Shown: positions 1 through 64,000 of the stretch, in pieces
How positions within the stretch are numbered: the first letter of the stretch is position 1
Layout of the letters: the number at the start of each line of letters is the position of its first letter
Source: a virus
Direction: 5' to 3' (one strand)
Virus record (IMG/VR): IMGVR_UViG_3300046652_000008
Span: 1-64,000 of that record
Length of the DNA stretch: 64,000 bases
The notes under the pieces: model-generated
The model's database searches: none
Told to the model about the DNA's origin: nothing
Seen by the model: only the letters and a program-made list of their open reading frames with translations
Made by a program: the position numbers and the translations under genes

Positions 1-164
1 AGCTGGATCTTCGGACGCGCGCGCGTGTCCCGGTTTGCTAGGTCGATCATCATCTGTCCGATGGCTTCCTCCAGCGACGAGGCGGATGTTTCGTAGCTGC
101 GAACTCCATCGAGTTCAATCCATACGGTTACGCCGTCTTCTATTTCGCTGTAGTAGATGGTCAT
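1..164 (-). CDS. small hypothetical protein, cut by the window edge
   Basis: The ATG at 164 opens a frame that runs off the left end (54 residues visible, beginning MTIYYSEIEDGVTVWIELDG). The start overlaps the stop of the upstream gene as ATGA, so it is translationally coupled to the same minus-strand operon. The visible part is acidic, with a beta-strand-like start followed by a helix (ASSLEEAIGQMMIDLA). The layout is vaguely like a small HicB/DUF1902-type fold, but this is too short to assign. No function is proposed. Confidence 0.6.
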   Translation of the reverse strand, partial: MTIYYSEIEDGVTVWIELDGVRSYETSASSLEEAIGQMMIDLANRDTRARPKIQ

Positions 165-307
165 GCCGCCTCCGCGCCCCAATTCGTTGGGATGTCGCCC
201 GCCGCGAAGCAATTTGCGTCGATGGTCTCGCCGCTCACGAGTTTGACGGGTCTTGACAGCTCTCCGGCATCCTCTCGGATCTCCGCTCCGCAACGTGGGC
301 AGGTCAC
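161..307 (-). CDS. small CPxC-motif protein
   Basis: I start this 48-residue protein at the GTG at 307, because that GTG overlaps the TGA of the upstream gene (GTGA) and a G-run lies just before it; the ATG at 403 would lie deep inside the upstream gene. The protein starts VTCPRCGAEIRED, one CxxC knuckle with no second CxxC pair, so a full zinc ribbon is not present. Its stop overlaps the next ATG. Function is unknown; it may be a small metal-binding adaptor. Confidence 0.5.
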   Translation of the reverse strand: MTCPRCGAEIREDAGELSRPVKLVSGETIDANCFAAGDIPTNWGAEAA

Positions 308-801
308 GGGTTCATCCCCCCCAACACACCGAAGATGTATTGGTTCCCGCTGTTCTGATTCACGGATGATCGGATGGTACGAACAGTGAGGCCGACCCAC
401 CATTTGCCGCGAACATCGTGCGTTGCCATCCCACCGCCAGACCAGTTCCAGCCGGTGTTGGGACCGCTCCAGGACGGACCAGCCGCCGCCGTACCATAGA
501 GCCTCCAGGAGCCCACGGTGAGGATCTTCTGCCCGACGCCGACACCGAGATTAGACGCTGTGGTGAATGGCTGGTAACTTGTCGGAACCACGTCGAAGAC
601 ACCAAAGGCATACGTGCCCATGGTGTTTTGCTCGCGGGCGTACAGCGCCGTGCCTGCGAATTGCTGAGACATATTGGCTGAGGCGGATTGGTTCCAGGAC
701 ATGCCGACGCCCCAGATGTTGAGCGGGTCCGTCGGGCTGAGTGTTTGCGCAAGGCCCGCGATGGCCGCGAGCAGGAGAAGTGAGAGGAGTTTGAGTTTCA
801 T
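304..801 (-). CDS. exported small protein, possibly outer-membrane or surface
   Basis: 165 residues. The N-terminus is a clear Sec signal peptide (MKLKLLSLLLLAAIAGLAQT, probable cleavage after GLA or LAQ). The mature part is rich in Gly, Ser, Thr, Asn and Trp with alternating hydrophobic residues, as in small beta-rich surface proteins; it does not end in the aromatic residue typical of outer-membrane barrels. A good ribosome site (AAAGGA) precedes the ATG at 801. It is the last of a run of signal-peptide proteins extending to 10.97 kb. No family was recognised. Confidence 0.75.
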   Translation of the reverse strand: MKLKLLSLLLLAAIAGLAQTLSPTDPLNIWGVGMSWNQSASANMSQQFAGTALYAREQNTMGTYAFGVFDVVPTSYQPFTTASNLGVGVGQKILTVGSWRLYGTAAAGPSWSGPNTGWNWSGGGMATHDVRGKWWVGLTVRTIRSSVNQNSGNQYIFGVLGGMNP

Positions 802-809
802 GGGGTCCT

Positions 810-1580
810 TTAGAGAAATCGAGCGCCTATTTTACCAGCCGTCTCCAGCCAAGAACGTACCTTTGCCCAGAGACTTTTGGGCTTAGCGATGTCGCTTGTA
901 ATTGAATGCACGTCCGCCGCGATCCCGTCCGCACTCTGGCCAACCTTCACCGCAGAGTCTGCAAGCTTGGGCGCGGCGTCGCGGACGGTCTTCATCGTCT
1001 GAGCGGCCTCAAGCATCGTAATCCGCGTTTGGGAGATGGTATCCCCTACGCGACGGAGTAGAACCGGGCTCGTCTTATTCACTGCTTCAATGGTTGGTTG
1101 GAAGGCGCGCGGCAGCGCCGCGTAAGCCGCTAGCGTGTCCGTGGCGCTGTCGGTGACCTTGGGAATGGTCTGATCTTTGACCACCACCAGCGCCTCATCC
1201 AGCGTCGTTGCAGCCTTGCCCAATTTCGCAACGGTATCGTTGCTGGATTTCACGAGAGTGATTGATGCGTCGGCCAACGCTTTCATCTTCGGCTCTTGCT
1301 GCTTGGCAATCTTGTTCGCGTCACCAGCCGTCTGTTTGATCTGGTTAGCCGCTCCGTCCGCATTCTTCAAGAATTCCTGAAAGATCCATAGAATTCCATC
1401 GTGATGGTTCGACTTTTTCCCCGCCAGCGCGACGTTGATTTTTTCGCCAGCCGCTTCCACCTGCTGAGCCGCGCGGTCTACGGAGTGGAAAAGCAACGAC
1501 AGAAAAACCAACGCTGGTATCAGCGCCACGCCGCACAAGCATCCGATCAGCCCGAGGGCGTTTTTGATTGCAGGTTTCAT
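810..1580 (-). CDS. membrane-anchored Ala-rich helical protein
   Basis: 256 residues. The ATG at 1580 is chosen because it overlaps the upstream TGA (ATGA). A short cytoplasmic N-terminus is followed by one strong transmembrane segment (residues about 8-30, IGCLCGVALIPALVFLSLLF). About 220 residues of Ala/Lys/Asp-rich amphipathic helix follow (repeats such as KVTDSATDTLAAYAALP, AAPKLADSAVKVGQSADG). The layout resembles DUF948 or methyl-accepting-type coiled-coil proteins, and also phage spanin/tape-measure-like fragments. The role is unknown; it sits in the operon of exported proteins. Confidence 0.7.
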   Translation of the reverse strand: MKPAIKNALGLIGCLCGVALIPALVFLSLLFHSVDRAAQQVEAAGEKINVALAGKKSNHHDGILWIFQEFLKNADGAANQIKQTAGDANKIAKQQEPKMKALADASITLVKSSNDTVAKLGKAATTLDEALVVVKDQTIPKVTDSATDTLAAYAALPRAFQPTIEAVNKTSPVLLRRVGDTISQTRITMLEAAQTMKTVRDAAPKLADSAVKVGQSADGIAADVHSITSDIAKPKSLWAKVRSWLETAGKIGARFL

Positions 1581-3094
1581 TGGTACACCACATCGACCCA
1601 GTAGTTGGTCGAGTTCCATGTCGCTGTTGGGAACTTGTTTTTCCCGTAAACATAGACGCCATTACTTCCGTCTTGCCCATTTTTAAGAGCTGTCAGTGGA
1701 GCCGCAGTTACTCCAGATGTTGCAAAGTAGTTCACGCTGTCTGAGTAGTAACTCGCAGAGCTAACCGAGACTACGTAGGTAGTGTTAGCGGCAATGGAGA
1801 TCGGCGTGGCGAATAGCATTTGCTGCCAGCCGGAGGCCGTTTCCTTGGTGAACGTGATGCTTCCAAGCAGCGTGCCTGTGCGAGTCCAGAGATGTCCTAC
1901 GTGAGTTCCCGTGTTCTTTGAGCCCTTGTAGAAGCGCACGCCGGTAATATGTCCGGCCACACTAGAATTGAACTTCACGCCCACTTCGATGGCCGTTCCG
2001 TCTGAATCATTCGTGCTGGTCGGAGTCGCGCTGGATGGCCAGATGGAGCAAGGGCAAGTGGTTGTCGTGGCGGCTGTGAGCGCCAAAGAAGCGGTCGTGG
2101 ATGATCCGTTCAGACTGGCCGTGACGATACCCGTCTGTGTAGTCGCAATCGTTCCGGCTGTGACGATGAATGTGGCGGTTTTACTGCCCACCGCCACAGC
2201 GACTGATGTTGGCGTGGTCAAGAGCGCGGTGTTGTCGGATAACGTGACAGAGAGCCCACCCGTTGGGGCCGCGCTGCTCAATGTGACGGTACAACTGCTA
2301 CTAGCGCCGGAGTTTAAAGATGCCGGAGCACAAACCAATGCGGTCACCTTCACAAGTGGCGCAAGACTCAGGGAAGCTGTTTGAGTGCTGCCATTCAGGG
2401 CGGCTGTGACGACTGCCGTAAGTGGTGTGGCGACAGAGCCAGCCGTGGCCGTGAAGTGGCCTGTAGTCGAGTTGGCCGCGACCGTTGCACTGGCTGGGAC
2501 CGTGAGGCTGACGTTATTGCTCGTCAAACTGACAACGACTCCTCCAGCAGGGGCAGGCCCACTCAATATGACGGTACATGCGCTAGTGCCCGGTCCTGTT
2601 AAAGAAGATGGGGCACACGTAAGAGCGCTCACGGTCACAGTCGCTGGTACGGTCACCGTACCGCCCGACCCTGATGATGTGTTGGGCCATGCGTCAGCCA
2701 TGGCCGCGCTAGTGTTCGAGACTTTGATGGGGCGCGATAGAGCGCCGCCCGTGCTGAGGGTGAGCGCAGCAACTGCGATTGGCCCATCCTGAATAATTGT
2801 AGCGTTCATACCGGACAACAGACACACTAACTGGCCAGGAACCCCATAGCACGACAGTTGTTTTTTAACTGCCACTACCGAGTCGCTAGGAACGACGGAT
2901 ATCTTAGTGAAATCGGAGGGTGAGTATTCGAATGTCCATTGCACCGCAGCGGACCGCATAGCGTCCGATGTAAGGCTAAGCGTGAGATTTGCTGTGCCAC
3001 CAGCAGGTGTGGTAGTAGAGGATAGTGATAGTGTGGCCTGCGCATCGAGAGAAGCAGGCAGAAACAGGACCAGGAGGATGATAAGCGTGCGCAT
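1577..3094 (-). CDS. secreted multidomain protein: cohesin-like, two Ig-like repeats, DUF4082
   Basis: 505 residues from the ATG at 3094 (MRTLIILLVLFLPASLDAQ, a Sec signal peptide); the longer open frame upstream lies inside the preceding gene. Residues about 20-150 look like a cohesin/carbohydrate-binding beta-sandwich (AGGTANLTLSLTSD...VQWTFEYSPSDF). Two similar Ig-like repeats of about 95 residues follow, each beginning with ALTCAP/ALVCAP. The last 160 residues match DUF4082: VRFYKGSKNTGTHVGHLW, FATPISIAANTTYVVS and a terminal NYWVDVVYQ. DUF4082 is normally found in large extracellular bacterial proteins. Here it probably serves surface binding or is captured from the host. Confidence 0.82.
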   Translation of the reverse strand: MRTLIILLVLFLPASLDAQATLSLSSTTTPAGGTANLTLSLTSDAMRSAAVQWTFEYSPSDFTKISVVPSDSVVAVKKQLSCYGVPGQLVCLLSGMNATIIQDGPIAVAALTLSTGGALSRPIKVSNTSAAMADAWPNTSSGSGGTVTVPATVTVSALTCAPSSLTGPGTSACTVILSGPAPAGGVVVSLTSNNVSLTVPASATVAANSTTGHFTATAGSVATPLTAVVTAALNGSTQTASLSLAPLVKVTALVCAPASLNSGASSSCTVTLSSAAPTGGLSVTLSDNTALLTTPTSVAVAVGSKTATFIVTAGTIATTQTGIVTASLNGSSTTASLALTAATTTTCPCSIWPSSATPTSTNDSDGTAIEVGVKFNSSVAGHITGVRFYKGSKNTGTHVGHLWTRTGTLLGSITFTKETASGWQQMLFATPISIAANTTYVVSVSSASYYSDSVNYFATSGVTAAPLTALKNGQDGSNGVYVYGKNKFPTATWNSTNYWVDVVYQ

Positions 3095-3098
3095 GAAT

Positions 3099-5489
3099 TT
3101 ATTTGGCTCCAATGTTAGGCGGGCTAGCAGTCGATACGCCCGCGATGTAGACGCCGGTGGCAATGGCAGGAGAGCTGCCCTGGAGCGTGAAGTCCGCTGT
3201 TGGTGAAGTAAGCAAAGGATCGGTAAACGGGCTTGAGTCCACGTTCGCGGCCCACCAGGAGTAATCCTGTTCCACACCGTTATAATAGAAAGTTCCGGTG
3301 CTAGAGTCGCTTCGGTAATATATGTTGTGGTCTATTGTCATCGCCGCTTGAGAGACGGACCATAAGATGTTCTTCGCGTTCAAAGCATAAAAGATGTTGT
3401 TCTTTATTTCTACCGAAGTTAGGTTGTCAACTAGCTGCATTTCAAGGGGGGCGTTACCTCCGACAGTCAGTGACTGCTGGTAGAACGTATTATTGTAAAT
3501 TTTAAGATCGACAGTTGCCGCTCCTGGGGTATCCTCAGATTCAGCAATTCCGTAATGGTTGCCGTAGATCAAGTTGTGGTGTATTGTAATTGCGATTGGT
3601 CGCGCTAGATTCTGCACCACGCCAATTCCCGCTAGTGTACTTGAATATAGAGTGTTGTTGTAGATAGATCCGCCATTGAAACGAGCAGAAATATCCGATC
3701 CAGCGATGGAACTGTATACAGTATTATCGTGAATCGTGACGTTGCTTGCATCCTGCCCCACGTACATTCCATGGCTGTATGGGTAAACACCATTAGTATC
3801 GTGGACCACGTTTCCGAAGATTGTAGTTCCATCATCGTAAACGCCGGGCCAAGTGACTATGATTCCGCCAGGGTATCCCCCGGAGAGCATCTGCCCTGGA
3901 TATAGGTCAGCCGTATAAGTAAGGGTGTTGTTGGAGACGACATTGCTCCCGCCCGCCAATTGTACTCCACCCGCTTGAGCATGGGAGATAGTGCTGCCGT
4001 TAACAATCGAGAAGCCTCCGGCAACTAAAACTGCAAGACCGTAAGTATATGAGATCGAACACCGTTGCATCGTTAGATGATCGGCGAAGATCATACCGTA
4101 TCCGTTCGACATTCTGAGATCAAGGTCTTGCACGGTTATGTTCGCTATCGACCCGTTTCCAAGCGGCCTTGTTCTCTGAGATGCCTCGATAGTGTGTCCA
4201 GATGGAGCAACATCACCCGCCAGCCGGATGTGTAATCGCGACGTTCCAGAATCATAATAGAAGGCTCCGGCAGGCAACGGAGCGAGACCGCTGGCAGGAG
4301 CAAGAGCCGTTCCGTTATCAACGACAAAGTATGGCTGAACCGCCGCAGTTGCGTAGTAATCCGTAAAGGTTCCGGTCGCCCCGCCCGGATAAGTCAGGCC
4401 GTATTGATAAATCTCCTGAATTTCCTCGTCCGTATACGGAGCCGGAGCAACAAACCACTCATCCCAGTTGGTAGTGGCGATTGATGTCCCATTGAACGTC
4501 AGCGAGTCTGCACTTGTCGTCAGGACAACGCCCCCAGACGTGGATACGTTGGTTTGCTTGACCCCATCAATCCAAAGAGATTTTTCATTGCTTCCGCCTG
4601 CCCCCGCCCGGTTGGTTCCGTTCCACCGAAATGCTATATGGTGCCAGCCCGATGTGGTGTAGGCGGCATTGGCTGAAAGAACCGCAGCGTTGGCGATAAG
4701 GACTTGTATTTGGTTAGCGGTCCCGCCAATTCGGAACCTCCACCCGCGAGTCGTTCCGTCTCCAAAATTGGCAATTGTCTGATAGGCGTTGCTCCCGGCT
4801 ACCAGATAGACCCATCCTCCGACCGTCGCAGCAGTGGTCGCGGCCTTGAATGGAAAGTTTGCTGAAAGCGAAGTGTAGCCCAAAGTTTGTACGTAGCAGC
4901 CAAAGGGAGTGTTGAGCGAGTAAATGCCTGCTGTTCCGAATCCGGCAGGATAACTGCCAGAGCGCGAACAAGATCCGCTGAGCCACGGTATATCGTTGCC
5001 ATTGGTACTTCCGTCAAGCGCTGGGCTGGATGCATCCTGAAACATCCACCACGAAGTTGGCTGGTCTCCGGTAGCGTCAGTTGTAAAGTCATGTCCGAGA
5101 GGATACGTTACGCTCTCCATTGTCCACGAACCGAAGATGTCGGCCCCCGTGATGATCGGCGCGACCCCCGCACCATACGCTCCGTAAGTGACATTTCCAA
5201 CGTTGTGCGTTAGTTGCTCCCGCCACAGCCCACCACGTTTGAAAGCGACGGACTGGCCAGAGGTGAGCGTGGTTCCGTTGACCTTGGCGATGGTCTGCCA
5301 CGGTGCGACGATCGTGCCGGCGTTGGAGTCCGCGCCGCCAGAGGAATCGACATAGTAAGTAAAGACCTGAGCAGATGATACGCCCACCACTGCATTCCCA
5401 GAAATCACAGTATGTCCAGTCGCCACGGTTTGGGCCTGTGCTGTCATTGTGAGACACAGGCAAATGGCAAGAAGAACCGAGAGTCTCAT
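3099..5489 (-). CDS. secreted LamG-like + right-handed beta-helix protein
   Basis: 796 residues with a signal peptide (MRLSVLLAICLCLTMTAQAQ). After DSSGGADSNAGT...PWQTIAKVNG, a start typical of parallel beta-helix proteins, there is a concanavalin/LamG-like insert (about 150-340: GGWVYLV, WHHIAFRWNG, LWIDGVKQ). From about residue 430 to 770 there are beta-helix rungs with Asn ladders (NITVQDLDLRMSNGYG, NVTIHDNTVYSS, VEIKNNIFYALN). Such folds are polysaccharide lyases/depolymerases or tailspikes. The ATG overlaps the upstream TGA. A signal peptide on a tailspike-like protein is unusual; the substrate is unknown. Confidence 0.85.
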   Translation of the reverse strand: MRLSVLLAICLCLTMTAQAQTVATGHTVISGNAVVGVSSAQVFTYYVDSSGGADSNAGTIVAPWQTIAKVNGTTLTSGQSVAFKRGGLWREQLTHNVGNVTYGAYGAGVAPIITGADIFGSWTMESVTYPLGHDFTTDATGDQPTSWWMFQDASSPALDGSTNGNDIPWLSGSCSRSGSYPAGFGTAGIYSLNTPFGCYVQTLGYTSLSANFPFKAATTAATVGGWVYLVAGSNAYQTIANFGDGTTRGWRFRIGGTANQIQVLIANAAVLSANAAYTTSGWHHIAFRWNGTNRAGAGGSNEKSLWIDGVKQTNVSTSGGVVLTTSADSLTFNGTSIATTNWDEWFVAPAPYTDEEIQEIYQYGLTYPGGATGTFTDYYATAAVQPYFVVDNGTALAPASGLAPLPAGAFYYDSGTSRLHIRLAGDVAPSGHTIEASQRTRPLGNGSIANITVQDLDLRMSNGYGMIFADHLTMQRCSISYTYGLAVLVAGGFSIVNGSTISHAQAGGVQLAGGSNVVSNNTLTYTADLYPGQMLSGGYPGGIIVTWPGVYDDGTTIFGNVVHDTNGVYPYSHGMYVGQDASNVTIHDNTVYSSIAGSDISARFNGGSIYNNTLYSSTLAGIGVVQNLARPIAITIHHNLIYGNHYGIAESEDTPGAATVDLKIYNNTFYQQSLTVGGNAPLEMQLVDNLTSVEIKNNIFYALNAKNILWSVSQAAMTIDHNIYYRSDSSTGTFYYNGVEQDYSWWAANVDSSPFTDPLLTSPTADFTLQGSSPAIATGVYIAGVSTASPPNIGAK

Positions 5490-6487
5490 TTGATTATCAC
5501 CCCAGGATGACGTGCGATGGCGGCAGGAGGATGTCCCACGACAGAGACCGTAGTGCCAGACCCACCTCCGTAATTGGCGACGTATACAGAGTTATTGTGT
5601 GCATCGAACGCTGAGCGAGACGGGCCATTAAATCCCGTGATCGTTCCAGTGATGGACGCACCCGAGTCCAGGATCACAAAGGTCGTGGTGGTGCTGTTGT
5701 TTGGGACATAAATGGAATAATTGTTCGAGTCATAAGTCACGTCGATAGGCCCGGAGAACCCGGAGATTGTATCCGTGAGTGTAGTGCCCGAGTCGGCGAT
5801 ACTGTAGACCTTGGAGGCTCCGTTCGCTATGTAGACCTTGTTATTGTTCGAGTCAAACGCGACAAGTGCCGGGCTTATCATCGAGGTCACCGTGCCCGTG
5901 ATGGACGTGCCCGAGTCTAGAACCACCGAAACGGTGGTGCTTGTATTGTTAGCGACATACAGGGAGTTGTTGTGACTGTCAAAGGCAATCCCGTATGGCC
6001 CCGTGAACCCGGTGATTGTGCCGGTAATCGTCGTCCCCGAGTCCGCTACCACAGACACGGTATTTGCCGTGTTATTCGTCACATACAACGAATTATTGTT
6101 CGAGTCGAAGGCGATCCCCTTCGGCTTACTAAACCCTGTGATTGTGGCCGTGACGGTTGTTCCCGAGTCCGGGATCACAGAGACGCTGTTCCCGAATTCG
6201 TTGATCACGTAAACGGTGTTGTTGTGTGGGTCGAATACGCAGCCGAATGGGGAGGTGCCCATCCCTGTGATCGTGGCCGATACCGAGGTGCCCGAGTCGG
6301 GGATCACATAAACGCTGGTCCCTGACAGGCTCGTCACGTAAAGAGAGTTGTTGTGGGAGTCGTAGCAGATGCCATAGGGAGCAGTCAGCCCGGTCACTGT
6401 GCCTGTAATCGCGGTTCCCTGCCCCCAGGCAAAGCCTGCGGTGAGGATTAACCCGGCAAGAGTCGTTGAGAGTTTCATGCTTCTCAT
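5486..6487 (-). CDS. secreted YVTN-type beta-propeller protein
   Basis: 333 residues with a signal peptide (MKLSTTLAGLILTAGFAWGQ). About seven repeats of roughly 42 residues follow, each with the core FDSHNNSLYV(T/A)N...VSV(I/V)xDSGTxxTGTITG. This is the YVTN/NHL-like propeller signature, consistent with one complete seven-bladed ring. The protein ends with a basic tail (HPPAAIARHPGVIIK). The start at 6487 overlaps the preceding TGA. Such propellers bind proteins or glycans outside the cell. The regular DNA repeats suggest blade duplication. Confidence 0.85.
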   Translation of the reverse strand: MRSMKLSTTLAGLILTAGFAWGQGTAITGTVTGLTAPYGICYDSHNNSLYVTSLSGTSVYVIPDSGTSVSATITGMGTSPFGCVFDPHNNTVYVINEFGNSVSVIPDSGTTVTATITGFSKPKGIAFDSNNNSLYVTNNTANTVSVVADSGTTITGTITGFTGPYGIAFDSHNNSLYVANNTSTTVSVVLDSGTSITGTVTSMISPALVAFDSNNNKVYIANGASKVYSIADSGTTLTDTISGFSGPIDVTYDSNNYSIYVPNNSTTTTFVILDSGASITGTITGFNGPSRSAFDAHNNSVYVANYGGGSGTTVSVVGHPPAAIARHPGVIIK

Positions 6488-8022
6488 TGGGTGTTACCAG
6501 AGATTGTGGCTTTGCCAGAAATAACGCGAGTCGAGGTTTGCGCGGCGTTGATTGTAATACTGAATCCGGTTGGTGCTCCTGCTTGCGCGCCGGTCGCGTT
6601 CGTGGCGGTGGCGCTAATGGTTGAGGTGGCCGCCGTGGTTGGCGTGCCGCTGAGAACTCCTCCGCTCGATAGACTAAGCCCTCCAGGAACTCCAGTGGCC
6701 GTCCAGGTGATCGGAGTATCGCCCGTCGCCGCGAACGTGATCGAATAGGCCGAGCCTACCGTGCCTGCCGTGAGCGGTGATGTTGTGGTGATCGTCGGAA
6801 CTGTCCCGCCTGCTGAGATTTCAAAAGCCCCGGCGTCAGGGGCCGAACCTTGCGGCCTGGTTGTTCCGTATATGTCCGTGGCCGGATAGTTAGTTGGGTT
6901 CCCGGCATCCTTGGCGCATGTGTCGGAACTCTGAAGGGATGGGTTGGGCTGCACCCCTCCGACTGCCGGAGGAGAAAGCACCCACGTTGGGGTACAGCGT
7001 TTCGTGCTGGTTCCGCAGGTTGATCCACCCGACGCCGGGAAGATGTTATGATCCGCTGTTCCAGAGCCGCAAGTGCCGATTTCGCTGACAAATACGTTTC
7101 CTCTTACTATATAGGCAGACCCGGTACAGCCCGCGTCATTATTTACTGACGCGAAATCTATGTCGTTATATTGTATGATAACTCCAGAACAATTACCACG
7201 ACCAATCACAAGGTTATTTCCGGCGACGTATGGAGCGCCAAAATAGTTGTTTTGAATGATCCAAGACCCTGATATACCTTCAGTCATTATGTTGCTTGTA
7301 GCATTATTGTAAAAGATATTTCCGTCGATCAGGACATCGCTAGAACCTGGATAGTTCTGGAAGCCGTCCACATGCTGCCCTCCTGGACACGATCCAGAGT
7401 ATATGTCGGTTGTGATCCAGTCATGCACTATGTTGCTTTTGAATATGAGATGTGTTGGCTTAATTGCCAATTCAGGACCCCATCCCCAGAAATCAACAGC
7501 ATCCTCCGAGTTCCCCGCAATGCAGCCGTCTCCATTACCAAACTCGGAGTTTTGGACAGTCACTCCAGAAGAGGCTATCCAGGCACTAATACCATGCCAT
7601 CCATCAACAGATATATCCGTGAACTCAACACCAGTTGAATCCTGGATGTTTAAGGCGTGTCTGGCATTCATCCCACTACCCGCCGATATTATGCCAATCA
7701 CATGCACATGATCTATGTTGATAGTTAAATCGCCTGTCAGCAGGACCGAGCCGTTCGACTCCGCATAGTAACTTATGGCAGACGATTTCTGTGAAGAGGA
7801 AAGGGTCTGCGCCCCATACGTTCCGTTCTTGACGACGACCGTATCCCCAGCACTCGCCGCTGTTTGGGCGGCTTGCATGGAGGTACACGCCTGCGCGTCG
7901 ATGTACGAGCCCGGCGTAGATTGGCGTGTGCATGTACCTCCGTTGGTGTCAACCCACAGGTTTGCCGTGGTTGGCTGAGCCATGGCACAGGCTGCTAACA
8001 GAAATAGAGATATAATCCTCAT
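6484..8022 (-). CDS. secreted right-handed beta-helix protein with C-terminal He_PIG/Ig-like domain
   Basis: 512 residues with a signal peptide (MRIISLFLLAACAMAQ). Residues about 20-330 form a parallel beta-helix (SAGDTVVVKNGTYG, VHVIGIISAGSG, VEFTDISVDGWHG, VLIDGNIFYNN). An LWVDTNGG and DAGAFE pair at the two ends is common in pectate-lyase-like proteins. Residues about 405-495 match a putative Ig domain (PLTAGTVGSAYSITFAATGD...GGLSLSSGGVLSGTPT, the He_PIG pattern). The C-terminal peptide ISGKATISGNTQ resembles the VISGNAVV segment of the 3099-5489 product, hinting at a shared assembly or sorting tag. Confidence 0.83.
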   Translation of the reverse strand: MRIISLFLLAACAMAQPTTANLWVDTNGGTCTRQSTPGSYIDAQACTSMQAAQTAASAGDTVVVKNGTYGAQTLSSSQKSSAISYYAESNGSVLLTGDLTINIDHVHVIGIISAGSGMNARHALNIQDSTGVEFTDISVDGWHGISAWIASSGVTVQNSEFGNGDGCIAGNSEDAVDFWGWGPELAIKPTHLIFKSNIVHDWITTDIYSGSCPGGQHVDGFQNYPGSSDVLIDGNIFYNNATSNIMTEGISGSWIIQNNYFGAPYVAGNNLVIGRGNCSGVIIQYNDIDFASVNNDAGCTGSAYIVRGNVFVSEIGTCGSGTADHNIFPASGGSTCGTSTKRCTPTWVLSPPAVGGVQPNPSLQSSDTCAKDAGNPTNYPATDIYGTTRPQGSAPDAGAFEISAGGTVPTITTTSPLTAGTVGSAYSITFAATGDTPITWTATGVPGGLSLSSGGVLSGTPTTAATSTISATATNATGAQAGAPTGFSITINAAQTSTRVISGKATISGNTQ

Positions 8023-8031
8023 GCTTTTCCC

Positions 8032-8769
8032 TTATGGAGCTATTGCTATCAGCGCTGCTTGCCATGGGTGGCTGCCAGAATTATTGTTGGTGATGGCTTT
8101 GTTTCCGGTGGCTCCGGCAGTCGCTAATGGTCCATCGCAGACGAACAATAGCGTAGTGTCGGCCTGATTTGCCCTTGTCGTAAAAGTCGGAGTTGTTCCA
8201 GTCGGCTTAACAAGCTGATTGGAAACGTCTCCCCAGTCTTGGTAGAATGCAACCACATAACTGTTGTTTGCTGCCGTAGTCAATCCCGTGGCGGTTGACG
8301 TTGTTCCCGCTCCGGTAGCTATGGTTGGATTGGGATTGATGGGGGTTGACGCATTGGCTCCTGAATAAGCGCCCATGTAAGCTAAGCTGGAGTTGGTGGC
8401 ATGTGTCACCACATAGCTTCCGGACTCGCTCGATGCCGTCTTCTTCCACGCGTAGCAATTCACGTTAAAACCGCTATCCGTGACGGAAGAGGGGAATCCT
8501 GTTAATGCGGTAAACCCTGTGGGCGGTGTTGCTGTGATTACCGAAGCGGCACCTACGCAAAAATAGATCAGCAGTAAATCACCGTTGGCAATTCCTGCCG
8601 GAGCCGTGATGGTAGTATTCGCGTGGCTCGCATAGTTCACCGTGGACGAACTTCGGTAGGCGACTGTTCCACCGCCACCAGTCGGGGTGAATAATTTTCG
8701 ATGACGCCCAACGATCTGAGCCTGCATTGACAGGCAGACGATCAGCGAGGAGAGGATCAGTCGTCTCAT
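8032..8769 (-). CDS. secreted beta-sandwich protein
   Basis: 245 residues starting at the ATG at 8769, which overlaps the upstream TGA (TGATG). It has a signal peptide (MRRLILSSLIVCLSMQAQ). The rest is a single Thr/Ser/Gly/Asn-rich all-beta domain: SSSTVNYASHANTTITAPAG, NGDLLLIYFCVGAAS, YAWKKTASSESGSYVVTHAT. This pattern (GDLLLI... plus a late WQAALIAI strand) is common in phage and bacterial surface jelly-roll-like domains. No named family was recognised; probably a fibre accessory or carbohydrate-contacting protein. Confidence 0.75.
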   Translation of the reverse strand: MRRLILSSLIVCLSMQAQIVGRHRKLFTPTGGGGTVAYRSSSTVNYASHANTTITAPAGIANGDLLLIYFCVGAASVITATPPTGFTALTGFPSSVTDSGFNVNCYAWKKTASSESGSYVVTHATNSSLAYMGAYSGANASTPINPNPTIATGAGTTSTATGLTTAANNSYVVAFYQDWGDVSNQLVKPTGTTPTFTTRANQADTTLLFVCDGPLATAGATGNKAITNNNSGSHPWQAALIAIAP

Positions 8770-10967
8770 CAGTATGTCCCCGTGACCACCCAAGTAGTTT
8801 GTTTGCTGGCTCCATCACTCACGAATGTAAAGTTGATGGCATCTCCGTTAGTAAGGGCCACACTCGCGCTTTGTGTGCCAGCCGCAATGGTGGATGAGCA
8901 GGTAATTGCTCCTGTCAGTAGTGCGCCCAATGTCACGCCAGCGGCATTCATGGTGCTTGACCCGGCGTTATCACTGAAGCACTTCAGCCCAGTCAATGTG
9001 ACGGTAACTCCGGTCGTGTTGTAGCAGAAACGTTGAAGGTAGGTACCGGCTGGCACTGCGTTCAGCCCGTCACCAAGCCCAGTCTCACAAGCCCATGTTT
9101 TGTACTGAGCGGCCATGCGAGCCGCAGCCAGAGTTCCGGTCACATCAGCACCGGAGAGATCCACCGCGCTGCTGGTGACCGTCTGTGTTGAACCTGCGAA
9201 GTGCGCGATGCCCACACCCGGAGAGGATGCTACTGCGCACGTCGCGCACGACACCGCTCCCGTTGTAGCGCTCACTGCAATCGGGCTTGTCCCCGTGGTG
9301 GCAACCGTGCCAGATGTATTCGGCCAGAGGATCGTTGGGGTTCCCGCCGCCGCCTGCGGGTTCACGGTAACCGTACCGCTCGTGTGGCCGGTCATCGTAA
9401 TGCTCGGCTCCGTAGTGCCGTAGTAGGCGAGCGCGATGGATCCAGCCGTCGTCCCACCAACCCCCGTGCTGATGCCGCCCTGCGTCGAGATATTGCCACC
9501 AGAGTCCACAGTGGTTGTTGCCGATGGCGTCTGGAGCGTTGTGGTGCCACCGCCAGTTACGAGCGCAGTGGATGCCAACGCGCCGCTTGAAACCACGGTC
9601 ACCGTGCCAGAACCCCCCGGAGTGGCGCACGTTCCATCCGATTTCAGGTAGCCTGAACAGGTTCCGCCACCGAAGATAGCGATGACATCAGACGCTGCCG
9701 CGTCGGTCAACGCGCCCGTCGTGACCGTATTTTTGACGATACCCGTGCCCAGCGTTGCCCAGTTCTGATTTGAAGATCCGAGCGTGAGCGTGGCTGTATT
9801 TGCAACTCCTGTGCCTCCGCTTCCAGCCACAAGCGTTGTGGATAGACCCGCTGCCGTGCCGCTCGTGCTTTGATTGAGCGTTGGGAAACTGGTCATGTTG
9901 GCTGCGCTCAATGCCGGAGCGTTGCCCAGAGTCGGAGCCTGCCCCGCTGCGCCAGTGCCGTGGCTGATGAGCACTTGATCGGTAGCTGCCGTGTTTGCAG
10001 TAACGAATAGCGTTGTGTCAGCAGCGGACTGATACGGGATCTTTCCAACAGTCCCGCCTACAAGATTCGTTGCCTTCGCAGCAGTTCCGCTGGTGGATTG
10101 ATTGAGCGTTGGGAAGTCGCCAGCAACTGCAATCGACGGAACCCCAGTGGCAATCGTGTTCTTTAAAATGCCTGTGGCCAGCCCAGACAGCAACGTACCG
10201 TTAATACCCACTACGGTGGTCGAGCCACCCGTGGACGTGCTCGTGGCATCGCCCGAGAGCGTCGTGAATGTGCCGCCTGGGGTGGAGCATGTTCCATCGA
10301 ACTTCAGGTAACCCGCGCTGCAAGTTGTCCACAACGCCACAATGTCACCATATGCCCCATTGGTCAGGGCACCTGTTGTGATAGTGTTTTTGACGATACC
10401 CGTGCCCAGCGTTGCCCAGTTCTGGTTTGAAGATCCGAGCGTCAGCGTGGCCGTGTTCGCAACTCCCGTGCCACCACTTCCAGCCACCAAAGTCGATGAC
10501 AGCCCAGCAGCCGTTCCGCTCGTGGATTGGTTCAATGTCGGAAAATCGCCAGCAACCGCAATCGACGGAACCCCAGTGGCAATCGTGTTCTTTAAAATGC
10601 CTGTGGCCAGCCCAGACAGCGATTGCCCATTGATGCGGACAACGCTTGTCGCCCCACCAGAAGAAGTGGAAGTTGCATCCCCACTTAATGCGGTAAACGA
10701 CCCACCACCCGACAAAACCCAGTCGGAGGCCACCGTGCATCCAGCCGCGTTATTGCAAGCATAAATATGACCGGACGTGTCTTGACAATCCTGCATGTAG
10801 ACACTAGTCGTGTTTCCGGGAGTGCCCACACATGCTTTGGTAGCCAATGCCGAAAAGTTGCTATTTATCTTGGTTCTCGCCGTTGGAAAACTCTCATTGT
10901 TGACGGTCTGGACGGATTGTGAAAATCCAGCAAGACAAAAAACCAAAAAACATGATGCTAATTTCAT
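8769..10967 (-). CDS. tail-fibre-like repeat protein with signal peptide
   Basis: 732 residues. The start (MKLASCFLVFCLAGFSQSVQ) reads as a Sec signal peptide. The segment NNESFPTARTKINSNFSALA is typical of phage fibre N-terminal regions. Long Thr/Ser/Gly/Ala repeats follow (LSGDATSTSTGG, LLSGLATGILKNTIATGVPS, LVAGSGGTGVANTATLTLGS), characteristic of trimeric fibre shafts. The last 110 residues form a distinct beta domain (GDGLNAVPAGTYLQRFCYN...) that may be the receptor-binding tip. Exact DNA repeats lie inside the gene. The ATG follows the upstream TAA directly. Confidence 0.85.
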   Translation of the reverse strand: MKLASCFLVFCLAGFSQSVQTVNNESFPTARTKINSNFSALATKACVGTPGNTTSVYMQDCQDTSGHIYACNNAAGCTVASDWVLSGGGSFTALSGDATSTSSGGATSVVRINGQSLSGLATGILKNTIATGVPSIAVAGDFPTLNQSTSGTAAGLSSTLVAGSGGTGVANTATLTLGSSNQNWATLGTGIVKNTITTGALTNGAYGDIVALWTTCSAGYLKFDGTCSTPGGTFTTLSGDATSTSTGGSTTVVGINGTLLSGLATGILKNTIATGVPSIAVAGDFPTLNQSTSGTAAKATNLVGGTVGKIPYQSAADTTLFVTANTAATDQVLISHGTGAAGQAPTLGNAPALSAANMTSFPTLNQSTSGTAAGLSTTLVAGSGGTGVANTATLTLGSSNQNWATLGTGIVKNTVTTGALTDAAASDVIAIFGGGTCSGYLKSDGTCATPGGSGTVTVVSSGALASTALVTGGGTTTLQTPSATTTVDSGGNISTQGGISTGVGGTTAGSIALAYYGTTEPSITMTGHTSGTVTVNPQAAAGTPTILWPNTSGTVATTGTSPIAVSATTGAVSCATCAVASSPGVGIAHFAGSTQTVTSSAVDLSGADVTGTLAAARMAAQYKTWACETGLGDGLNAVPAGTYLQRFCYNTTGVTVTLTGLKCFSDNAGSSTMNAAGVTLGALLTGAITCSSTIAAGTQSASVALTNGDAINFTFVSDGASKQTTWVVTGTY
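10129..10620 (-). repeat. exact internal duplications in the fibre gene
   Basis: A 63-bp block at 10129-10191 recurs without change at 10558-10620 (encoding the LATGILKNTIATGVPSIAVA unit). A second 37-bp exact block occurs at 9731-9767 and again at 10387-10423. Flanking sequence is similar but diverged, so these are old modular duplications with recently homogenised cores. Such repeats allow recombination that shortens or lengthens the fibre shaft. Confidence 0.85.
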
Positions 10968-11393
10968 TTATGGAACCACCGGATTGTCAAATACGCCGCC
11001 AAGATCATCCCAATTGCCAGGAGCGGAATCCCACAAAAGCACCGATGGCGCAATGCTCTGCCCGCCCTGCGTCCACCTAGCCTGGAATACTAGGCCCTCG
11101 GCAGATGCGATAACCGTAAACCCGCCATACATATATATACCAAACTGTGCTACAATATCTACCATGGACGTTGCTAGAACATTTAGACTAACAAGCGTTT
11201 GTGGGGAAGACTGCTGATCTGCCATAGTAAAGGATATCGCCACGTTGGAAGTATTGCAAACAGATAAACACAGTAGGTCAACATCATAGTTTATGATTGC
11301 CGTTGTATCGGTAGGCACAGGTTGCATTGGAAGTTTAACCTGATATGTTAGACTTGGAGCATCGCAGTTCACCGCTGAATAATTGTTTGGCAT
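10968..11393 (-). CDS. hypothetical beta-rich virion-type protein
   Basis: 141 residues, no signal peptide (MPNNYSAVNCDAPSLTYQVK). Alternating hydrophobic strands (LCLSVCNTSNVAISFTMADQ, TLVSLNVLATSMVDIVAQFG, YGGFTVIASAEGLVFQARWT) suggest a compact beta-sandwich. It lies directly upstream of the fibre gene (TAA immediately followed by ATG), and so may be a baseplate/fibre connector or fibre chaperone. No family was recognised. It is the only protein in this stretch without an export signal, which marks the edge of the exported block. Confidence 0.7.
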   Translation of the reverse strand: MPNNYSAVNCDAPSLTYQVKLPMQPVPTDTTAIINYDVDLLCLSVCNTSNVAISFTMADQQSSPQTLVSLNVLATSMVDIVAQFGIYMYGGFTVIASAEGLVFQARWTQGGQSIAPSVLLWDSAPGNWDDLGGVFDNPVVP

Positions 11394-11421
11394 GGTCCTA
11401 CTATTAGTCTATCAGAAACTA

Positions 11422-11925
11422 TTACATTCCCCTAATCTTAGCTATTTTGCGCTTTATTGCATCACGCTTGAGGGAACTAATCCGGTCTAGAAATAGCTTT
11501 CCGTCCATGTGGTCTATCTCGTGCTGAACTACCCGCGCCAGCAACCCTGTCGCATGAACCACCCTAGCGTTGAAAAACTCGTCTTCGTATACTAGGTCAA
11601 TCTCTTTCGTGCGCTCCACTAACTCATAAAATCCGGGAATGGATAAGCAACCCTCTTTACAGATGAACTTTCCGTGCCCACTCGGGACAGTTGGGTTAAC
11701 AAGCACAAGCCTATCCTTTGGATTTTCTCCGCATGATATGTCAATCGTTGCTATCCTTTTAGGAACGCCTATCTGTATGGCCGAAAGCCCATAGGCCCCA
11801 TATTCGCGCATCGTGGCAAACATCCGCTTAACTAGGTCTGGGATCATGGGCTTGTCTACGTCCAACAATTGGACCGACTCTGATCTCAAAAGTTCATCAC
11901 CATAGATTAAGAGTTTGTCTACCAT
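11422..11925 (-). CDS. def: peptide deformylase
   Basis: 167 residues, normal length for a bacterial or phage PDF, which removes the formyl group from nascent N-formyl-Met. All three metal-site motifs are present: motif 1 as GLSAIQIG (usual GxGLAAxQ, with Ser in the first Ala position), motif 2 KEGCLSIPG with the metal-binding Cys, and motif 3 QHEIDHMDG with HExxH. The C-terminus is short, as in other viral PDFs. The ATG at 11925 follows a G-rich ribosome site. It probably speeds maturation of phage proteins at high translation load. Confidence 0.96.
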   Translation of the reverse strand: MVDKLLIYGDELLRSESVQLLDVDKPMIPDLVKRMFATMREYGAYGLSAIQIGVPKRIATIDISCGENPKDRLVLVNPTVPSGHGKFICKEGCLSIPGFYELVERTKEIDLVYEDEFFNARVVHATGLLARVVQHEIDHMDGKLFLDRISSLKRDAIKRKIAKIRGM

Positions 11926-11938
11926 GCTACCAAGCCCC

Positions 11939-12037
11939 CTATGGTTTCTTCACGTCCATTGTCACCGTAACCGTAATTTTGAGTCCACCATCAATTAATC
12001 CTATCAGATGATAGAACTGCCTGCGTATTGCTTCCAC
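11939..12037 (-). CDS. possible 32-aa peptide
   Basis: A GTG at 12037 with a good ribosome site (AGGGGAT, 7 nt before it) opens a 32-codon frame reading VEAIRRQFYHLIGLIDGGLK and then ITVTVTMDVKKP. It begins inside the last 34 nt of the glycosyltransferase gene and fills the otherwise empty gap before the deformylase. Evidence is the ribosome site, placement and reasonable composition only; it could be noise. Confidence 0.4.
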   Translation of the reverse strand: MEAIRRQFYHLIGLIDGGLKITVTVTMDVKKP

Positions 12038-13068
12038 TGCGTTATCCCCTGCTGGTTATACGCCTTCAGCGACTTCATGCCATTACTGGCGGAATTCTTA
12101 TCATTAAGTAACTTAATCCCAACATTTGCTATGCTCCCGGTGTCGTCAAAACTAGCTTTCCAGTTATTCGGAACCCAGTGTATGGCATCGCTCACTACAC
12201 TTGGAACGCCCTCTGCTATCCCATCTGCCGTAACATTACAAAAACTTTCCGTATAGCTAGGAGAAAGCAATAGATGCTGGCTCTTCACATAAGACCTAAA
12301 CTGCGGCCAAGTCATCCATCCAGCCTCTATAAGCTTTACATCTAGGAGCCCGTTTAACAACTCCCGGATTGCTCCAAGCGTGCTCTGCCCGCCCTCAATC
12401 CTGCCGCTATTGATTGATACCTCGCATCGCACGTTCAGGGTCCTAGCTATCTGCAATGCGGCCCACGCAGCCGTAAGCATGTTTTTTTGTGGGCGCATAG
12501 CTCCGAATATGCCAATCTTTAGCGTGTCCCCATGCCTATATATCGACGGAGGTGCCGGAACGCTTTGAATGTAATATAGGTTTGGCAACCATACGGCTGG
12601 CCGATGGAATCCGTTTTTTACCGCGTTAACCAAGCGGGTTGAGTTTGCGGCTAGATGGAAATTGTGGTTAGACATTTCTAGCTCCATTTGCTCCCGCAAT
12701 AGCTGAACGGCGTATCTGTCCGCTTGCAAAAAACCGACATTGCTGTGAAAGGTTATTGCGAATGCGATATGCGGATACTTTCTTACCAAAGCCTGTAAAA
12801 ATGGAGTATCTACCCATGGGGCAAACATAACAACGTGTGTGTATGTTGATCCAGGCAGAACCTTATCCCTCAACTCGTATCCGTCGAATACGCCGACTAC
12901 CCGCACCTTTACCCCGGCGTCCATAAGCACCTTGGCTGAATTCATGGCCGTTACGCCAAGCCCAACATGGCTGCCGGATAGCCTATTTCCAGCCATGTTT
13001 TTGTATACAAATAGAAAACTATACTTGTCTTCTGGCGTTCTCTTGGGGGAACTATATGAGATGTTCAT
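12004..13068 (-). CDS. GT4-like glycosyltransferase
   Basis: 354 residues from the ATG at 13068, placed 1 nt after the portal stop. The N-terminal half reads as a GT-B Rossmann domain (NRLSGSHVGLGVTAMNSAKVLMDAGVKV, GVFDGYE). The C-terminal half has the group-1 transferase pattern: KIGIFGAMRPQKNMLTAAWA, SPSYTESFCNVTADGIAEG (the ExFCxxxxEG-type donor-site loop) and GVPSVVSD. Phage transferases of this type decorate DNA bases, virion proteins or host surface glycans. The location between portal and fibre genes suggests virion or surface glycosylation, which remains an inference. Confidence 0.82.
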   Translation of the reverse strand: MNISYSSPKRTPEDKYSFLFVYKNMAGNRLSGSHVGLGVTAMNSAKVLMDAGVKVRVVGVFDGYELRDKVLPGSTYTHVVMFAPWVDTPFLQALVRKYPHIAFAITFHSNVGFLQADRYAVQLLREQMELEMSNHNFHLAANSTRLVNAVKNGFHRPAVWLPNLYYIQSVPAPPSIYRHGDTLKIGIFGAMRPQKNMLTAAWAALQIARTLNVRCEVSINSGRIEGGQSTLGAIRELLNGLLDVKLIEAGWMTWPQFRSYVKSQHLLLSPSYTESFCNVTADGIAEGVPSVVSDAIHWVPNNWKASFDDTGSIANVGIKLLNDKNSASNGMKSLKAYNQQGITQWKQYAGSSII

Positions 13069-13069
13069 C

Positions 13070-14929
13070 CTATCCGTTCTTCTGATCTGCCGTCCGTGGC
13101 CCTCTGCCAGTAGCGCCTTGCCCAATCCCCGCTTGCGACTGAGCCGCCAACTCCTGCATAATCCTGTCAATATCGCCTTGATCCTTACCCATCACCCTTA
13201 GAAGCTCTGGGATGCTGGTAAGCCCCATCTTCGCTAGAGAGCTGGCCTCTATGATCTTGCTTTGTTGAGCATCGCCGCGCAATGAACCAGGGGACACACT
13301 AAATGTATAATTCTTCCAATAGCTATCCTTTTGCTCAGACGCTGGAATTAGATTATCGCCATTGTATTCAAAGTCTTGCATCGTAATTCCATCTTCACCA
13401 AGCATATACATTCTCTGCTTAGTGTTGTAGAATTGGATTACGTTGCTGACGGCCTGAATCCCAGTATCCCTCAAGAACGCTTCAAGGTATCGCTCTTCCA
13501 GTTTGACTGGCATTTGCAGAGAATCGCGCATCTGCTCCAGTGTGTCGCCACCTGGGACTTGATTCTTGCGAGACATTCCGGCCACGTCAACAATCCCGCT
13601 AATGCGATCCATCTGTGGGCTAATATAGTTGGCCAACATTTCATAGACATACGGTTGCAGGGATGGCGTCTGCGCGTATTGAATATCGGTAGCTGGGTTT
13701 CCCATCGGCCCTAGAAGTAACTTCTCTCCAGGCTTGTCTTGCTGGAAGGCTTGCCATGTGGAATTTACAACAGCGCTGGTCTTGCTTATGAGCACGGGAA
13801 ACAGGTTCCTGCTTATCATGTCCATGATGCCAGCCCCAATCTCATTAAGCGCCTGCTGCATCGGCAACAGACTCCGGTAAGAAGACAGCCCATAGAATGA
13901 CCACGGAACTGGATTAAGCCGCAAACATGCGAATGGAAACAGCCCATGCCAATACGGATTAGGGCCATCATACATTATTTGATTATTTGCAAAAACGATC
14001 AGGCGCTTTCTGGGGTATAGCCTCTCCCCAGGCTTAACCTCATACCACCAGTTATGCCGATCCAGTGAAAGATACGGATCTGCCACAATTACAGTTTCTT
14101 TTGAATCGTTAAGCGTAGTATCGTCAACGTAGTATTCTTCTAGCTCAATTCCTCCGAAGTTCCAGCCGTTGACAGAGGGGGCAACCTTCCCGCCAAACAG
14201 CCTTTGTAGGTTAGGGGCAAGGGCGTTCCAAGTATGACCACTCATTTCCTCCGGTTGACTATACTCCGCTGAAGAATCTGATGCTTGAGGAATGTGGTCG
14301 TTGCCAAGGCGAATCTTGTCAGCGCGAAACGGGAATACCTTGCGGAAGTAGTTCAGCGGCTTCCATGTTCGATACAAAACAGCGAAAGAATCCTGGATAT
14401 GGAATCCGGGTTGTATGGGCAATACCTGATCTGGGCCGCAAGGTATCAGTCGCATACTACCCGGAGATGCGGCACCTATCTTCCAGAAAGATGTGCCCCA
14501 AAGCATCCCTATATCCACAGCCGAAACGAGCGATAGGTCCATGTCTTGCCGGGTCCACTCAGCACGGAGAACCTTCCCTATCAGGTCGCCAGACTCCCTC
14601 ATGGCGTCTACGCCAGTCTGCACGTTGATAATGGGTCTGGAGTCGCTTAGCAACGCCAGCTTGTCGCGCCTAGCGGCCTCCATGCGGTTATCCACGAATC
14701 TGCTACGATGCCGCTTGCGGCTGCCACTCCACTGGTTCCCCTCTAGATACGATACATACTTGTTTACGTTAGAGAATTCAGGGCTAGAACGAGCAGTGCG
14801 AAATGCTTCCTCGCGCAGTACGGCCTTGTACTCGCGCATCTTCTCTTCATAGGCCCGCGTTACGGACTCAGACAGGAGTGCTTCTTTATCAAATACGGAG
14901 CGATGTGGAGCGCGGGGAATTTCTTGCAC
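13070..14929 (-). CDS. portal protein
   Basis: 619 residues. The protein forms the dodecameric ring at the packaging vertex. Recognisable portal features are the early FSNVNKYVSYLEGNQWSG, SRPIINVQTGVDAMRESGDL, a long middle domain with ISRNLFPVLISKTSAVVNS, and AGMSRKNQVPGGDTLEQMRD, the conserved stem/wing region of P22-like or DUF4055-like portals. The C-terminal helix is followed by a Gln/Gly tail. It follows an FmdB-like gene and terL in the same operon, the normal order terminase then portal. No protease or major capsid gene follows in the window; these must lie beyond its left end or elsewhere. Confidence 0.85.
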   Translation of the reverse strand: MQEIPRAPHRSVFDKEALLSESVTRAYEEKMREYKAVLREEAFRTARSSPEFSNVNKYVSYLEGNQWSGSRKRHRSRFVDNRMEAARRDKLALLSDSRPIINVQTGVDAMRESGDLIGKVLRAEWTRQDMDLSLVSAVDIGMLWGTSFWKIGAASPGSMRLIPCGPDQVLPIQPGFHIQDSFAVLYRTWKPLNYFRKVFPFRADKIRLGNDHIPQASDSSAEYSQPEEMSGHTWNALAPNLQRLFGGKVAPSVNGWNFGGIELEEYYVDDTTLNDSKETVIVADPYLSLDRHNWWYEVKPGERLYPRKRLIVFANNQIMYDGPNPYWHGLFPFACLRLNPVPWSFYGLSSYRSLLPMQQALNEIGAGIMDMISRNLFPVLISKTSAVVNSTWQAFQQDKPGEKLLLGPMGNPATDIQYAQTPSLQPYVYEMLANYISPQMDRISGIVDVAGMSRKNQVPGGDTLEQMRDSLQMPVKLEERYLEAFLRDTGIQAVSNVIQFYNTKQRMYMLGEDGITMQDFEYNGDNLIPASEQKDSYWKNYTFSVSPGSLRGDAQQSKIIEASSLAKMGLTSIPELLRVMGKDQGDIDRIMQELAAQSQAGIGQGATGRGPRTADQKNG

Positions 14930-14931
14930 GA

Positions 14932-15279
14932 TTAGATCCAGCTTGAACTTTCTGACTTCAACTTACTATTCACGTCTACCTTTAAGTCCGGAGGCAGGTC
15001 CAGGGGATCATTTAAGTGCTGATGATGAATGTACTCTAGCTGTTGTGCGCGGCTGGAGATCAGAAACTTGTCTGATGTTCCGTCGTCATTGCGCCTATAC
15101 TGGTAATGTGGCTCAAAGTTGGTTTCTCCAGCACCAAATATAGAAAGACGAGCAGCCGTAATTAACCGCTCTACTTGCACTTGGCAGTCTGGACATCGGG
15201 GATTCTCACCATCCCACTTTTGTACGAAAAACTCGTACTTTTTCTTACAGGATGGGCATTGACCGTCGTATGTGGGCAC
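14932..15279 (-). CDS. FmdB-like zinc-ribbon protein
   Basis: 115 residues. The N-terminus MPTYDGQCPSCKKKYEFFVQ with a second PRCPDCQVQVERL pair is the FmdB-type zinc ribbon (CxxC-x16-CxxC). The C-terminal 70 residues are charged and unstructured-looking. FmdB-like ribbons are common between terL and portal genes in large phages, probably as protein- or DNA-contacting adaptors. The exact role is not known. Confidence 0.75.
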   Translation of the reverse strand: MPTYDGQCPSCKKKYEFFVQKWDGENPRCPDCQVQVERLITAARLSIFGAGETNFEPHYQYRRNDDGTSDKFLISSRAQQLEYIHHQHLNDPLDLPPDLKVDVNSKLKSESSSWI

Positions 15280-15282
15280 TCT

Positions 15283-15810
15283 CTACTTCTCCGCTACTCG
15301 ACCCTTAACCAAGTTCACGAGATCAGTCCCGGTAACACCGCGCTTACCTAGCAACTCCTCCAGGTATTTCTTATCGTTGTCTGAGACAACTAGGGTATAC
15401 TCGGAACGATTCAACCCGTGAACCCATCCGGCACCTAATACCTGCATAACTGTCTCAACTATGAAGTCTTCCGGCTTAGAGCCAAAACAAGCCGCAATAT
15501 CAGCGTAGGAATCGACAATTGCTGGGTCCATTGGGACTTTCAAGACGTTCATCCCGTCTTTGACGCCAGTGGACTCTTCGACCTTCTTCACGATTTCATC
15601 GCTAGATTCGACCGTCTTGCGCAAAACGCGACCGATCCTAGCCACTTCTGAGGGCGAAAGAACAATTCCGCCATTCACGTAGTTAGATACTAGGCTCTCA
15701 ACGGCATCCACTAGCCCGTCGTTCCCAAGCTTAGTCATGGTCTTTTTATAGTCTGATGGCAATAGCTCGAATGTTATCACGACCGACTTCTTATTCTGGT
15801 CAACAGGCAT
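15283..15810 (-). CDS. hypothetical protein
   Basis: 175 residues, mostly helical and soluble (MPVDQNKKSVVITFELLPSD...). The region GGIVLSPSEVARIGRVLRKT looks like a helix-turn-helix-length segment and the C-terminal KKYLEELLGKRGVTGTDLV is amphipathic. It is the first gene after a consensus-like promoter (15834-15862) and has a strong ribosome site (AAGGA). Standing between terL and portal it could be a head-assembly or small packaging factor; no family was recognised. Confidence 0.7.
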   Translation of the reverse strand: MPVDQNKKSVVITFELLPSDYKKTMTKLGNDGLVDAVESLVSNYVNGGIVLSPSEVARIGRVLRKTVESSDEIVKKVEESTGVKDGMNVLKVPMDPAIVDSYADIAACFGSKPEDFIVETVMQVLGAGWVHGLNRSEYTLVVSDNDKKYLEELLGKRGVTGTDLVNLVKGRVAEK

Positions 15811-15833
15811 TATTTTTCCTTCTGTCTACTACT

Positions 15834-15862
15834 ATAATAACATTATTATCAATGCTATGCAA
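15834..15862 (-). promoter_or_regulatory. sigma70-like promoter
   Basis: On the minus strand TTGCAT is followed after exactly 17 nt by TATTAT, 24 nt before the ATG at 15810. It sits in the 60-bp gap between terL and the 175-residue gene, giving the portal and fibre genes their own start. Seen directly; activity is inferred. Confidence 0.6.
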
Positions 15863-15870
15863 TCATGCGA

Positions 15871-18063
15871 TTAGTTGTAATCCCAATCAAATCCCTTGCT
15901 TTCATCGCTGATAAAGTCTTCCGGGTCAGCGTCTTTGTTAAGGATCTTCTCGACGTATTTTTTACTCCCAGGCGGTGGCGGCGCGAAATTCTTCTGGCCG
16001 GATATGCGGATGCTCCCACACTTGGGGCAATTATCCTCGTCGTTTGGTATTTCTGCGCCCCACTTCTCTTGGCACATATCGCAATACATGATCCAAGGAG
16101 ACGACTCTATGGATGATTTTTTGATTGGTATGAACCCTAACGTATCATCCCAGTCAGACTCGTGAGCGCAATATAGGCAGATTAGCCCCGCCATCACCGT
16201 ATCGTCTTTGAACTTCTTGCTAGCCCCAACGTTGTTAAGGTTCTGTACTCGATCATCCTCTCGCCGGAAAGTTCGCATCTCACTAGCGAATTTGGGATCT
16301 CTCACGAACCAGCGTTTTGTCCGTAAAAACCTGATAGCATTGATGATAATCTTGGGCTTATTGACATGATCAGTCTGGAAGCCGCACACGTTCGTTTGCA
16401 TCTTAGATGTATCTATGTTTATCTTACGATATAGATTAGGGTATTGAAGCTGTAGCTTTAGATAATCAGCCGTTGTACGCGGCCCCGTGATCTCGCACGC
16501 TATTTGCGCTTCATTGTACCACGAGGCTATCTTTGCGCCTTGTATTGCCAAATCAACAGCATCAATAGTGCTAGAGCGTAGAGTGCAAATGTGAACATCA
16601 AATCCACCCTTCCGATTCACCCTGTTAACCCAGATTACAGAGTTATCCTGCCCAACCCCGTTAGATGGATCTATTGACACGTAGTACTCGGCGTCGCGTT
16701 TAGGTGGTTCCCAGACCTGTATTATCTTTGTATCGTCTTCGTGCTCCTGCTTACACCCCTCTATGCAGCAATGCCCATCTTTATTGATACCGTGAAAGTT
16801 GTTATCAGCGTCAAAAAAACCAACAATGGGCGCAGGGAAGGACTTAGCGTTTACGAAATCTAGGCACTCGTCTGGGAATACTGATTCCCCCGATATAATG
16901 AATGCTGACTTGGCGGAAACAGCTAGCTCCTGTTCTACCCGCTTCTTGTCTGGAGCATTGTCGTACTCGTTTTCCATGAAGTACATTTGCTCTTTGGTTA
17001 GATGATAAATGTGGAGTACGCCTTTATTACAAACTAGACACTCAAACCCCTCACGGTCAATATGCCCAAAGAATCTATCATGGAACCTCCCGCACAATGG
17101 GTTATCGCACTTCACCCACTCGTTCTCTACGGTATCTTTAATGTCTAATGTTTTAACGCGAGGAATCCAGCCATTAGGTGGCGCAAGTACGCGGGTCTTT
17201 TCAAAGAAGAACGGCAGGAAACGTGGTTGCCATTCTGCACGCTCTGCCATATCCACCATGCGATCCCAGAGGTCATTCCCATACCCGCCAGCGCCCTTAG
17301 CTGTAGACTCTAGGATAGCAATCGTTTCTGGAGAGTTTACGAGAGCGTACTTTAACTCCTCTTCTATCACACGTTTAGGGTCCATGTAGCTATCAAATTC
17401 ACTTAAATGAACGCCATTTAAGCGCATTCCCATGCCAACACCCGTGAGCTTATTGGCCCACTGGACGTTCATAGTGGAATTTATTCCTGGGCGTTTTTTC
17501 GGATCTTCGCCAAATGGCGTATCGAAAATAATGCCTTTCTTGATCTCAAAAGATCGCACATCTGGCTTTAGCCACAACGGTAGTTTTGAGTATATTGAGT
17601 GCATGTACCGAAAAAGGTACGCCGCGTGTTCCTGCTCCCACGACACAACCAATCCAGCACGATTAGGGAAGAATGCCGTCAGCCAAAGCATAATCGCTTC
17701 GATCAAAAGTGAGCAGCCAAGTTGACGGCTTTTGATGATGAGGATCTTTTGCGGCTTGCCCTTGGCTTTCATGTCGGCCATTGCCTCAAGGACTAGCTCT
17801 TGCGACTCCCAGAGGGTAAATAACTTATCCCTGCCGTCCTTGTCAACAATCCAGAAATAGTTCTTAGCTGCGTACCGAAAGTCGCTGCATATCGCGTCTA
17901 ATTCAGCCGTAATGGTGTCTATCTCGTTACGGTTGCATAGTGAGTAGAACTCAAACAGGTCTGTTACGCCTTCAAACTTACCCGTCTCGAAGTATTCTAT
18001 TAAGTCCCTAACTTCTGGATCTTGGCAGTCCCTGTATTCAGGACGATGGATAATGATGGCCAT
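15871..18063 (-). CDS. terL: terminase large subunit
   Basis: 730 residues, longer than a typical TerL (450-600). The motor domain has a Walker A-like IIKSRQLGCSLL (about 108-119), Walker B VHLSEFD (about 218-224) and a coupling motif LESTAKGAG. The nuclease domain shows VSIDPSNGVGQD (first acidic residue) and later acidic sites (CEITGPRTTADY, DDTVMAGLICLYC). Two zinc knuckles are visible: CDNPLCG...CLVC in the middle and CDMCQEKW...CPKC near the C-terminus, which account for the extra length. It packages DNA into the prohead through the portal. The ATG overlaps the upstream TAA (TAATG). Confidence 0.93.
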   Translation of the reverse strand: MAIIIHRPEYRDCQDPEVRDLIEYFETGKFEGVTDLFEFYSLCNRNEIDTITAELDAICSDFRYAAKNYFWIVDKDGRDKLFTLWESQELVLEAMADMKAKGKPQKILIIKSRQLGCSLLIEAIMLWLTAFFPNRAGLVVSWEQEHAAYLFRYMHSIYSKLPLWLKPDVRSFEIKKGIIFDTPFGEDPKKRPGINSTMNVQWANKLTGVGMGMRLNGVHLSEFDSYMDPKRVIEEELKYALVNSPETIAILESTAKGAGGYGNDLWDRMVDMAERAEWQPRFLPFFFEKTRVLAPPNGWIPRVKTLDIKDTVENEWVKCDNPLCGRFHDRFFGHIDREGFECLVCNKGVLHIYHLTKEQMYFMENEYDNAPDKKRVEQELAVSAKSAFIISGESVFPDECLDFVNAKSFPAPIVGFFDADNNFHGINKDGHCCIEGCKQEHEDDTKIIQVWEPPKRDAEYYVSIDPSNGVGQDNSVIWVNRVNRKGGFDVHICTLRSSTIDAVDLAIQGAKIASWYNEAQIACEITGPRTTADYLKLQLQYPNLYRKINIDTSKMQTNVCGFQTDHVNKPKIIINAIRFLRTKRWFVRDPKFASEMRTFRREDDRVQNLNNVGASKKFKDDTVMAGLICLYCAHESDWDDTLGFIPIKKSSIESSPWIMYCDMCQEKWGAEIPNDEDNCPKCGSIRISGQKNFAPPPPGSKKYVEKILNKDADPEDFISDESKGFDWDYN

Positions 18064-18446
18064 TAACCTACAATTTCCGCGTCTATAATTGAATCATCGT
18101 TTTTCTTGGGCTTGCTGCGCACATTGTCCAGGTTTTTTACAATTGACGCGAAGGTTTCCCCGTTATTCTTACTAGCATTAAGGGTTTGGTTGTACGTGTT
18201 GGTTTGGATAGTTAACCCGCCGCCCGCCTTGATGAAGTTCAGAACCTCCAGCCCCATCTTCAATGCGTTCTTGTCTCCGTTTGAAATTTGTTCCTTCAGC
18301 TTCTTAAATGTGACTTCCATCAAGTCTGGAACCTCTTTAATAAACTGCTGCCGCTGATACGTCTCTAAGTTATCCTCAGTGATGTCAGCGGCTTGTATTT
18401 CCCTGGATTTATTTGTTTTGATTAGTTCTTTGCTCTCTTCGGACAA
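18063..18446 (-). CDS. possible small terminase or packaging partner
   Basis: 127 residues, charged and helical (ETYQRQQFIKEVPDLMEVTF, EQISNGDKNALKMGLEVLNF), ending in an acidic peptide (DDSIIDAEIVG). The stop overlaps the terL start by one base (TAATG), the position usually taken by the small terminase. No helix-turn-helix is obvious, so the small-terminase call rests on position, size and the helical core only. Confidence 0.5.
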   Translation of the reverse strand: MSEESKELIKTNKSREIQAADITEDNLETYQRQQFIKEVPDLMEVTFKKLKEQISNGDKNALKMGLEVLNFIKAGGGLTIQTNTYNQTLNASKNNGETFASIVKNLDNVRSKPKKNDDSIIDAEIVG

Positions 18447-18448
18447 GG

Positions 18449-18973
18449 CTACTCCTTACCAAACACCGAATCAGCTACGCTTCCGAATACTTCTGGATGC
18501 CAACACTTCGGCTGTTCATGCTGAGCAATCCCAAATTCTAGTGCGTCAATTGCTCGAAACACGCAATCAGCTACTACGATATTCTCCACAAACTTATACT
18601 TCCCAGTGGCTAATGCGGTCTGCATGTCACGAAACCAGCCATCGAATAACAGATCATACGTCTCCATCGTGCGACGTGGTAACGTGAACCCCGGATCAGT
18701 ATCAGAACTCGTGGCAGTGAATCCAGGGAAATACGAATATGCCACAACCCCATCGTCCACAAACAGACGAGCAGACCAGCATATCTCCTGCCCACCCTCT
18801 TGGTAATATCCAGGAACCGTCACATCTAGTCGTACAGGCTTCCCTAGTTGCTTCTCAAATGCTGCTATTCTGGCGTAGGCCCTATTCCACATTAGCCCCC
18901 AGATGCAGAGGTTAAAGAATCGAAGGATATAATAAATGATGAAATCCTCAAAATTGGCGCATAAATTATTCAT
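18449..18973 (-). CDS. hypothetical protein upstream of the terminase genes
   Basis: 174 residues if begun at the ATG at 18973 (ribosome site AGGTGAGG); a GTG at 18982 and an internal ATG at 18892 (after a G5 run) are alternatives. The N-terminus is hydrophobic and aromatic (FEDFIIYYILRFFNLCIWGL), possibly membrane-associated. The core has LDVTVPGYYQEGGQEICWSA and YSYFPGFTATSSDTDPGFTL. A 13-codon ORF (18979-19020, good AGGA site) ends at the GTG and may couple translation. The function is unknown. Confidence 0.65.
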   Translation of the reverse strand: MNNLCANFEDFIIYYILRFFNLCIWGLMWNRAYARIAAFEKQLGKPVRLDVTVPGYYQEGGQEICWSARLFVDDGVVAYSYFPGFTATSSDTDPGFTLPRRTMETYDLLFDGWFRDMQTALATGKYKFVENIVVADCVFRAIDALEFGIAQHEQPKCWHPEVFGSVADSVFGKE

Positions 18974-19103
18974 CTGCCTCACCTATCCCTATATGCATTA
19001 AAGAACTTGGCATACCTCATGGCTTCCTGCTTCTACGACAGTTGCCCTTGCGTTCTTTCGTTCGCTATAGATTAGCACACTAGTCTAGCCAATACAACCC
19101 TAC

Positions 19104-19784
19104 TTAGACTGCATTCCCGCCACCCCACTGGTCTAGATTGTCTGGCACGCTCTGCGGAGGAGGCAATACCCGTACCGGAATCTCTTTATTGACCCGCTGC
19201 AACTGTTCGCGGATCAGCCGCGTAGACTCTTCTTTAATATCCTTGGCGGATAGATTCTCCTCGCTAAAGATGAATCTGTCCGGGAGTAGAACAACGTCTT
19301 CTCGGCCTGGATATTTCTTGACAATGCGTAGCGTCACCCCAGACTTACCCTTTCCATCCTTATTAAGATAGGTTTGAGAGTCAAGCAGCTTTCCAACGTA
19401 GCAGCAGACTTCGATAGCAGGCTTGGTTGGAAATACCTTTAGCTCCATAACGGTAGGAAACTCTTGCTGGAATTCCTCAAACATCTCATCAATGTCTCGC
19501 GGCTCGTCTAGGAACTGCTTAGGCGCTTCCGGCTCTTGCTTCTTCTTTGTTTTGCGAATCTCCACTACCTTGTCCATCACTGGTTCAATCTCGTCTCGAC
19601 TGATTGCCGCAGTAGGCTCACAAATCGAAATAGGCTCCAGTAGGCTAGGACCAGGGCCAAACAGATCCTCAAACAAGTCCAGGGCTCCGACGATCTTACC
19701 AGCTAGGATATCCATCCTATCTTTTGGCATACCGCCAAACCCGTTCTTGGTTAGAACCTTGATTACGAAAGTTTCTTTAGTCAT
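19104..19784 (-). CDS. hypothetical protein
   Basis: 226 residues. The N-terminal part is a small domain (VIKVLTKNGFGGMPKDRMDI), the middle is charged (RKTKKKQEPEAPKQFLDEPR), and the C-terminal half looks like a beta-containing domain (MELKVFPTKPAIEVCCYVGK, GVTLRIVKKYPGREDVVLLP). It ends with a Pro-rich tail, DNLDQWGGGNAV. The start overlaps the end of the upstream membrane-protein gene by 8 nt. No family was recognised. Confidence 0.7.
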   Translation of the reverse strand: MTKETFVIKVLTKNGFGGMPKDRMDILAGKIVGALDLFEDLFGPGPSLLEPISICEPTAAISRDEIEPVMDKVVEIRKTKKKQEPEAPKQFLDEPRDIDEMFEEFQQEFPTVMELKVFPTKPAIEVCCYVGKLLDSQTYLNKDGKGKSGVTLRIVKKYPGREDVVLLPDRFIFSEENLSAKDIKEESTRLIREQLQRVNKEIPVRVLPPPQSVPDNLDQWGGGNAV

Positions 19785-20124
19785 GTGATTCTAAAACATT
19801 ATTCGGTTCGTTTGGGTTACGGGGGAGAATAAACTTATCTCCACTCGTGAAAGCTACCGCATTCTCTGTCGGCCTATGTCTATCTAGCTCAGTGTTCCCA
19901 GAATGGACGCCTCTAAGATAGCTGTTGCCATTTGCTCGCGATATTAGCTCTTCCACTGGATTCCCCTGGGGCAGAACTTCAATATCAAACCTAGCATTAC
20001 GTGCATATAGGGCCAGTTGCCGTTCTGCCTCTTTGAGTTGAGCTGTTAGCGCGTTTATTCTGCGAAATACAGACAAGAAAAGCGCCACCAAACAAGCCAG
20101 AAGAACCAATAACGCAATAATCAT
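19777..20124 (-). CDS. small membrane-anchored protein
   Basis: 115 residues. It has one N-terminal transmembrane helix (IIALLVLLACLVALFLSVF), a short coiled coil (ALTAQLKEAERQLALYARNA), and a polar C-terminal domain. The start overlaps the upstream TAA (TAATG). Topology suggests the C-terminal part faces the cytoplasm. It pairs with the next upstream gene, which has the same architecture; function is unknown. Confidence 0.65.
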   Translation of the reverse strand: MIIALLVLLACLVALFLSVFRRINALTAQLKEAERQLALYARNARFDIEVLPQGNPVEELISRANGNSYLRGVHSGNTELDRHRPTENAVAFTSGDKFILPRNPNEPNNVLESHD

Positions 20125-20660
20125 TACAGCGCCTCATTTCCAATATCTTCCATCCCAAACCCACTGCCCATGCTGCCGTAAACCATTCCGGCTGCAATCA
20201 CTTCGGCCTCATCAACAGACTTCCCGCCCTCCATAAGCTCTTTCACTATGCGCTTACGGAAGGCGTTAATGTCTTCGTCTAGCGAGGTGTCTGGTTCCTG
20301 CCGCGTCTCGTTCACGGTACGCTTCATAAGATTAACAGCTTCTTTAAGCTGTTCTTTTTTCACCATGCAGCGCTCTACGTTTACCGTAGCCTTGGTTAGT
20401 TCAGCCGTATTGCGCTGTAGGTCTGCCACTACCTCAACCAGTCTCATGGCCGCATCAGCGGTGCGGTTCATGCGAATATCCTTGGCTAAAGCATCTATGG
20501 CGTCAACCATGTCCGTCGCAGATGTACGAATGGTATTAGATGCCTTAGCTGTAGCCCTAGACGACCTAGCTAAAGACGATGCTACTGATCGCATCTGAAA
20601 CAGCACGACAACAACGCAGACAACCAGAAAACATGCAAGCAAGATAAACAATTCAGTCAT
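20124..20660 (-). CDS. membrane-anchored coiled-coil protein
   Basis: 178 residues: one transmembrane helix (LFILLACFLVVCVVVVLF), then about 100 residues of predicted coiled coil (SVASSLARSSRATAKASNTI...ELTKATVNVERC), then an acidic region with EVIAAGMVYGSMGSGFGMED. The layout is like DUF948-type proteins and is shared with the product of 810-1580. It is the first gene after a roughly 190-bp gap holding a perfect inverted repeat. Function is unknown. Confidence 0.65.
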   Translation of the reverse strand: MTELFILLACFLVVCVVVVLFQMRSVASSLARSSRATAKASNTIRTSATDMVDAIDALAKDIRMNRTADAAMRLVEVVADLQRNTAELTKATVNVERCMVKKEQLKEAVNLMKRTVNETRQEPDTSLDEDINAFRKRIVKELMEGGKSVDEAEVIAAGMVYGSMGSGFGMEDIGNEAL

Positions 20661-20784
20661 AAATTCCTATTCTTCTAATCGGCGGCTCGGCCTAAATGTT
20701 GCCGTCTGGTTTTGCCGATCTCTTATCATCAGCATTCAATCCCAGTTTCGGGGCATAGGATCTTTTACGAACCGCCAAACCCAT

Positions 20785-20824
20785 TGGGGAGTAGAGTCAA
20801 GGAGAAAAAACTCTCTACTCCCCA
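20785..20824. repeat. perfect 12-bp inverted repeat
   Basis: TGGGGAGTAGAG at 20785-20796 is repeated in inverse at 20813-20824 with a 16-nt spacer. It lies just downstream of ssb. No T-run follows the stem on the minus strand, but the spacer itself carries T6, so it is not a standard terminator. It could be an operator, an mRNA-end stabiliser or an anti-terminator-like hairpin. Confidence 0.7.
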
Positions 20825-20847
20825 CACTAACCCCGTGGTAAGTACTC

Positions 20848-21240
20848 TTAAAACGGGGCTTCCTCAACATATTCCGTACCAGCCTCAACCACACCTTGCT
20901 CTTGACGGTCTCCGCTATTCTTGAACTTTACGATTGTGATTGTATCCGCCACAACCTTAGTCTTCTCGGCGCTGGAGTCATCGCGCTTCTTATAGCGATC
21001 CGTCTTGAGACGGCCTTCAATAAATACGCAAGCGCCTTTCAGTAAGAATGGGGCCACACCTTCACTTCCCCATCGCTCTACGCTATGGAACTCGGTCTCT
21101 TCTTTCTTCTGCTTATGGGAATCGGTCCACTTGCGCGTAGTAGCAATGCTAAAACGCAGGACCATGTAGTTGCCAACCTGGACTACCTCCGCGTCTCGCG
21201 TTAAATTCCCCATCAAAAGCACCTTGTTAATGTTTGCCAT
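20848..21240 (-). CDS. ssb: single-stranded DNA-binding protein
   Basis: 130 residues with one OB fold: MANINKVLLMGNLTRDAEVV, SIATTRKWTDSHKQKKEETE, FHSVERWGSEGVAPFLLKGA, CVFIEGRLKTDRYKKRDD. This follows the bacterial SSB pattern (GNLTRDPE..., TxFHxVxxWG..., VEGRLxxRxY). It has a short tail ending EEAPF, close to the DDIPF tip that docks replication and repair partners. Ribosome site AGAGGAAACGAAC precedes the ATG. The leader carries the CRISPR-repeat-like element at 21269-21297. It coats ssDNA during replication and ERF-type recombination. Confidence 0.96.
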   Translation of the reverse strand: MANINKVLLMGNLTRDAEVVQVGNYMVLRFSIATTRKWTDSHKQKKEETEFHSVERWGSEGVAPFLLKGACVFIEGRLKTDRYKKRDDSSAEKTKVVADTITIVKFKNSGDRQEQGVVEAGTEYVEEAPF

Positions 21241-21268
21241 GTTCGTTTCCTCTTTCGTCTAATTCTCA

Positions 21269-21297
21269 GTTTCAATCCACGCCCCCCGTTGGGCGAC
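21269..21297 (-). ncRNA. solitary type I-C-like CRISPR repeat in the ssb leader
   Basis: Read on the plus strand the 29 nt begin GTTTCAATCCACGC and end GGGCGAC; on the minus (transcribed) strand they begin GTCGCCC and end GCGTGGATTGAAAC. Type I-C repeats have exactly this 5' GTCGC start, a short GC stem, and the 3' GTGGATTGAAAC handle. Here the stem is CGCCC/GGGCG with an AACGGG loop, about 3 nt shorter than the usual 32. Only one copy is seen, with no spacer array or cas gene. It lies 29 nt upstream of the ssb ATG inside a transcribed leader. Solitary repeat units in phages are known RNA anti-CRISPRs; that function is inferred here. Confidence 0.6.
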
Positions 21298-21303
21298 TAA
21301 CGC

Positions 21304-21507
21304 TTATCCCTCAAACTCGCCGAACGGATAACCGATCACACTCTTTAGTCTAGCAAAGTCTTCAGCGGCTATGGTCGCAGTTAGACCGTTTGTGCAAACC
21401 ACGCTAACAAGTTCCTTTTCTGTCTGAGCGCCTATTACCTCGTTAGCGTCAATAGTCACGCAAACCCCCGAAGTAGAATCCTTGCAGTTAAACCATTTCC
21501 GTTCCAT
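21304..21507 (-). CDS. small hypothetical protein
   Basis: 67 residues (MERKWFNCKDSTSGVCVTID). Two Cys and a small alternating beta pattern (ELVSVVCTNGLTATIAAEDF) are visible. A strong ribosome site (AAGGAGAGACA) precedes the ATG. The start lies inside the last 20 nt of the upstream gene. No family was recognised. Confidence 0.65.
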   Translation of the reverse strand: MERKWFNCKDSTSGVCVTIDANEVIGAQTEKELVSVVCTNGLTATIAAEDFARLKSVIGYPFGEFEG

Positions 21508-21694
21508 TGTCTCTCCTTAATTCGTTCTTTCCAAACCACACCGGAAACTCAGGACTAGTCAGCAGCACCCCAAAAGATGGGAATGCTGAATCTTTCCTAT
21601 ATTCCATCACTACAACACCAGAACGCCCAGTGAATAACTTCAGCTCATCGTCATGGACGGTAACGAAGTCTCCGACCCTAATGTCTTCCGGCAC
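21488..21694 (-). CDS. small SH3/KOW-like protein
   Basis: 68 residues: MPEDIRVGDFVTVHDDELKL, then FTGRSGVVVMEYRKDSAFPS. The VGDFVTV...GRSGVVV pattern is that of a KOW/SH3-barrel, as in small phage proteins that bind nucleic acid or protein. A second protein of the same type is encoded at 32211-32561. It overlaps both neighbours by a few bases, so it is coupled. Confidence 0.65.
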   Translation of the reverse strand: MPEDIRVGDFVTVHDDELKLFTGRSGVVVMEYRKDSAFPSFGVLLTSPEFPVWFGKNELRRDNGTEMV

Positions 21695-21966
21695 TACTCG
21701 CCGTCTACGGGCTTACGCCAGATGTACGTCCAAACTTCAGTGATTCTTACCCCTACCATCATCCCACGTCGCTCTGCCGCTTGCTTGATGATGCCGTGCA
21801 GATTAGACCGCTTAGAGTCAATCGTATCAAAGCGCACCGCTTCATCTTCCGGTAGACCATCCAGGCGAGCAAGCGCATCGTAAACATCGGTTGCCCGATC
21901 AAACGCCCTCTTGCGTCCCGCGTACTGCCCCGGTATCGCCGAAACCTTCACCACTTCAACTGACAT
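21694..21966 (-). CDS. small hypothetical protein
   Basis: 90 residues (MSVEVVKVSAIPGQYAGRKR). It has a basic helix-rich centre (RATDVYDALARLDGLPEDEA, SNLHGIIKQAAERRGMMVGV) and a C-terminal strand (RITEVWTYIWRKP), compatible with a small nucleic-acid-binding fold. A promoter-like sequence with good spacing lies 22 nt before the start. Function is unknown. Confidence 0.65.
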   Translation of the reverse strand: MSVEVVKVSAIPGQYAGRKRAFDRATDVYDALARLDGLPEDEAVRFDTIDSKRSNLHGIIKQAAERRGMMVGVRITEVWTYIWRKPVDGE

Positions 21967-21987
21967 TCATTACCCTCTCACTATCTC

Positions 21988-22016
21988 ATAGTAGCACATA
22001 TTACTACTTTGTGCAA
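21988..22016 (-). promoter_or_regulatory. sigma70-like promoter with extended -10
   Basis: Minus strand: TTGCAC, a 17-nt spacer ending ATGTGC, then TACTAT; the TG one base before the -10 makes it an extended -10 site. The ATG at 21966 lies 22 nt downstream. This is the best example of the TG-N-TAnnAT motif found before many minus-strand genes. Confidence 0.6.
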
Positions 22017-22291
22017 ACATGCGGTACTACCATGAACTTGTCAACCAGCGGGCAACCGTTCAGCTTGAATATGCTATCTAGCACCGTGTATCTATCAATC
22101 TTACCCTTCAGGCTCTCAAAAGCCCCGACAGCGGAATACCATATCCTGCGCCCAGGCGTCTCATCCACAATGTAATACAGATCATCTTCGTCTTCTCCAA
22201 CGCCGACCAGACGCCCAAGCCCATGGTCGCATATGATCCCAATGTGGTTATGGAATGGTTCCATTTCTTCAGCCAGTTCGTTTAGTGTCAT
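22004..22291 (-). CDS. small hypothetical protein
   Basis: 95 residues, acidic (MTLNELAEEMEPFHNHIGII). A compact beta pattern follows (GLGRLVGVGEDEDDLYYIVD, RRIWYSAVGAFESLKGKIDR, YTVLDSIFKLNGCPLVDKFM). The ATG follows the upstream stop directly. No family was recognised. Confidence 0.65.
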   Translation of the reverse strand: MTLNELAEEMEPFHNHIGIICDHGLGRLVGVGEDEDDLYYIVDETPGRRIWYSAVGAFESLKGKIDRYTVLDSIFKLNGCPLVDKFMVVPHVCTK

Positions 22292-22477
22292 TTAGTCATC
22301 CACCTTTGCTAACTCGCGGAGCCTGTAAATCTCGCGCAGCAAGTCTTCCATGTAGTTAGTGCATACAATTGATAAGCTATGCTTCTTATTGTAATCACCA
22401 ACTAATTTATCGTTAACCTCGTCTGCTAACGCATCAAAATATTCTTTCTCTATCCTCTTTAGCTTATTTCTTGTCAT
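22292..22477 (-). CDS. small helical protein
   Basis: 61 residues, nearly all helix (KLKRIEKEYFDALADEVNDK, MEDLLREIYRLRELAKVDD). It could be a small coiled-coil regulator. It lies 4 nt after a 17-codon ORF and abuts the gene at 22004-22291. No family was recognised. Confidence 0.6.
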   Translation of the reverse strand: MTRNKLKRIEKEYFDALADEVNDKLVGDYNKKHSLSIVCTNYMEDLLREIYRLRELAKVDD

Positions 22478-22481
22478 GGTT

Positions 22482-22535
22482 CTAATCCTTCGCCAACATG
22501 ATAAGAATAATAATGCAAAGCAGAAAGATTATCAT
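22482..22535 (-). CDS. 17-aa hydrophobic micropeptide
   Basis: ATG at 22535 encodes MIIFLLCIIILIMLAKD, a single membrane helix with a charged C-terminus. Its ATG overlaps the TGA of the next micro-ORF (ATGA), the same coupling used by real genes here. Such size is normally ignored; coupling and composition are the evidence. Confidence 0.45.
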   Translation of the reverse strand: MIIFLLCIIILIMLAKD

Positions 22536-22609
22536 CGCTTGCCTCCACTAAAAGTCACCAAAGCGGCCAGAAGCAATACCAGCGTGGCAATTCCAATTTC
22601 AATTCCCAT
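22532..22609 (-). CDS. 25-aa hydrophobic micropeptide
   Basis: ATG at 22609 lies 2 nt after the dUTPase stop, with GGTAGGTAG upstream as ribosome site. It encodes MGIEIGIATLVLLLAALVTF then SGGKR, one membrane helix with a basic tail. It is coupled on both sides, so I consider it a genuine small membrane protein of unknown role. Confidence 0.5.
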   Translation of the reverse strand: MGIEIGIATLVLLLAALVTFSGGKR

Positions 22610-22611
22610 AA

Positions 22612-23073
22612 CTACCTACCGGACGAACCAAATCCGCCATCGCCGCGTTCAGTCTTGTCTAACTCTTGGACAACGCTGAACTTAACTGGTGTATACTGTG
22701 AAAATACTAGCTGTGCAACCCTATCGCCAATCTGCACATCATATGGGTTCCGCCCAACGTTCACTAGGATAACTCCGACCTCTCCACGATAGCCAGGATC
22801 AATCGTTCCAGGGCTGTTAGCCACGATGATACCCTTCGTTGCCATACCGCTCCGCGTGCGTATCTGCGCTTCCACTGGAGCACTGAACGACAGCACTAGG
22901 CCCGTCTTGACCACCTGAACCTCTGACGGGTTAATGTGGACGTTCTCCACCGCGTACAGGTCACAACCTGCATCGTCCTCATGCGCGTACATCGGTAGTT
23001 TGGCTAACTTATGCACTAGCTTAACGCCTACCGTCTCGATTAATGCCGTTTCTTCGTTTTTCTTCATTACCAT
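22612..23073 (-). CDS. dut: dUTPase (deoxyuridine 5'-triphosphate nucleotidohydrolase)
   Basis: About 153 residues; of three clustered ATGs I take 23073 because AAGGA lies 5 nt before it. It hydrolyses dUTP to dUMP + PPi, keeping uracil out of DNA and feeding dTMP synthesis. All five trimeric-dUTPase motifs are visible: I DAGCDLYA, II RTRSGMA, III NSPGTIDPGYRGEV with the catalytic Asp, IV GDRVAQLVF, V TERGDGGFGSSG (the Gly-rich C-terminal lid). It works with the dCMP/cytidine-deaminase-like protein at 54635 and the MazG-like protein at 33599. Confidence 0.96.
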   Translation of the reverse strand: MVMKKNEETALIETVGVKLVHKLAKLPMYAHEDDAGCDLYAVENVHINPSEVQVVKTGLVLSFSAPVEAQIRTRSGMATKGIIVANSPGTIDPGYRGEVGVILVNVGRNPYDVQIGDRVAQLVFSQYTPVKFSVVQELDKTERGDGGFGSSGR

Positions 23074-23396
23074 CCCCATCCTTCTTCAATTACTTGAAGT
23101 TTATCCCATTGCAGTTCGGCCCAATCTTCGTTTAGCTGAGTCTGCCTATCCGTCCACTCCCTGTAGTCTTTCGGTAGCTCTGGTTTCGGCGGAATTATAA
23201 CCCCGTACATCTTGAATATGATCCCGTCTATGTCCAAGCCATCCTTTGCTAGCGTTCCAGCCATCCCGCCACGATCAATGTCCGTATCTTCGTAGGGCGC
23301 TGCTAGCGCATCCAGTAACTCTCGTGTCAACACTCCAGCATCGTAAACCGCAAGTACCGATGCTTCAAAACTACTGAACGCTGCATTGTTTCCCAT
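23067..23396 (-). CDS. hypothetical protein
   Basis: 109 residues, acidic (MGNNAAFSSFEASVLAVYDA). Helices GVLTRELLDALAAPYED and a Trp-rich end (WAELQWDKLQVIEEGWGW). It overlaps the dUTPase start, so the two are coupled. A TG-N-TAGGAT extended -10 at 23419-23424 lies 22 nt upstream. No family was recognised. Confidence 0.65.
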   Translation of the reverse strand: MGNNAAFSSFEASVLAVYDAGVLTRELLDALAAPYEDTDIDRGGMAGTLAKDGLDIDGIIFKMYGVIIPPKPELPKDYREWTDRQTQLNEDWAELQWDKLQVIEEGWGW

Positions 23397-23424
23397 GGCT
23401 TTATCTCCTTACCTCTCTATCCTA

Positions 23425-24021
23425 GCACGCTCATGCTGGTCCGTGTTGAGTAATAGTTCAACGTGCTGTTACATTCTCCATGTGGCATTCCATTTGCTAT
23501 CCGTGCGTGCTGGAATGGCCGGGAGCAACCTAGCAAGCACTCTGTTAACTGGCTTCTAAGCACTCGGTCCCTCGAATGACATTTATCCATTAGACCCGTC
23601 GAAGCGAGTACAAATACCTCAAGGGTTAGCTTGCGCATAAATCATTATGCGGAGAGGGTTTGCCAATCCAGGTTTGTCTCACAGGCAGCAGACGAGGGTA
23701 TCCCGTCAGTCCTGAGCGATGCCCTGCTTTTATCATGCACAGAGGCAATCAAACAATAGAAGATTCATGCGCGAATCGCACTTTTCGAGTGTAGTTTTTG
23801 TGGCCGCACTCGACCTCGTTCTCTATTGCCCTGTATCCACCGGAGGTTTGGTGCTGCTCCTAGCTTTACCCAAACCACGACTCACCGTTTTGTCCTCAAC
23901 CGCGTGCGGATAAAGGACGTAAGTAGTTCCCTCTGCCCTATCAGGGCTGTCAATGGATACAGACTCTCAATGAATTCGGACATGCATTACCCTTCTCGTC
24001 TCAGCCTAAAATCGTGTAAGT
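23425..24021 (-). ncRNA. hairpin-rich non-coding stretch, candidate large structured RNA
   Basis: About 600 bp without a convincing gene. Short frames here lack ribosome sites. Many inverted repeats are visible: ATTCCA/TGGAAT near 23490-23515, CGCATAA/TTATGCG at 23635-23652, TCGAGTG/CACTCGA at 23785-23813. A four-way-junction-like unit is closed by CTGTATCCA (23831-23839) with TGGATACAG (23954-23962); inside are GGTTTGG/CCAAACC, GTCCT/AGGAC holding CCGC/GCGG, and GCCCT/AGGGC. Its position beside the phage tRNA island and its length recall GOLLD/ROOL-type ornate RNAs. The strand is assumed from the neighbours. Confidence 0.4.
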
Positions 24022-24225
24022 TTAACGCTCTGCTACTTTATATTTCTCGCAATACTTGTCAATAAAAGAATTACGATCTGCTATGTTTTTGTCTACAGTT
24101 TTCTTGAACTGTTTGGACAAACACCTGCCCAACTTGTTTCTAGGATCAATCCCGGTACTTCTTTGCTTGAAGTACACGTCGCCAGTGCTATTCTGTAGGC
24201 CCAACCGTTTGTCTAGGGTGCTCAT
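24022..24225 (-). CDS. small basic protein
   Basis: 67 residues, lysine/arginine-rich (MSTLDKRLGLQNSTGDVYFK, RNKLGRCLSKQFKKTVDKNI). Good ribosome site (AGGAGCATCCC). It starts inside the last 38 nt of the zinc-ribbon gene upstream. It may bind nucleic acid; there is no family evidence. Confidence 0.55.
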   Translation of the reverse strand: MSTLDKRLGLQNSTGDVYFKQRSTGIDPRNKLGRCLSKQFKKTVDKNIADRNSFIDKYCEKYKVAER

Positions 24226-24430
24226 GGGATGCTCCTGCTAAAGTTTTGGGTTTGTTCCACGAGTAGGACTGGCACATAGGACATCGTTTCGGTTCAAGTC
24301 GTATGTCACGTCTAAACCAAGAGTATCCGCAGCGTAAACAAGTCCTAGCAAATAGATCAAATCCCTCTCTATTTTTAGTATCGCACGATGTCACGTCGTA
24401 GTCAATGGGTTTTGAAAGATTATTTTCCAT
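24188..24430 (-). CDS. small zinc-ribbon protein
   Basis: 80 residues from the ATG at 24430 (MENNLSKPIDYDVTSCDTKN). A four-Cys ribbon is visible, TCLRCGYSWFRRD...KRCPMCQSYSW (CxxC-x15-CxxC), the type seen in small DNA/RNA-binding phage proteins. The C-terminal 20 residues are polar. It is coupled to both neighbours by overlap. Confidence 0.6.
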   Translation of the reverse strand: MENNLSKPIDYDVTSCDTKNREGFDLFARTCLRCGYSWFRRDIRLEPKRCPMCQSYSWNKPKTLAGASHEHPRQTVGPTE

Positions 24431-24638
24431 ATGCCACCATCGTAATGGGAATATCATGCTGTCTTACTGTCGCAAGAAACTTAAAACGCATTTTTTCCAT
24501 CTTGCACGTGTACTCAGCGTTTTCCGGTTTGGCTGGACTCGCCGCTATCGCCTTATGCGGACGCATCTTGATCCTAAATCTTCCCGGAGAGGGATGTTGC
24601 GAACGAGTCATAAATCGTTTGTCTGGCCCGTGTGCCAT
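24420..24638 (-). CDS. small basic hypothetical protein
   Basis: 72 residues rich in Arg, Lys and Met (MAHGPDKRFMTRSQHPSPGR, MEKMRFKFLATVRQHDIPIT). The ATG sits 1 nt after the upstream TAA, so it is coupled. There is no motif; expression is likely, function unknown. Confidence 0.5.
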   Translation of the reverse strand: MAHGPDKRFMTRSQHPSPGRFRIKMRPHKAIAASPAKPENAEYTCKMEKMRFKFLATVRQHDIPITMVAYGK

Positions 24639-24639
24639 G

Positions 24640-24915
24640 TTACCCTTTCAGCATCTCCACTATTTTTGCCTGTAGCGTCTTATCGAGTTGGACAGTACCC
24701 AAGAGGAACAAGAAACACTGTTCTCGCTCCTCTAACGGCAGCAGCTTCGCCGTATTCACTAGGAAATTGATAGACGACGCAAGCTTGCCGCGCATGTCAT
24801 CGCAGATAAGCTCTTGTGCTTTTAGCTCGTATTGATAATGCTTATATCTGTTATAGAAGAATCCGGCAGCCGCGATAGCCGCCCAAACCGCGATTCCTAG
24901 GATTGTTTCTAGCAT
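24640..24915 (-). CDS. small membrane protein
   Basis: 91 residues: an N-terminal membrane helix (ILGIAVWAAIAAAGFFYNRY) followed by two amphipathic helices (YELKAQELICDDMRGKLASS, REQCFLFLLGTVQLDKTLQA). A holin-like or anchoring role is conceivable but unsupported. It is the first gene downstream of tRNA-Trp. Confidence 0.6.
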   Translation of the reverse strand: MLETILGIAVWAAIAAAGFFYNRYKHYQYELKAQELICDDMRGKLASSINFLVNTAKLLPLEEREQCFLFLLGTVQLDKTLQAKIVEMLKG

Positions 24916-24951
24916 CTATTCCTTTTATGGCACCAAGGCTCCGATTCGCGC

Positions 24952-25026
24952 TGGCACCGGAGGAGGGAATCGAACCCCCGTTTGAGGTTTTGGAGACCAC
25001 CGTAATGACCACTATACTACTCCGAT
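24952..25026 (-). tRNA. tRNA-Trp(CCA)
   Basis: Acceptor ATCGGAG pairs with CTCCGGT, followed by discriminator G and encoded CCA. Anticodon loop CTCCAAA gives CCA; the anticodon stem has one T-T mismatch. T-arm GGGGG-TTCGATT-CCCTC. It begins 3 nt after the end of the HNH gene. Confidence 0.9.
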
Positions 25027-25028
25027 GA

Positions 25029-25697
25029 TTATATGATAGCATTTTTCTTCGGCCCCGGTTGCCACCCTCCAAAGAGTCCATCATCATACGCTTTTTTCAC
25101 GTATGCGCTTATAAAATCCCAGGCCATAATTGGCATAGCGCCCCTTATATAATTGCACCTGCGACAGCATGGAACCACGTTGTCAATGGTATGCCCAAGT
25201 GAGTTATCTATTCTATCAAGCCCCATCATCAGGGGAGAGCTATCGCCACAGTACTTGCACCCATTGATTATCATGTCAATAACCGACTGCTCGCTAATAT
25301 GCGGATCGCCAAAACCATGCTTTATGTCCCACGATTTGCAGTTTGTGACTATCCAGTAAGCCCTATGCGCCGGATTGGTCCTAGATATAGAATTTAGCCT
25401 TCTTTTCCTGTCTAGAGCCTCTTCATATATTCCATTTCGCCTGCTCGTCTCTAGGTCTCTAATAGATTCGCATTTCTTGCACATCGAACAGAAGTATTTC
25501 TTACCACACCGAGACCTAGTTTTGTGAAATTGGTCTGCCGTTTTTTCCTCAAAGCAAACAGAGCATTTGCGTATCGCCCTATTTTCCTTGTAATCAACAA
25601 CGGACGATATGCACTTACCTTTGTTTCTGTAGTAGTATTCCCTACGGTATCTTCTGTCGCGGTCTAACTTTGATTCTTTTATCCCTGTATCTTCCAT
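25029..25697 (-). CDS. HNH homing endonuclease
   Basis: 222 residues. An N-terminal basic region is followed by a zinc cluster (KCSVCFEEKTADQFHKTRSR, FCSMCKKCESIRDLETSRRN). The C-terminal HNH core reads GCKYCGDSSPLMMGLDRIDN, then SLGHTIDNVVPCCRRCNYIR with the catalytic D-R/N and paired Cys ligands. Phage enzymes of this class are usually selfish, cutting alleles that lack them. It stands between an intact tRNA-Trp (24952-25026) and a 5' fragment of another tRNA with the same anticodon, as expected for insertion into a tRNA gene. Confidence 0.9.
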   Translation of the reverse strand: MEDTGIKESKLDRDRRYRREYYYRNKGKCISSVVDYKENRAIRKCSVCFEEKTADQFHKTRSRCGKKYFCSMCKKCESIRDLETSRRNGIYEEALDRKRRLNSISRTNPAHRAYWIVTNCKSWDIKHGFGDPHISEQSVIDMIINGCKYCGDSSPLMMGLDRIDNSLGHTIDNVVPCCRRCNYIRGAMPIMAWDFISAYVKKAYDDGLFGGWQPGPKKNAII

Positions 25698-25744
25698 CTA
25701 CTTTTAGTATTTCACATCCAAAGCAGCAAGTCAATAAGACAACG

Positions 25745-25795
25745 GAGGTTCGCGGGTTTGGAGTCCGCAGTCCTGAACCACTAGACGACCCTGAT
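25745..25795 (-). pseudogene. 5' half of a tRNA with anticodon CCA
   Basis: Acceptor-like ATCAGGG, D-arm (GTCT...GGAC) and an anticodon arm GCGGA-CTCCAAA-CCCGC (one A-C mismatch) are present. No T-arm or 3' acceptor follows; the sequence runs into the HNH leader. It is therefore a truncated tRNA, probably Trp, split when the HNH gene arrived. Confidence 0.55.
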
Positions 25796-25816
25796 AACTT
25801 AATCATAACACGAAAC

Positions 25817-25893
25817 TGGAGGGCATAATTCGGGTCGAACGGATATTGACGGCTCCACAGGCCGCCGCATTTAACCAGTTATGCTATACGCCC
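25817..25893 (-). tRNA. tRNA-His(GTG)
   Basis: Acceptor GGGCGTA pairs with TATGCCC, then T and encoded CCA. D-stem GCAT/ATGC is perfect, anticodon arm GCGGC-CTGTGGA-GCCGT gives GTG. The T-arm has one C-A mismatch. The -1 base is A and base 73 is T, not the G-1:C73 pair usual for bacterial tRNA-His. Confidence 0.88.
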
Positions 25894-25899
25894 TAAGCA

Positions 25900-25988
25900 T
25901 GGTGCCAGCAGATGGAGTTGAGCCATCGGGGAGGCTTAGCCTCAACGGGTTTACAGCCCGCCCCCGCCCACTACGGGACTATACTGGC
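25900..25988 (-). tRNA. tRNA-Tyr(GTA)
   Basis: A class II tRNA of 89 nt. Acceptor GCCAGTA pairs with TGCTGGC, then A and encoded CCA. Anticodon loop CTGTAAA gives GTA. It has a long variable arm with stem GAGGC/GCCTC, as expected for tyrosine tRNAs. T-arm GATGG-CTCAACT-CCATC. Confidence 0.9.
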
Positions 25989-25991
25989 AAA

Positions 25992-26115
25992 AGAGAGGGA
26001 GGCCGCATGAGTCGAACATGCTGTTCCTAGAAAACTGCTCCGGCTGCACATCCCATAAAATCTCGCGCATGGACCTTTTAATACTCGCTGTTCCGTAGAT
26101 GCCTAGCGTCTCTCT
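25992..26115 (-). ncRNA. unresolved tRNA-like or structured RNA
   Basis: AGAGAG at the 5' side can pair with CTCTCT at the 3' side, enclosing about 110 nt. Near the 3' end a canonical T-arm (GCATG-TTCGACT-CATGC) is present, but the bases after it (GGCCTCC) have no GGAGGCC partner and no CCA follows. It may be an interrupted tRNA or another tRNA-like element; I could not fold it into a standard cloverleaf. Confidence 0.3.
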
Positions 26116-26158
26116 ACCCTTATTGGCGCGTCTATTCGGGCAAGTCCACTAACTAAGT

Positions 26159-26605
26159 TTACGCCTTCATGAACGCCTTAATTGCAAAAATAGCATCAAC
26201 AACGTCCTGGGTCAGCGGAACCACCGTATTTGACGGAGTAGATAAAGCGCAGAACGCAGGATTCGTCATGATATCAGTACAAAGCTCTAACCCTGCCGCC
26301 GTAACCTTATCTTTACTGAGGGGAACGGGAGCTGCCGGAATAACCGTCTTTCCAGGTGTTGGCGTTCCGCCTAAAACATTGGCCGTGAGTGCTTCCTGGA
26401 CACTGACAGTGTGGGTACTCCACGCTGGATATCCATCTAACCCACGAACAACGCAGTCATAGGTAAAACTAGGACCAGTGATATCCCCATACCCAATAAC
26501 CCAATTCTTTACGGGCATATCGTAGTTGAATTGTCCTGAAGCCGATACAGTTGGGAACTTATAAAAGTTCGACAACGGAACTGGAGAAATTACGGAATTT
26601 TTCAT
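26159..26605 (-). CDS. hypothetical protein inside the tRNA island
   Basis: 148 residues starting at the ATG at 26605 (MKNSVISPVPLSNFYKFPTV), with ribosome site AAGGAAACAAG. Beta-rich N-terminal half (FNYDMPVKNWVIGYGDITGP, SFTYDCVVRGLDGYPAWSTH) and a Pro/Thr linker before a helical end. It looks like a small virion-decoration or moron-type product, but no family was recognised. tRNA genes flank it on both sides. Confidence 0.6.
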   Translation of the reverse strand: MKNSVISPVPLSNFYKFPTVSASGQFNYDMPVKNWVIGYGDITGPSFTYDCVVRGLDGYPAWSTHTVSVQEALTANVLGGTPTPGKTVIPAAPVPLSKDKVTAAGLELCTDIMTNPAFCALSTPSNTVVPLTQDVVDAIFAIKAFMKA

Positions 26606-26641
26606 CTTGTTTCCTTCAATCAACCAACATAAATCGTTATT

Positions 26642-26706
26642 TGGGCGTGTTGAGATCGTCAACGTTTCACGGGTTCACCCGTGCGTCCTTTACTAGACGA
26701 ACGCCC
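26642..26706 (-). tRNA. degenerate tRNA-like element
   Basis: Acceptor GGGCGTT faces CACGCCC, and a D-arm GTCT/GGAC is present. The anticodon arm is CACGG-GTGAAC-CCGTG, so the loop has 6 nt (or 4 with a sixth pair). The T-arm is only GTTGA-CGATC-TCAAC. Total length is 65 nt and no CCA follows. If the loop lost one A the anticodon would be GAA (Phe). Confidence 0.35.
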
Positions 26707-26708
26707 CA

Positions 26709-26783
26709 TCCAGATGGCGGGATTTGAACCCGCGACCTACTCCCCTATTGGGGAGCTGCTCTACCAGACTGAGCTACGTCCAG
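26709..26783 (-). tRNA. tRNA-like element with shortened anticodon loop
   Basis: D-arm GCTC...GAGC and T-arm GCGGG-TTCAAAT-CCCGC are canonical, the acceptor CTGGACG/CATCTGG pairs with two wobbles and one mismatch. The anticodon arm is CTCCC-CAATAG-GGGAG, a 6-nt loop without U33. No CCA is encoded. The amino-acid identity cannot be read. Confidence 0.5.
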
Positions 26784-26793
26784 ATGTTTATCA

Positions 26794-26872
26794 TGGCTCT
26801 CGGCCCAGGATTCGGACCTGGAACCAACACTTTAACAGAGTGCCGCTCTACCTGAATTTGAGCTAGCCGAGA
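26794..26872 (-). tRNA. tRNA-Asn(GTT)
   Basis: Perfect acceptor TCTCGGC/GCCGAGA followed by G and encoded CCA. D-stem GCTC/GAGC, anticodon arm GCACT-CTGTTAA-AGTGT gives GTT. T-arm CCAGG-TCCGAAT-CCTGG. It is the first tRNA of the island in transcription order. Confidence 0.94.
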
Positions 26873-26884
26873 ACAAGCCCCACT

Positions 26885-26977
26885 TCAACTCTTCGGTTTA
26901 TCTTCCTTGTTAACAGGAGGTTTCTCTCCCCATCCTGGCATTGGTTGCCCATCAACAGTTTTATTAACACAAGACAT
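26885..26977 (-). CDS. 30-aa peptide
   Basis: ATG at 26977 with ribosome site AAAGGAAACAACGAT encodes MSCVNKTVDGQPMPGWGEKP followed by PVNKEDKPKS. An extended -10 promoter (TGCTATAAT) lies 20 nt upstream. A hydrophilic, Pro/Lys-rich peptide of unknown role, probably the first cistron ahead of the tRNAs. Confidence 0.55.
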   Translation of the reverse strand: MSCVNKTVDGQPMPGWGEKPPVNKEDKPKS

Positions 26978-26996
26978 ATCGTTGTTTCCTTTATCA

Positions 26997-27005
26997 ATTA
27001 TAGCA
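26997..27005 (-). promoter_or_regulatory. extended -10 promoter before the tRNA island
   Basis: Minus strand reads TGCTATAAT, a perfect TG-N-TATAAT, with no recognisable -35 at 17 nt. It precedes the 30-aa ORF and the tRNA-Asn end of the island and is the closest match to consensus among the recurring motifs. Confidence 0.6.
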
Positions 27006-27018
27006 CAGTACCAAGAAA

Positions 27019-27366
27019 CTAGTCTCTATCCGGATGTTCCTTGCGCTCGATCAGCCTGTTTTGGTCGGGCGTGAAGAATCCTAATCCGCCCTGTTTCTTG
27101 TCTGTTCGCACAATCCAGGCCGTCTCTTCCATTTCGCCAAGAGTCGGCATGGCTCGATTCTGATATTGATTGCACTCCGCAACCTCAAACGGAAATACCC
27201 TCATGCCATCCTGCATAATGGAATAATTGCTACACCCACGGATAACTTGATTACCCACGCCGCGAATCTTAACTCCGAACCTACAGGTGCGACAGGGGCT
27301 CTCCCCAGATACGGTTGTGCCATCCTCAACTTTAAGAACTACTCGATTATATGCAAATTCGTCCAT
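27019..27366 (-). CDS. hypothetical Cys-containing protein
   Basis: 115 residues. It contains ESPCRTCRFGVKIRGVGNQV, IRGCSNYSIMQDGMRVFPFE and AECNQYQNRAMPTLGEMEET. Spacing of the Cys residues (CxxC, C, C) suggests a small metal- or nucleic-acid-binding fold. It ends with a charged tail RKEHPDRD. No family was recognised. Confidence 0.65.
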   Translation of the reverse strand: MDEFAYNRVVLKVEDGTTVSGESPCRTCRFGVKIRGVGNQVIRGCSNYSIMQDGMRVFPFEVAECNQYQNRAMPTLGEMEETAWIVRTDKKQGGLGFFTPDQNRLIERKEHPDRD

Positions 27367-27385
27367 GGTAGAACTCCTTAAAGGC

Positions 27386-27739
27386 TTAATCGTAGACTTC
27401 TAGGTACGAAACTGTCTTCCAGATCGTCTTGTCATATGCAACCGGGAATGGATCATACTCCACCCCATTTGAGTATACCATCCAATGGCCCTTTTTTCCG
27501 TTAATTACCTTGGACCTTATGATGCATAGCTTTGGAAACTGCTTATTTTTCCTAACCCTCTCCAACTTACCGCTATTCTTGAAACCACACATATTCAAAG
27601 CTCGGGCCAGCTCATCCACGTTGGTGCAGTGGTTATGTCCAACTATCAGACATGCGGATTCTAGGCTGATATCCAATATCATTGCTAGGCAGGTCTGGCC
27701 GCAGGTATAGGACTCAATTGGTTGGTGCAGTTGCTTCAT
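27386..27739 (-). CDS. C39-like papain-fold cysteine peptidase
   Basis: 117 residues. The segment SYTCGQTCLAMILDI carries the catalytic Cys of C39-like peptidases (usually GxxCGxxxxAM). GHWMVYSNGVEYDPF supplies the His and, two residues before Pro-Phe, the Asp. A Gln precedes the Cys by the usual distance (HQPIESYTCGQ). A compact, single-domain peptidase could process phage proteins or cleave host ones. The start overlaps the TGA of a 20-codon ORF. Confidence 0.75.
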   Translation of the reverse strand: MKQLHQPIESYTCGQTCLAMILDISLESACLIVGHNHCTNVDELARALNMCGFKNSGKLERVRKNKQFPKLCIIRSKVINGKKGHWMVYSNGVEYDPFPVAYDKTIWKTVSYLEVYD

Positions 27740-27798
27740 CGTGCCCAGTATTTCCCTAGAATCTGAGTAAGCTGTTTTACGATTTCTTCGATGGTCAT
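27736..27798 (-). CDS. 20-aa micropeptide
   Basis: MTIEEIVKQLTQILGKYWAR, a short amphipathic helix. It begins 7 nt after the upstream stop (GGTGAG ribosome site) and its TGA overlaps the peptidase ATG (ATGA), so it may serve as a coupling leader or regulator of the peptidase. Confidence 0.4.
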   Translation of the reverse strand: MTIEEIVKQLTQILGKYWAR

Positions 27799-27804
27799 AC
27801 TATT

Positions 27805-28167
27805 TTACTCACCCTTGTCGGAGAATCGGACACCATAATCATTAAAGACTTCGGAAAGTCCACACGTACAGTCGCGCAAGGGCCAGTTGCAGCCTTTTTC
27901 GTGCTGGCCGTACCTTCTAATCATACCGCAAAGACGGTCAAAACGGGCCTTAACGTACAAATTTAGGCCGGGAACGACCTCCGGGGAGTAGTTTGTGCCA
28001 GCGCAGTAGAGCATAACGTCAAATTTCTCGCGTTTGTCGTCGTTTTCTACCTCTTTTAGCCTATTTTTTGCACTTGCAAGTTTCAGATTTAGGTCTTTGT
28101 TGATTTCTTCGTACTTTATAAGCTCCTTGGCTACGTCTTGGCCCTGAATTGTCGTTTGTTTCGCCAC
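27805..28167 (-). CDS. hypothetical coiled-coil/Cys protein
   Basis: 120 residues. An N-terminal coiled coil (VAKELIKYEEINKDLNLKLA, SAKNRLKEVEND) is followed by a domain with HEKGCNWPLRDCTCGLSEVF, three Cys and one His suggesting a zinc site of the kind seen near ssDNA-binding phage proteins. Function is unknown. Confidence 0.6.
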   Translation of the reverse strand: MAKQTTIQGQDVAKELIKYEEINKDLNLKLASAKNRLKEVENDDKREKFDVMLYCAGTNYSPEVVPGLNLYVKARFDRLCGMIRRYGQHEKGCNWPLRDCTCGLSEVFNDYGVRFSDKGE

Positions 28168-28178
28168 TTCTCACGCTC

Positions 28179-28997
28179 CTAATACGATGTTCCGCGCTCT
28201 CCACGCTTCCAGTATCCCTTATCGTCGTCCCATGAATTATCCATCGTTATGTTGGTTGTTTGCGGTAGGTAAAATTCAGCCATCTTTGCAATTAGCTGTG
28301 CCTTATCATCCCGTAGCCGCTGTTTTTCGGCTTCTATCTTAGCCTTAGCCTTTTCAATTTCTTCCTCCTGGCTTTCCCACGGCAGCCGTGGAGCGTCAAT
28401 CAATAATGGCACCTTCTCTATGAAGTCCAGTCCAGCCTTGTAGTCTAATTTTATCGACTCCGGCTCCTTCTCTTTTCGCTCCGGATAGAATTGAAAACCG
28501 TCTACTCTCAGAAATGTTTCAGGAGGAAACTGTTTAATTTTCCAGAATCCAGTCTTAATATTGCTTGCCTTCATCAGATCGTGCATACAGCCCAAGCAGA
28601 TGCGTATATGTTCCTCCTTGCGTTCCACTATTAAGCAGATATAAACGTAACGGTCATTGGGTACGTGCGTATGCGGCAATGTGAACGCGCCCCAGTAGCA
28701 TTCTTTCCCATCTTGCCCGTAATCGTGGGCCTTCATGCACGATTGGTCACGAGATGTGATTTCAAGCCCACAGTCCAAGAATGGATTATATGCAGCGTAG
28801 TCTTCATAGGTATATCCCCTGTACGTGCCTTTTGGGTCTGGTTCGTTTGGAATGGCCTTTAGATCACACTTTGCGGAGAACATAACTCCGTATGCGCGGC
28901 AACGCTTGCAGGGCCGAAGCCCCTGGATGTTATTCTTCGCCGGGAAATAGCATTCCTTGCAGATCCACATTTTCTTGTTCATCGTCTTTGTCTCCAT
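28179..28997 (-). CDS. zinc-binding protein with C-terminal coiled coil
   Basis: 272 residues. The N-terminus has two CxxC knuckles (WICKECYFPAKNNIQGLRPC, KRCRAYG). The middle contains more Cys/His (CLGCMHDLMKA). Residues about 205-240 form a coiled coil (ESQEEEIEKAKAKIEAEKQR). Ribosome site AGGAACGAT supports the ATG at 28997, which gives a 68-nt overlap with the DUF4326 gene; internal ATGs at 28982 and 28970 would reduce it. No named family. Confidence 0.65.
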   Translation of the reverse strand: METKTMNKKMWICKECYFPAKNNIQGLRPCKRCRAYGVMFSAKCDLKAIPNEPDPKGTYRGYTYEDYAAYNPFLDCGLEITSRDQSCMKAHDYGQDGKECYWGAFTLPHTHVPNDRYVYICLIVERKEEHIRICLGCMHDLMKASNIKTGFWKIKQFPPETFLRVDGFQFYPERKEKEPESIKLDYKAGLDFIEKVPLLIDAPRLPWESQEEEIEKAKAKIEAEKQRLRDDKAQLIAKMAEFYLPQTTNITMDNSWDDDKGYWKRGERGTSY

Positions 28998-29280
28998 ATC
29001 GTTCCTGTACCAGCTTCTTCAGTATACTCCCATGACAAAATTTTGGAGCACAGAAACAACCAAGATCATGGCCGCGAAGTAGCCCCAGGCTTTTCATGAT
29101 TACCGCATTGCCACGCGCGTATGGTTCGTATTTTGCAATCGCCTCTTCTCGCGTTGAGCACTGGAGCTTTGCTTTCGTCTTATCTAATGGAAGGTGGGTA
29201 TATGGATTCCCCCACATTGAGCCGCGCCCTATGTATATGTAACTTCCCGGCTTAGCCTTGCGGACGTTGACTACCCGCAT
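28930..29280 (-). CDS. DUF4326 protein
   Basis: 116 residues. The signature of DUF4326 is clear: YIGRGSMWGNPYTHLPLDKT, then EEAIAKYEPYARGN and LGCFCAPKFCHGSILKKLVQ. The invariant Cys pair and His (CxC...CHG) suggest metal or nucleotide binding. The family is widespread in phages and the biochemical role is not established. It overlaps its neighbours at both ends. Confidence 0.88.
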   Translation of the reverse strand: MRVVNVRKAKPGSYIYIGRGSMWGNPYTHLPLDKTKAKLQCSTREEAIAKYEPYARGNAVIMKSLGLLRGHDLGCFCAPKFCHGSILKKLVQERYGDKDDEQENVDLQGMLFPGEE

Positions 29281-29507
29281 CTCGTAACGATGCTCATGCT
29301 GCGGCCCTTGACGGCATCTAGTAGGTGATCGTCGCAGCGGGTATACGTAACAGCATCAACATGCTGAAGCCCCAACTCGGTCACGATCCATCGCACTTCC
29401 TTCAGGCAGGGAATGGTCAGTGGCTTGTCGCCATCTCCACGCTCAGAGCATCCGCATTCTGAGCTCTTGGTTACTAGGATTGTAACATAATCACATCTGA
29501 TCTTCAT
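29271..29507 (-). CDS. small Cys-containing protein
   Basis: 78 residues (MKIRCDYVTILVTKSSECGC). Strand-helix pattern with Cys at positions 5, 18, 20 and later. TGATACAAT lies 20 nt upstream as an extended -10. It overlaps DUF4326 by 10 nt. Function is unknown. Confidence 0.6.
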   Translation of the reverse strand: MKIRCDYVTILVTKSSECGCSERGDGDKPLTIPCLKEVRWIVTELGLQHVDAVTYTRCDDHLLDAVKGRSMSIVTRCG

Positions 29508-29525
29508 GGAAAACCTCCATAATCA

Positions 29526-29900
29526 TTATTGTATCACGACCCATTCGCCAAGTTCGTTAAGCACTTCTACCTTGATGTCTTCTGGTTTTAGCGATCCATC
29601 AACACGTCGTTTCATATCTTCTATGGATTCCTGCTCTACGTTTCCAAGGCGTCTCGACGTTTCAGCCTTTAGCCAGTGTGCCATCTCGGGTGAATTAGCC
29701 ATGTGCTCAAACGCAGCCTTCTTATTCTGAGATTGCATCCGCTCTTCTCGCCCTTCGCCTACAGCACCAGAGGGACGGTGACGATACCGACAACCAACGC
29801 TTGTGGAATTGAGCCGACCACCGCCACAACCGCCCACACGGAACGTCTCAAATTCAAAATCGCTTTTGGTTAGACTTAGAATTAGTTTCTTTTCGCTCAT
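29526..29900 (-). CDS. ArfB/RF-type peptide-release domain with GGG in place of GGQ
   Basis: 124 residues from the ATG at 29900, which overlaps the upstream TGA. The region DFEFETFRVGGCGGGRLNST, SVGCRYRHRPSGAVGEGREE, RMQSQNKKAAFEHM follows domain 3 of class I release factors and ArfB/ICT1 (SxGxGGQxVNxTxSAVRITHxPTGIxVxCQxxRSQxxNKxxA). At the catalytic GGQ the sequence is GGG. Canonical Gln is needed for water positioning, so this may be a binding-only ribosome factor, or a rescue factor with altered chemistry. There is no stop-codon recognition domain. Confidence 0.78.
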   Translation of the reverse strand: MSEKKLILSLTKSDFEFETFRVGGCGGGRLNSTSVGCRYRHRPSGAVGEGREERMQSQNKKAAFEHMANSPEMAHWLKAETSRRLGNVEQESIEDMKRRVDGSLKPEDIKVEVLNELGEWVVIQ

Positions 29901-30310
29901 GGAGTAATGATAGCATGTCCGTGAATGCCGAGTAGCTGCATCGCACAAACCGACAGGTGGGACGTAATCTCGGATCGTCGCTCGTCGTTAGCTTTACCCT
30001 TTAGTATAAGTTCTAGATGATGCGTGGCTGCGTGAGAGACCTCATGAATAATATCCTCCGCTAGCGTAGCAGAGTTTGCGCATACAGCTATAGTCTGGAA
30101 ACACTTCCAGCCACCCTCGAAGGTATCCCCCATGGGAAATCGGTAGCACGCAGCAACGGCAAGGCTGGACACATGCCAATCCCCATCTTCCATCGTGTTC
30201 TCCCAGGCGTCCCAATCTGAATGTGTATCAAAGACCAGCAGCTTAACGAAATACTTACTACGCGGAGACATGCGTAGGCGAAACTCACGAACCTTGAACT
30301 TCTTTTTCAC
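29897..30310 (-). CDS. zincin-type metallopeptidase-like protein
   Basis: 137 residues. One HExxH motif lies in EDIIHEVSHAATHHLELILK, followed by a possible third ligand further on (NDERRSEITSHLSVCAMQLL). The N-terminal half is beta-rich (KYFVKLLVFDTHSDWDAWEN). The size and spacing resemble small minimal gluzincins of phages. Substrates are unknown. It is coupled to both the RF-like gene and the DUF3310 gene. Confidence 0.65.
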   Translation of the reverse strand: MKKKFKVREFRLRMSPRSKYFVKLLVFDTHSDWDAWENTMEDGDWHVSSLAVAACYRFPMGDTFEGGWKCFQTIAVCANSATLAEDIIHEVSHAATHHLELILKGKANDERRSEITSHLSVCAMQLLGIHGHAIITP

Positions 30311-30593
30311 CCATTTCTCCCTCTAGAATGGCTATTTTTTCGTCTAGATAGAACTTGGCTTTCTTCAAGTCTTGAAGTTCTGTATTTCCAGACTTGAATC
30401 CGCAGCGCCCTACATACTTCATTACATTACCAAGCCAAAAGTCAAGATTCCACGCCTTGATTACGTCTATTGGCTGTGGGGATCTTCGCGTATAGTGTTC
30501 AGGCTGGTAGATGGGGTCGGGCTTTGGCTGTCTTATGACACACCGAGCTAGTTCTTCATCTTGCTCTCTTAGGCTTCCGTCAAAATCTTCCAT
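30285..30593 (-). CDS. DUF3310 protein
   Basis: 102 residues. It carries the DUF3310 pattern: PEHYTRRSPQPIDVIKAWNL, then WLGNVMKYVGRCGFKSGNTE and LQDLKKAKFYLDEKI. These small helical proteins are common in phage early regions and contact nucleotides or other proteins; no established activity. It overlaps the next gene by 26 nt. Confidence 0.88.
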   Translation of the reverse strand: MEDFDGSLREQDEELARCVIRQPKPDPIYQPEHYTRRSPQPIDVIKAWNLDFWLGNVMKYVGRCGFKSGNTELQDLKKAKFYLDEKIAILEGEMGEKEVQGS

Positions 30594-30595
30594 AG

Positions 30596-31597
30596 TTATG
30601 CTCCCTCCATGCTTATTAGTTTCTCGGACACAACTACAATCTCGCCACGCTCAACCCCTATAGTAACAGAGGCTTTGGCCTTTTTGTTGAATACTAGGTC
30701 TGCTACTGGGGCCAGTATGTTGGTTTGGATACACCGTTTCAGATCCCTAACTCCGTATTCTTTACTATAGCCGCGTTCCAGGATTAGCTTACGAGCCGCC
30801 TTGGTTAGCGTCATCTTAGGAGACGCAACGCCAAGTCGCTTGTCTAGATGTGTTTGCAACTCCTCAAGCTGCATATCTAGGATTCGTTCAGTGTCTTTGA
30901 GGGATAGCGTCTTATACGTCACTACTCCGTCGATACGGCCCATAAACTCAGGAGAGAACCGCTTGCGAGCAGCGGACATCCCCGCTTTCTCTTTTCTTAT
31001 GGTATGGTCTGCGTCGGTTGGTAATCCAAGATGTCGATTGGTTGCCAGCCTATTCATCTCCGCAGATCCCAGATTAGAAGTCATAAAGATTAAGCTATTC
31101 TCGAAATTAACAACAGTATTATCGCCGAGTTTTAATTGTCCACGGTCTAACAGTCCAAGAAGTATCCTATCGAACGACGGAGCAGCCTTTTCTATCTCAT
31201 CAAACAGGATGATGGATAGTGGGGATGCTTCGGAAGTCACAGAAGTAACTCTAGCCATCGACAGTACCGCGTGGGTTTCCCTGTGGCCCAGGTAACCGGG
31301 TGGCGCTCCAATGAGCTTTGCAACTTCGTGGTCTAGCTGGTATTCTCCGCAATCTATGCGGAGAACGTTCTTATCTGAGCCGTGGACAATTTTAGCTAAG
31401 TTATGTACTGTCTGCGTCTTACCTACACCAGAAGGCCCAAGTAATAGAAAAACGCCAGCGGGACGGCCCTCTGGCGATAAACCGGACATTGATATTTTCA
31501 AGTAAGGAGCTAACTCATCCAGCGCCGCGTCTTGTCCAATAATTAGACTTTTGAGTTCTGCTACTACATCCTTGTTTGCAAGTTCAGTCTGTGGCAA
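30596..31597 (-). CDS. single-module Clp-type AAA+ ATPase
   Basis: 333 residues equal to one Clp D2-like module without N-domain or second ring. Walker A GPSGVGKT, pore-type GAPPGYLGH (aromatic Tyr), Walker B IILFDEIEKA, sensor 1 IFMTSNLG, Arg-finger region RKRFSPEFMGRID and sensor 2 YGVRDLKRCI are all visible. The layout equals ClpA/ClpB D2 or ClpC-like proteins, which remodel or unfold proteins. No peptidase partner (ClpP) is in the window, so it probably acts as an unfoldase or remodeller, or recruits host ClpP. Confidence 0.92.
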   Translation of the reverse strand: MPQTELANKDVVAELKSLIIGQDAALDELAPYLKISMSGLSPEGRPAGVFLLLGPSGVGKTQTVHNLAKIVHGSDKNVLRIDCGEYQLDHEVAKLIGAPPGYLGHRETHAVLSMARVTSVTSEASPLSIILFDEIEKAAPSFDRILLGLLDRGQLKLGDNTVVNFENSLIFMTSNLGSAEMNRLATNRHLGLPTDADHTIRKEKAGMSAARKRFSPEFMGRIDGVVTYKTLSLKDTERILDMQLEELQTHLDKRLGVASPKMTLTKAARKLILERGYSKEYGVRDLKRCIQTNILAPVADLVFNKKAKASVTIGVERGEIVVVSEKLISMEGA

Positions 31598-31636
31598 TGG
31601 CGTACTCCTAACTTAATGGTAGCACGCCACGCTGAC

Positions 31637-32023
31637 TTAGATGGTTAATTCTCCGGCTGCGCCCCATGGACCTTGATCTTCTACGGGTAGGGGAAAGACA
31701 GACAGTGCTAGCGCCTCTGCCGCCGCTGCGACGACATAAACGTTCCTGTCGTTCAAGACCTTTCCGCTGCTCGCGGCCTGTAGTCCGAGAGACCTTACTA
31801 GATCACTCTGTAGCTCTTGGCGTTCGTAGAGCCATCGGTCTGGATTTACTACCGCCTCATTGGCCAAAAGAGATCCATTCTCTGCCTTCTGATCTTCTAG
31901 GTCCTGTTGCATGGCTTCTACTAGATCAGCCAATTCGTCATTCATTTCTTTTAGTTCTTCTATATGACTCTCCGTTTCTGGATCTAGCTTATCAGCCAAC
32001 CAAATTCTAAATGTGTCAAACAT
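31637..32023 (-). CDS. coiled-coil protein
   Basis: 128 residues. Residues about 15-50 form an acidic coiled coil (ETESHIEELKEMNDELADLV, EAMQQDLEDQKAENG). The C-terminal half is Ala-rich helix (VYVVAAAAEALALSVFPLPV). TG-N-TACCAT 18 nt before the next gene lies just upstream of the AAA+ gene, so this gene and the AAA+ gene may be separate units. Function is unknown. Confidence 0.6.
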   Translation of the reverse strand: MFDTFRIWLADKLDPETESHIEELKEMNDELADLVEAMQQDLEDQKAENGSLLANEAVVNPDRWLYERQELQSDLVRSLGLQAASSGKVLNDRNVYVVAAAAEALALSVFPLPVEDQGPWGAAGELTI

Positions 32024-32035
32024 GTTATTACTCCT

Positions 32036-32251
32036 TTACTTCTTTACTATCTTGTCTCGCGCTTCCCAGTAGGCGAAGCTTTCTTCTTTGTCGCTTTCTG
32101 ATACTAAGTGCGGCTCAGACGTGTAATGCTCACACCATTCCGAATGCTGTCCGCTTTTGAAAATGCACTTAAAACAGCACTTCTCTGGGCTAGGCTTAAA
32201 CCTTCCAGTCCTAATAGGGTGTGTTGTTTGCTTCGGCTTCTCCACTTGCAA
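32036..32251 (-). CDS. small Cys-rich protein
   Basis: 71 residues with CCFKCIFKSGQHSEWCEHY (CC-x2-C...C-x2-H), a likely zinc site, followed by an acidic helix (SESDKEESFAYWEARDKIVK). It overlaps the end of the SH3-like gene upstream by 41 nt, and a shorter start would reduce that. No family was recognised. Confidence 0.5.
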   Translation of the reverse strand: MQVEKPKQTTHPIRTGRFKPSPEKCCFKCIFKSGQHSEWCEHYTSEPHLVSESDKEESFAYWEARDKIVKK

Positions 32252-32561
32252 CCTCCACCTTCTTTAGCTCTTTTTCTGCAAACCAAATTGGGCCATCAGG
32301 ATAGAACGAGAACTCAACAGCATAGAGTGTTCGCCCTTCTTCGCCAGTGGTTGTCGAAACCACCTTCCCCATCTTACCAGAAAACATCGACCAAGGTGTG
32401 TTTACTTTCGCGTTGTTGCCTACCGTAAACGCATCTTCCCGTGTCACGTCCCACGTCTCGCCAGCAGATGTAACAACTACGAATGAGCTTTCGTCGGATT
32501 GGATGGTAGCGGCAGATGGGTTATTTTTTACGCTTGGCTTTGGGTTTCTCTGCTTTGCCAT
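32211..32561 (-). CDS. SH3/KOW-like protein
   Basis: 116 residues. Polar N-terminus, then a small barrel pattern: SSFVVVTSAGETWDVTREDA, FTVGNNAKVNTPWSMFSGKM, GKVVSTTTGEEGRTLYAVEF, WFAEKELKKVEV. The end (V.F....IWF.E.EL) resembles the end of the product of 21488-21694, suggesting paralogues. Probably an adaptor or nucleic-acid-binding protein. Confidence 0.55.
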   Translation of the reverse strand: MAKQRNPKPSVKNNPSAATIQSDESSFVVVTSAGETWDVTREDAFTVGNNAKVNTPWSMFSGKMGKVVSTTTGEEGRTLYAVEFSFYPDGPIWFAEKELKKVEVASGEAEANNTPY

Positions 32562-32871
32562 CGGCTTTCCTCTTTCCTATGTGTAACTTTCCGGGCGCGT
32601 CTCTAACGATTATTGGATCTTCGGCTAGTGCTAATTCCAGTTGACCGCGCAATAGTTCATTTTCCGCAAGTGCTTCCAGCCTCTGGGCGTCTAGCTTACG
32701 CGCCAGCGCTTCCCACACATCCAGCTTCTGCCAGAAGTCTTTCTGGTTATGGTCGTATGTCTCGCGCCATAGCTGGATTGTGTTCCGAAGGCGTGAGTTT
32801 TCCCGAATGCTTAGGCATAGTGGAACCAGCAGCATCAGTACCATTGCAAGAAACGCAATTATAGTAATCAT
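32521..32871 (-). CDS. membrane-anchored coiled-coil protein
   Basis: 116 residues: an N-terminal membrane helix (ITIIAFLAMVLMLLVPLCLS), then coiled coil (SRLRNTIQLWRETYDHNQKD, ARKLDAQRLEALAENELLRG) and a Lys-rich C-terminus (KADGKAEKPKAKRKK). Architecture resembles the spanin/endopeptidase-Rz type of lysis protein as well as generic membrane anchors. A lysis role is possible but not demonstrated. Confidence 0.6.
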   Translation of the reverse strand: MITIIAFLAMVLMLLVPLCLSIRENSRLRNTIQLWRETYDHNQKDFWQKLDVWEALARKLDAQRLEALAENELLRGQLELALAEDPIIVRDAPGKLHIGKRKADGKAEKPKAKRKK

Positions 32872-33086
32872 TCGTGATACCCTAAATCCTTTACTTCTTC
32901 CGTAACGTCGTACTCGTCTATGATTCTGAAGACGTTAGCGTTGAATTCGTCAATAGCCAACCCATTATTTAGCTCCGGGTATGTATCTTCAACCGCCTTC
33001 GCGTGCAGAAGCGTATTCATCTTTTCCTGAATATCATGCACGGTATCCAGAATTTCTCGCATGTCTTTGTATTCGTTATAGTTCAT
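32868..33086 (-). CDS. small acidic helical protein
   Basis: 72 residues from the ATG at 33086 (MNYNEYKDMREILDTVHDIQ), ribosome site GGTGG. Entirely helical and acidic, ending RIIDEYDVTEEVKDLGYHE. A TG-N-TATGAT motif lies 20 nt upstream. The stop overlaps the next ATG. Function is unknown. Confidence 0.6.
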   Translation of the reverse strand: MNYNEYKDMREILDTVHDIQEKMNTLLHAKAVEDTYPELNNGLAIDEFNANVFRIIDEYDVTEEVKDLGYHE

Positions 33087-33117
33087 TGGTTCACCACCCA
33101 CCTTCCATCATAACACG

Positions 33118-33339
33118 TTAGTCCCGCCCGTTGTCTAGTTCCGGTTCTGGGAAGTGATCGTGCACTTGGCATATGCTCATTTGTGGATCATCGTCCGTTT
33201 CGTCTACTGCCCACTTAGCCGGGAACCAAAACTCGCAGAATGGGCACTTAATAATTTGATCTACGATGTCCTCTTCGCACATGCCCTGAATGCAGCATAG
33301 ATCGGAGCCGAAACAGAGCGATTTATCCTTGTTGTCCAT
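33118..33339 (-). CDS. small Cys/His-rich protein
   Basis: 73 residues from the ATG at 33339, which has AGGAG 8 nt upstream. Cys at CFGSDLCCIQGMCEED, then IIKCPFCEFWFPAKWAVDE and ICQVHDHF: a CPFC knuckle with further Cys and His ligands. Probably a small zinc-binding protein; no family. Confidence 0.55.
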   Translation of the reverse strand: MDNKDKSLCFGSDLCCIQGMCEEDIVDQIIKCPFCEFWFPAKWAVDETDDDPQMSICQVHDHFPEPELDNGRD

Positions 33340-33350
33340 ACCGAGTGCTC

Positions 33351-33596
33351 CTAGTATGCTGACGGAACGTACCACTTAAACCACTTGCAGTGGTTGTCTG
33401 CGTTTATTGCCGAAGGATTTTCCCTCACGTTAGTCTGCACCTTCGTTTCTGGATGAATTGGAGAGGCTGGAATTATCGTATAGATAATATTATCCGGGTA
33501 ATTGCAACGATACTCGCGCTTCCCATTCAGCAGCAAAGTACTTTCACAATAATCACAGTTTATGCAATAGACCTTTTTAGGCTTAAACCACTTCAT
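33351..33596 (-). CDS. small Cys-rich protein
   Basis: 81 residues from the ATG at 33596, 2 nt after the upstream TAA. VYCINCDYCESTLLLNGKRE, YRCNYPDN and a late NHCKWFKWYV give a CxxCxxC...C...C set typical of small zinc folds. It partly overlaps the following gene if that used its longer frame; the chosen starts avoid this. Confidence 0.6.
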   Translation of the reverse strand: MKWFKPKKVYCINCDYCESTLLLNGKREYRCNYPDNIIYTIIPASPIHPETKVQTNVRENPSAINADNHCKWFKWYVPSAY

Positions 33597-33598
33597 AG

Positions 33599-33901
33599 TT
33601 AGTCTCCCGCGTCCAGCGTACCGCATTTCTCCGAATATCTAAGGTATTTCTCTATCTTCTCGCGCTTTCCCTTAAAGGATAAGGGCCGAATACCGTACAG
33701 CCCAGTCAGAGAACCCTCTTCAATGAGCATCTGGGTGACGGTCAATAGGTCTTCCATCTCCTGGATGATGCGTTGAGCATTGGTGCTTTTGTGCAGTGGC
33801 TGCGTTTCGTCTAGCCCAAAGCGTAAAGCCTTGCTTGCCCGGTGGGCTACCTCGGCGCATTCTTCGGCCATAATTGTAAAAAGGTGCTCTGTCCTATTCA
33901 T
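33599..33901 (-). CDS. MazG-like nucleotide pyrophosphohydrolase family protein
   Basis: 100 residues. EHLFTIMAEECAEVAHRASK, ALRFGLDETQPLH and RIIQEMEDLLTVTQMLIEEG reproduce the all-alpha NTP-PPase pattern EExxE...ExxD, in which acidic side chains bind Mg and the triphosphate. Phage members hydrolyse dNTPs or alarmone-like nucleotides. Overlaps the downstream gene by 4 nt. Confidence 0.75.
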   Translation of the reverse strand: MNRTEHLFTIMAEECAEVAHRASKALRFGLDETQPLHKSTNAQRIIQEMEDLLTVTQMLIEEGSLTGLYGIRPLSFKGKREKIEKYLRYSEKCGTLDAGD

Positions 33902-34218
33902 ACTGGTTTCTCCTTTTGCTGTATCGTGAACTTTAAGGTAGATAGATCGTATCCGCGTAACTCAAGCTCTCGTAAATATCCAGAAAAGTGAGACTCGTGG
34001 ACGTGGCCGTAGATCATCTCGGACAGCTTGGGGGGATCGTCTTTAACCACGTGGCCGTATCCAGAGAACATCATATTTAGGAGTGAACCATCGCACTTGC
34101 TGGCCCCACCACCACCCCAGTTATAACAAATATCTGGGCTATCGCCATCAACGCGGCCCCAGTAAACTATCAACTGTCCAGGTTTTACTTTCGGCTTACG
34201 GAAACGCTTTGTTTTCAT
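33898..34218 (-). CDS. hypothetical protein
   Basis: 106 residues from the ATG at 34218 (MKTKRFRKPKVKPGQLIVYW). A basic start leads into a Gly-rich beta region (CYNWGGGGASKCDGSLLNMM) and a helical end. TACTAT with TG one base before lies only 7 nt before the ATG, so either the transcript is leaderless or the motif is fortuitous. No family. Confidence 0.6.
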   Translation of the reverse strand: MKTKRFRKPKVKPGQLIVYWGRVDGDSPDICYNWGGGGASKCDGSLLNMMFSGYGHVVKDDPPKLSEMIYGHVHESHFSGYLRELELRGYDLSTLKFTIQQKEKPV

Positions 34219-34235
34219 AAGCCTATAGTAGCACG

Positions 34236-34520
34236 TTACGCGAGTTTGTATAGTTCGATTTGGCGAGTCATTGCGTGCCATGCTGAAGCGGGTTGAGGAT
34301 CAGGCCCAGGCCATGCATTAGTCGTTCGGCAGTGATAGGTCTTCAACTCTTCTTCACTTGGGTTGTTGCACAGGTCGGGATCTTCCGCCTTCTCGATGCC
34401 ATAGGGCCAGCAGGAGGAATGATAATATTTAATTACGTGCTTGCGGCGTAGTAGATTACGTCGTAAGCCATGATTGACGGCTTCGCGGTCCAGCCATCGC
34501 TTCATGCCATCGGAAATCAT
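34236..34520 (-). CDS. hypothetical protein
   Basis: 94 residues. Basic N-terminal helix (KRWLDREAVNHGLRRNLLRR) followed by a Cys/Trp region (SSCWPYGIEKAEDPDLCNNP, HCRTTNAWPGPD). It overlaps the upstream gene by 4 nt. Possibly nucleic-acid-binding; there is no family evidence. Confidence 0.6.
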   Translation of the reverse strand: MISDGMKRWLDREAVNHGLRRNLLRRKHVIKYYHSSCWPYGIEKAEDPDLCNNPSEEELKTYHCRTTNAWPGPDPQPASAWHAMTRQIELYKLA

Positions 34521-34879
34521 TGTGGTCCCTTGTGCCGCGCTGCCATTGCAGCAGCCGCCTCGTCTCCGTTTATCGTGTCAAACGTCAGGGGCATGGTAGT
34601 AGTAGTTAGCACAGGCCAATTGCCTCTTTTATAGTTCACCGCATGCCCACGACTGCATCGCATAGCGGCGCTACAGGTATTGCAATCTGGAACATACACG
34701 TATTTTCCGGTTGTATCATAGTAGCTTGGCGAACAGGCCATGAGCGTACAGGTTACAGTCATGTTAACGGTAACCGTAGACGTTACGCCGAAACGATGAC
34801 ATACGGAGCATTTACCGTTTTCTAGGTAGGCTGGTTGTGACCACAACAAGGAGAGTACTAATATAAAAATGCTATTCAT
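34517..34879 (-). CDS. exported Cys-rich protein
   Basis: 120 residues from the ATG at 34879, which overlaps the upstream TGA. A signal-peptide-like start (MNSIFILVLSLLWSQPAYLE) precedes CSVCHRFG, TCTLMACSPSYY and VPDCNTCSAAMRCSRGH. The first CSVCHRFG and the paired Cys resemble disulfide- or metal-rich exported domains; CxxCH is also the c-type heme signature, but only one such site is present. Function is unknown. Confidence 0.6.
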   Translation of the reverse strand: MNSIFILVLSLLWSQPAYLENGKCSVCHRFGVTSTVTVNMTVTCTLMACSPSYYDTTGKYVYVPDCNTCSAAMRCSRGHAVNYKRGNWPVLTTTTMPLTFDTINGDEAAAAMAARHKGPQ

Positions 34880-35088
34880 TGCTTTCTCGCTTTCTTGTAT
34901 ACCAACATTCGCAATACATCCTCTAGCAGCTTGACGCAATACCCAGTCGTCGGTTTTCCTGAGGTATTGTAAATCTCCACTTCGTTCTTATAGTATGCCA
35001 CGGCCACATTGATATCGTGGACGTTTGCGCCTGTTGTAATTCGCCGCGCATCAGCAAGGAGTTGTGCGTCAATGGGAAATCTATGCAT
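34876..35088 (-). CDS. small hypothetical protein
   Basis: 70 residues (MHRFPIDAQLLADARRITTG), with a basic C-terminal helix (LEDVLRMLVYKKARKQ). It begins inside the end of the 31-aa ORF upstream. No motif was recognised. Confidence 0.55.
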   Translation of the reverse strand: MHRFPIDAQLLADARRITTGANVHDINVAVAYYKNEVEIYNTSGKPTTGYCVKLLEDVLRMLVYKKARKQ

Positions 35089-35176
35089 GAAAGTGTATTA
35101 CGGTTGTAAGGATGGCGATTTGGAACATGATTAGAATAAGCATTGCGGTTAACGCGTTAAATTGTTTATCGGTCAT
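35081..35176 (-). CDS. 31-aa membrane micropeptide
   Basis: ATG at 35176 with a strong AAGGAG site encodes MTDKQFNALTAMLILIMFQI then AILTTVIHFHA: one membrane helix. Its stop overlaps the next gene's start region. Good ribosome site and coupling make it probable. Confidence 0.6.
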   Translation of the reverse strand: MTDKQFNALTAMLILIMFQIAILTTVIHFHA

Positions 35177-35179
35177 AGC

Positions 35180-35353
35180 TTAGCTCCTTCCACCGATCAA
35201 CCAACTGGCCAGCGTGATCCAAGAATAAAGCACGAACGATGCGCCGAGGCCAGCAAGCATACACCCCCAACCGAGCGCCTCCGCAACCGCGACGAGTGCG
35301 GGTAATATCAGGACTGCGAACATAGACCACCCGCAGATTTTACGTATCGTCAT
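35180..35353 (-). CDS. small two-helix membrane protein
   Basis: 57 residues from the ATG at 35353, which overlaps the upstream TGA (ATGA) and follows GGGAG. Two membrane helices: WSMFAVLILPALVAVAEALG and GCMLAGLGASFVLYSWITLA. A holin-like protein would have this shape, but context gives no lysin nearby. It opens the GC-richer block. Confidence 0.6.
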   Translation of the reverse strand: MTIRKICGWSMFAVLILPALVAVAEALGWGCMLAGLGASFVLYSWITLASWLIGGRS

Positions 35354-35712
35354 GGCTTGGCTCCCACGGCAGCTAAAAGGGCCTCGCAGCGTTGCGTGGG
35401 CGTGAGGCGGATGCACCACAGCGCGAATTCCATCCATCCATACTCGTCGCGGATTTCCGGCGTGCCTGTTTTTGCTTCAAAGCCAGCTTCGACGTGGTGC
35501 ATATATTCACCGCGCAGCCCCCGCCGGTCAATCTCTTCCTCCGCGACGGTACAAGCGTCGAGGGATCGCGCGAAGTCGGGAATCTCGTCTCGATGCTTTG
35601 TGACGTCGTTTGTGCAGAAGCAGCGTCGTATTGGGCTACCCCAGCACCGCGGGCAGAGTCTCCACCCCATCACATCGACCGCGATTCTCGCGTTCGTGTC
35701 AGTCGGCGGCAT
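35350..35712 (-). CDS. hypothetical CxxC protein
   Basis: 120 residues. An N-terminal LCPRCWGSPIRRCFCTNDVT gives a four-Cys cluster, followed by acidic helices (CTVAEEEIDRRGLRGEYMHH) and LTPTQRCEALLAAVGAKP. High GC and codon choice (GCC, GCG) differ from genes around 30 kb. No family was recognised. Confidence 0.6.
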   Translation of the reverse strand: MPPTDTNARIAVDVMGWRLCPRCWGSPIRRCFCTNDVTKHRDEIPDFARSLDACTVAEEEIDRRGLRGEYMHHVEAGFEAKTGTPEIRDEYGWMEFALWCIRLTPTQRCEALLAAVGAKP

Positions 35713-36001
35713 TCTCGGCCTCCTTGATGCTGCGTTTCAGCCTGCGAATGGCCGCGCGGATGGCCGACTGATGCCGGTCATGGCCCCAGTCAATAGCCTT
35801 TGAGGAGTTAGAATACGAGGGCACGTCTCTAACCATGTCTTTGATTTCAGCCGCCGCCCGCATCCCGGCGATGAAACCCTCTTCTGCCGCCCTGTTTAGT
35901 AAAGACAACGTTCTATCTTCTGCCGCAAAGTACGCTACTCTGTAAGGCTTCGCGATCTTGTCTGCGATGTTTCGCACTTTTTTTAGCGTCAGGTCAGACA
36001 T
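35699..36001 (-). CDS. small helical protein
   Basis: 100 residues from the ATG at 36001 with AAGGGGG as ribosome site. Basic hel-rich sequence (MSDLTLKKVRNIADKIAKPY, HQSAIRAAIRRLKRSIKEAE). The start overlaps the upstream gene by 8 nt. Function is unknown. Confidence 0.6.
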   Translation of the reverse strand: MSDLTLKKVRNIADKIAKPYRVAYFAAEDRTLSLLNRAAEEGFIAGMRAAAEIKDMVRDVPSYSNSSKAIDWGHDRHQSAIRAAIRRLKRSIKEAENAAD

Positions 36002-36746
36002 TCTCGCCCCCTTGCGCTGCCATGCGGTCGAGTTCGTCGGCGCAGTCGCGATATATTTCCCTGTCGGGGTCACCGACCATCAGCGCTGTAAGCCGGAACT
36101 TCGTCGCCGCTTTCGCCAGCCCCTCGGCCTTCGCGCGGGCTTTGAGGGCGGCCAGGATGGTCTTTGCATCTCCGCGATGATCCGAAGTCAGCCAACATCC
36201 GAGGGCATCTTGCGGACGCTGGCCCATCATTAAGGCACTGGCTACTCGGCGTGCGAACTCAACTGATTCGTCCAGCGCCGCCGCCAGCCCCTCGGCCTTC
36301 GTGCGCCAGGAGTCGCGCTCCTCGGCCAGCCACGTGCAGAGATCCGCATGATCGGGCCAAACCAATTCATTGCCCGGATGCGCTGCCTGCCATGTCTTGA
36401 TTGCCCGCATGTCCGCTTTCCAGCGAAGATCGAACGTGGCTTGTAGTTCGTCGCGATCCTCACCGCATGCAATCAGCGCCTTCTGCGCCTCCACTGGCCA
36501 GCCTGTGTGCATGGCGACGTTGCCCGCCGCGAAACTGAGGGCTTGGCGCTCACGGAGCAACCCGTCGCGCTCGGTCGTCCGCGCCGCCAATTCGGCGATG
36601 GCGGCATCCCTCGCTCCGGTCAGGACGTAGATTTCTTTCCGTTGATTGTGGACGCGCATCACGGAAGACGCGAGTTCGGCGGTCAGTCGGGCGACTTCGG
36701 CCTTGAGGTTATCTCGGCCAGTAAGATAATCGCCTAGTTCGTTCAT
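35994..36746 (-). CDS. long coiled-coil protein
   Basis: 250 residues, nearly all helix, with heptads over the first 70 residues (KAEVARLTAELASSVMRVHN, AIAELAARTTERDGLLRERQ). A second region has Trp/His (WQAAHPGNELVWPDHADLCT). Ala/Arg-rich composition and high GC match neighbours in 35.2-37.3 kb. Similar proteins are frequent in phages of high-GC hosts. No named family. Confidence 0.65.
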   Translation of the reverse strand: MNELGDYLTGRDNLKAEVARLTAELASSVMRVHNQRKEIYVLTGARDAAIAELAARTTERDGLLRERQALSFAAGNVAMHTGWPVEAQKALIACGEDRDELQATFDLRWKADMRAIKTWQAAHPGNELVWPDHADLCTWLAEERDSWRTKAEGLAAALDESVEFARRVASALMMGQRPQDALGCWLTSDHRGDAKTILAALKARAKAEGLAKAATKFRLTALMVGDPDREIYRDCADELDRMAAQGGENV

Positions 36747-36910
36747 TCCCCGCCACCTGCTACCGCTGTTTTCTGGTCGTTATCCCGCTCTGTACTATCC
36801 AGCATGGATGCCCTAACCCGTTCTTTCCAGAGGGCCTCCGCTTCCGGTGTGCCCAGACTCTTGCGCAATCCTTCAACTATCTCGCGTAGATCGTACTCGG
36901 CTTCGCTCAT
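36743..36910 (-). CDS. small helical protein
   Basis: 55 residues from the ATG at 36910, overlapping the upstream TGA (ATGA). MSEAEYDLREIVEGLRKSLG with a charged tail. No motif. Confidence 0.5.
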   Translation of the reverse strand: MSEAEYDLREIVEGLRKSLGTPEAEALWKERVRASMLDSTERDNDQKTAVAGGGE

Positions 36911-37350
36911 TCGTTGCCGCCTTTCGCCGCTTTGGCTGGCCTCATGCAATCAATAGCCTCCCGTAATGTGCGCTGCCCTTGGAGCAGCCCGAGACCTCGC
37001 AGGTGCTGTGAGAAGTGCTCGCCGCCAGCCAGATTGTGCAGCAGCAGCGGCTCACTCCTCATCTCCGCTTCAAGTAGGTCGATTCGTGCAGAGTCGGCAG
37101 CGTGCGGGCAGGCTTGCGAGGCGGAGAGAGCGTCGCCCGCCGCATGGAAGGCATCATAGAATCGGTTCAGAAGATCGGGTTTTGCGGCTTGCATATCTGC
37201 GGGCATAACCGCTCGCAAGACATGAGCAACGCTGCGCATTTCGGTCAAAAGTTCCCGCATCCGGCACTCCCGCGACTGGGAGGCCGCGAGTTCGGTACGT
37301 TGCGCGTCTAGCTTGGTTTCGTACTCATCTATTTCTTTTTGGCTTATCAT
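36907..37350 (-). CDS. coiled-coil protein
   Basis: 147 residues. N-terminal coiled coil (ISQKEIDEYETKLDAQRTEL, AASQSRECRMRELLTEM), then an Ala-rich middle and RTLREAIDCMRPAKAAKGGN at the end. TG-N-TATTAT lies 16 nt upstream, so it starts a unit. Its composition resembles the 250-residue protein downstream; the two may be paralogues. Confidence 0.6.
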   Translation of the reverse strand: MISQKEIDEYETKLDAQRTELAASQSRECRMRELLTEMRSVAHVLRAVMPADMQAAKPDLLNRFYDAFHAAGDALSASQACPHAADSARIDLLEAEMRSEPLLLHNLAGGEHFSQHLRGLGLLQGQRTLREAIDCMRPAKAAKGGNE

Positions 37351-37426
37351 GTTTTCTCCTTAACCCATAATAGCATGGATGATCAATTATTTGGCGATTC
37401 TTCCCACTCTCCACCCATTGACTCAA

Positions 37427-38089
37427 TCACACCTTTTGCTTCCCTGTCTGCCACAAACCAATCGTGCCCACCCTCCCAATCTCAGCCAGCGAACAGGCAT
37501 TCCCATTAAACATGGACTCCCGCTGGTCGTCTCTCGTGCTGTTAATGCTTATCTGTAATCCAGCCTCTCCATGGTATAGCCTGTTCTTCATTCGCATCCA
37601 TGTATGCACAAACGTCTTTAACCACTCATTTCTCTTCGGCATCATCGTAGATACCACCGGATGTACGTTATATGTATCGTTCATGTGCGTGTGCAGCCAC
37701 TTTCCTAAATCCAGCACAACCGGATTCCATGTCGGCTCCCCCATTCTAGCCACATGCACGTTTAGCCGCCTTGTCTCTGTCACTTCTGGGTGCAGTCCCA
37801 CAGCCGCCAATACCTGTCCGGTCAAATCATAGAACGTTGCATTCTTCCCAGGCCCTACCCTCGGCACATCGCAGAACCCGCACCCCATCGAACATCCATA
37901 CTGGCTGCTAATTGTTACCACCCACTTCTCGCTCAGCGGCATACACGCCTGATGCCTTACCGCTCTATGCTGGTTCAGGTTAATGCCCTTGCCATAGTCT
38001 CCCAGAGACAAGAACTCCAGCGAGCCCTTCTCGCCTTTTCCTATACAGATGTCTCCAGTAGGTACACTCAACCTGCGCGTTATCTCCAT
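37427..38089 (-). CDS. RlmN-like radical SAM protein, shortened at the C-terminus
   Basis: 220 residues from the second ATG (AAGGAG lies 9 nt before it). The SAM cluster motif is CSMGCGFCDVP (CxxxCxxC), followed by NVHVARMGEPTWNP (GEP motif), HPVVSTMMPKRNEWL and LQISINSTRDDQRESMFNG, all as in RlmN/Cfr enzymes that methylate C2 of A2503 in 23S rRNA or A37 of tRNAs. RlmN is about 370 residues, so the C-terminal catalytic-Cys end is missing. A +1-frame extension (from about 37440 to 37381, VIESMGGEWEESPNN-like) suggests a frameshift or a genuine short form. Confidence 0.75.
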   Translation of the reverse strand: MEITRRLSVPTGDICIGKGEKGSLEFLSLGDYGKGINLNQHRAVRHQACMPLSEKWVVTISSQYGCSMGCGFCDVPRVGPGKNATFYDLTGQVLAAVGLHPEVTETRRLNVHVARMGEPTWNPVVLDLGKWLHTHMNDTYNVHPVVSTMMPKRNEWLKTFVHTWMRMKNRLYHGEAGLQISINSTRDDQRESMFNGNACSLAEIGRVGTIGLWQTGKQKV

Positions 38090-38149
38090 ATGCGCCATCT
38101 CCTTAATGCTTATCGTACCATAGTTGCGCTCTCATCTTGCTGGCTCATC

Positions 38150-38368
38150 TTACCCGAAAGCTCCAATGCTTTTTAAAATCTCACTCGCGCATAGTCTGTA
38201 CTCCATAGCTAAACCAGCGTACACCAGTGCCTTCGTCACATCATCATGTAGCCCAAGTTCATCGTTGATCCTAGCTCGGATGTCCATCTTGTCTGCAATC
38301 TCTAGATATAACGCAGCATTAGCCACAGAGCGAGTTCTAAGCATTGCGTCAAATTCTTGCCTTGTCAT
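38150..38368 (-). CDS. small helical protein
   Basis: 72 residues (MTRQEFDAMLRTRSVANAAL, YLEIADKMDIRARINDELGL). Ribosome site AAGGGG. It is the first gene of the leftward arm, 17 nt after the extended -10 at 38385-38390, so it is likely to be made early. A 12-codon ORF with SD lies between it and the RlmN gene. Function is unknown. Confidence 0.6.
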   Translation of the reverse strand: MTRQEFDAMLRTRSVANAALYLEIADKMDIRARINDELGLHDDVTKALVYAGLAMEYRLCASEILKSIGAFG

Positions 38369-38384
38369 TGCTTACCCCTTAATC

Positions 38385-38393
38385 GTTATAACA
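38385..38393 (-). promoter_or_regulatory. extended -10 promoter of the leftward arm
   Basis: Minus strand: TG, T, TATAAC, 16 nt before the ATG at 38368. No clear -35. It is the only promoter-like site seen between the control region and the first leftward gene. Confidence 0.5.
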
Positions 38394-38860
38394 CGGATTC
38401 GTTTTTTATTTTTTATCAAAACCAGTGGAGGGGGTAGCCCCAATTTAAGCCTCCGCAATCATGCCACCACCCCTTTCGCCTTCCTTTCGCCGTTCGCCTT
38501 TCCTTCACACCCATCATAAGATAGGACAGATATCTATGTAATGCGTTCGTATGGGGAACAAACGGCAAAGACGAAGAAAAAGCGATATCGCCTTCCCTTC
38601 TCCCTATGCTTCCCACCCTCCCGCTTTCGCCTGTGCTTCGCACTCACTAGTGCATTCATAGTAGTACTCTTGGGGGGCGAACAAAAGGCGAAGCGACAGT
38701 ACGAGTACTATGTTTTACATACTAATACGTTTCAGTATTTCACTTATGCTTGATTCTGTACGGTGAGCATACCTGCCTATGTGTATGATTCGACTATGGT
38801 TTCATTATTTTCCGCTTCTTTCGGTATGCAAACAGAACGCGATGAGGGCAGCCCATTCCA

Positions 38861-38923
38861 GGTATTAGGGTACAATAGGGTTGAATTCGAGTGTCAGCCT
38901 GGGGTATTAGCGTACAATAGAGA
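38861..38923 (+). promoter_or_regulatory. duplicated promoter-like motif
   Basis: GGTATTAGGGTACAATAG at about 38863 and GGTATTAGCGTACAATAG at about 38905 differ at one base and lie 42-43 bp apart. TACAAT could be a -10. A third GGTATTAG, without TACAAT, occurs near 39031. They could be tandem phage-specific promoters or protein-binding sites for the rightward arm. Confidence 0.45.
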
Positions 38924-39291
38924 GAGAAGCAATAGTATGGCCTAAGGCTATTGGTATGAGTGACATGCGAAGCATAGCAGCTCGAAGTGAGTGCATGAGA
39001 ACAAAGGGCGAAGGTCACAGGCTAGCATAAAGGTATTAGCATGGGGGTACTGCGAAGAGACGGAGAACACGAACAGACGACGAAACGAGCATAAGCTTGT
39101 GCACCTATATAAGTAGATACAAGTGATGCAGCAGAGTGAGAGCGGGATTGACTCCAGACGCCTCGGTCTAATAGTTAGACAAGAGATAGGCACCCAGGCG
39201 TAATATACTTGGACAGGCACGGCATGAGAAACTTGGAGCACCACGAACAAAAAGCGAACAGGGAAGATAGCCGAACAGATGGCGAAAACCC

Positions 39292-39327
39292 GGTAACGCT
39301 TACCGCATGGTAAATCTTACCCGGTAA
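39292..39327. repeat. tandem GGTAA-N3-TTACC palindromes
   Basis: GGTAACGCTTACC (39292-39304) and GGTAAATCTTACC (39309-39321) are 13-bp dyads with centres 17 bp apart; a further GGTAA half-site follows at 39323-39327. Repeated dyads at this spacing are typical operator or replication-initiator sites. Confidence 0.6.
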
Positions 39328-40133
39328 GTATTCCCGAAGATAGTTATCTTGAAGGCATAGCGTATCAATAGAATCAACAGCTTAGGGAGTGGCAACAGCA
39401 TTGCTCTTATCATACCGTCCGACGAACTCACACGGACCCGCGAAACGACTGGACAGCCAGAAAAGCCAAGCGCGGATTGACAAAAGAATCAGACCGGACC
39501 CCAAACGCGATAGCAGGATCTAGATTGGGTTTCATGGGAAGCCGAGAGAATCACCCGCAGACATCCCCGCCGTCAGCCACTCCGCAAAGAGACCAGCAAT
39601 GGTTCAGGCAATAGGCATAGTGGATCAACAAGCCGAGTGAAGATCAGAGCCAGCCCACACCGCACGAGTAGGAACGAAATCCCCCGAGCGGCAATGAAAT
39701 GACAGGGTTAAACGCAGGATACCCTAGTGGTACAGTAAGCCGATACCCGAGATGCCAGCACGATGCAATAACAGCATCGAAACATCGCACGCCAGCAGCA
39801 CAGGACTAAGCCCCTGCTAGCGTCCTACCAAGAGGATACATGGATACCACCGGAACGCATGGAAACGCGGAGAAACGATCCTAGACTCAGCACGACCCCA
39901 CACAGGAGACGAGCAGATTCTAACCGAGACACAAACCGATCGAACAAACGAAAACGACTTGACGAGCCAACACGTTAACCATTAAAGAGCGGACAACGGC
40001 ATACGGGTAAACTCCGAATTGCACGCGCCTATCAATAATGCTAAATCGCAACGCGCCCAACGTGTTAGCCCGTCCAGTCTATTAGCTGCATTCAAACCGA
40101 GTACAGCTTATAGGCTGATAAGGACAGCCCACC

Positions 40134-40415
40134 GTGAAGAACAAGAAACGTAACGCAACGCTTCAGGCCGTAGTAGATAAGGCCAACGAATTCATGAACG
40201 AATCCCCCGATAGCGACAGGCCAGCACGCAAGATGCTAGCTGTATTCGTTGACTCCCTGTTATTCGAGGCCCGATGCTACAACGGATATAATTATCTGTA
40301 TTGGCTTGAGACGGGCTATGATCAATGGGTTAAAGATGGAAGACCAGACTTCCTTGAGAAAGACCCGTATATCTACGGACCCACGGGAGACGATTCACGC
40401 GTTAGATTCTACTAG
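40134..40415 (+). CDS. hypothetical early protein
   Basis: 93 residues with a GTG start (AAGGA 10 nt before). Basic N-terminus (MKNKKRNATLQAVVDKANEF), helical middle, aromatic end (YNGYNYLYWLETGYDQWVKD). It is the first rightward gene beyond the control region. A perfect stem-loop follows its stop. Function is unknown. Confidence 0.65.
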   Translation: MKNKKRNATLQAVVDKANEFMNESPDSDRPARKMLAVFVDSLLFEARCYNGYNYLYWLETGYDQWVKDGRPDFLEKDPYIYGPTGDDSRVRFY

Positions 40416-40423
40416 ACACCATA

Positions 40424-40453
40424 GACGCCTAATGATTAAACCCGTTAGGCGTC
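40424..40453 (+). terminator. intercistronic stem-loop
   Basis: GACGCCTAA and TTAGGCGTC form a perfect 9-bp stem with a 12-nt loop, extended outward by ATAGAC/GTCTAT. No U-tract follows, so it may be a transcript-end stabiliser or processing site and not a strict terminator. Confidence 0.45.
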
Positions 40454-40523
40454 CAGTCTATAGATAGCCTAGTATTAACGTATTAGACTATGCATAGGCT
40501 ACAACGTCCAATAGGGAGAAAGT

Positions 40524-40754
40524 ATGTTTATCCGAATCAGTAAGAGAACCGCACGGAAGATGTTCACCGAAGGCAAGTCCTTCTATATCATCGCTCACAA
40601 GATGCGCCCCGGTTATCCTTTCAGTATGGGAATGACCGTCTATCCCACGGAATACACCGAAGGCCAGTCATTCGATTACATGCTGAACAATTGGAACTTC
40701 TACAATTCCAGTTGGGAGACGGGATACTACCCCGCGTTCTATCTGGAACGGTGA
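40524..40754 (+). CDS. small hypothetical protein
   Basis: 76 residues (MFIRISKRTARKMFTEGKSF). Tyr/Phe-rich C-terminus (LNNWNFYNSSWETGYYPAFY). Ribosome site AGGGAGAAAGT. No family was recognised; it shares its aromatic style with the preceding gene product. Confidence 0.6.
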   Translation: MFIRISKRTARKMFTEGKSFYIIAHKMRPGYPFSMGMTVYPTEYTEGQSFDYMLNNWNFYNSSWETGYYPAFYLER

Positions 40755-40758
40755 CGCC

Positions 40759-40941
40759 ATGCAACCAGCACGATACAGACTCACCCAAGCATACGGAAAA
40801 CACGTTACACTCATAGGTGTATACGCCCACTTCAAAGACGCACAGCGCGCAAAAGAGCAGCACTGCTCCGAATTCACAAACCAGGGATATGGACTCTACA
40901 CCATAACCGAGACGACTACGCCCGAACCACAGGAGAGATGA
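40759..40941 (+). CDS. small hypothetical protein
   Basis: 60 residues (MQPARYRLTQAYGKHVTLIG, VYAHFKDAQRAKEQHCSEFT). A strand-helix pattern. It starts 4 nt after the previous stop and 3 nt separate it from the next gene, so expression is likely. No motif. Confidence 0.55.
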   Translation: MQPARYRLTQAYGKHVTLIGVYAHFKDAQRAKEQHCSEFTNQGYGLYTITETTTPEPQER

Positions 40942-40944
40942 GAA

Positions 40945-41832
40945 ATGGACTTCAGCAGCTTGTTCAAAAAAGGGATAACCTTGATATCTGTCAAGACATC
41001 TCAAGTAATGGGAACCAGTAAAAAACTTTCAGACGCGGGCAAAACAGCCATTGCCGAGCGTAATGACATGGCCCCCGAACGCTTGAACGCCACGAAGGTT
41101 ATCGCTAAGAGTGAGAATCTGAAGAAGCTAACCTCTGAGAAAACCGCATTCATGGCATGGATCACAGAACATTGTGTCCCGGCCACGGAATTCTTGCGGA
41201 GTGGCTGCTACTTTATTGATCGTAGCCTACTCGAAGACTTAGAAAACCAGCACGCCCAAACACTTCAAAATTGCGACTCGCTGTTAGTCGCACTCAAAGA
41301 AGAATGGTCCAGTATCCGTGAAGCTTCGCGCCGTGAATTAGGTCATGAATGGTCTGAAGACCTGCTACCCGAGACGCCGGACGCCTTGATCGCTCAATTC
41401 GGCATCACCTATCAGGCTTTCGAGCTTAGCATTCCAGATGGCATGGACCCTGCAACCCACCAGCGAGAACTTGACAAGGCCAACGGAGCATTGAAAAGCG
41501 CCTACCGCGAAGTAGAGTTAACCTTGCGCGATGAGATGATCAGCGCAGGCAACCCCAACGGGTTACTGGTAGCGCTAAAGAAGCGCCTTGATTCATTCGG
41601 GCAGACCAAAGGAGACCGTTTCCGCGAAGCACTGCTAACCAACGTGCTTGACTGGTGCGCCCGAGTACCACAGCGCAACATCTCAGAGAATCCGCAAATT
41701 GCACAGCTTGCAGACCTAGTGTATGCCAGTGTGTCAAGCTGGAACGTTGACCGCTTCAGAGACGACGCGAAAGAACGCGAGCAAGCGAGTGAGAAGATAG
41801 CGGAATTTATCCGCGAATTCGACAGGGTGTAG
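40945..41832 (+). CDS. helical protein, DUF3150-like
   Basis: 295 residues, soluble and helical. The N-terminal part (FKKGITLISVKTSQVMGTSK then KLSDAGKTAI) and the long helical body recall DUF3150-type proteins that accompany MoxR/CobS-like ATPases in phages; the similarity is by layout only. Long amphipathic helices (TLQNCDSLLVALKEEWSSIR, EREQASEKIAEFIREFDRV) dominate. It lies two genes before the AAA+ ATPase at 42124, consistent with a chaperone-like complex. Confidence 0.55.
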   Translation: MDFSSLFKKGITLISVKTSQVMGTSKKLSDAGKTAIAERNDMAPERLNATKVIAKSENLKKLTSEKTAFMAWITEHCVPATEFLRSGCYFIDRSLLEDLENQHAQTLQNCDSLLVALKEEWSSIREASRRELGHEWSEDLLPETPDALIAQFGITYQAFELSIPDGMDPATHQRELDKANGALKSAYREVELTLRDEMISAGNPNGLLVALKKRLDSFGQTKGDRFREALLTNVLDWCARVPQRNISENPQIAQLADLVYASVSSWNVDRFRDDAKEREQASEKIAEFIREFDRV

Positions 41833-41845
41833 TACTGTGAAGACA

Positions 41846-41875
41846 GGGCGATATCTAACCGGGTATTGACCCTGT
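41846..41875 (+). repeat. intercistronic stem-loop
   Basis: ACAGGG and CCCTGT pair around an inner CGATA/TATTG helix with one bulged base. It lies between the 295-residue gene and the zinc-ribbon gene. No U-tract. Confidence 0.4.
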
Positions 41876-41912
41876 ATTGACCGCACTAGACCACATCCAA
41901 CAATTGGACATT

Positions 41913-42113
41913 ATGACCACACTATCAGACATTCACGAACCCGCAGCCGTAAGGATGCGACACCCACAACGCGAGAACTCCAGAGCACGCCACGAGCGCA
42001 ACGCTAGGACAGACAAGACCGAGCGCACCTGTAAGACCTGTAACGCGACCATAGATCAGACGGACGCGCCATTTGTGCGCATGTATTGCGACACTTGCAA
42101 CGCTGGACAATAG
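41913..42113 (+). CDS. small zinc-ribbon protein
   Basis: 66 residues from the ATG at 41913 (a TTG at 41877 is an alternative start). A basic N-terminus is followed by TCKTCNATIDQTDAPFVRMY then CDTCNAGQ: CxxC-x15-CxxC. It may bind RNA/DNA or a partner protein. It directly precedes the AAA+ gene, whose own N-terminus is a similar ribbon. Confidence 0.6.
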   Translation: MTTLSDIHEPAAVRMRHPQRENSRARHERNARTDKTERTCKTCNATIDQTDAPFVRMYCDTCNAGQ

Positions 42114-42123
42114 GAGACATGAA

Positions 42124-43347
42124 ATGTATCGGCCCTGTACTTCGAGATTCAAAGGGACCACTTGCAACCGATGCGGTAAGGTTATCGGACTTGGCACTAC
42201 GATATACGTGGATTCTAACGAAGCCGTAAACAAGAAAGCCCGTTGCTATAGCTGCTACGAACAGACCAAAGACGGACAGAACAAAGACGGACAGAACCCG
42301 CAACCGCCAGATGCCCCTATGCCAAAAGACATAGCCGATGCAATCACGGCACCTCAACCCGTTGACGAGTCACGCATTCGAGATATCGCCAAAACCGAAT
42401 CCCTCAAGACGATCAAATCATGGGGAGACGAGAAGTGTACGGAGATCAAAGACCACGTTTTGACCCGCACCGAGGATATCATTCGGAAGACAGCCGAAAA
42501 GGTATTCAGGGACGAAGCGAGTAGGACCGTTATACTCCAGACCTCAGACCGGAAGATAAAAATCAATGGCGCACACTGCCAAACCGCCGACCTTGCACAG
42601 CTAATAGCAGCACGACGCCACACCTACATATACGGTCCACGCGGAACGGGAAAGACCCACGTAGTGCTACAACTATGCGCGGCCCTTAACCTCCGAGTCT
42701 ATATGGAATCTGGTAACCCATTCTTTACTCCCCACGACTATAAAGGTTATATGAATGCAATGGGAAGCTACACAGCTACTGCCCTGTATCGTTTCCTCAC
42801 TTGCGCCGAGCCTTGCGCCCTGTTTATTGACGAATTCGATAGACAGCGAGTAGATGCGCCCAGCGTACTCAATAGCCTATTGGCCCAAGGTCATATAACA
42901 TTTCCCAATGGGGAAACCCATCACCTCCGCACCGATGGAACACAGGTTATCATCGCGTCAGGCAACACCGCCATGAGAGGTGGTTCTACCGCCTACGCCG
43001 CAGCCAGCAAACAAGAACTATCCACGATTGACCGCTTTTTCTATCTCTACTGGCAGATAGACGAGAACTTAGAATCTAATATCGCTCAGGGTATCAGCCC
43101 GAAACACAGCGCGACTTGGGTATCGTGGATTAGAGCGATACGCGCATGGTACAGCAAGCCCGAGAATCGCAACATGGAAGAAGATGCACCCAGCCCCCGC
43201 GCGACATTTGACGGGCTAACCGCACTCGAAACTACCACGCTACCCGTAACCTTGATAGCAGATGGCGCAGTGTTTAAGGGAATAGCCCAAGAGGTTAAAG
43301 CTAAGGTCCTGGCAGCCTGCCCACTACCCCGCTTGATTGGACGCTAG
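42124..43347 (+). CDS. MoxR/CobS-like AAA+ ATPase with N-terminal zinc finger
   Basis: 407 residues from the ATG at 42124 (AGGAG 7 nt before). Residues about 1-40 form a zinc site (TTCNRCGKVIGLGTTIYVDS...CYSCYE). The AAA+ domain has Walker A YIYGPRGTGKTH, Walker B ALFIDEFDR, sensor 1 VIIASGNT and a C-terminal helical lid. This is the AAA_5/MoxR clade (CobS, CbbQ, NorQ), which remodels partner complexes together with VWA proteins. In phages such ATPases are common, with unknown targets. The partner candidate follows at 43435. Confidence 0.85.
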   Translation: MYRPCTSRFKGTTCNRCGKVIGLGTTIYVDSNEAVNKKARCYSCYEQTKDGQNKDGQNPQPPDAPMPKDIADAITAPQPVDESRIRDIAKTESLKTIKSWGDEKCTEIKDHVLTRTEDIIRKTAEKVFRDEASRTVILQTSDRKIKINGAHCQTADLAQLIAARRHTYIYGPRGTGKTHVVLQLCAALNLRVYMESGNPFFTPHDYKGYMNAMGSYTATALYRFLTCAEPCALFIDEFDRQRVDAPSVLNSLLAQGHITFPNGETHHLRTDGTQVIIASGNTAMRGGSTAYAAASKQELSTIDRFFYLYWQIDENLESNIAQGISPKHSATWVSWIRAIRAWYSKPENRNMEEDAPSPRATFDGLTALETTTLPVTLIADGAVFKGIAQEVKAKVLAACPLPRLIGR

Positions 43348-43402
43348 CAGCAATACGACGAGCTTAGAGCATAGCTGCACACCGCCGTTATGCTCTTTGC
43401 TG
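43348..43402 (+). repeat. intercistronic stem-loop
   Basis: CAGCAA (43348-43353) pairs with TTGCTG (43397-43402) and, inside, AGAGCATA (43366-43373) with TATGCTCT (43389-43396). It lies between the ATPase and its putative partner gene and could set their expression ratio. Confidence 0.5.
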
Positions 43403-43434
43403 ATCGGATTAAGGATACAATAAATGGAGAGGAT

Positions 43435-44316
43435 ATGAGACCCACCGAGCACACCGCCGAACAGATAAGATACTGGCGTAGCTTCCACGAACTCTTAGGC
43501 TTTGTAAGAGACGCTAGACCACCAGCAGACGCCACCTGTAGCCACGACCCGGAATTTAATAGCTGGGGAGAAGGCAACTGGTACAATACTAAGGACTTTA
43601 GCGAAGCAGTTAACCTTGCTACGAACGGTTGGGGCGACGGAGCTAAGCGCAGTATGCCCATGGTCAATGCCATCACTGCCAGCGTAGCAGCAAGAGTGGT
43701 AAGAGAAACTGTTATCACACAAGACTATCCAAGCTCACTTGGCTTTAGCGTTCCCGCTCTTTTGTCTGGTACGCCTGATTATTGGTATGCTTTCAATCAG
43801 ATAGCATCAGACAATCGCCAAAGCCCACAGGTTAAACTAAGCATTTCATTATGCCAGTCATGCGGAGTACCCGCTAAAGTGATGGAACTCAAGGGTGCAG
43901 CACTCGCGGCCATCGCTAACGCCCTAGAATTGAGCGGCAAGAGCGTGCAGATTCAAGCGGACTATACCACGACGGGATATGGTGGTGGATACATGAGCGA
44001 TGTATTCATTGTTAAGGAGTACGGCCAGCCCTTAGACTTAACCGCTATCATCTTTGCAATAGGCCACGCCAGCAGCCTAAGACGTATCGGTTTTGCAGCT
44101 TGGGAACAATCCCCGGTTGAGATCAGACATAAAACCGGAGTAGGTAACGGTGCATATGGAAGCCCGACCGACTGTAAAGAGACTGAACGCGGAAGCATTC
44201 ACATCCCGTCCTCATACCTGTATGATGGAGAGGCAGATTGGAACAATCGCGGCAGTGTCGAGAAATGGATAGCCGCCAAGCTGGAATCATGCGGAGTGAT
44301 TCTAGCCCACGAATAA
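43435..44316 (+). CDS. putative VWA-like partner of the AAA+ ATPase
   Basis: 293 residues from the ATG at 43435 (GGAGAGG site). The N-terminus NSWGEGNWYNTKDFSEAVNL, ATNGWGDG and the central core VKLSISLCQSCGVPAKVMEL, KGAALAAIANALELSGKSVQ, DLTAIIFAIGHASSLRRIGF read as a degenerate VWA/Rossmann fold. I recall a phage protein family of this type (DUF7192) beside MoxR ATPases, but the assignment is from memory. The pair ATPase + VWA-like protein would form a remodelling complex. Confidence 0.6.
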   Translation: MRPTEHTAEQIRYWRSFHELLGFVRDARPPADATCSHDPEFNSWGEGNWYNTKDFSEAVNLATNGWGDGAKRSMPMVNAITASVAARVVRETVITQDYPSSLGFSVPALLSGTPDYWYAFNQIASDNRQSPQVKLSISLCQSCGVPAKVMELKGAALAAIANALELSGKSVQIQADYTTTGYGGGYMSDVFIVKEYGQPLDLTAIIFAIGHASSLRRIGFAAWEQSPVEIRHKTGVGNGAYGSPTDCKETERGSIHIPSSYLYDGEADWNNRGSVEKWIAAKLESCGVILAHE

Positions 44317-44386
44317 CAACGAACTCGGAGCGGGATAAGAACCGCTCAACCCAATAACGATTAGAGACACTCAGGAGAGCAAAGCT

Positions 44387-45199
44387 ATGTATAACGCATA
44401 CGTCCAACCCCGGACACCAGAAGAAGAAGCAGCCGCCCAAGCCGCATATAATGCACGCTACGCCGAAGAGCGCAGGGTACTAGCCGCTAAGATCCAGGCC
44501 ACTACCCAGCTTATCGCGGACATTGGAGAAGCCTTGACCGCAGATCCAGACTCCAATGTACCAGTAGTCTATCTTAAAATCCGCGAAGGCAACGAACACG
44601 GGAATAATCTCCCGACGCTGGAAACCCAAGGAGACACCTATGGTCTACACTTCAGCTATGCCCGAACCAAGCCGGAAAAGCTTCACATATCTGGTACTTC
44701 ATGGCCGACCTATACCAACCGACACGGCAACGTCGAAATCATGTTCCCCTATCAGGCAGGAGCCGAATCCCCGACTATCACCGTAACCGAGAGCAGGGGA
44801 GCCGCCAAGATCGCCCAGGAGATCAAACGCCGACTCTTACCAGACCTTATGAAAGCATGGGAGACCTGCAAAGATAAGGTCGACTCGACAAACGCAACCA
44901 ACAGCCAGATGTATGCAACAGCCGCAAGCGTCGCCCAGATTCTAGGCGAGAAGCCGCCATCACGATCTAATAACGGTTATGAAGATGGGGTTATGGTGTA
45001 CGGCAACGCCGCAACTGTTAACGTATGCGGCCAGTACTCCACGTTCACCATCCGAACCACGGACCCCGACCACGCCGCCATTGTGGCACGCCACGCAGCC
45101 GCAGCCCATGCGGAGTATATTGCATTTATGAAAGAGCGCAAAGCCCAGACCGAACTACACAAGGAGACCACACTATGCATAGTGCCGCACGCCTTTTGA
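44387..45199 (+). CDS. hypothetical protein
   Basis: 270 residues. Helical N-terminus (EEEAAAQAAYNARYAEERRV), a beta-rich middle (NVPVVYLKIREGNEHGNNLP, TNRHGNVEIMFPYQAGAESP), and an Ala-rich helical end (VARHAAAAHAEYIAFMKERK). Ribosome site AGGAG. It follows the AAA+/VWA-like genes and may belong to that system. No family was recognised. Confidence 0.6.
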   Translation: MYNAYVQPRTPEEEAAAQAAYNARYAEERRVLAAKIQATTQLIADIGEALTADPDSNVPVVYLKIREGNEHGNNLPTLETQGDTYGLHFSYARTKPEKLHISGTSWPTYTNRHGNVEIMFPYQAGAESPTITVTESRGAAKIAQEIKRRLLPDLMKAWETCKDKVDSTNATNSQMYATAASVAQILGEKPPSRSNNGYEDGVMVYGNAATVNVCGQYSTFTIRTTDPDHAAIVARHAAAAHAEYIAFMKERKAQTELHKETTLCIVPHAF

Positions 45200-45300
45200 T
45201 CCTTTTGACGTCAGCCCTGTTGTCATGGGCTTTCATCTACTTTTGCGTAGGCTTCGGCCTATGCTTCGCGGGAATCTTTATCCCAGGCTTTAACCATTAA
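45175..45300 (+). CDS. 41-aa membrane micropeptide
   Basis: ATG at 45175 with AAGGAG upstream, overlapping the end of the 270-residue gene by 25 nt. It encodes MHSAARLLILLTSALLSWAF, IYFCVGFGLCFAGIFIPGFN, H: two short membrane segments. Ribosome site and position support it. Function is unknown. Confidence 0.6.
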   Translation: MHSAARLLILLTSALLSWAFIYFCVGFGLCFAGIFIPGFNH

Positions 45301-45310
45301 GGAGCACAGT

Positions 45311-45436
45311 ATGCCAATTTTCGCGCCAGCCCTTTTGTATATTTGGACCGCATGGTACTACTACCACGCGCCCCGCGTATGGCCCACCACGCCCCCACCA
45401 CGCCATCACCATGCTATGACGGCAGGAGAGCGCTAG
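45311..45436 (+). CDS. 41-aa aromatic/His-rich micropeptide
   Basis: ATG at 45311 with AAGGAG 8 nt before. MPIFAPALLYIWTAWYYYHA is a hydrophobic helix, followed by PRVWPTTPPPRHHHAMTAGE R. A small membrane protein of unknown role. Confidence 0.5.
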   Translation: MPIFAPALLYIWTAWYYYHAPRVWPTTPPPRHHHAMTAGER

Positions 45437-45484
45437 CCCAATCAACAACGACGAGCCGGGAGACCACCGAAGGAGTAAACGATT

Positions 45485-46231
45485 ATGGCATATACAAAAT
45501 TCACGAGCATTGCCCATTCCGTAAAGTTTGGGTACGCATACGACACGGGCTATCACAACCAATCCCCAATCAATGATCATTTTCGCATGTTCGAGACGTA
45601 TGGAGATGGACTCTGCCAGCATTCCGGCGATTGGGGAGTTGACCATGAGTTTCTTGCAGACTACCTGCTATCACTCGCCCAGGCCATGCTTGCGGACCCC
45701 GAGCTTTTGGAGACTGTCCGGTATCAATTCGACAGACCCGAGCGCAGCAAGATTGAATTCGCGGCCAGCATCATATTCAAAGCCGATCCAGACTATAGCT
45801 GGAGAGAGAAGAAGACCCGCTATTTCTCCATGCAAGAGCGGAAGATTAGCACAGCCCCCGGCAAGGAATACGATAAACGCTATGAGAAGGTAACAGACAT
45901 CCACACCGGCAAGCCACTTGCGATCTATAATCTGGTATTGAGTGGCTACTCAAACGGACTCGAAAAGCTACAAGCCGCCATCGCAATATATGATTGGGTC
46001 TGTGAGGATGGATCGCATGGATGGATGGAACGCCCTGCCCAGTTTTGCGGATTCACCAAGAGCACCGCCGACGCTTGCGCTATCGAGAACGCATACGAGA
46101 CTTGCGAATGGATCTTGAAGGCCGCATTCTTGAATGACCGCGCCAATTCAACCATTAAACGAGCCGTAGAAAACGCCAAGCCGCCATGCTGTGAGATCAT
46201 CCCCGACGACACCCAGGAGGCTACCGCATGA
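45485..46231 (+). CDS. hypothetical protein
   Basis: 248 residues (MAYTKFTSIAHSVKFGYAYD). Aromatic and charged throughout: SGDWGVDHEFLADYLLSLAQ, ERKISTAPGKEYDKRYEKVT, KLQAAIAIYDWVCEDGSHGW, KSTADACAIENAYETCEWIL. It looks soluble and alpha/beta. No known family was recognised. It is the first of five tightly coupled genes. Confidence 0.65.
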   Translation: MAYTKFTSIAHSVKFGYAYDTGYHNQSPINDHFRMFETYGDGLCQHSGDWGVDHEFLADYLLSLAQAMLADPELLETVRYQFDRPERSKIEFAASIIFKADPDYSWREKKTRYFSMQERKISTAPGKEYDKRYEKVTDIHTGKPLAIYNLVLSGYSNGLEKLQAAIAIYDWVCEDGSHGWMERPAQFCGFTKSTADACAIENAYETCEWILKAAFLNDRANSTIKRAVENAKPPCCEIIPDDTQEATA

Positions 46232-46440
46232 GCGGGAAGCAACCCACCACGACGATACCGACAGAACTCCTTATGGCGCTTGTCAAATTGTTAGACATCG
46301 CCCCACCTATCCTGCTAGACTGGATTCAGACCACGGGATACGGCGAGATCCACGATAGGGACTTGTCGGCCCTATTCGACTTTCAACGCGCCATAGACTT
46401 ACACCATGAGTTTATGAAAGAGAACGGAGTACAGGCATGA
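46228..46440 (+). CDS. small helical protein
   Basis: 70 residues (MSGKQPTTTIPTELLMALVK, LLDIAPPILLDWIQTTGYGE). ATG overlaps the upstream stop. Mostly helix; no motif. Confidence 0.55.
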   Translation: MSGKQPTTTIPTELLMALVKLLDIAPPILLDWIQTTGYGEIHDRDLSALFDFQRAIDLHHEFMKENGVQA

Positions 46441-46865
46441 AGCGCACCATGTTCGATAACCTTTTGGAACTCGCAGTGGAATGCCGAAAGATCGCGGCCC
46501 TATGGGTCCGTTACTCTCGCTACGCTACAGATACGGGAGTAATCGCAGACATCCAGAACGCACTACGCCAAGGCGCTTTTGTGACCCTGCGCCAGTCTAT
46601 CGACGGCAGCATGAACCAAGAAAAGCTATGTAACGCTGGAAGTGGGCATAGACATTGGCGCAATAGGCCCGTGTTAGCAGCAAGGACAAAGAAGGGACGA
46701 GCCCAGGTTAGGATAAACCTTAGCGATGGTATGCCAGCCCCCTCATGGGTTCACGTATATGACCGAGACGTTATAACCATTAGCGAGAAGCCGCTAACCA
46801 CGCCAGCGGACTACACGCCAGCAGAGCAGACCGCAGCCATGAACCGCGTTAAGGTAGTACTATAA
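46437..46865 (+). CDS. hypothetical protein
   Basis: 142 residues. N-terminal helix (DNLLELAVECRKIAALWVRY), a basic middle (GSGHRHWRNRPVLAARTKKG), and a C-terminal part with APSWVHVYDRDVITISEKPL. The ATG overlaps the upstream stop (ATGA). It may bind nucleic acid; no family evidence. Confidence 0.55.
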   Translation: MKRTMFDNLLELAVECRKIAALWVRYSRYATDTGVIADIQNALRQGAFVTLRQSIDGSMNQEKLCNAGSGHRHWRNRPVLAARTKKGRAQVRINLSDGMPAPSWVHVYDRDVITISEKPLTTPADYTPAEQTAAMNRVKVVL

Positions 46866-46884
46866 GGAAAAGGAGCAATCAACC

Positions 46885-47163
46885 ATGATGACACGAAAAG
46901 GACCGCAATACACACCCGAACGGGACGCAGCTACCGAAGCCGCAACTATCACATATGCTGAAAAACACGCCACGGCAACGGCGGAATACATTAAGGCATG
47001 TGCAGCCGTTTACCCCGAAGACGCTAAAGGAGATGTCCTGCCACCAGGAGAAGTTATTTGGCGAGGTTGGGCATTCTCTGGATTCGTTAAGACTGAATTC
47101 GATAGCGCCAGTTACGAGAAGATCAAAGCCGCCTTCGTAGCAGCCTACGATGCCGCTATATGA
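46885..47163 (+). CDS. small hypothetical protein
   Basis: 92 residues. Charged, helical (TPERDAATEAATITYAEKHA), then GDVLPPGEVIWRGWAFSGFV and KTEFDSASYEKIKAAFVAAY. The stop overlaps the next ATG. No family was recognised. Confidence 0.55.
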   Translation: MMTRKGPQYTPERDAATEAATITYAEKHATATAEYIKACAAVYPEDAKGDVLPPGEVIWRGWAFSGFVKTEFDSASYEKIKAAFVAAYDAAI

Positions 47164-47282
47164 TTAAGGCGATTCTGCATCTCGCTTTGATCCTATGTGC
47201 CTTTTTGTGCGCCATCCCATTCATTATCATCGGCGCTATTGCATGTGCCGTACTACCAGCACCGCAAGATATAGGAGACTAA
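47160..47282 (+). CDS. 40-aa membrane micropeptide
   Basis: ATG at 47160 overlaps the upstream TGA (ATGA). It encodes MIKAILHLALILCAFLCAIP, FIIIGAIACAVLPAPQDIGD: two membrane segments with an acidic end. It is followed 2 nt later by another membrane-protein gene. Confidence 0.6.
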   Translation: MIKAILHLALILCAFLCAIPFIIIGAIACAVLPAPQDIGD

Positions 47283-47284
47283 CA

Positions 47285-47566
47285 ATGCAAGACGACTTCG
47301 CTAAGATGGCAGGGTCTACGTTCAAGCTGGCGATTTTGGGAGTTGTGGCCGACGTTGTACTGGGCAGCCTTGCGCTCTGGTATACGCTCGCCCATGTGCT
47401 CACGCCCTATCTGAGCCAACAGGGAACCAGCTTCACCGCGCCGTACCTGCTTTGCCTTTCGGCCTACACGTCAATCCGTATTAGCTTGCGTATTCCCATC
47501 TTCGCAGTATGTACGCTTGCCGCCACTATCACTTTTCTCTTGACTCACGTAGTCAATGGGTTATAA
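47285..47566 (+). CDS. small multi-pass membrane protein
   Basis: 93 residues from the ATG at 47285 (AGGAG upstream). Three hydrophobic segments: TFKLAILGVVADVVLGSLAL, LTPYLSQQGTSFTAPYLLCL, IPIFAVCTLAATITFLLTHV. A holin or superinfection-exclusion protein might look like this; there is no direct evidence. A consensus-like promoter is embedded in its last 30 bases. Confidence 0.6.
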   Translation: MQDDFAKMAGSTFKLAILGVVADVVLGSLALWYTLAHVLTPYLSQQGTSFTAPYLLCLSAYTSIRISLRIPIFAVCTLAATITFLLTHVVNGL

Positions 47567-47567
47567 T
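47540..47567 (+). promoter_or_regulatory. sigma70-like promoter
   Basis: TTGACT, 16-nt spacer, TATAAT, the closest match to consensus in the window. Downstream CATTAACAGATACGAG is nearly the same as the sequence before the parB-like gene (ATTAACAGATCGAG). It drives the gene at 47620. Confidence 0.75.
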
Positions 47568-47619
47568 CATTAACAGATACGAGATGCCGAGCGAAGCACG
47601 GCAGAGGAGCGAGGCGACT

Positions 47620-48156
47620 ATGGCGAATAAAGGATTGATGCCCGGATTGAAGATGACACTGAACGAACTGGAAAAGCACCCCATCTCCCCAGACCAGCAT
47701 GATTATTACAATTACGCAGTAGCGAAAACACACGTGATTCTGGATGCCGCAGGGGTAAACGACACGGATCTTCCGGCAGGAATCCCCCTAGAGGCCCAGG
47801 TCTTATTTGCCGGGTTTATGTCTGGTTTGACGTTCGCAACGCAGATGTTCAAGACGCCAGAGCTTGCTTCTGCAACTGCTGAGTCATTCCAAACAAACCC
47901 GATGATTTTTGTTTCCAACATGGCCGACGTTTTGGCAAAGGCCATTCAACAGAGATACAACGGAGAGCGTCAGCCGCAACTTGTTGTGCTGCCTAAGGAT
48001 CTTTTTGACACAATGCAAGCCCTAGGGTTCAGCCCGGCAGACTTTGGATGTGAGTCGGAGCCGAAAGGGAAGGCCCAAGCCGCACCGCAAAAAACCCCCA
48101 CGCTTGACGACTTGGAAAAGCTTTTCAGCCTGAAAGATGACAGACCCAAGAACTAA
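47620..48156 (+). CDS. hypothetical protein
   Basis: 178 residues from the ATG at 47620 (GAGG site); an ATG at 47584 would add 12 residues. Helical, amphipathic (LMPGLKMTLNELEKHPISPD, VLFAGFMSGLTFATQMFKTP). C-terminal charged region (EPKGKAQAAPQKTPTLDDLE). It is the first gene of the unit driven by the 47540 promoter. Function is unknown. Confidence 0.6.
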   Translation: MANKGLMPGLKMTLNELEKHPISPDQHDYYNYAVAKTHVILDAAGVNDTDLPAGIPLEAQVLFAGFMSGLTFATQMFKTPELASATAESFQTNPMIFVSNMADVLAKAIQQRYNGERQPQLVVLPKDLFDTMQALGFSPADFGCESEPKGKAQAAPQKTPTLDDLEKLFSLKDDRPKN

Positions 48157-48170
48157 GGAGATGCCCAACC

Positions 48171-48542
48171 ATGAAAAATGATAAATTACCGATGCCCATC
48201 ATGTTCCAAGAGCTTTTAGATAAAACCCCGCAGACCATTTACGCTGAAGGCGCAGAGGAGGACCTGAAGGTGTTTAACGCTGGAGTGGCGACCTACGGCG
48301 AGGCTCTAGCTTGTATCGAGCAGGGATACGCGCATGGCCCGCTCTCGGATCGCGATAGGGAACTTGTGGCGGCTGGAGCAGTTGCCGCGATTGGGGCCTT
48401 GGTCACCATCTTGTCAATTGATCTGGCTACTCTTTTGGTGGTCACCACTGACCCCGGCTTAGTTCTCGCTGCCCATGCTACGATGGTCGCGCACGCCATC
48501 AACGAGTACGGCCAGCCGAAGTCTAACGGCACAGTTAACTAG
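48171..48542 (+). CDS. hypothetical protein
   Basis: 123 residues. Acidic N-terminal half (PMPIMFQELLDKTPQTIYAE), then a hydrophobic C-terminal part (LVAAGAVAAIGALVTILSID, LATLLVVTTDPGLVLAAHAT) that may be buried helices or membrane. Ribosome site AAGGAG. It ends shortly before the structured RNA at 48582. No family was recognised. Confidence 0.6.
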   Translation: MKNDKLPMPIMFQELLDKTPQTIYAEGAEEDLKVFNAGVATYGEALACIEQGYAHGPLSDRDRELVAAGAVAAIGALVTILSIDLATLLVVTTDPGLVLAAHATMVAHAINEYGQPKSNGTVN

Positions 48543-48581
48543 ACAGTCGAGGGAGGCGAGATGGGCAACGCCTCTCACCGT

Positions 48582-48728
48582 AAATGTATTTTCTTGAGCC
48601 GATTTGTATGTTGCCGATCCGACAGCAGGGTATAAGTCCGAGCGCAGCCCCGGTACGGCAAAGTAGCTTCTAAACTACGGAGATAGACGTATCTCCTGCG
48701 TATAAAGTCGGCTCACGAAAATACATTT
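48582..48728 (+). ncRNA. multi-branched structured RNA element with 20-bp closing stem
   Basis: The sequence AAATGTATTTTC + T + TGAGCCGA (48582-48602) pairs with TCGGCTCA + C + GAAAATACATTT (48708-48728): 20 base pairs with a single T-C mismatch. Inside are three more helices: TTGCCG/CGGCAA (48611-48616 with 48656-48661), GTAG/CTAC (48663-48666 with 48675-48678) and GGAGATA/TATCTCC with GACG loop (48679-48696). The ribosome site of the next gene (AGGAGG) begins 3 nt after the closing stem, so the element is the 5' neighbour of that gene. No known riboswitch or ribozyme motif was recognised. Confidence 0.65.
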
Positions 48729-48742
48729 TAGGAGGATGCGAA

Positions 48743-48988
48743 ATGAACGCTTTTGAGAGATTCGCGGCGTTTTGCGAGACGCGCAGCGCGGATTGCCCAC
48801 CGACCCTAACTATATTCCCGAAGTACCATAGCGATGGACAGTTTACGGTAGTGATTAACGCTGATAACCAGCCAGGAGTAGCAGGAACCTTTCCCGATAC
48901 GGCAGGATTTGACGCGAAGGTAAAACAGATTTGCGATAGGTTAGACGCAGACAAAGCATGGCGAGGAGGCGTTAAGCCGGAAGTTTAG
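48743..48988 (+). CDS. hypothetical protein downstream of the structured RNA
   Basis: 81 residues (MNAFERFAAFCETRSADCPP). Alternating strands (TLTIFPKYHSDGQFTVVINA) and an acidic helix (DAKVKQICDRLDADKAW). AGGAGG 8 nt before the ATG. Its translation may be controlled by the RNA element. It overlaps by 17 nt a small frame on the opposite strand. Function is unknown. Confidence 0.65.
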   Translation: MNAFERFAAFCETRSADCPPTLTIFPKYHSDGQFTVVINADNQPGVAGTFPDTAGFDAKVKQICDRLDADKAWRGGVKPEV

Positions 48989-49154
48989 CTTGTCTAACTT
49001 CTAGACGCATGGCCCGGTCTATTTGTTTGACAACCGATTCTAACACGGTGATTCTTGCCTCTGCTTTCGATAGCCTAGTACGAACGTCAACTACTTGTCT
49101 TTTCTTTACTTTGTCTTGCGTGTCTGTATTCATGTCTAACACTTTGATGTCCAT
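48972..49154 (-). CDS. possible antisense coiled-coil protein
   Basis: 60 residues on the minus strand inside the rightward arm: MDIKVLDMNTDTQDKVKKRQ, then VVDVRTRLSKAEARITVLES and VVKQIDRAMRLEVRQA, a plausible heptad coiled coil. A TG-C-TAATAT motif lies just upstream (49161-49169), the start site is weak, an ATG at 49133 is an alternative. It could be a small regulator convergent with the 48743 gene. Confidence 0.45.
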   Translation of the reverse strand: MDIKVLDMNTDTQDKVKKRQVVDVRTRLSKAEARITVLESVVKQIDRAMRLEVRQAKLPA

Positions 49155-49211
49155 AACTCCATATTAGCACGAAAACACTAGCCGCGCAAGATACGAAACA
49201 AAGGAGAATAT

Positions 49212-49352
49212 ATGCAACACTATTGCGCTTTAATGAAGCTCACAATTGAAGCCCTTTTCCTCACCGCAATTGGCGTCTTTTTGGTTGGCGCGATATGTGG
49301 TATGATCTACGCCATCCACCGGATGATTGTCAATGGGGAATGGGCGCGATGA
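49212..49352 (+). CDS. 46-aa membrane micropeptide
   Basis: ATG at 49212 after AAGGAGAATAT. MQHYCALMKLTIEALFLTAI, GVFLVGAICGMIYAIHRMIV, NGEWAR: one long membrane segment. Its stop overlaps the radical SAM ATG (ATGA), so it is coupled. Confidence 0.65.
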   Translation: MQHYCALMKLTIEALFLTAIGVFLVGAICGMIYAIHRMIVNGEWAR

Positions 49353-49912
49353 CACAGACTCCCGACACTATCCGCGTGCTGGTAGACTGGAAGTGTAACT
49401 TGAAGTGTAGCTACTGCTGCAACGAGCAAGACCGATTCCGCTCCCAGTTTACCCACATCCAGCTATCCGCCATTGACTTTTCCAGGTACGAGACGACATG
49501 CATATCTGGAGGAGAGCCGCTAATGTTCATGAATCGTGTGGTTGCTGTATCAGAACGCGCTAGGCTAGCCAAGTCTTTCGTCGTCCTGTACACTAATGGG
49601 ATTCTGCTAACTCCAGCCATCGCAGACATGCTGATGATGTGCGGCATCCAGGCTGTAAACGTAGGGTTGCATTACGCCGCTATGTTCCCCGTCCTGATAC
49701 CGAGGATCACCGAGGCGCTAGTCGATACGGGCATCAGCCTAAGATTCCACGCAAACGAGGAGTACTCAGCCATCCAGCAAGCCCACCCCGATAACGCATT
49801 TAGACTCTGGAAAATGGATGATTGCGACCGGGAGAACGAAGAACGGGTTATACTGGACTGGAAGGAAAACCAGCAACAGTCGAGCAAGAGCCGATGGAAA
49901 TCAGACATATAG
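49349..49912 (+). CDS. small radical SAM protein
   Basis: 187 residues from the ATG at 49349. The iron-sulfur motif is WKCNLKCSYCCNEQ (CxxxCxxC), followed by TCISGGEPLMF (GGEP) and VVLYTNGILLTP. The size and the CNLxCSYC start resemble QueE or activase-like enzymes, but no other 7-deazaguanine gene is near, and no SPASM Cys cluster is seen. It may modify a nucleotide or peptide; the substrate is open. Confidence 0.75.
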   Translation: MTQTPDTIRVLVDWKCNLKCSYCCNEQDRFRSQFTHIQLSAIDFSRYETTCISGGEPLMFMNRVVAVSERARLAKSFVVLYTNGILLTPAIADMLMMCGIQAVNVGLHYAAMFPVLIPRITEALVDTGISLRFHANEEYSAIQQAHPDNAFRLWKMDDCDRENEERVILDWKENQQQSSKSRWKSDI

Positions 49913-49920
49913 GGGGCTTT

Positions 49921-50352
49921 ATGAATCTTAAACAAGTGAAAGGTCTGATGCAACTGGAGATTGAAAACTCTAGGAAGATGCAGTACGGGTTTGACGATAG
50001 AAGCGCAGGATATGCCGATGGGCTTGAGGCGACACTTGAGCACGTATTGGAGTTGCTCAATACCATTGACGAATGCGTTATCATCACCAAGAAGGAAGCC
50101 AAGCTCATTGCCGCTCTGCTGGAAATGGCTCACGACCAATTTGCGAACCACGGTTGCAACGACACGCCCCAAGAGGTTTTGGATGCTCCAGGTTTTACCG
50201 ACGAAGAGAAGTGTACCTTCCACAACGAGTACGAGATATACAACTCAGGCGACTCCGAGGAGATACCGCACACCGTAGAAGAATATAACCGCTTGCCGGA
50301 TTACGCCCTCATGGGATATTTCGCAGCCAAACTGGAGGGAGAGAGCCGATGA
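49921..50352 (+). CDS. hypothetical protein
   Basis: 143 residues from the ATG at 49921 (GGGGG site). Acidic and helical (KQVKGLMQLEIENSRKMQYG, TLEHVLELLNTIDECVIITK, KEAKLIAALLEMAHDQFANH). Its stop overlaps the kinase ATG. No family was recognised. Confidence 0.6.
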   Translation: MNLKQVKGLMQLEIENSRKMQYGFDDRSAGYADGLEATLEHVLELLNTIDECVIITKKEAKLIAALLEMAHDQFANHGCNDTPQEVLDAPGFTDEEKCTFHNEYEIYNSGDSEEIPHTVEEYNRLPDYALMGYFAAKLEGESR

Positions 50353-50804
50353 GAACTTTAATCATTATGAGAGGCATCCCCGGAAGCGGAAAGACCACCC
50401 ACGCGCGCAGTCTGCAAAAATGGCAGTGGAGCGAGGGGAAGAGTTGCACCCTTTCTAGCGCAGATTTCTTTTTTGAAGCTTACGGCGATCACGTCTACAG
50501 ATTTGACGCTTCGAAGCTGAAGTATGCCCATGCGGAGTGCATTAACGACTTCGCCGGGCTCGTGCTTGACCCAAGCGTAGATACAATTATCGTGGACAAT
50601 ACGAATACCCAGCTCTGGGAGTTTGTCAAATACTTGGACTACGCCCATAAGCATGGCAAGTTTCACGTTGACGTGTTTCGCATGGAGGCTCCACTTGACG
50701 TATGCCAGAAGCGATGTGTCCACGGAGTACCGCCCGACAAGATTCAGCAGATGCGGGACCGCTTTGAAGACTTTCCCGGAGAAGAAATAATAAATAATAT
50801 GTGA
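50349..50804 (+). CDS. P-loop kinase of the N4BP2/PNK-like (AAA_33) type
   Basis: 151 residues. RGIPGSGKTTHARSLQ is the Walker A, SSADFFFEAYGDHVYRFDAS the substrate/DxxF region and IIVDNTNTQLWEFVKYLDYA the conserved DNTN segment of the NEDD4BP2-like and phage polynucleotide-kinase-like families. A C-terminal Arg helix (QKRCVHGVPPDKIQQMRDRF) supplies the lid. It may phosphorylate RNA or DNA 5' ends. With the RNA ligase at 63432 it could repair cleaved tRNA, as in T4. Confidence 0.82.
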   Translation: MRTLIIMRGIPGSGKTTHARSLQKWQWSEGKSCTLSSADFFFEAYGDHVYRFDASKLKYAHAECINDFAGLVLDPSVDTIIVDNTNTQLWEFVKYLDYAHKHGKFHVDVFRMEAPLDVCQKRCVHGVPPDKIQQMRDRFEDFPGEEIINNM

Positions 50805-50815
50805 AGGAGAAAAAC

Positions 50816-51064
50816 ATGGTGACTTTCAGCGTTACGGTAAGAGATCCAAATTCGTGGAACGCCCGAACCGGGATTCACGAGGAACGTAACAGTTGTGGGC
50901 ATAGGCACAAAACCAGCGAAGCTGCCAATAAGTGCTGTGCCAAGCTAACCGAGTGGCGTTGCCTTTGCGGTCGCACGGCCAAGGGCTATTGTGGAAGCTG
51001 CCACACGCCCAACAACAGCACTAGCGCGGCATGGTGGGGCGCGGAAGTTGAAGAGAATATTTAA
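50816..51064 (+). CDS. small zinc-binding protein
   Basis: 82 residues from the ATG at 50816 (AAGGAG upstream). A cluster RNSCGHRHKTSEAANKCCAK, WRCLCGRTAKGYCGSCHTPN shows eight Cys and several His, consistent with two zinc knuckles. It starts 11 nt after the kinase stop. Role unknown; may bind nucleic acid. Confidence 0.6.
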   Translation: MVTFSVTVRDPNSWNARTGIHEERNSCGHRHKTSEAANKCCAKLTEWRCLCGRTAKGYCGSCHTPNNSTSAAWWGAEVEENI

Positions 51065-51153
51065 TCATTATTCTCTTGCTTTCGTGAGAGAATGCGAGTA
51101 ACCTATTAACAGATCGAGACGAGAAGAACGAACGCAACGAAGGAGTGTGAGAA

Positions 51154-52218
51154 ATGGCATCAACATTCGATATGGAAACGAAGCCCGTTAAGCGAGACCT
51201 TTGGCTCTTTGACGTTAACGAAAACGATGTGATCGTGGATCACTCATTTAACGGACGTTTTCAACAGCGCGACGTGACCGCCCTTGTGGATTCGATTCGC
51301 ACAGAAGGCCAGAAGGTTCCCGGCTTAGTGCGCCGCGCCCCAGGGGGCAAGGTGTTTTTGGTGGCTGGTTTTGGACGGTGGGACGCGATCAAGAAGCTGA
51401 ACGCAGAGAACCCCAAGAACCCCATCAAGTTCAAGGCCACCATTGTCGAAGGCAACGACACGGACGCATTTCTCTCAAACGTCACAGAAAACTTCGTGCG
51501 GGATAACCCGACCTACATGGACAAGGCTTTTGTGGTATCTCGCCTGACGGACCAATACGGAAAGGGCGATGCCGAGATTGCCAAGATCCTTAACTTCAAG
51601 TCGGTGTCTAGCGTCAGCCAATATCGCGCCCTGATGCGCCTGTCGGATGAGAACCGCCTAAAGCTCCACAGCGGAGAACTCCAGCTTTCCAATGCGCTTT
51701 TGCTGGTCGGGCAGACCGAAGAGGAGCAGAAGGAAGCCGTACAAGCCGCCACAACACCAGAAGGTAAGGTCGATTCTGCCAAAGTGCGCGAGAAGGTGCG
51801 GGAAATCCGAGAGCGCAAGGCCACGCCCAAGGTGGAAGCGCCCAAGACCGACGATGAGCGAGTTGACGAAGCTATTGCCAAGGGAGAAGTACCGCCCAAG
51901 GGCACAGGCCAGAGTGAGCCGAGCTATCGCCGGGAAGTCCTCAACATGCTCAACGACGGGGAAGAAGAGGCCGCTATTGCCAAAGCAATCAAGGCCGAGC
52001 CGACCAAGAAGACTAAGGGAGAGAAGGCGCTTGAGCGGACGATGCGCGACGTGAAGCGCTTCCATGAGAATCTGTCAAATACTAACCGTGGTGTATTTTT
52101 GTTCGCCTCCGCGCTTACTCGCTACATTTCAGGCGAGTTGTCGGACGAACAGTATTACTCGGCGCTGGAGTTGGCCGCGAACGCGAATGCAACCAAGGCG
52201 AAGAAGGTTGGCGTATAA
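51154..52218 (+). CDS. ParB-like nuclease/partition-domain protein
   Basis: 354 residues. The ParB/Srx domain is clear: FNGRFQQRDVTALVDSIRTE, GQKVPGLVRRAPGGKVFLVA, GFGRWDAIKKLN and VTENFVRDNPTYMDKAFVVS (the ENxxRxxPT box), followed by a helix-turn-helix (DAEIAKILNFKSVSSVSQYR). The C-terminal 150 residues are charged and not ParB-like. No ParA is encoded nearby, so it may act in transcription or replication and not in partition. Confidence 0.85.
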   Translation: MASTFDMETKPVKRDLWLFDVNENDVIVDHSFNGRFQQRDVTALVDSIRTEGQKVPGLVRRAPGGKVFLVAGFGRWDAIKKLNAENPKNPIKFKATIVEGNDTDAFLSNVTENFVRDNPTYMDKAFVVSRLTDQYGKGDAEIAKILNFKSVSSVSQYRALMRLSDENRLKLHSGELQLSNALLLVGQTEEEQKEAVQAATTPEGKVDSAKVREKVREIRERKATPKVEAPKTDDERVDEAIAKGEVPPKGTGQSEPSYRREVLNMLNDGEEEAAIAKAIKAEPTKKTKGEKALERTMRDVKRFHENLSNTNRGVFLFASALTRYISGELSDEQYYSALELAANANATKAKKVGV

Positions 52219-52359
52219 TCATTCATGAGCTTTCGTAGAGGAGAAGCCCCAATACGCGTATCAATTTTGGGGATATCTGACTACGGCGGCACCGCTACTG
52301 ACTGACGGCGCTACTGGCAAGTGAGCGAGATCGCCTGCCTTCATCTCCAAGGAGGCCCC

Positions 52360-52557
52360 GTGCGAGACAGGAAGAAATTCTACATTTACAAGTCCTACCT
52401 GGGCCAATGGTACGGTGGATGGTGTGTCATACTCCCCGATTCCCTTTGGGGGGAAATCGGGAATACCCATTGGTGCGCCACTTGGCGCGAGGCTATCCGG
52501 TTTGTAGATGACCTCATTAGGAGACGAAAGAACCAGCTTAGGGGAGAAACAATATGA
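52360..52557 (+). CDS. small hypothetical protein
   Basis: 65 residues with a GTG start at 52360 (AAGGAGG 4 nt before). VRDRKKFYIYKSYLGQWYGG, WCVILPDSLWGEIGNTHWCA, TWREAIRFVDDLIRRRKNQL. A small Trp-rich beta domain. The stop overlaps the next ATG. Confidence 0.55.
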   Translation: MRDRKKFYIYKSYLGQWYGGWCVILPDSLWGEIGNTHWCATWREAIRFVDDLIRRRKNQLRGETI

Positions 52558-52721
52558 TTATTTTTCAATGGTATTTTTTGGTTACGGAACTGATTACGAT
52601 ATTGATTTACGTAGCCAACCTATTAACCGCTGAGAAGCCCAGCGATGTTGGGAGTAACCTTGTTTACCTGCTGTTAGCTGGCGCGCAACTTGGATTTTTC
52701 TGTTATCTTTACTGGAGGTAG
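52554..52721 (+). CDS. 55-aa membrane protein
   Basis: ATG overlaps the upstream TGA (ATGA). MIIFQWYFLVTELITILIYV, ANLLTAEKPSDVGSNLVYLL, LAGAQLGFFCYLYWR: two membrane helices with a short polar loop. Function is unknown. Confidence 0.6.
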   Translation: MIIFQWYFLVTELITILIYVANLLTAEKPSDVGSNLVYLLLAGAQLGFFCYLYWR

Positions 52722-52726
52722 ACCGC

Positions 52727-53056
52727 ATGAAACATCGCGTAATATACACATTTACGGTAGTAGGTGGAGATCCTAGAAAAGATCGGATGCGCTCTCGCGT
52801 ATGGGGCTACACGTTCGATAGGGGCCAAGCCGAGCACATCATCGAGACAAATAGTACAGACCTAGCCGAAAATGGGTATTACGGCTATGCTGTTCTTGGT
52901 GAAGTTGGAGAAGGACCGGGTGCAATCCCAACCGAACTACAATGGTATAGGATGAGCTTTTGGGAGAGAACGAGCGGGACATTCCGCACTTTCCTTGGCG
53001 CTGAAAAAATCAGCAAGCCAGACATTTACAAAAAAGTCTTTTTTGGAGGTATCTAG
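52727..53056 (+). CDS. hypothetical protein
   Basis: 109 residues (MKHRVIYTFTVVGGDPRKDR). Beta strands and aromatic residues (VWGYTFDRGQAEHIIETNST, GYAVLGEVGEGPGAIPTELQ). No recognised family. Confidence 0.6.
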   Translation: MKHRVIYTFTVVGGDPRKDRMRSRVWGYTFDRGQAEHIIETNSTDLAENGYYGYAVLGEVGEGPGAIPTELQWYRMSFWERTSGTFRTFLGAEKISKPDIYKKVFFGGI

Positions 53057-53057
53057 T

Positions 53058-53276
53058 ATGGCATGTAAGATTCACGGTTGCAGCGAGACGAACATGAGGC
53101 GGCGCGAAGTGGTGTGTTTTAAGCACTGGGCCAAACTGCCCAAGGAGCTTAGGTCTATCATCCGCGAAGGCGCAGGGCATGACCAGACGCTCCGCGCCAA
53201 GCCTAGCGATGAATGGCTTCGCAAGGCCAATGAAGCGGTAAGGCCGAGAACGCAGGTTCAGGTTAATCCCGAGTAG
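53058..53276 (+). CDS. small zinc-binding protein
   Basis: 72 residues from the ATG at 53058. MACKIHGCSETNMRRREVVC, FKHWAKLPKELRSIIREGAG: a C-x4-C ... C-x2-H pattern seen in small phage proteins that follow zinc finger-like folds. It follows the previous gene by 1 nt. Confidence 0.55.
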   Translation: MACKIHGCSETNMRRREVVCFKHWAKLPKELRSIIREGAGHDQTLRAKPSDEWLRKANEAVRPRTQVQVNPE

Positions 53277-53312
53277 GAGAGCGTTGCCGAGAAACATAGG
53301 ACGTGGTGATAT

Positions 53313-53765
53313 ATGACGCATGAAGAAGTTGTAAGACTAGCAGCACAGGCACGAGAGTTATCCCAGAACATCCAGGCGGTAGCCGACTCGCACGCTATTG
53401 AACTCAAGAAGGCGCAAGCCGCCCACAAGAAGATCACAGCAGAGATCACAGAAGAAACGGCTTTTGACGCAGCCGAACTAACGATGGCAAAGGCAGAGAT
53501 CCTCAGCTATCACTTATCAGTTAGCGGAGCACATGAGCCAATCCCATACGTCTCTTTTCGAGGGGCCGGGAAGCTGGCTTGTATTGGTGTAGACATGGAC
53601 GCACTACTGGAAGACTGTCGTAAAAATCCAGAACTCACACGATTCATAACGCTTGACGAGACCATAGTTAACTCTAGACTGGAATCAATGGGGATGGCTC
53701 ATGGCCTACCTGAATCTATAATCATCGACAAAGCGCCCGAGACGGTAGTTATAGCCAAGAAATGA
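53313..53765 (+). CDS. hypothetical protein
   Basis: 150 residues. N-terminal coiled coil (THEEVVRLAAQARELSQNIQ, ELKKAQAAHKKITAEITEET), then a small beta domain (PIPYVSFRGAGKLACIGVDM) and PESIIIDKAPETVVIAKK. No family was recognised. Confidence 0.6.
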   Translation: MTHEEVVRLAAQARELSQNIQAVADSHAIELKKAQAAHKKITAEITEETAFDAAELTMAKAEILSYHLSVSGAHEPIPYVSFRGAGKLACIGVDMDALLEDCRKNPELTRFITLDETIVNSRLESMGMAHGLPESIIIDKAPETVVIAKK

Positions 53766-53771
53766 GATATT

Positions 53772-53966
53772 ATGGACAACGAGAAAACACCCGTATGTTG
53801 GCCAACCGACAGATGTGAGGAGTGGGGGCCGGATTGGACGTGCTGGAATTGCAAGACCGTCAATTACGGAATCCGCGAGAAGTGTAGATCATGTGGGTAC
53901 GATTCCAATACCGGAGAGTTCCCTTGGTATAACCCGCTGCCGCCATATGAAGGGCTAGGGGAATGA
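53772..53966 (+). CDS. RanBP2-type zinc-finger protein
   Basis: 64 residues. DWTCWNCKTVNYGIREKCRS plus CGYDS fits W-x-C-x2-C-x3-N-x6-C-x2-C, the RanBP2 type that binds ssRNA or ubiquitin in eukaryotes. Rare in bacterial viruses, usually on short proteins. An additional pair of Cys lies before it. Coupled to the next gene by overlap. Confidence 0.7.
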   Translation: MDNEKTPVCWPTDRCEEWGPDWTCWNCKTVNYGIREKCRSCGYDSNTGEFPWYNPLPPYEGLGE

Positions 53967-54256
53967 CGCAAGATGAGTGTGATTCCATTAACGCTTTCCA
54001 GAATTGCGGAGTAGTCCACCCGTTAACCTGCGTAACCCACTCGCAGCTAGAGCCGCTGGAGGCCCGTCAAGACGGGTTTCTGCATTGCCTGCATTGTGAT
54101 TATCGTCAATTCACGCCGGGAGGATATTTAGCTGACTGGCATTGGAAGAAGGTCTTTGGGGCAGGGACGATGGCGAAGATAATGGAGCATAACCTTAACG
54201 ATTATCACGAACGAACAGGAAGGCCGATAGGCCCAAAGGAGAACGAGCATGTTTAG
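53963..54256 (+). CDS. small Cys/His-rich protein
   Basis: 97 residues. NAFQNCGVVHPLTCVTHSQL, GFLHCLHCDYRQFTPGGYLA, DWHWKKVFGAGTMAKIMEHN. A CxxC knuckle with several His near. The ATG overlaps the upstream stop. No family was recognised. Confidence 0.55.
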   Translation: MTQDECDSINAFQNCGVVHPLTCVTHSQLEPLEARQDGFLHCLHCDYRQFTPGGYLADWHWKKVFGAGTMAKIMEHNLNDYHERTGRPIGPKENEHV

Positions 54257-54464
54257 TTGCCAACAGAAACGAGACATTGCAGACGCAGTGCAGAAGGTGT
54301 TACGCGCAACGAACCATCCAGAACTGCCAGAAACGGAAATCCAATTCACGCTTTGCGTAGATGGTGCAGCGCCTTGGAGCTACGCCAGAATCCTTAACAA
54401 TGGCGCGGCACAAACCCCAGGAATCAATCCGTGGAACGAACGACAGGACAACCATGAAACTTGA
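54249..54464 (+). CDS. small hypothetical protein
   Basis: 71 residues (MFSCQQKRDIADAVQKVLRA). Helical N-terminus, then a polar C-terminal part. The ATG lies in the last 8 nt of the upstream gene. No motif. Confidence 0.5.
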   Translation: MFSCQQKRDIADAVQKVLRATNHPELPETEIQFTLCVDGAAPWSYARILNNGAAQTPGINPWNERQDNHET

Positions 54465-54630
54465 ATTTGTGCGAAAATACCCAGGGTTCAAGCTAGCCCT
54501 ATGGTTTGGGAAATACTATCGCCATTGCGCTGGCTTCGATGGGTACCTATATCGCGGAGAATGGTGCGTTTACGCTGGGACCCACTCTCATCCTTGGCAT
54601 AGGCCAAAGTTCTATTTTTTCTTGAACTAA
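54454..54630 (+). CDS. small aromatic protein
   Basis: 58 residues from the ATG at 54454, overlapping the upstream stop by 11 nt. MKLEFVRKYPGFKLALWFGK, YYRHCAGFDGYLYRGEWCVY, GTHSHPWHRPKFYFFLN: strands with many Tyr, Phe, Trp and His. No known family. Confidence 0.5.
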   Translation: MKLEFVRKYPGFKLALWFGKYYRHCAGFDGYLYRGEWCVYAGTHSHPWHRPKFYFFLN

Positions 54631-54634
54631 CCCA

Positions 54635-55036
54635 ATGCGGCCTATAGACAAACTCTTGAAGTCTGCTGGCGACATCGTTCTGTCATCTCCGCAGATGCGC
54701 TATAACCACATAGCTTGGATTATGCGCAAAGATCGAGTTGTATCTATCGGCGTTAATAGTTATCGAACGCATCCGATAGCGAAACGGCTCAAGATCAAAA
54801 AGCTAGCCGAGGGCCAGTGTGCCGAGCTAAACGCATGTCTAAAAGTTGGACTATCGCATCGTGATGGGCTACCTGACTTCTCCCGGCTGGATATGCTTGT
54901 AGTCAAGATTAACAAGGATGGATCTTTTGGGAACTCGCTGCCTTGCGCTGGGTGCAGAGAGCTAATAAGGCAGTGCGGCTTCCGCAAGGTGTGGTACTCT
55001 AGCTCAGAAGGGGAAATTACGCAGTATGAAATTTAA
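54635..55036 (+). CDS. cytidine/deoxycytidylate deaminase-like protein
   Basis: 133 residues. The zinc site of the cytidine-deaminase fold is visible: EGQCAELNACLKVG (C-A-E with catalytic Glu) and SLPCAGCRELIRQCG (PCxxC). Flanking strands (SIGVNSYRTHP, KVWYSSSEGEI) match the fold. It would convert cytidine or dCMP derivatives to uridine forms, supplying dUMP with the dUTPase. Which substrate is used cannot be read. Confidence 0.78.
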   Translation: MRPIDKLLKSAGDIVLSSPQMRYNHIAWIMRKDRVVSIGVNSYRTHPIAKRLKIKKLAEGQCAELNACLKVGLSHRDGLPDFSRLDMLVVKINKDGSFGNSLPCAGCRELIRQCGFRKVWYSSSEGEITQYEI

Positions 55037-55343
55037 TATCGGCGGACGCGTTTACACCGTGAAGTTCGTCCACTCCACCTACGCTCCGAAAGTAGGAGAA
55101 GATCGGAAAGAAATCACCACTTGCCAACTAAGGGAATACCGATATGGCGAATCACAGCCGCCAGACTTTGTGGATAACTTCGGCGCTGTTGGCCGTTTTT
55201 GGCTGGACATGCCCAGTGAAGTCACGGCGCACAAGAAATCCCTAGCGCGAGCCATGAAGAACGCCGGATACGGAAAAGAACTACGCGAAAAGCTGTGGAC
55301 TGCGTATTTCAGTCGGCGCAAGCACAACAGCAGATACGAGTAG
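55026..55343 (+). CDS. hypothetical protein
   Basis: 105 residues (MKFNIGGRVYTVKFVHSTYA). Beta-rich start, basic helical end (HKKSLARAMKNAGYGKELRE). Starts inside the deaminase gene end. No motif was recognised. Confidence 0.55.
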   Translation: MKFNIGGRVYTVKFVHSTYAPKVGEDRKEITTCQLREYRYGESQPPDFVDNFGAVGRFWLDMPSEVTAHKKSLARAMKNAGYGKELREKLWTAYFSRRKHNSRYE

Positions 55344-55358
55344 AGGAGCGAGACAACT

Positions 55359-55733
55359 ATGATACGGAAAACAATGTGGATGGAAAATACTGGTTCATGG
55401 CTCTGGGAGGTTCCTTGTACCTATACCAAAATGCGCCAGAATTACCCAGGAATCTGTAAGGCCAAGACAACTCGGCTCTTCGCCGTTCCATATAGCGCAA
55501 GTAGGGTCCGGCTCTTTGCTAGCGATGTGGCGGTAAGAGGGGCACTCCCCGTATGGCTTGATGCTGATGCCAGATTGATTAACAATACATGCGGCGTGTA
55601 TCTTGGCAGGAAGGATGGTAAGCTCAAGGGGCACATTGAGATCCTGTATAGGCTTTGGGTGACTATTTTCAACAAGTTCGAGCTCCCCGGCAAGCATACA
55701 AAAGTCTGGGTTTGGCTGGAGTATTACGACTAG
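55359..55733 (+). CDS. hypothetical protein
   Basis: 124 residues (MIRKTMWMENTGSWLWEVPC). Strands such as KTTRLFAVPYSASRVRLFAS and LIKRLW-type ends; a beta-rich soluble protein. No recognised family. Confidence 0.55.
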   Translation: MIRKTMWMENTGSWLWEVPCTYTKMRQNYPGICKAKTTRLFAVPYSASRVRLFASDVAVRGALPVWLDADARLINNTCGVYLGRKDGKLKGHIEILYRLWVTIFNKFELPGKHTKVWVWLEYYD

Positions 55734-55782
55734 ACGGCCAAAAACGCTTGACTACCGTGTAAAATAACTAGAGAGGATCAAT

Positions 55783-56571
55783 ATGGACGACCAAACAGCA
55801 CAAGATTACGGAATTCCGACCGTCTCGGACTTTGAGACAAGCCCACAACTGAACGAGCTTTTCGCGGCACTTGCCAAGGCTCAAGGCGAGATGGACTCAG
55901 CCAAGAAGTCGAGCGATAACCCATTTTTCAAAAGCAAGTACGCTGACCTAGCGGAGGTCTGGGAAGCTATTCGAGGGCCACTCTCCAAGAACGGGCTATG
56001 CCTTACGCAGTACCCGCTAGGGCCAGAAGGCGTAATTAGCATCTTGGGCCATTCATCGGGCCAATTCATCCGCAGCGTCATTCACTTGCCAGCCGACAAG
56101 AAAGGCCAGATGGACGCCCAAACTATCGGGTCTATGATTACCTATGCGCGCAGGTATAGTGCATCGGCCATCGCTGGAATCGCGCAGGACGACGACGATG
56201 GGAATGCTGCCAGCGGGAAGCCATCACCAGCCCGTCAGCTACCAGCGCCGCGAGTAGCTAACCCCGCCCCTGTGGCCGCAGTAGAGACCCCAGAGCCGCC
56301 AGAAGCGCCAGACACGCCAGATCAGGCGGAACGTAAGAGACTTCGCGCTATTGTAGTTAAGACCATCGGAAATACGAATCTGATGAAGTTCTGGCTTGGG
56401 TATTTCGGAAAGAACCAACAATCAGAACTGCCAACAGACGTGGCCGTGTATCTTCCGGGGTATCGTTACCTAGTCGAACAGGCCGACCACGTTAAGAAGG
56501 AATTAGCTGAGAAGGTTCCGGCAGACAAACTAGGGGCCGAAGTCGCCAAGCTGCAAGAGGATTTGAAGTAA
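55783..56571 (+). CDS. erf: ERF-family ssDNA-annealing recombinase
   Basis: 262 residues. N-terminal ERF domain: LNELFAALAKAQGEMDSAKK, SSDNPFFKSKYADLAEVWEA and the hallmark IGSMITYARRYSASAIAGIA, QDDDDGNAA. A Pro/Ala-rich linker (about 150-185) leads to a helical C-terminal domain. It anneals complementary ssDNA with SSB during phage recombination and works with the exonuclease-like gene at 57079. An intrinsic terminator follows. Confidence 0.93.
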   Translation: MDDQTAQDYGIPTVSDFETSPQLNELFAALAKAQGEMDSAKKSSDNPFFKSKYADLAEVWEAIRGPLSKNGLCLTQYPLGPEGVISILGHSSGQFIRSVIHLPADKKGQMDAQTIGSMITYARRYSASAIAGIAQDDDDGNAASGKPSPARQLPAPRVANPAPVAAVETPEPPEAPDTPDQAERKRLRAIVVKTIGNTNLMKFWLGYFGKNQQSELPTDVAVYLPGYRYLVEQADHVKKELAEKVPADKLGAEVAKLQEDLK

Positions 56572-56599
56572 GCGCACGAGCCTTTCGAGTAACGGCGCT

Positions 56600-56632
56600 T
56601 AGGGGATAGCAACGGCTGTCCCCTATTTTTTT
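56600..56632 (+). terminator. rho-independent terminator after the ERF gene
   Basis: TAGGGGATAGC and GCTGTCCCCTA form an 11-bp stem (one T-G wobble) with an AACG loop, followed by seven T. It ends the 51-56 kb transcription unit. Confidence 0.92.
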
Positions 56633-56634
56633 GA

Positions 56635-56643
56635 TGCTATAAT
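56635..56643 (+). promoter_or_regulatory. extended -10 promoter
   Basis: TGCTATAAT directly follows the terminator and precedes the 38-aa ORF by 20 nt. No clear -35. The same TG-N-TATAAT form precedes minus-strand genes. Confidence 0.6.
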
Positions 56644-56663
56644 GAATCACAAGGAGAAACAAT

Positions 56664-56780
56664 ATGACGATACATCTAGGGCTTCAAGATTTGGTTGTAT
56701 TTTTGGTTGGTGGGCTCTTCGGCAGAATTGCTTCCGCCATGCTAGTGTACGGATGGGAATCATGGAAGTATGGCAAATGA
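56664..56780 (+). CDS. 38-aa membrane micropeptide
   Basis: ATG at 56664 with AAGGAG site. MTIHLGLQDLVVFLVGGLFG, RIASAMLVYGWESWKYGK: one membrane helix. Its stop overlaps the next ATG (ATGA). Confidence 0.6.
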   Translation: MTIHLGLQDLVVFLVGGLFGRIASAMLVYGWESWKYGK

Positions 56781-57082
56781 CACGCGAAGATAAACTACTT
56801 GTCCACTTGGAATTGGTTATTTTTAGAGACCTGCCGGAAGGTACGTCCGTAACTGGTAAAGACATGGAATACCGGATAGAGAAAGCCACCCAGTTGCAAA
56901 AGATCAGGGCATATTATAGGTCAAGATATGCTATCCCGCTATTACTGCCAGATGAGCGGGAGCCCATACCTTCTACCACTGGCTTAGATATGAACAACGC
57001 AAATGTGTTCATATTGTCAGATAAGGTGGCGTGGCTTGAGCATAAGCTACGATTACTGGGAGATCGGGTAGAATCTTTATGA
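56777..57082 (+). CDS. helical protein
   Basis: 101 residues from the ATG at 56777 (overlap ATGA). MTREDKLLVHLELVIFRDLP, EKATQLQKIRAYYRSRYAIP and a C-terminal helix NVFILSDKVAWLEHKLRLLG. It may be a partner of the following nuclease, with which it is coupled. No family was recognised. Confidence 0.6.
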   Translation: MTREDKLLVHLELVIFRDLPEGTSVTGKDMEYRIEKATQLQKIRAYYRSRYAIPLLLPDEREPIPSTTGLDMNNANVFILSDKVAWLEHKLRLLGDRVESL

Positions 57083-57672
57083 TACACTTTGACGAAGACA
57101 CGCACACATACACCAACGACGATGGAGAAGTTATCTCATCAGTCACTCAGATTCTCCGTACTATGGGCTTTGGTGGATTCTACAAAGACACGGGAGCCAA
57201 AGAGCGCGGAACCGAGATCCACAACGCCATTGAGTTAGAGCTAAAAACCCCAGGTGGATATGAAGGCGACAACAAGTACATCCAATCCTGCATTAATCGG
57301 CTGATTGAGTTTCGGCTTGCTGGAAACCTCAAGGTCATTAAGTCAGAGGATCTGGTATACTCTGTTAGTTTTAGATATGCAGGGAGATATGACGTTCTAT
57401 TTGAAGACAGAAATGAAGACCGTTTCCTGTGCGACTTTAAGACAGGGACGAGCGTAGCGTCAGAGACTAAACTACAGCTTGCCGCCTACGACATAGCTTC
57501 TGGTGCTACTATATACCGTAAGCCCTATAAGCGCATGGCGCTCCACCTAACCGACAAGAGATGTAAGCCCGTAAACTATGACGTTATGGGTGACTACGAT
57601 GTTTGGAAATCGCTTGTGAAGAAGTATCATGAGAATGTAAGTCAATATAGTTCCAGTTTGGAAAGGAATTGA
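57079..57672 (+). CDS. PD-(D/E)XK exonuclease, RecB/Cas4-like
   Basis: 197 residues. Motifs of the nuclease: GTEIHNAIELE (His), YAGRYDVLFEDR then FLCDFKTGTS (D...DxK active site) and KLQLAAYDIAS (Gln motif). No iron-sulfur Cys cluster is present, in contrast with Cas4 proper. It probably resects dsDNA ends for the ERF annealase upstream, as in other phage recombination modules. Confidence 0.88.
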   Translation: MIHFDEDTHTYTNDDGEVISSVTQILRTMGFGGFYKDTGAKERGTEIHNAIELELKTPGGYEGDNKYIQSCINRLIEFRLAGNLKVIKSEDLVYSVSFRYAGRYDVLFEDRNEDRFLCDFKTGTSVASETKLQLAAYDIASGATIYRKPYKRMALHLTDKRCKPVNYDVMGDYDVWKSLVKKYHENVSQYSSSLERN

Positions 57673-57676
57673 CATC

Positions 57677-57973
57677 ATGAAATGCCCCAAATGCAAAGAA
57701 TGCGATGTTTGCGTAGAGTTGGAATTGACTGGCGGCTGTAGCGGGCATGATAATGACGAGTACTGCTACTGTGATGCGCAAGAGGCTGCCCTGGTCTTAC
57801 GATGCGCTGGCAGACAATTGCGTAAAGGCCAAAAGCCATGTGGGTGGAAGCATCGTCCATACGATTTACAGGACTCTGGCTCTATCGAGCGGTTTATTTG
57901 TAGTATACTAAAGCCAGAAGACTGCGAGGTTATACTTAATATGAATCACAAAAAAGAGAGGTGGGAACGATGA
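57677..57973 (+). CDS. small Cys-rich protein
   Basis: 98 residues. MKCPKCKECDVCVELELTGG, CSGHDNDEYCYCDAQEAALV, LRCAGRQLRKGQKPCGWKHR: many Cys in pairs, likely two zinc sites. It ends with a basic tail and overlaps the next ATG. Probably a nucleic-acid-binding accessory of the replication genes. Confidence 0.6.
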   Translation: MKCPKCKECDVCVELELTGGCSGHDNDEYCYCDAQEAALVLRCAGRQLRKGQKPCGWKHRPYDLQDSGSIERFICSILKPEDCEVILNMNHKKERWER

Positions 57974-58422
57974 CAGACAAAGAAGAAATCCTGCTCCGCG
58001 CAGAGCTAGCCGCAGCCATCAAAGAACGAGACAAGGCCATCTCCAGCCGAAAAAGCACATGGACCTGGATTGAGAGCAAGTATGGCAAGGCTCACGATTG
58101 GGCGCGAAAGACACTTCCCGAGCCGTGGCGCACTCAATACTTTGGCTGTATAGCCAATGGCCTAGCGACATGGGATGACCACGGCGAAGCCTATATGTGC
58201 AAGGCTGGTTTCATGGTCACTCCCGGCAATTACTTCAGCATGGGAGCACAAGAACAATTACTGTTTGACCTATGCGAACGAGCGGAGGATGCAGAGGTAG
58301 CATTGGCTGAGGCCAGAGAGCTATGCGGCGAGGCTTACTATCATATAAGCGAAGAAAAGTACCCGGATCTATCTATTCAGCTTCGAGCACAGGGGGCAAA
58401 GAGAGATCGCAATAATGAGTAA
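57970..58422 (+). CDS. coiled-coil protein
   Basis: 150 residues from the ATG at 57970, overlapping the upstream TGA. N-terminal coiled coil (MTDKEEILLRAELAAAIKER), then a domain with WIESKYGKAHDWARKTLPEP, YMCKAGFMVTPGNYFSMGAQ. Overlaps the helicase start by 8 nt. Function is unknown. Confidence 0.6.
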   Translation: MTDKEEILLRAELAAAIKERDKAISSRKSTWTWIESKYGKAHDWARKTLPEPWRTQYFGCIANGLATWDDHGEAYMCKAGFMVTPGNYFSMGAQEQLLFDLCERAEDAEVALAEARELCGEAYYHISEEKYPDLSIQLRAQGAKRDRNNE

Positions 58423-60193
58423 TCGCCCATACCAAGACGAATGCCTGGATACAATCAAGTCTAAGATTGGGCTATCTATCAATCGCCAGCTAATCGTTAT
58501 GGCGACAGGCAGCGGTAAGGGTTCTATCCTTGCGTGGCTCCCGGAAAAGCTAGGAATGGTTCGTGGCGTCGAGCAGATGCTTGTTCTTGTCCATCGCAAC
58601 GACTTAGTAGACCAACTAGCCAAACGTATCCGACGCTACAACCCGAAGCTCATGGTATCTGTCGAGCAGGGGATCAACAAGGCCAATAAGTTCTCTGATG
58701 TTGTGGTGGCGTCCATCCAGTCTATCTCTAGCGGAACACGCCTAGATAGATTTGACCCATACGACTACAAATACATCGTTATAGATGAAGCTCATATTGC
58801 CCCAGGCTCCCGCGCTTATGATAAGGTTCTTTCCTATTTCGGCGTAGTTAAAGATTCCCCTACCTTTGATCCAACCAAGATCAGTATTGGTTTTACGGCC
58901 ACCCCAGACCGACCAGACGGCAAGGGCTTAGACTACCTATACGATGAAATTTCTTTCACGCGAGATGCCGTTGACTTGATGCGCGACGGGATTTGGCATA
59001 ACGGGAAGTTCCTTAACTACCTGCTAGAGCCGAAATGCTACCGCATTAAAACTACGGTAGACTTGGACAAGTTAAAGAAAGAGGGCGGCGACTTTAATAT
59101 CACCGAGCTTGAAAAGACTATCAATAATCCGTATCGTAATGATATTATCGTAGAAAATTACAAGCTGTACGGTGAGGGGCTTCCCGCTATCTGCTTTACG
59201 TGCGACATCCAGCACGCTAAAGACGTAGTATCGGCCTTTGAAAAGGGCGGCTTGGTTGCCAGCATCGTTACAGGAGACACCCCCCACGAAGAACGTCAGC
59301 GGCTCTACGCAGCCCTGGCTGCCAAGGAGATTAACTGCCTGTGCTCTGCTGGCGTCCTGAACGTCGGCTTAGACATCCCAGAGGCTACAGTAGCCCTTAT
59401 GGCACGTCCCATGCTCTCCCCACTCATGTATCGCCAGTCGGTTGGCCGCGTGTTCCGGCCATTCCCATCCCCCGAGGAAATCATGGGCGGATTCGTCCCA
59501 TCTTGGTTCAAGCAATACTCTATAGTTTTAGACTTTGTAGATGTTACCAGCAAGCATAGGCTTGTGACTACGTCTACCCTATATGGACTACGGGCAGACT
59601 TCGACATGAAAGGCAAGCGGCTTGTCCAAGAATTAGACAAGATAGAGGCAATCAAAACCAAGCACTCCTTTGAAGATATGGGAGAGTTTAAGGATCTTGA
59701 CGCTATCCAGTCTTTTGCCCAAAAGGTAGACTTACTTCAAGCGCCGAGAATCCCGGCAGAGATCCAAAAGCTAACTAATATCGTCTGGCACAAAGAGGGA
59801 CAAGGCTATGCAGTTAATACGAAATGCGGAAAGCATATAGAGATTAAGAAGAATCAGCTAGGACAGTGGGATGTCTATACTTCAGAGCGCGGCGTCCGTA
59901 AGTTTGCCGGATCGGCCAAGGAGCTAGGAGAAGGCGTCAAGCTAGGCGAAGCCCAAATACCAATAGAGTCTAAGCCGTTACTGGACGGGCAATCGGGCTG
60001 GAGAAACAACCCGCCGACCCCAAAACAAATAGCAACCGTCAAGAGATTCTTGCCTTCTGCCGTGAAAAATGCGTATAATGAGAAAGAGTTGGAAGACTTT
60101 ATACTTACTAAATTCCCGACCTCTGGAGATGCGAGCAATTTCATCGCTAAGAAGTTTGATAGGTTTACGGGAAAGAAGGAATGGAAGCGATGA
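58415..60193 (+). CDS. SF2 DEAH/DEAD-like helicase
   Basis: 592 residues. Q-motif-like RPYQDECL, motif I MATGSGKGSI (GKG in place of GKT), Ia VLVHRNDLVDQL, motif II VIDEAHIAP, III GFTATPDRPDG, V AGVLNVGLDIP and VI RQSVGRVFRP. It is UvrB/RecG-like in the second domain, close to the RAD25/SSL2-type of phage helicase (T4 UvsW-like). The C-terminal 130 residues contain a separate fold (TNIVWHKEGQGYAVNTKCGK). It probably drives fork regression or R-loop processing in recombination-dependent replication. Confidence 0.9.
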   Translation: MSNRPYQDECLDTIKSKIGLSINRQLIVMATGSGKGSILAWLPEKLGMVRGVEQMLVLVHRNDLVDQLAKRIRRYNPKLMVSVEQGINKANKFSDVVVASIQSISSGTRLDRFDPYDYKYIVIDEAHIAPGSRAYDKVLSYFGVVKDSPTFDPTKISIGFTATPDRPDGKGLDYLYDEISFTRDAVDLMRDGIWHNGKFLNYLLEPKCYRIKTTVDLDKLKKEGGDFNITELEKTINNPYRNDIIVENYKLYGEGLPAICFTCDIQHAKDVVSAFEKGGLVASIVTGDTPHEERQRLYAALAAKEINCLCSAGVLNVGLDIPEATVALMARPMLSPLMYRQSVGRVFRPFPSPEEIMGGFVPSWFKQYSIVLDFVDVTSKHRLVTTSTLYGLRADFDMKGKRLVQELDKIEAIKTKHSFEDMGEFKDLDAIQSFAQKVDLLQAPRIPAEIQKLTNIVWHKEGQGYAVNTKCGKHIEIKKNQLGQWDVYTSERGVRKFAGSAKELGEGVKLGEAQIPIESKPLLDGQSGWRNNPPTPKQIATVKRFLPSAVKNAYNEKELEDFILTKFPTSGDASNFIAKKFDRFTGKKEWKR

Positions 60194-60474
60194 AGAAAGT
60201 TTGTGCGGTGTGCGACTTGGAGTTTGAGGCGTATCTAGGGAAGCCGGGTCTAGCTACGCAGTGTCGCTGGTGTGGGGAAGACCACGAACGAGACACCGGA
60301 GTAATTGTTTATAGGGCCGAGCAGTCGGAGGATGAAAGCGGATCTGATTTTTCTATCACAAACTCTCCTGCAACCCTGTCATACTTAAACGGGACGCCGA
60401 GAAGCCGAGGATTAGAACGAGAGATATTAGCCGAGGCCAAGCGAGAAGATACATACGGGAAATTGCCGATCTAA
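60190..60474 (+). CDS. zinc-ribbon protein
   Basis: 94 residues from the ATG at 60190 (overlap ATGA). VCAVCDLEFEAYLGKPGLAT, QCRWCGEDHERDT: CxxC-x16-CxxC. The C-terminal half is acidic and polar. Small DNA-binding accessory of the helicase, perhaps. Confidence 0.65.
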   Translation: MKKVCAVCDLEFEAYLGKPGLATQCRWCGEDHERDTGVIVYRAEQSEDESGSDFSITNSPATLSYLNGTPRSRGLEREILAEAKREDTYGKLPI

Positions 60475-60485
60475 GGAGAATAACC

Positions 60486-60776
60486 ATGACCTGGGAACAG
60501 AAACTTGAAGCAATTGAGGCGCTATGTGGCATAACCACCGTTAATCTACAGATGAGAAAGCCGGGGGATTGGTACGTTAGCGCCGGGATGAGCATATCCA
60601 AAGACGGAATATCCACTAGTTCTTATGGTAATGGGAAAACTCCAGAAGAGGCGGTGAACGACCATTGGAATATCTATGCCGTTAATCTTCCGCCAGAGCT
60701 TAGCATAATCCTGGGATATACAGCAGATAAGAAATACCGCTGGAATGGATTTATGTGGCGCGAGGTACAAATATGA
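60486..60776 (+). CDS. small hypothetical protein
   Basis: 96 residues. MTWEQKLEAIEALCGITTVN, LQMRKPGDWYVSAGMSISKD, GKTPEEAVNDHWNIYAVNLP. A strand-helix pattern as in small double-psi or dsRNA-like folds; not assigned. AAGGAG site; stop overlaps the next ATG. Confidence 0.6.
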   Translation: MTWEQKLEAIEALCGITTVNLQMRKPGDWYVSAGMSISKDGISTSSYGNGKTPEEAVNDHWNIYAVNLPPELSIILGYTADKKYRWNGFMWREVQI

Positions 60777-61288
60777 AACGATACAAGCAACAGTCATTTA
60801 TGGCAGACGACGGGACTCCACTAGATGCCAAGACGGAAGACCAGGAATTCTGCACTGCCTTAATGCTCATTTACCGGAGCGCTAACATTCCGCGCAGGGC
60901 GCATCCCCAGTCGGTTAGTCGCCTGTCCCGTGATTGGGCAGACAAGGTAAAGAATGCACTACGATCATCTGAACCGGATGAGTTGCTAGCGCAGATGGAG
61001 AACTTTACCAAAGACCCCTATTGGACGGAACGCGGTTGCCCTCTAAATGCTTTCTTTGCCAAGAAGCCCAAGGAAGAACCCGAGCCGGAACCAGAGCCCA
61101 AGCGCGAAGTGATAGCTGCTAGCGACTTCCAGAAACGCAAGGCCGCTCTAGTTGAAAGGATCATTAAGGCGTCCAACGGCAGGAACGTCGAGAAACTCGA
61201 AAGAGAAGTATACGCGCAACTATTGAAGGACATCAACTCGAAAGAGTGTACCCTGAAGACTATAGAGGTTGCGGAGGCGGCGTTCTGA
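60773..61288 (+). CDS. possible replication initiator or helicase-loader-like protein
   Basis: 171 residues from the ATG at 60773 (overlap ATGA). The N-terminal part (EFCTALMLIYRSANIPRRAH, SRLSRDWADKVKNALRSSEP) and a middle EPEPEPEPK linker precede a helical C-terminal part (KAALVERIIKASNGRNVEKL). Its location directly before primase and DnaB fits a helicase loader or origin-binding adapter; no motif proves it. Confidence 0.5.
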   Translation: MKRYKQQSFMADDGTPLDAKTEDQEFCTALMLIYRSANIPRRAHPQSVSRLSRDWADKVKNALRSSEPDELLAQMENFTKDPYWTERGCPLNAFFAKKPKEEPEPEPEPKREVIAASDFQKRKAALVERIIKASNGRNVEKLEREVYAQLLKDINSKECTLKTIEVAEAAF

Positions 61289-62097
61289 AGATCACGCTCA
61301 AGGAACTACGCGCCCTTGCAAAAACGAACCTAGTCGTCTCTAATTACTTATCGCCGGTCAGTAGAATAGGCGACAAGATAGTCTATTATCATTGCCCCGT
61401 TCATGACGACAAGAAGGCAAGTTTGCGCGTAAACCTGAAGGATAACCTCTGGTCCTGCTATCCGTGTGGCAAGTGGGGAGACGCGGTAGAATTCGTTAGA
61501 CACGTAGAGAACGTAAATCACTCGGAAGCTGTCAAGATTGTGGTGGACATCTGTGGACTGGACGGCATAGAAGAAGACAAGAGCCGGGCTAGAGCCATAA
61601 TCTCGGAGAGGGAGAACGCGGACAGGATGCTTGGTGATATACGTTATCGCCTATTTAACATAGAATCAGCAATCGAGAAGAAGCTGGAGCGCCTGTACTC
61701 TATGGCAACTGATAGATACGAAGACATACTTAAAGGAGAGCGGATCTTGTTTGATACAAAGTCATTGCTAGATAAATCATCCCATCTCTCAATAGATTCC
61801 ATCATTACGCTTTACAACAGTGGGACAGACAATGAATACTATAGATTTCTGATACCGAACTACAGCCTAGAGCAAAAATGCGAAGAGTATAGGCGCGTCG
61901 ATGATGTGAACCGAGCCGTTGCGTTCCTTTCAAAGCGTGAAGACTGCTACGACGTGATTGCGGCGTATATCGGCGGGACTCCCAGCATTAAGAAATGCGC
62001 AGAACTTCTAGTGAATTCTCCCGTAGACGCTGATAAGATAATTAACGGACTTCTGGACATCATAAAGGTTAAGGCGGCGGCAAGTGGAAAAGACTAG
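61285..62097 (+). CDS. DnaG-type zinc-finger primase-like protein
   Basis: 270 residues if begun at CTG 61285 (CTGA overlap with the previous stop, GGAGG 7-8 nt before); a GTG at 61246 would give 283 residues. The CHC2 zinc finger is clear: YHCPVHDDKKASLRVNLKDN, LWSCYPCGKWGDAVEFVRHV. A long helical region follows. No TOPRIM acidic motif (EGxxD) is seen, so it carries the template-recognition part only and may work with a partner or the host primase. Confidence 0.82.
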   Translation: MKITLKELRALAKTNLVVSNYLSPVSRIGDKIVYYHCPVHDDKKASLRVNLKDNLWSCYPCGKWGDAVEFVRHVENVNHSEAVKIVVDICGLDGIEEDKSRARAIISERENADRMLGDIRYRLFNIESAIEKKLERLYSMATDRYEDILKGERILFDTKSLLDKSSHLSIDSIITLYNSGTDNEYYRFLIPNYSLEQKCEEYRRVDDVNRAVAFLSKREDCYDVIAAYIGGTPSIKKCAELLVNSPVDADKIINGLLDIIKVKAAASGKD

Positions 62098-63547
62098 CCA
62101 AGAGAAGCTGGAACTAGAAATAGTTGCCTACTGTTTCACCCACCATTCCTCAGTGGGAACGGTATCCCGCATTATTGGGACACGACACTTTACAAATAAG
62201 TGCTATAAATATATCTTTGACTGTACGGTGGATTCCTATAACCTGGAAGATAAGGCCAGCCGAGCAACTATAGTTCAGCGAGCCGTCAAGCGTAGTAAGT
62301 TAAATTGGGACGCTACCCCGATACTGAATGAGATTGCAGCCGTAGATACACGAGACTACGATGTTGACTCAGCACTCAAGACAATGAACGATTCGTTTCT
62401 CTCTAGGCAGCTTGTAAAGCTAGCTGAAGATATCAGCAGCCAAGTGAGTGGTGGCGACTCGTCCATCTCGGTGATAGATAGTGCGCGGCATGGCCTAGAT
62501 AATATAGCCGATGGTATAGTAACGGACGATTGCTACCATACGCTTGGGGATATCATCGAAGGCTCAGAGCAGAAACACGCAAACATCTATGATGGAACCC
62601 ATGGCACTTCCGGCATACCGTCTCCTATCGCAGCTATTGACCTAATCACTGGAAAGTTCCGCAAGGGCAGATTCTATGTAATTGCGGCCAGACCATCCAC
62701 CGGGAAGTCTGCGCTAGTTACACAGATTGCATATAAAGCCGCAAGTCTCGGTTTCAAGGTGCTGATGTTCAGCTTTGAGATGGACTCCGACTCCATATGG
62801 CGCAGGATTCTTTCCGCCGAGACGGGAATCATGGCTTGGGATATGGAAACCGGATTCCTATCAGAAGAAGAAAAAGCACAAGCAACCGAATGGCTGGATA
62901 CGCACAGAGATATACCACTGTATATCGTCCCGCGTAAAACCGGGAAGACCATGGCATCTATGAATGCCGTGATTCGCGGATTTACGACTAAATATGGAGC
63001 GCCTGATCTTGTGATTGTGGACTATATCCAGCTAGTTAAGGCGGGAGTTAGAACCACCGGAAGATACGAAGAGATGACCTATGTCTCTAATGCTTTAATG
63101 GATATTCCCTATGAGCATTCCACTGCGCTAATAGCTTTAAGCCAGATGAGCCGAGCGATGGAGAAACGCGACTATTCCAGGCCGCAACTTTCTGATTTGC
63201 GCGAAACCGGGGCGATTGAGCAGGATTCTGACTGCGTTAGCTTTCTATGGCGTCCAGACATGCACCAGAACAGCAAGGATGGAGGAGGAGGCCGGAAGGA
63301 CCAGGAGGATTATCCACCAGGGTATACCGAGTTGATCTTCGAGAAAAACCGCCAAGGACGAACTGGATGTGTTAAACTAAAGTTCGATGGGGCGCATACG
63401 AAGTTTACCGAGCTACCAGAAGGAGAATACGATGGCACTTCCGAGAGATCAACGACTAACGCCGCTCCGAGAGACCCTTCAGGAACTAATCGGGCAAAAA
63501 CTGGTAAAGGCAAACAGACATCCCAGACTTCCTTTAACCCTGTATAA
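62084..63547 (+). CDS. dnaB: DnaB-type replicative helicase
   Basis: 487 residues, GTG start at 62084. N-terminal helical domain (TSQEKLELEIVAYCFTHHSS), RecA core with Walker A ARPSTGKSALVTQIA, FSFEMDSDSIWRRI, Walker B LVIVDYIQLVK, ALSQMSRAMEKR and LRETGAIEQDSDCVSFLWRP. C-terminal tail of about 40 residues is polar and overlaps the RNA ligase gene. It unwinds the fork as a hexamer with the primase just upstream. Confidence 0.93.
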   Translation: MEKTSQEKLELEIVAYCFTHHSSVGTVSRIIGTRHFTNKCYKYIFDCTVDSYNLEDKASRATIVQRAVKRSKLNWDATPILNEIAAVDTRDYDVDSALKTMNDSFLSRQLVKLAEDISSQVSGGDSSISVIDSARHGLDNIADGIVTDDCYHTLGDIIEGSEQKHANIYDGTHGTSGIPSPIAAIDLITGKFRKGRFYVIAARPSTGKSALVTQIAYKAASLGFKVLMFSFEMDSDSIWRRILSAETGIMAWDMETGFLSEEEKAQATEWLDTHRDIPLYIVPRKTGKTMASMNAVIRGFTTKYGAPDLVIVDYIQLVKAGVRTTGRYEEMTYVSNALMDIPYEHSTALIALSQMSRAMEKRDYSRPQLSDLRETGAIEQDSDCVSFLWRPDMHQNSKDGGGGRKDQEDYPPGYTELIFEKNRQGRTGCVKLKFDGAHTKFTELPEGEYDGTSERSTTNAAPRDPSGTNRAKTGKGKQTSQTSFNPV

Positions 63548-64000
63548 TTACACAAATGCCGCGTATGGTATAAATCCAGCCGATTGGCCGCTTGAACTTT
63601 CGCAGGCGCGTGGCCTTGTCTTAGACGACAATGGAAAAGTTATTTCTCGCGGATTTGGCAAGTTCTGGGAGCTAACCCCATCTACTGTCCAGAAGATAGA
63701 AGAAAACAAAGAGAAGGCGTATACCATCAGCGAAAAAATGGATGGAGTGCTCATCTGCGTATTCGGTTATCGCGGAGAGATTATCGTCCATACTCGCGGA
63801 TCTTGGGGTAACGAGTTTATTGACGAGGCCATAACCCTCTTTGAAGACAAGTACCCGGAGTATTGGCATAATCTATTAGACGACCCCCATGAGTATAATG
63901 AAGATGGACATGGATATGGTATAGACTATGGACGCACCGACTGCTTTGAGCTAATCTCGCCAGTCAGCCGGATTGTCGTAGACTACATAGGGAGGCGTGG
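63432..64000 (+). CDS. ATP-dependent RNA ligase, N-terminal part, cut by the window edge
   Basis: 189 codons visible from the ATG at 63432 (AAGGAGAATACG site). NYTNAAYGINPADWPLELSQ, ARGLVLDDNGKVISRGFGKF, YTISEKMDGVLICVF with KxDG (motif I, nucleotidyl lysine) and HTRGSWGNEF, CFELISPVSRIVVDY (motifs III/IIIa). This is the T4 Rnl1-like type of RNA ligase. The first 116 nt lie in another frame of the helicase gene. It probably re-joins cleaved tRNA anticodons with the kinase at 50349. Confidence 0.85.
   Translation, partial: MALPRDQRLTPLRETLQELIGQKLVKANRHPRLPLTLYNYTNAAYGINPADWPLELSQARGLVLDDNGKVISRGFGKFWELTPSTVQKIEENKEKAYTISEKMDGVLICVFGYRGEIIVHTRGSWGNEFIDEAITLFEDKYPEYWHNLLDDPHEYNEDGHGYGIDYGRTDCFELISPVSRIVVDYIGRR

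Follow-up and report, generated by a model that had tools for sequence, protein, structure and literature searches.

The question raised by this locus is whether a solitary CRISPR-like repeat in the leader of a phage ssb gene could act as an RNA that occupies the Cas proteins of a type I-C system. The 29-nt repeat-like unit, GTCGCCCAACGGGGGGCGTGGATTGAAAC when read on the minus strand, occurs once in the window, the 64,000-nt stretch of viral DNA that was analysed, with up to three mismatches allowed, and matches were found in 0/100 shuffled sequences; likewise, GTGGATTGAAAC occurs exactly once in the full 94,919-base virus record. The unit is intergenic, in a 63-nt gap between a 67-aa ORF and ssb, starting 6 nt past the TAA of the former and ending 28 nt ahead of the ATG of the latter, and all three elements are on the minus strand (Table 1). 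No second repeat or spacer was found within 100 bp, nor any adjoining cas genes among the neighbourhood ORFs examined; what is present is a single intergenic copy, as in a solitary repeat unit, and not an array or mini-array of at least two repeats with a spacer. The initial annotation, which had described a single copy without spacers or cas genes between a gene stop and the ssb ribosome site, is therefore borne out, and so is its assignment of the repeat ends to type I-C, as exact I-C ends are found and lie far from chance (the pattern GTCGC-N(3-12)-GCGTGGATTGAAAC is expected 6.9e-6 times per 94.9 kb, counting both strands). No sigma-70-like promoter was found beside the unit, and consequently its expression would need operon read-through; no known acr or aca gene was identified beside it. 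Elsewhere in the same phage (G000), a TnpB/OrfB_IS605 gene is located at 75721-76929 (L002:15721-16929), outside the window, and a tRNA-like gene with an anticodon that ARAGORN could not assign is found at window positions 26708-26784, in a cluster with tRNA-Trp, -His and -Asn.

Table 1. Features at and around the repeat-like unit in the ssb leader (positions in the window)
Feature	Position	Strand	Basis
ssb, single-stranded DNA-binding protein, 130 aa	20848..21240	-	PHROG 44, E 2.4e-25
ssb ribosome-binding site GAAAGAGG, kept in the relative L004	21249..21256	-	alignment
Block of about 43 nt holding the unit, absent from L004	21262..21304	-	alignment
Solitary type I-C repeat-like unit, 29 nt	21269..21297	-	sequence
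11-nt crRNA handle-like segment TGGATTGAAAC; predicted Cas5c cut immediately 5'	21269..21279	-	sequence
3' stem arm GGGCG	21280..21284	-	predicted fold
Shortened loop AACGGG, 6 nt	21285..21290	-	predicted fold
5' stem arm CGCCC	21291..21295	-	predicted fold
67-aa ORF upstream of the unit, no known family; also in L004, without the unit	21304..21507	-	

The predicted RNA fold of the unit consists of a 5-bp stem (CGCCC/GGGCG) and a 6-nt loop, at -9.1 kcal/mol, followed by the free handle UGGAUUGAAAC. The central GC stem described earlier does exist, but its extent had to be corrected to these 5 bp and 6 nt; it is modest, and the fold energy is ordinary relative to shuffled sequences (z -1.05). 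Besides the I-C 5' end and the stem, the unit has an exact 11-nt handle, which is the length of the 5' handle of I-C crRNA (PMC5965380), and hence both the repeat hairpin and the handle are retained, as expected of an RNA anti-CRISPR (Racr). Array repeats of 32 and 33 nt have about 3-4 nt more around the loop; with its shortened loop, the unit does not have the normal length of an I-C repeat.

A search for I-C repeats matching at the handle, suggested as a check, was positive: the last 20 nt of the unit are identical in array repeats of two Acidobacteriota genomes, G071 (33-nt repeat, in an array located at the end of a contig) and G264 (32-nt repeat, degraded mini-array), and deleting about three nt from the stem and loop of the acidobacterial repeat would give the unit. 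I-C repeats within three mismatches of a 32-nt form are present in 3/396 Acidobacteriota genomes (G071, G264 and G369), and G369 carries a 21-repeat array and Cas8c on one contig. Upon BLAST with a 31-nt query, arrays of D. vulgaris megaplasmids matched over the full length at 85-88%, and no phage matched over the full length. The exact 29 nt gave no match in the bacterial genome contigs, a looser form gave none in the viral contigs, and no array with precisely the stem-loop of the unit was found. Since the phage helicase has by far its best matches in phages of Tunturiibacter (Acidobacteriota; 3e-74), an acidobacterial host is likely for this phage; the spacers of the acidobacterial arrays did not match it.

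The closest relative found (L004, with a TerL 85% identical) shares both flanking genes and the ribosome site cgaaagagg, and has no unit. Absence extends to the more distant members of the TerL-derived set (L004-L008), all of L005-L008 lacking the unit, and handles with one mismatch are present in a 42% relative, without the hairpin. The unit thus appears to be accessory, either inserted here or lost in L004, and such an indel would be more in keeping with a module for counter-defence than with a leader that is essential. A BLAST of the region against phages gave no match, nor did a scan of IMG/VR with the ssb protein; for other viral units, the contigs with orthologous units are relatives too alike to inform on unit conservation.

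In order to place the unit among similar elements, a class of short repeats was defined by the same end-to-end pattern, which excludes the canonical 32-nt repeat by design. This pattern occurs in 88 viral contigs, compared with 1 for a reversed control pattern. Viral units of at most 29 nt are solitary in 42/45 cases and arrayed in 3/45, and those of at least 32 nt are about evenly divided between the two states. An Eubacteriales MAG (L128) contains a bacterial array of 18 I-C-like repeats that are truly 29 nt long (GTCGCCCCGCATGGGGCGTGGATTGAAAC), and for this reason short length alone is no proof of a solitary repeat unit. The inner stem positions, unconstrained in the search, pair in 95, 92 and 79% of cases versus 56, 70 and 47% when shuffled, values reached by 0/5000 shuffles; C-G, A-T, T-A, G-C and T-G all occur as the first inner pair, and UUCG and GNRA tetraloops are among the loops of the class. 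According to a crude gene call, 40/68 viral units are intergenic, versus 6.5% of random positions, and in 29 of these 40 the next gene is on the same strand; many are located 0-12 nt past a stop codon, like the unit in the ssb leader. In a different phage a second unit lies directly ahead of ssb (L035), and other units are found beside terminase or portal genes (L019, L045, L090), a CI/LexA-like gene (L056) and an HU-like gene (L087). The 57.7-kb contig IMGVR_UViG_3300007351_000481, a phage contig binned to a Desulforudis MAG with Cas8c, harbors apparently three different solitary 27-nt I-C-like units (L097, L106, L117).

The short hairpins are also linked to type I-C systems in bacteria. In a genome scan with N(3-10) spacing, Cas8c was found in 16/26 bacterial genomes with stem-paired short units versus 2/17 with unpaired chance matches (Fisher p 0.0016), these being counts among the matches listed and not prevalences. 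Several of the 16 genomes match via CreR-like elements and not via prophages, and since part of the 16 would therefore represent autoregulators, the association ties the hairpin to I-C and does not thereby prove prophage decoys. Similar short hairpins are found without Cas8c in dispersed elements of termite-gut bacteria (0/4 genomes). These MAGs of Betaproteobacteria contain a dispersed family of about 115 nt (L180:6319-6438 and 6686-6804; L147, L152, L131, L163), with 15-34 copies in three genomes, whose members start with TTCATC, have an I-C repeat-like hairpin plus AT at their end, and are strongly folded (z -4.5).

The unit might alternatively carry a guide, in which case it would form, together with the ssb leader, a crRNA-like RNA steering Cascade to a partly matching promoter and repressing cas or phage genes, as do the CreR-type autoregulatory crRNA-like RNAs (reviewed in PMC12737573). 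Short I-C repeats on chromosomes do have this appearance: solitary ones are found 22-66 nt ahead of cas5c in three genomes (L161:487-515, L207 and L215; cas5c identified with TIGR01876, E about 1e-52) and 418 nt ahead of cas3 (L162:5808-5833). When guides were scored with every sixth position skipped, 8/92 chromosomal units among the matches listed had a match of at least 10 positions, flanked by a TTC PAM, within 800 nt, versus 0.16% of shuffles, and nearby TTC-PAM sites are matched at 10-16 guide positions in L161, L207, L215, L162, L237, L242, L170 and L190/L191. These chromosomal solitary short-loop I-C repeats are likely CreR-type autoregulators, several of them located in the leader of the gene for the processing enzyme itself. 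In contrast, a guide match within 800 nt was found for 0/66 viral units, and none for the ssb-leader unit, in loci that are partial and could have more distant targets. The exact 7-nt seed of this unit with a TTC PAM is absent throughout G000, its 6-nt seed is absent from the acidobacterial cas region, and the matches of viral guides to bacterial I-C loci do not exceed those of shuffled guides, in a set outside which a host promoter could lie. Membership of the unit in CreR was rejected, as there is no PAM-flanked partial match near the unit or a cas promoter, and we regard a guiding role as improbable. The lack of guides in viral units, as opposed to chromosomal ones, is the best evidence that the unit would act via the repeat itself.

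A functionless relic left by the capture of an I-C array or mini-array would agree with the single copy and its absence in relatives, but it would have to combine a loop shortened relative to array repeats with an intact stem and handle, and no remnant of a spacer or second repeat is seen; moreover, the stems of related units change by paired substitutions, which are unexpected from decay, and a relic is accordingly unlikely. We may also hypothesize that Cas5c cutting in the leader controls the translation or stability of the phage's own ssb mRNA in an I-C host, with no titration involved, given that the unit stands 28 nt ahead of ssb on the same strand and that the ssb of the phage in L035 is also preceded by one. 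Nevertheless, related units flank many unrelated genes (L019, L045, L090, L056, L087) and L004 manages without the unit, which makes such control quite improbable. Finally, although the termite-gut elements of about 115 nt have an I-C repeat-like hairpin at their end and are found in genomes without Cas8c, it is exceedingly unlikely that the unit is a copy of these or of another CRISPR-unrelated dispersed hairpin, since the conserved 85-nt upstream module of that family and its other hairpins are missing from the phage insert of about 43 nt.

We thus favor, with a probability of roughly 0.7, the reading of the unit as a candidate type I-C Racr, a short-loop variant that would compete for Cas5c and Cas7. 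This reading draws on the exact I-C ends and stem, the 20-nt acidobacterial identity, the accessory indel, the class evidence and the lack of a PAM-matched guide, and in addition on the precedent of RacrIC1, the Desulforudis contig, the tracking with Cas8c and the second unit before ssb in L035. Against it count the lack of a nearby promoter, the modest stem, the lack of an acr or aca neighbour, the absence in L004-L008, the lack of a spacer match, the exact 29 nt being found in no searched bacterial genome, and the existence of some short-hairpin genomes without Cas8c. Its basis, namely sequence, solitary state, strand, indel, relatives, class covariation and guide absence, was observed; we infer the transcription, cutting, titration and host of the unit.

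In type I-C systems, cutting of the pre-crRNA by Cas5c leaves a handle of 11 nt at the 5' end and a hairpin at the 3' end, on which one Cas5c stays (PMC5965380). By analogy, the unit would be transcribed within the early operon and its RNA would fold into the I-C repeat hairpin, which host Cas5c would bind and cut at the 3' stem base, between 21280 and 21279. Cas5c would thereby remain on the hairpin end of the upstream operon RNA, which would hold Cas5c and Cas7, while the ssb mRNA would start with the 5' handle UGGAUUGAAAC, a possible assembly site for dead-end complexes of Cas5c, Cas8c and Cas7. Either cut product would divert Cas subunits from true crRNAs, and interference would fail. The initial annotation had proposed an RNA anti-CRISPR effect with emphasis on mimicry of the crRNA handle. 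The related viral units, the covariation of their stems and the lack of a guide favor the RNA anti-CRISPR reading, for which RacrIC1 is a precedent. RacrIF1 is cut by Cas6f, and its upstream hairpin product collects Cas6f and a long Cas7f filament, the 5' handle being largely dispensable (PMC10651486). As RacrIF1 inhibits via this upstream stem-loop product and not via the handle alone, handle titration is one of two possible modes.

Type I-C Racrs are already known, and the short-loop form is a new variant and no new system. Racrs were described in 2023 from close matches to known repeats, and the published SRUFinder rule is an operational cut-off with three thresholds against a known repeat, namely identity and coverage of 90% or more each and a score of 41.1 bits or more. 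The unit falls below this cut-off, with 20 identical nt of the 32-/33-nt repeat, 40.1 bits and about 60% coverage when scored against a 14-repeat panel, as do all but 2/63 related short units against the same panel; the full 17,823-repeat database could pass more of them. Most units of this kind, with stem and handle kept and the loop short, would fail the rule, at least with this small panel, and I-C Racrs may consequently be undercounted. We tentatively suggest, at somewhat less than even odds, that short-loop I-C hairpins are a large and mostly uncatalogued group of non-array crRNA-like RNAs, comprising guide-less phage decoys and guided host autoregulators (ahead of cas5c or cas3). If this is true, the shortened loop would indicate an RNA that functions without the constraints placed on array repeats at the DNA level, and one member of the class, linked to the early ssb operon, would be carried by the phage of the window. 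The requirements of Cas5c can be probed with the natural series of covarying stems and tetraloops, and the lack of guides in viral units, against their presence in chromosomal ones, offers a sequence test to tell decoys from regulators.

Among known systems, the array repeats of the Acidobacteriota G071 and G264 and of the D. vulgaris plasmids share with the unit the GTCGCCC start and an identical 3' stretch of 20 nt (Acidobacteriota) or 18 nt (D. vulgaris plasmids), but they are 32-33 nt long, have a longer stem and loop, and are arrayed with spacers. CreR is likewise a non-array solitary repeat, and the chromosomal I-C examples found share the short loop with the phage unit; however, CreR targets the cas promoter through a guide and is located at the cas operon, whereas the unit has neither a guide nor cas genes. 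RacrIF1 is similar in being a solitary repeat hairpin, with an expected capture of the processing nuclease and Cas7 in both cases if the analogy holds, but belongs to type I-F and is processed by Cas6f, in contrast to the Cas5c processing of type I-C. RacrIC1, from a Bifidobacterium pseudocatenulatum prophage (Camara-Wilpert et al. 2023, PMC10651486), follows acrIC5 in one transcript and inhibits I-C in PAO1::I-C. Compared with the unit by its description, it is also a solitary I-C repeat mimic on the same strand as its operon; unlike RacrIC1, the unit has no recognised acr homologue, is followed by ssb and has a loop shortened to give 29 nt, and both are located just past a small ORF, RacrIC1 11 nt past acrIC5 and the unit 6 nt past the 67-aa ORF.

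Follow-up and report, generated by a model that had tools for sequence, protein, structure and literature searches.

The non-coding gap at positions 23397-24021 of the window, that is, of the whole 64,000-nt stretch analysed, which belongs to a 94,919-base IMG/VR virus record, probably carries a tailed-phage gene for a large structured non-coding RNA that stands alone. This RNA would belong to a new family, whose first two members are the copy in the window and a homologue on a second contig (L005). The comparison of the two shows that a fold is kept by compensatory change over about 400 nt: helix P1 closes a body in which a four-way domain is accompanied by a variable arm and a conserved core. 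In both sequences the element has what defines a large structured phage RNA: it is non-coding, several hundred nucleotides long and folded with compensatory changes.

The minus strand carries most of the genes from position 1 to about 39 kb, including those of the portal, the terminase, the dUTPase (named by its match) and SSB. The gap spans 625 nt, between the stop codon of gene 24022-24225 (minus strand) and the start codon of gene 23067-23396 (minus strand). Its longest open reading frames encode 73 aa on the minus strand and 79 aa on the plus strand, the latter overlapping the next gene, and neither is retained in the L005 homologue. This bears out the claim of an earlier reading, made from the sequence only, that no plausible gene is present there. 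The same reading described the genome as tightly packed; this holds for the minus-strand ORFs, whose median spacing is 8 nt, but a larger ORF-free gap is found at 39251-40133. The latter (883 nt, between the minus- and the plus-strand gene blocks; folding z -2.27 on the plus and -2.10 on the minus strand) could represent an origin, a further RNA or a region of divergent control. Elsewhere in the record, outside the window, a stretch of 650 nt (L058:7193-7842, at about 71.2-71.8 kb of the record) is free of ORFs reaching 85 aa.

L005, a 25-kb contig with a terminase 85% identical to that of the window, was one of the five loci given by the terminase search, and its gene order matches the window here. 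The homologous non-coding gap corresponds to L005:557-1264 and lies directly upstream of the dUTPase gene. When the two gaps were compared by blastn, 77 bases were aligned at 82%; positions 23742-23667 and L005:850-925 are 82% identical, whereas the identity over the 5' domain of the RNA is 59%. In the alignment of the two sequences (A1), conserved blocks are interrupted by diverged blocks and by insertions of various lengths; since the MAFFT alignment A3 was weak at the 5' end, A5 was used instead. A six-frame comparison of the two gaps revealed no kept frame. In fact, six frame pairs aligned (32.7-58.2 bits), five of which run across stop codons, while the remaining one comprises 25 residues only; six such pairs, distributed on both strands, are what DNA likeness would give. 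A protein frame conserved across homologues, which the sequence-only reading had named among the observations that would speak against an RNA, was thus absent from the comparison with L005.

The features of the candidate RNA are listed below from 5' to 3'. Its 5' end was inferred from the promoter-like site, and at its 3' end the RNA can extend at most as far as the ribosome-binding site of gene 23067-23396.

24035..24062, minus strand: promoter-like sequence TTGACA-16-TAAAGT, within the 3'-terminal part of gene 24022-24225
23411..24028, minus strand: candidate RNA gene (non-coding gap, homologue of L005:557-1264, with conserved 5' structure)
23735..23987, minus strand: proposed pseudoknot, AUGCAUG 23987-23981 with UGUGCAU 23741-23735
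23652..23968, minus strand: body closed by P1 (23968-23964 with 23656-23652)
23833..23960, minus strand: four-way domain, P2 (23960-23951 / 23842-23833) with branches P2a, P3 (23915-23894) and P4 (23876-23845)
23753..23829, minus strand: arm P5 (23829-23823 / 23759-23753), with P5b (23781-23767) and a variable interior
23661..23747, minus strand: core B, P6 (23747-23744 / 23664-23661) and hairpin 23706-23692
23590..23650, minus strand: hairpins P7 (23650-23635) and P9 (23613-23590)
23411..23589, minus strand: 3' part, about 190 nt, with no conserved structure in the window-L005 comparison

Twelve helices, totalling 74 pairs, were picked by us from the RNAalifold result and from a list of helices with changes on both sides. 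All 74 pairs are standard in both phages (148 cells) and 20 of them are changed on both sides, so that covariation, one of the tests proposed by the sequence-only reading itself, is present between the window and L005. This result was reached by none of 500 letter shuffles, and pairing falls to 38-47% when the partners are slid by 1-3 columns. It should be considered that the pair counts represent one evolutionary comparison between two sequences and that the set was fitted to these same sequences; the count therefore leans towards structure, and the consensus-fold controls described below weigh more. When all helices with five or more pairs and a both-side change were listed without bias (20 in total), P1, P2, P4, P5 and P7 ranked highest and the pseudoknot came sixth; the top score (11.0) compares with shuffle maxima of 8.7 on average and 12.0 at the highest, and the best scores are therefore within the reach of shuffles.

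P1 keeps all of its five pairs, four of which are changed on both sides. In the four-way domain 29 of 29 pairs are kept in both phages (7 changed on both sides); P4 bears the near-invariant motif GGGUAA-RGC-YAGGRG-GCACC, whereas the shape of P2a is not conserved. The closed four-branch unit previously noticed at 23831-23962, whose arms (23831-23839 / 23954-23962) are complementary at 9 of 9 positions, indeed corresponds to one conserved domain. The P5 arm, 39 nt longer in L005, has 7/7 pairs kept in P5 and 4/4 in P5b, with two both-side changes in each. The best conserved run, UGCAUGAUAAAAGCAGGGCAUC, is enclosed by P6 in core B, where both-side changes affect 2 of the 4 pairs of P6 and 1 of the 5 pairs of the hairpin. 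P7 (6/6 kept) shows one both-side change, and P9 (7/7 kept) two one-sided changes only. The pseudoknot, with 7/7 pairs kept in both phages, one changed on both sides and the others invariant, likely joins the 5' leader and the core, although this assignment, made from the two sequences, is weaker than the secondary structure. Two further pairings (64-68 with 394-398 and 89-93 with 366-370), with one both-side change each, were omitted as unproven.

When RNAalifold was applied to alignment A1, 117 pairs were predicted, 37 of which are changed on both sides. With respect to column shuffles preserving the classes of gaps and identity, the 5' domain (columns 31-440) gave -75.7 as compared to -34.6 ± 5.2, with 0 of 60 shuffles equally good. 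In a separate run with coding controls, its z was -8.87 on the minus strand. The controls, eight orthologous coding stretches from the same two phages treated alike, gave z values between -1.33 and +0.48 on the minus strand and between -2.06 and +0.77 on the plus strand. These controls are 69-79% identical between the window phage and L005, as compared to 59% for the RNA, indicating that the sequence of the RNA changes faster than that of its neighbours while the fold stays. The signal was also observed in the P5 region (z -8.82) and in the four-way domain (z -4.63, 0/200 shuffles). The 3' part gave a z of +0.21 (105/200 shuffles equally good), and +1.25 in the run with the coding controls.

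The rival explanation that survives best, although we consider it rather unlikely, is that the conserved sequence is a cis-acting leader (a long 5' UTR, riboswitch-like or processing element) of the downstream 109-aa, dUTPase and SSB genes. The stretch ends right before a ribosome-binding site of the same strand in the window and before the dUTPase gene in L005, and scans of both regions found no terminator-like site, so that none separates the RNA from the next gene. However, the next gene is not the same in the two phages: the 109-aa gene, which stands between the RNA and the dUTPase gene in the window, is missing in L005. Since the RNA is followed by the 109-aa gene in one phage and by the dUTPase gene in the other, it does not go with one particular downstream gene. 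In addition, the 109-aa gene is present without the RNA in L002-L004, and the dUTPase gene in L006 and L007. Moreover, structure is conserved at the 5' end, a long way from the start codon, while the part next to the gene is unconserved; the approximately 400 conserved nucleotides are long for a leader, and no riboswitch or leader family was found at gathering score. As for the 109-aa protein of 23067-23396 (minus strand), it begins with MGNNAAF, has no Pfam family and is 36-67% identical to proteins of three phage contigs, the gene surroundings being different in each.

A promoter scan of 22900-24400 gave one site, as compared to 1.7 expected from shuffles. In L005, where 4 sites were found and 1.9 expected, a promoter-like TTGCTA-17-TATACT at 517-545 occupies the matching relative place. 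By number these sites are near chance; it is their shared place alone that makes them notable, and this is suggestive. Weighing against a stand-alone RNA are the small sample (two sequences, two phages), the 3' third without signal, the lack of a terminator-like site and this chance-level promoter count.

A different possibility, which we regard as improbable, is that the RNA is a very divergent GOLLD, ROOL or other Rfam family member missed by the models. It is of similar length, comes from phages and lies near tRNA genes, and the phage sample behind the Rfam models was limited. On the other hand, when the window region was run through cmscan with the 4227 families of Rfam 15 (E up to 10), the check suggested along with the sequence-only reading, no GOLLD, ROOL or intron was detected, and the L005 region gave no matches, so that neither phage shows a match to a large RNA family. 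Near the window RNA only chance-level matches were seen; the single match within it, to Pistol and on the plus strand, reached 18.9 bits where 34.5 are required. At gathering score the matches within the window were tRNAs only; no self-splicing introns, riboswitches, tmRNA, RNase P or other Rfam families reached it. Whole-record searches were negative as well. The ROOL model (RF03087, cut-off 99.1 bits) matched 0 of 15 records, including G000, and 0 of 5 virus records, while in the same search it gave 130.4 bits in plasmid pMP118; GOLLD (RF02032, cut-off 150 bits), a model run with no true positive control, was above the cut-off in 0 of 10 records and gave no match in G000 and G004. The ROOL consensus, read by eye, has no motif order in common with this RNA.

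These results suggest that the RNA of the window and L005 belongs to neither the ROOL nor the GOLLD family, although the kind, a large structured phage RNA near tRNA genes, fits. The earlier statement that the stretch has the size and place of GOLLD and ROOL RNAs thus stands as far as a large structured non-coding phage RNA near tRNA genes is concerned, but not as to the families, since neither model matches. In PMC12286853, ROOL is described as a large RNA of phages, prophages and plasmids, often near tRNA genes, multi-branched and with pseudoknots, and GOLLD as a large phage RNA near tRNAs, whose 3' half is conserved and whose 5' half is less so. The RNA reported here is comparable to both in size, setting and complexity. 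It resembles ROOL in being large (the ROOL model has 574 positions), phage-borne and near tRNA genes (931 nt from tRNA-Trp in the window); it differs in that the ROOL model matches neither phage and in that its conservation is limited to the 5' 400 nt or so. With GOLLD, as portrayed in that paper, it shares the setting and the division into one conserved and one less conserved part, but the conserved part is the 3' one in GOLLD and the 5' one here (z -8.87, as compared to +1.25 for the free 3' part). Abundant large transcripts without coding sequence have been detected by RNA-seq in staphylococcal phage K (PMC9241854) and vibriophage ICP1 (PMC7567579), and in the accessible sections of these papers the authors liken them to GOLLD and ROOL by position or length. 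As far as those sections go, such RNAs are known from RNA-seq and no fold is given for them, whereas ours is known from covariation; blastn in the phage collection gave no relevant match for this comparison. Rfam 15 does not contain this RNA and, as the RNA is nameless, a text search of the literature cannot prove it unpublished.

We consider it highly improbable that the conserved element acts as DNA, such as an origin, a packaging or a recombination site, with the hairpins serving as cruciforms or protein sites. Inverted repeats are present: ten pairs of 7-12 nt were found in the gap, in line with the at least seven counted by the sequence-only reading, the repeat finder giving no chance expectation. 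The other strand also has a consensus-fold signal (z -5.19 for the 5' domain). Nevertheless, the gene strand has the stronger signal, and in the four-way domain the signal is confined to it (z -4.63 as compared to -0.67, with 41/200 shuffles equally good on the other strand). Moreover, several pairs switch from Watson-Crick to G-U on the minus strand, changes that would be mismatches on the other strand. For core B the z values were -3.17 (RNA strand) and -4.46 (opposite strand), and the strand is therefore not decided by this element.

The folding of the single sequence was analysed on 621 nt of the gap and gave z -2.47 on the minus strand (0/20 shuffles equally good) and -1.75 on the plus strand (1/20). 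The 300-nt 5' tile had z -2.73, within a set of 65 minus-strand window tiles with a mean of -0.31 and a minimum of -3.00, while the 3' tile of the gap had -0.07. Single-sequence stability is just moderately unusual and alone would not prove an RNA. The lowest values among the 65 tiles were observed at 3601-3900 (minus strand, -3.00) and 38401-38700 (minus strand, -2.78). This moderate stability would suit a gene in decay, or unused DNA in which hairpins arose by chance, an explanation that is hardly credible in view of the 20 both-side changes with all pairs kept and of a z of -8.87 where coding controls are about zero.

No third copy was found by pattern and protein-based scans of viral_contigs, by the pattern scan of genome_contigs or by blastn in phages and plasmids. 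The blastn search in phages gave no further copy with the window RNA and, with the L005 copy, four records only (E 0.7, 27-nt matches), which were rejected as chance; in plasmids, part of the RNA (23560-24021) was used as query and gave no copy. One pattern scan of viral_contigs returned the contig of L005 alone; the others gave 9 and 6 further stretches with no more of the RNA sequence around them, and a 22-nt match in L035 was too close to the contig end for judging. None of the four stretches from genome_contigs contained the rest of the RNA. Relatives were also reached through the 109-aa gene (3 loci), the terminase (5 loci, and 11 when an alignment was used), the dUTPase (7 loci) and gene 19104-19784 (1 locus); among these loci, with the models applied to L041-L046 of the seven dUTPase ones, the RNA was found on the contig of L005 only. 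The covariance model of the core (R1) detected the RNA in 2 of 24 sources, i.e., the window and L005; among 16 related records it hit a single one, that of L005 (G004), the other 15 giving none. The model of the four-way domain (R2) detected 2 of the same 24 sources, and the window alone among 13 sources, 12 of which are pieces of G000, G005 and G006. G005, G006 and G010 (terminase 42-43% identical, about 94-103 kb) gave no RNA, with fragments and filters leaving room for misses. A counterpart near the tRNAs of G005 and G006 was considered and rejected: by eye, short ORFs are visible in those gaps, which match each other at 87% and do not match this RNA. The two records also share ORF-poor stretches, 79-92% mutually identical (L063:18941-19500 with L066; L064:14111-14808 and 5067-5685 with L065).

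The tRNA genes of the window form a cluster on the same strand as the RNA.

24952..26872, minus strand: tRNA cluster, upstream of the RNA, with Trp, His, unassigned and Asn genes and a Tyr-like gene missed by ARAGORN

The gap had been placed beside the tRNA island, which is correct in that it is near tRNA genes; however, the closest one, Trp at 24952, is 931 nt away and small ORFs intervene. In L005 the contig starts 556 nt before the RNA, so nearness to tRNAs cannot be judged there. The Tyr-like gene (25904-25988, minus strand) has a long variable arm and a GTA anticodon read by eye, and its only Rfam match, to tRNA-Sec, stayed below the threshold (34.3 of 47 bits). The gene at 26708-26784 (minus strand), whose anticodon was unassigned by ARAGORN, is a good Rfam tRNA (47.9 bits), and 25735-25800 (minus strand) resembles by eye a decayed tRNA gene, without Rfam match.

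If the gap encodes a stand-alone RNA, this would be read on the minus strand from about position 24028, as are the genes and tRNAs around it, and it may have a promoter of its own, the promoter-like site within the last part of the preceding gene. The RNA would presumably be transcribed during infection and may be independent of the downstream mRNA, as suggested by the different downstream genes of the two phages. By likeness to ROOL and GOLLD, for which this has been proposed, it might act in trans as a folded RNA particle; candidate roles are those of a scaffold or of a ribosome- or tRNA-handling RNA, possibly self-assembling; ROOL itself is characterised by an RNA-only homo-oligomeric nanocage.

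Only a few large structured RNAs are without a known function; the phage ones, ROOL and GOLLD, are recent puzzles. An unrelated family in the same genomic setting would represent an independent case, and features common to unrelated families would hint at their purpose. The two sequences yield a fold that is directly testable by probing, RNA-seq or cryo-EM. We tentatively put forward, while judging it unlikely, that this RNA is a third, independently evolved family of 'ornate' phage RNAs, forming RNA-only particles and encoded near tRNA genes like ROOL and GOLLD. If this were true, such particles would be a recurrent solution of phages rather than two oddities.
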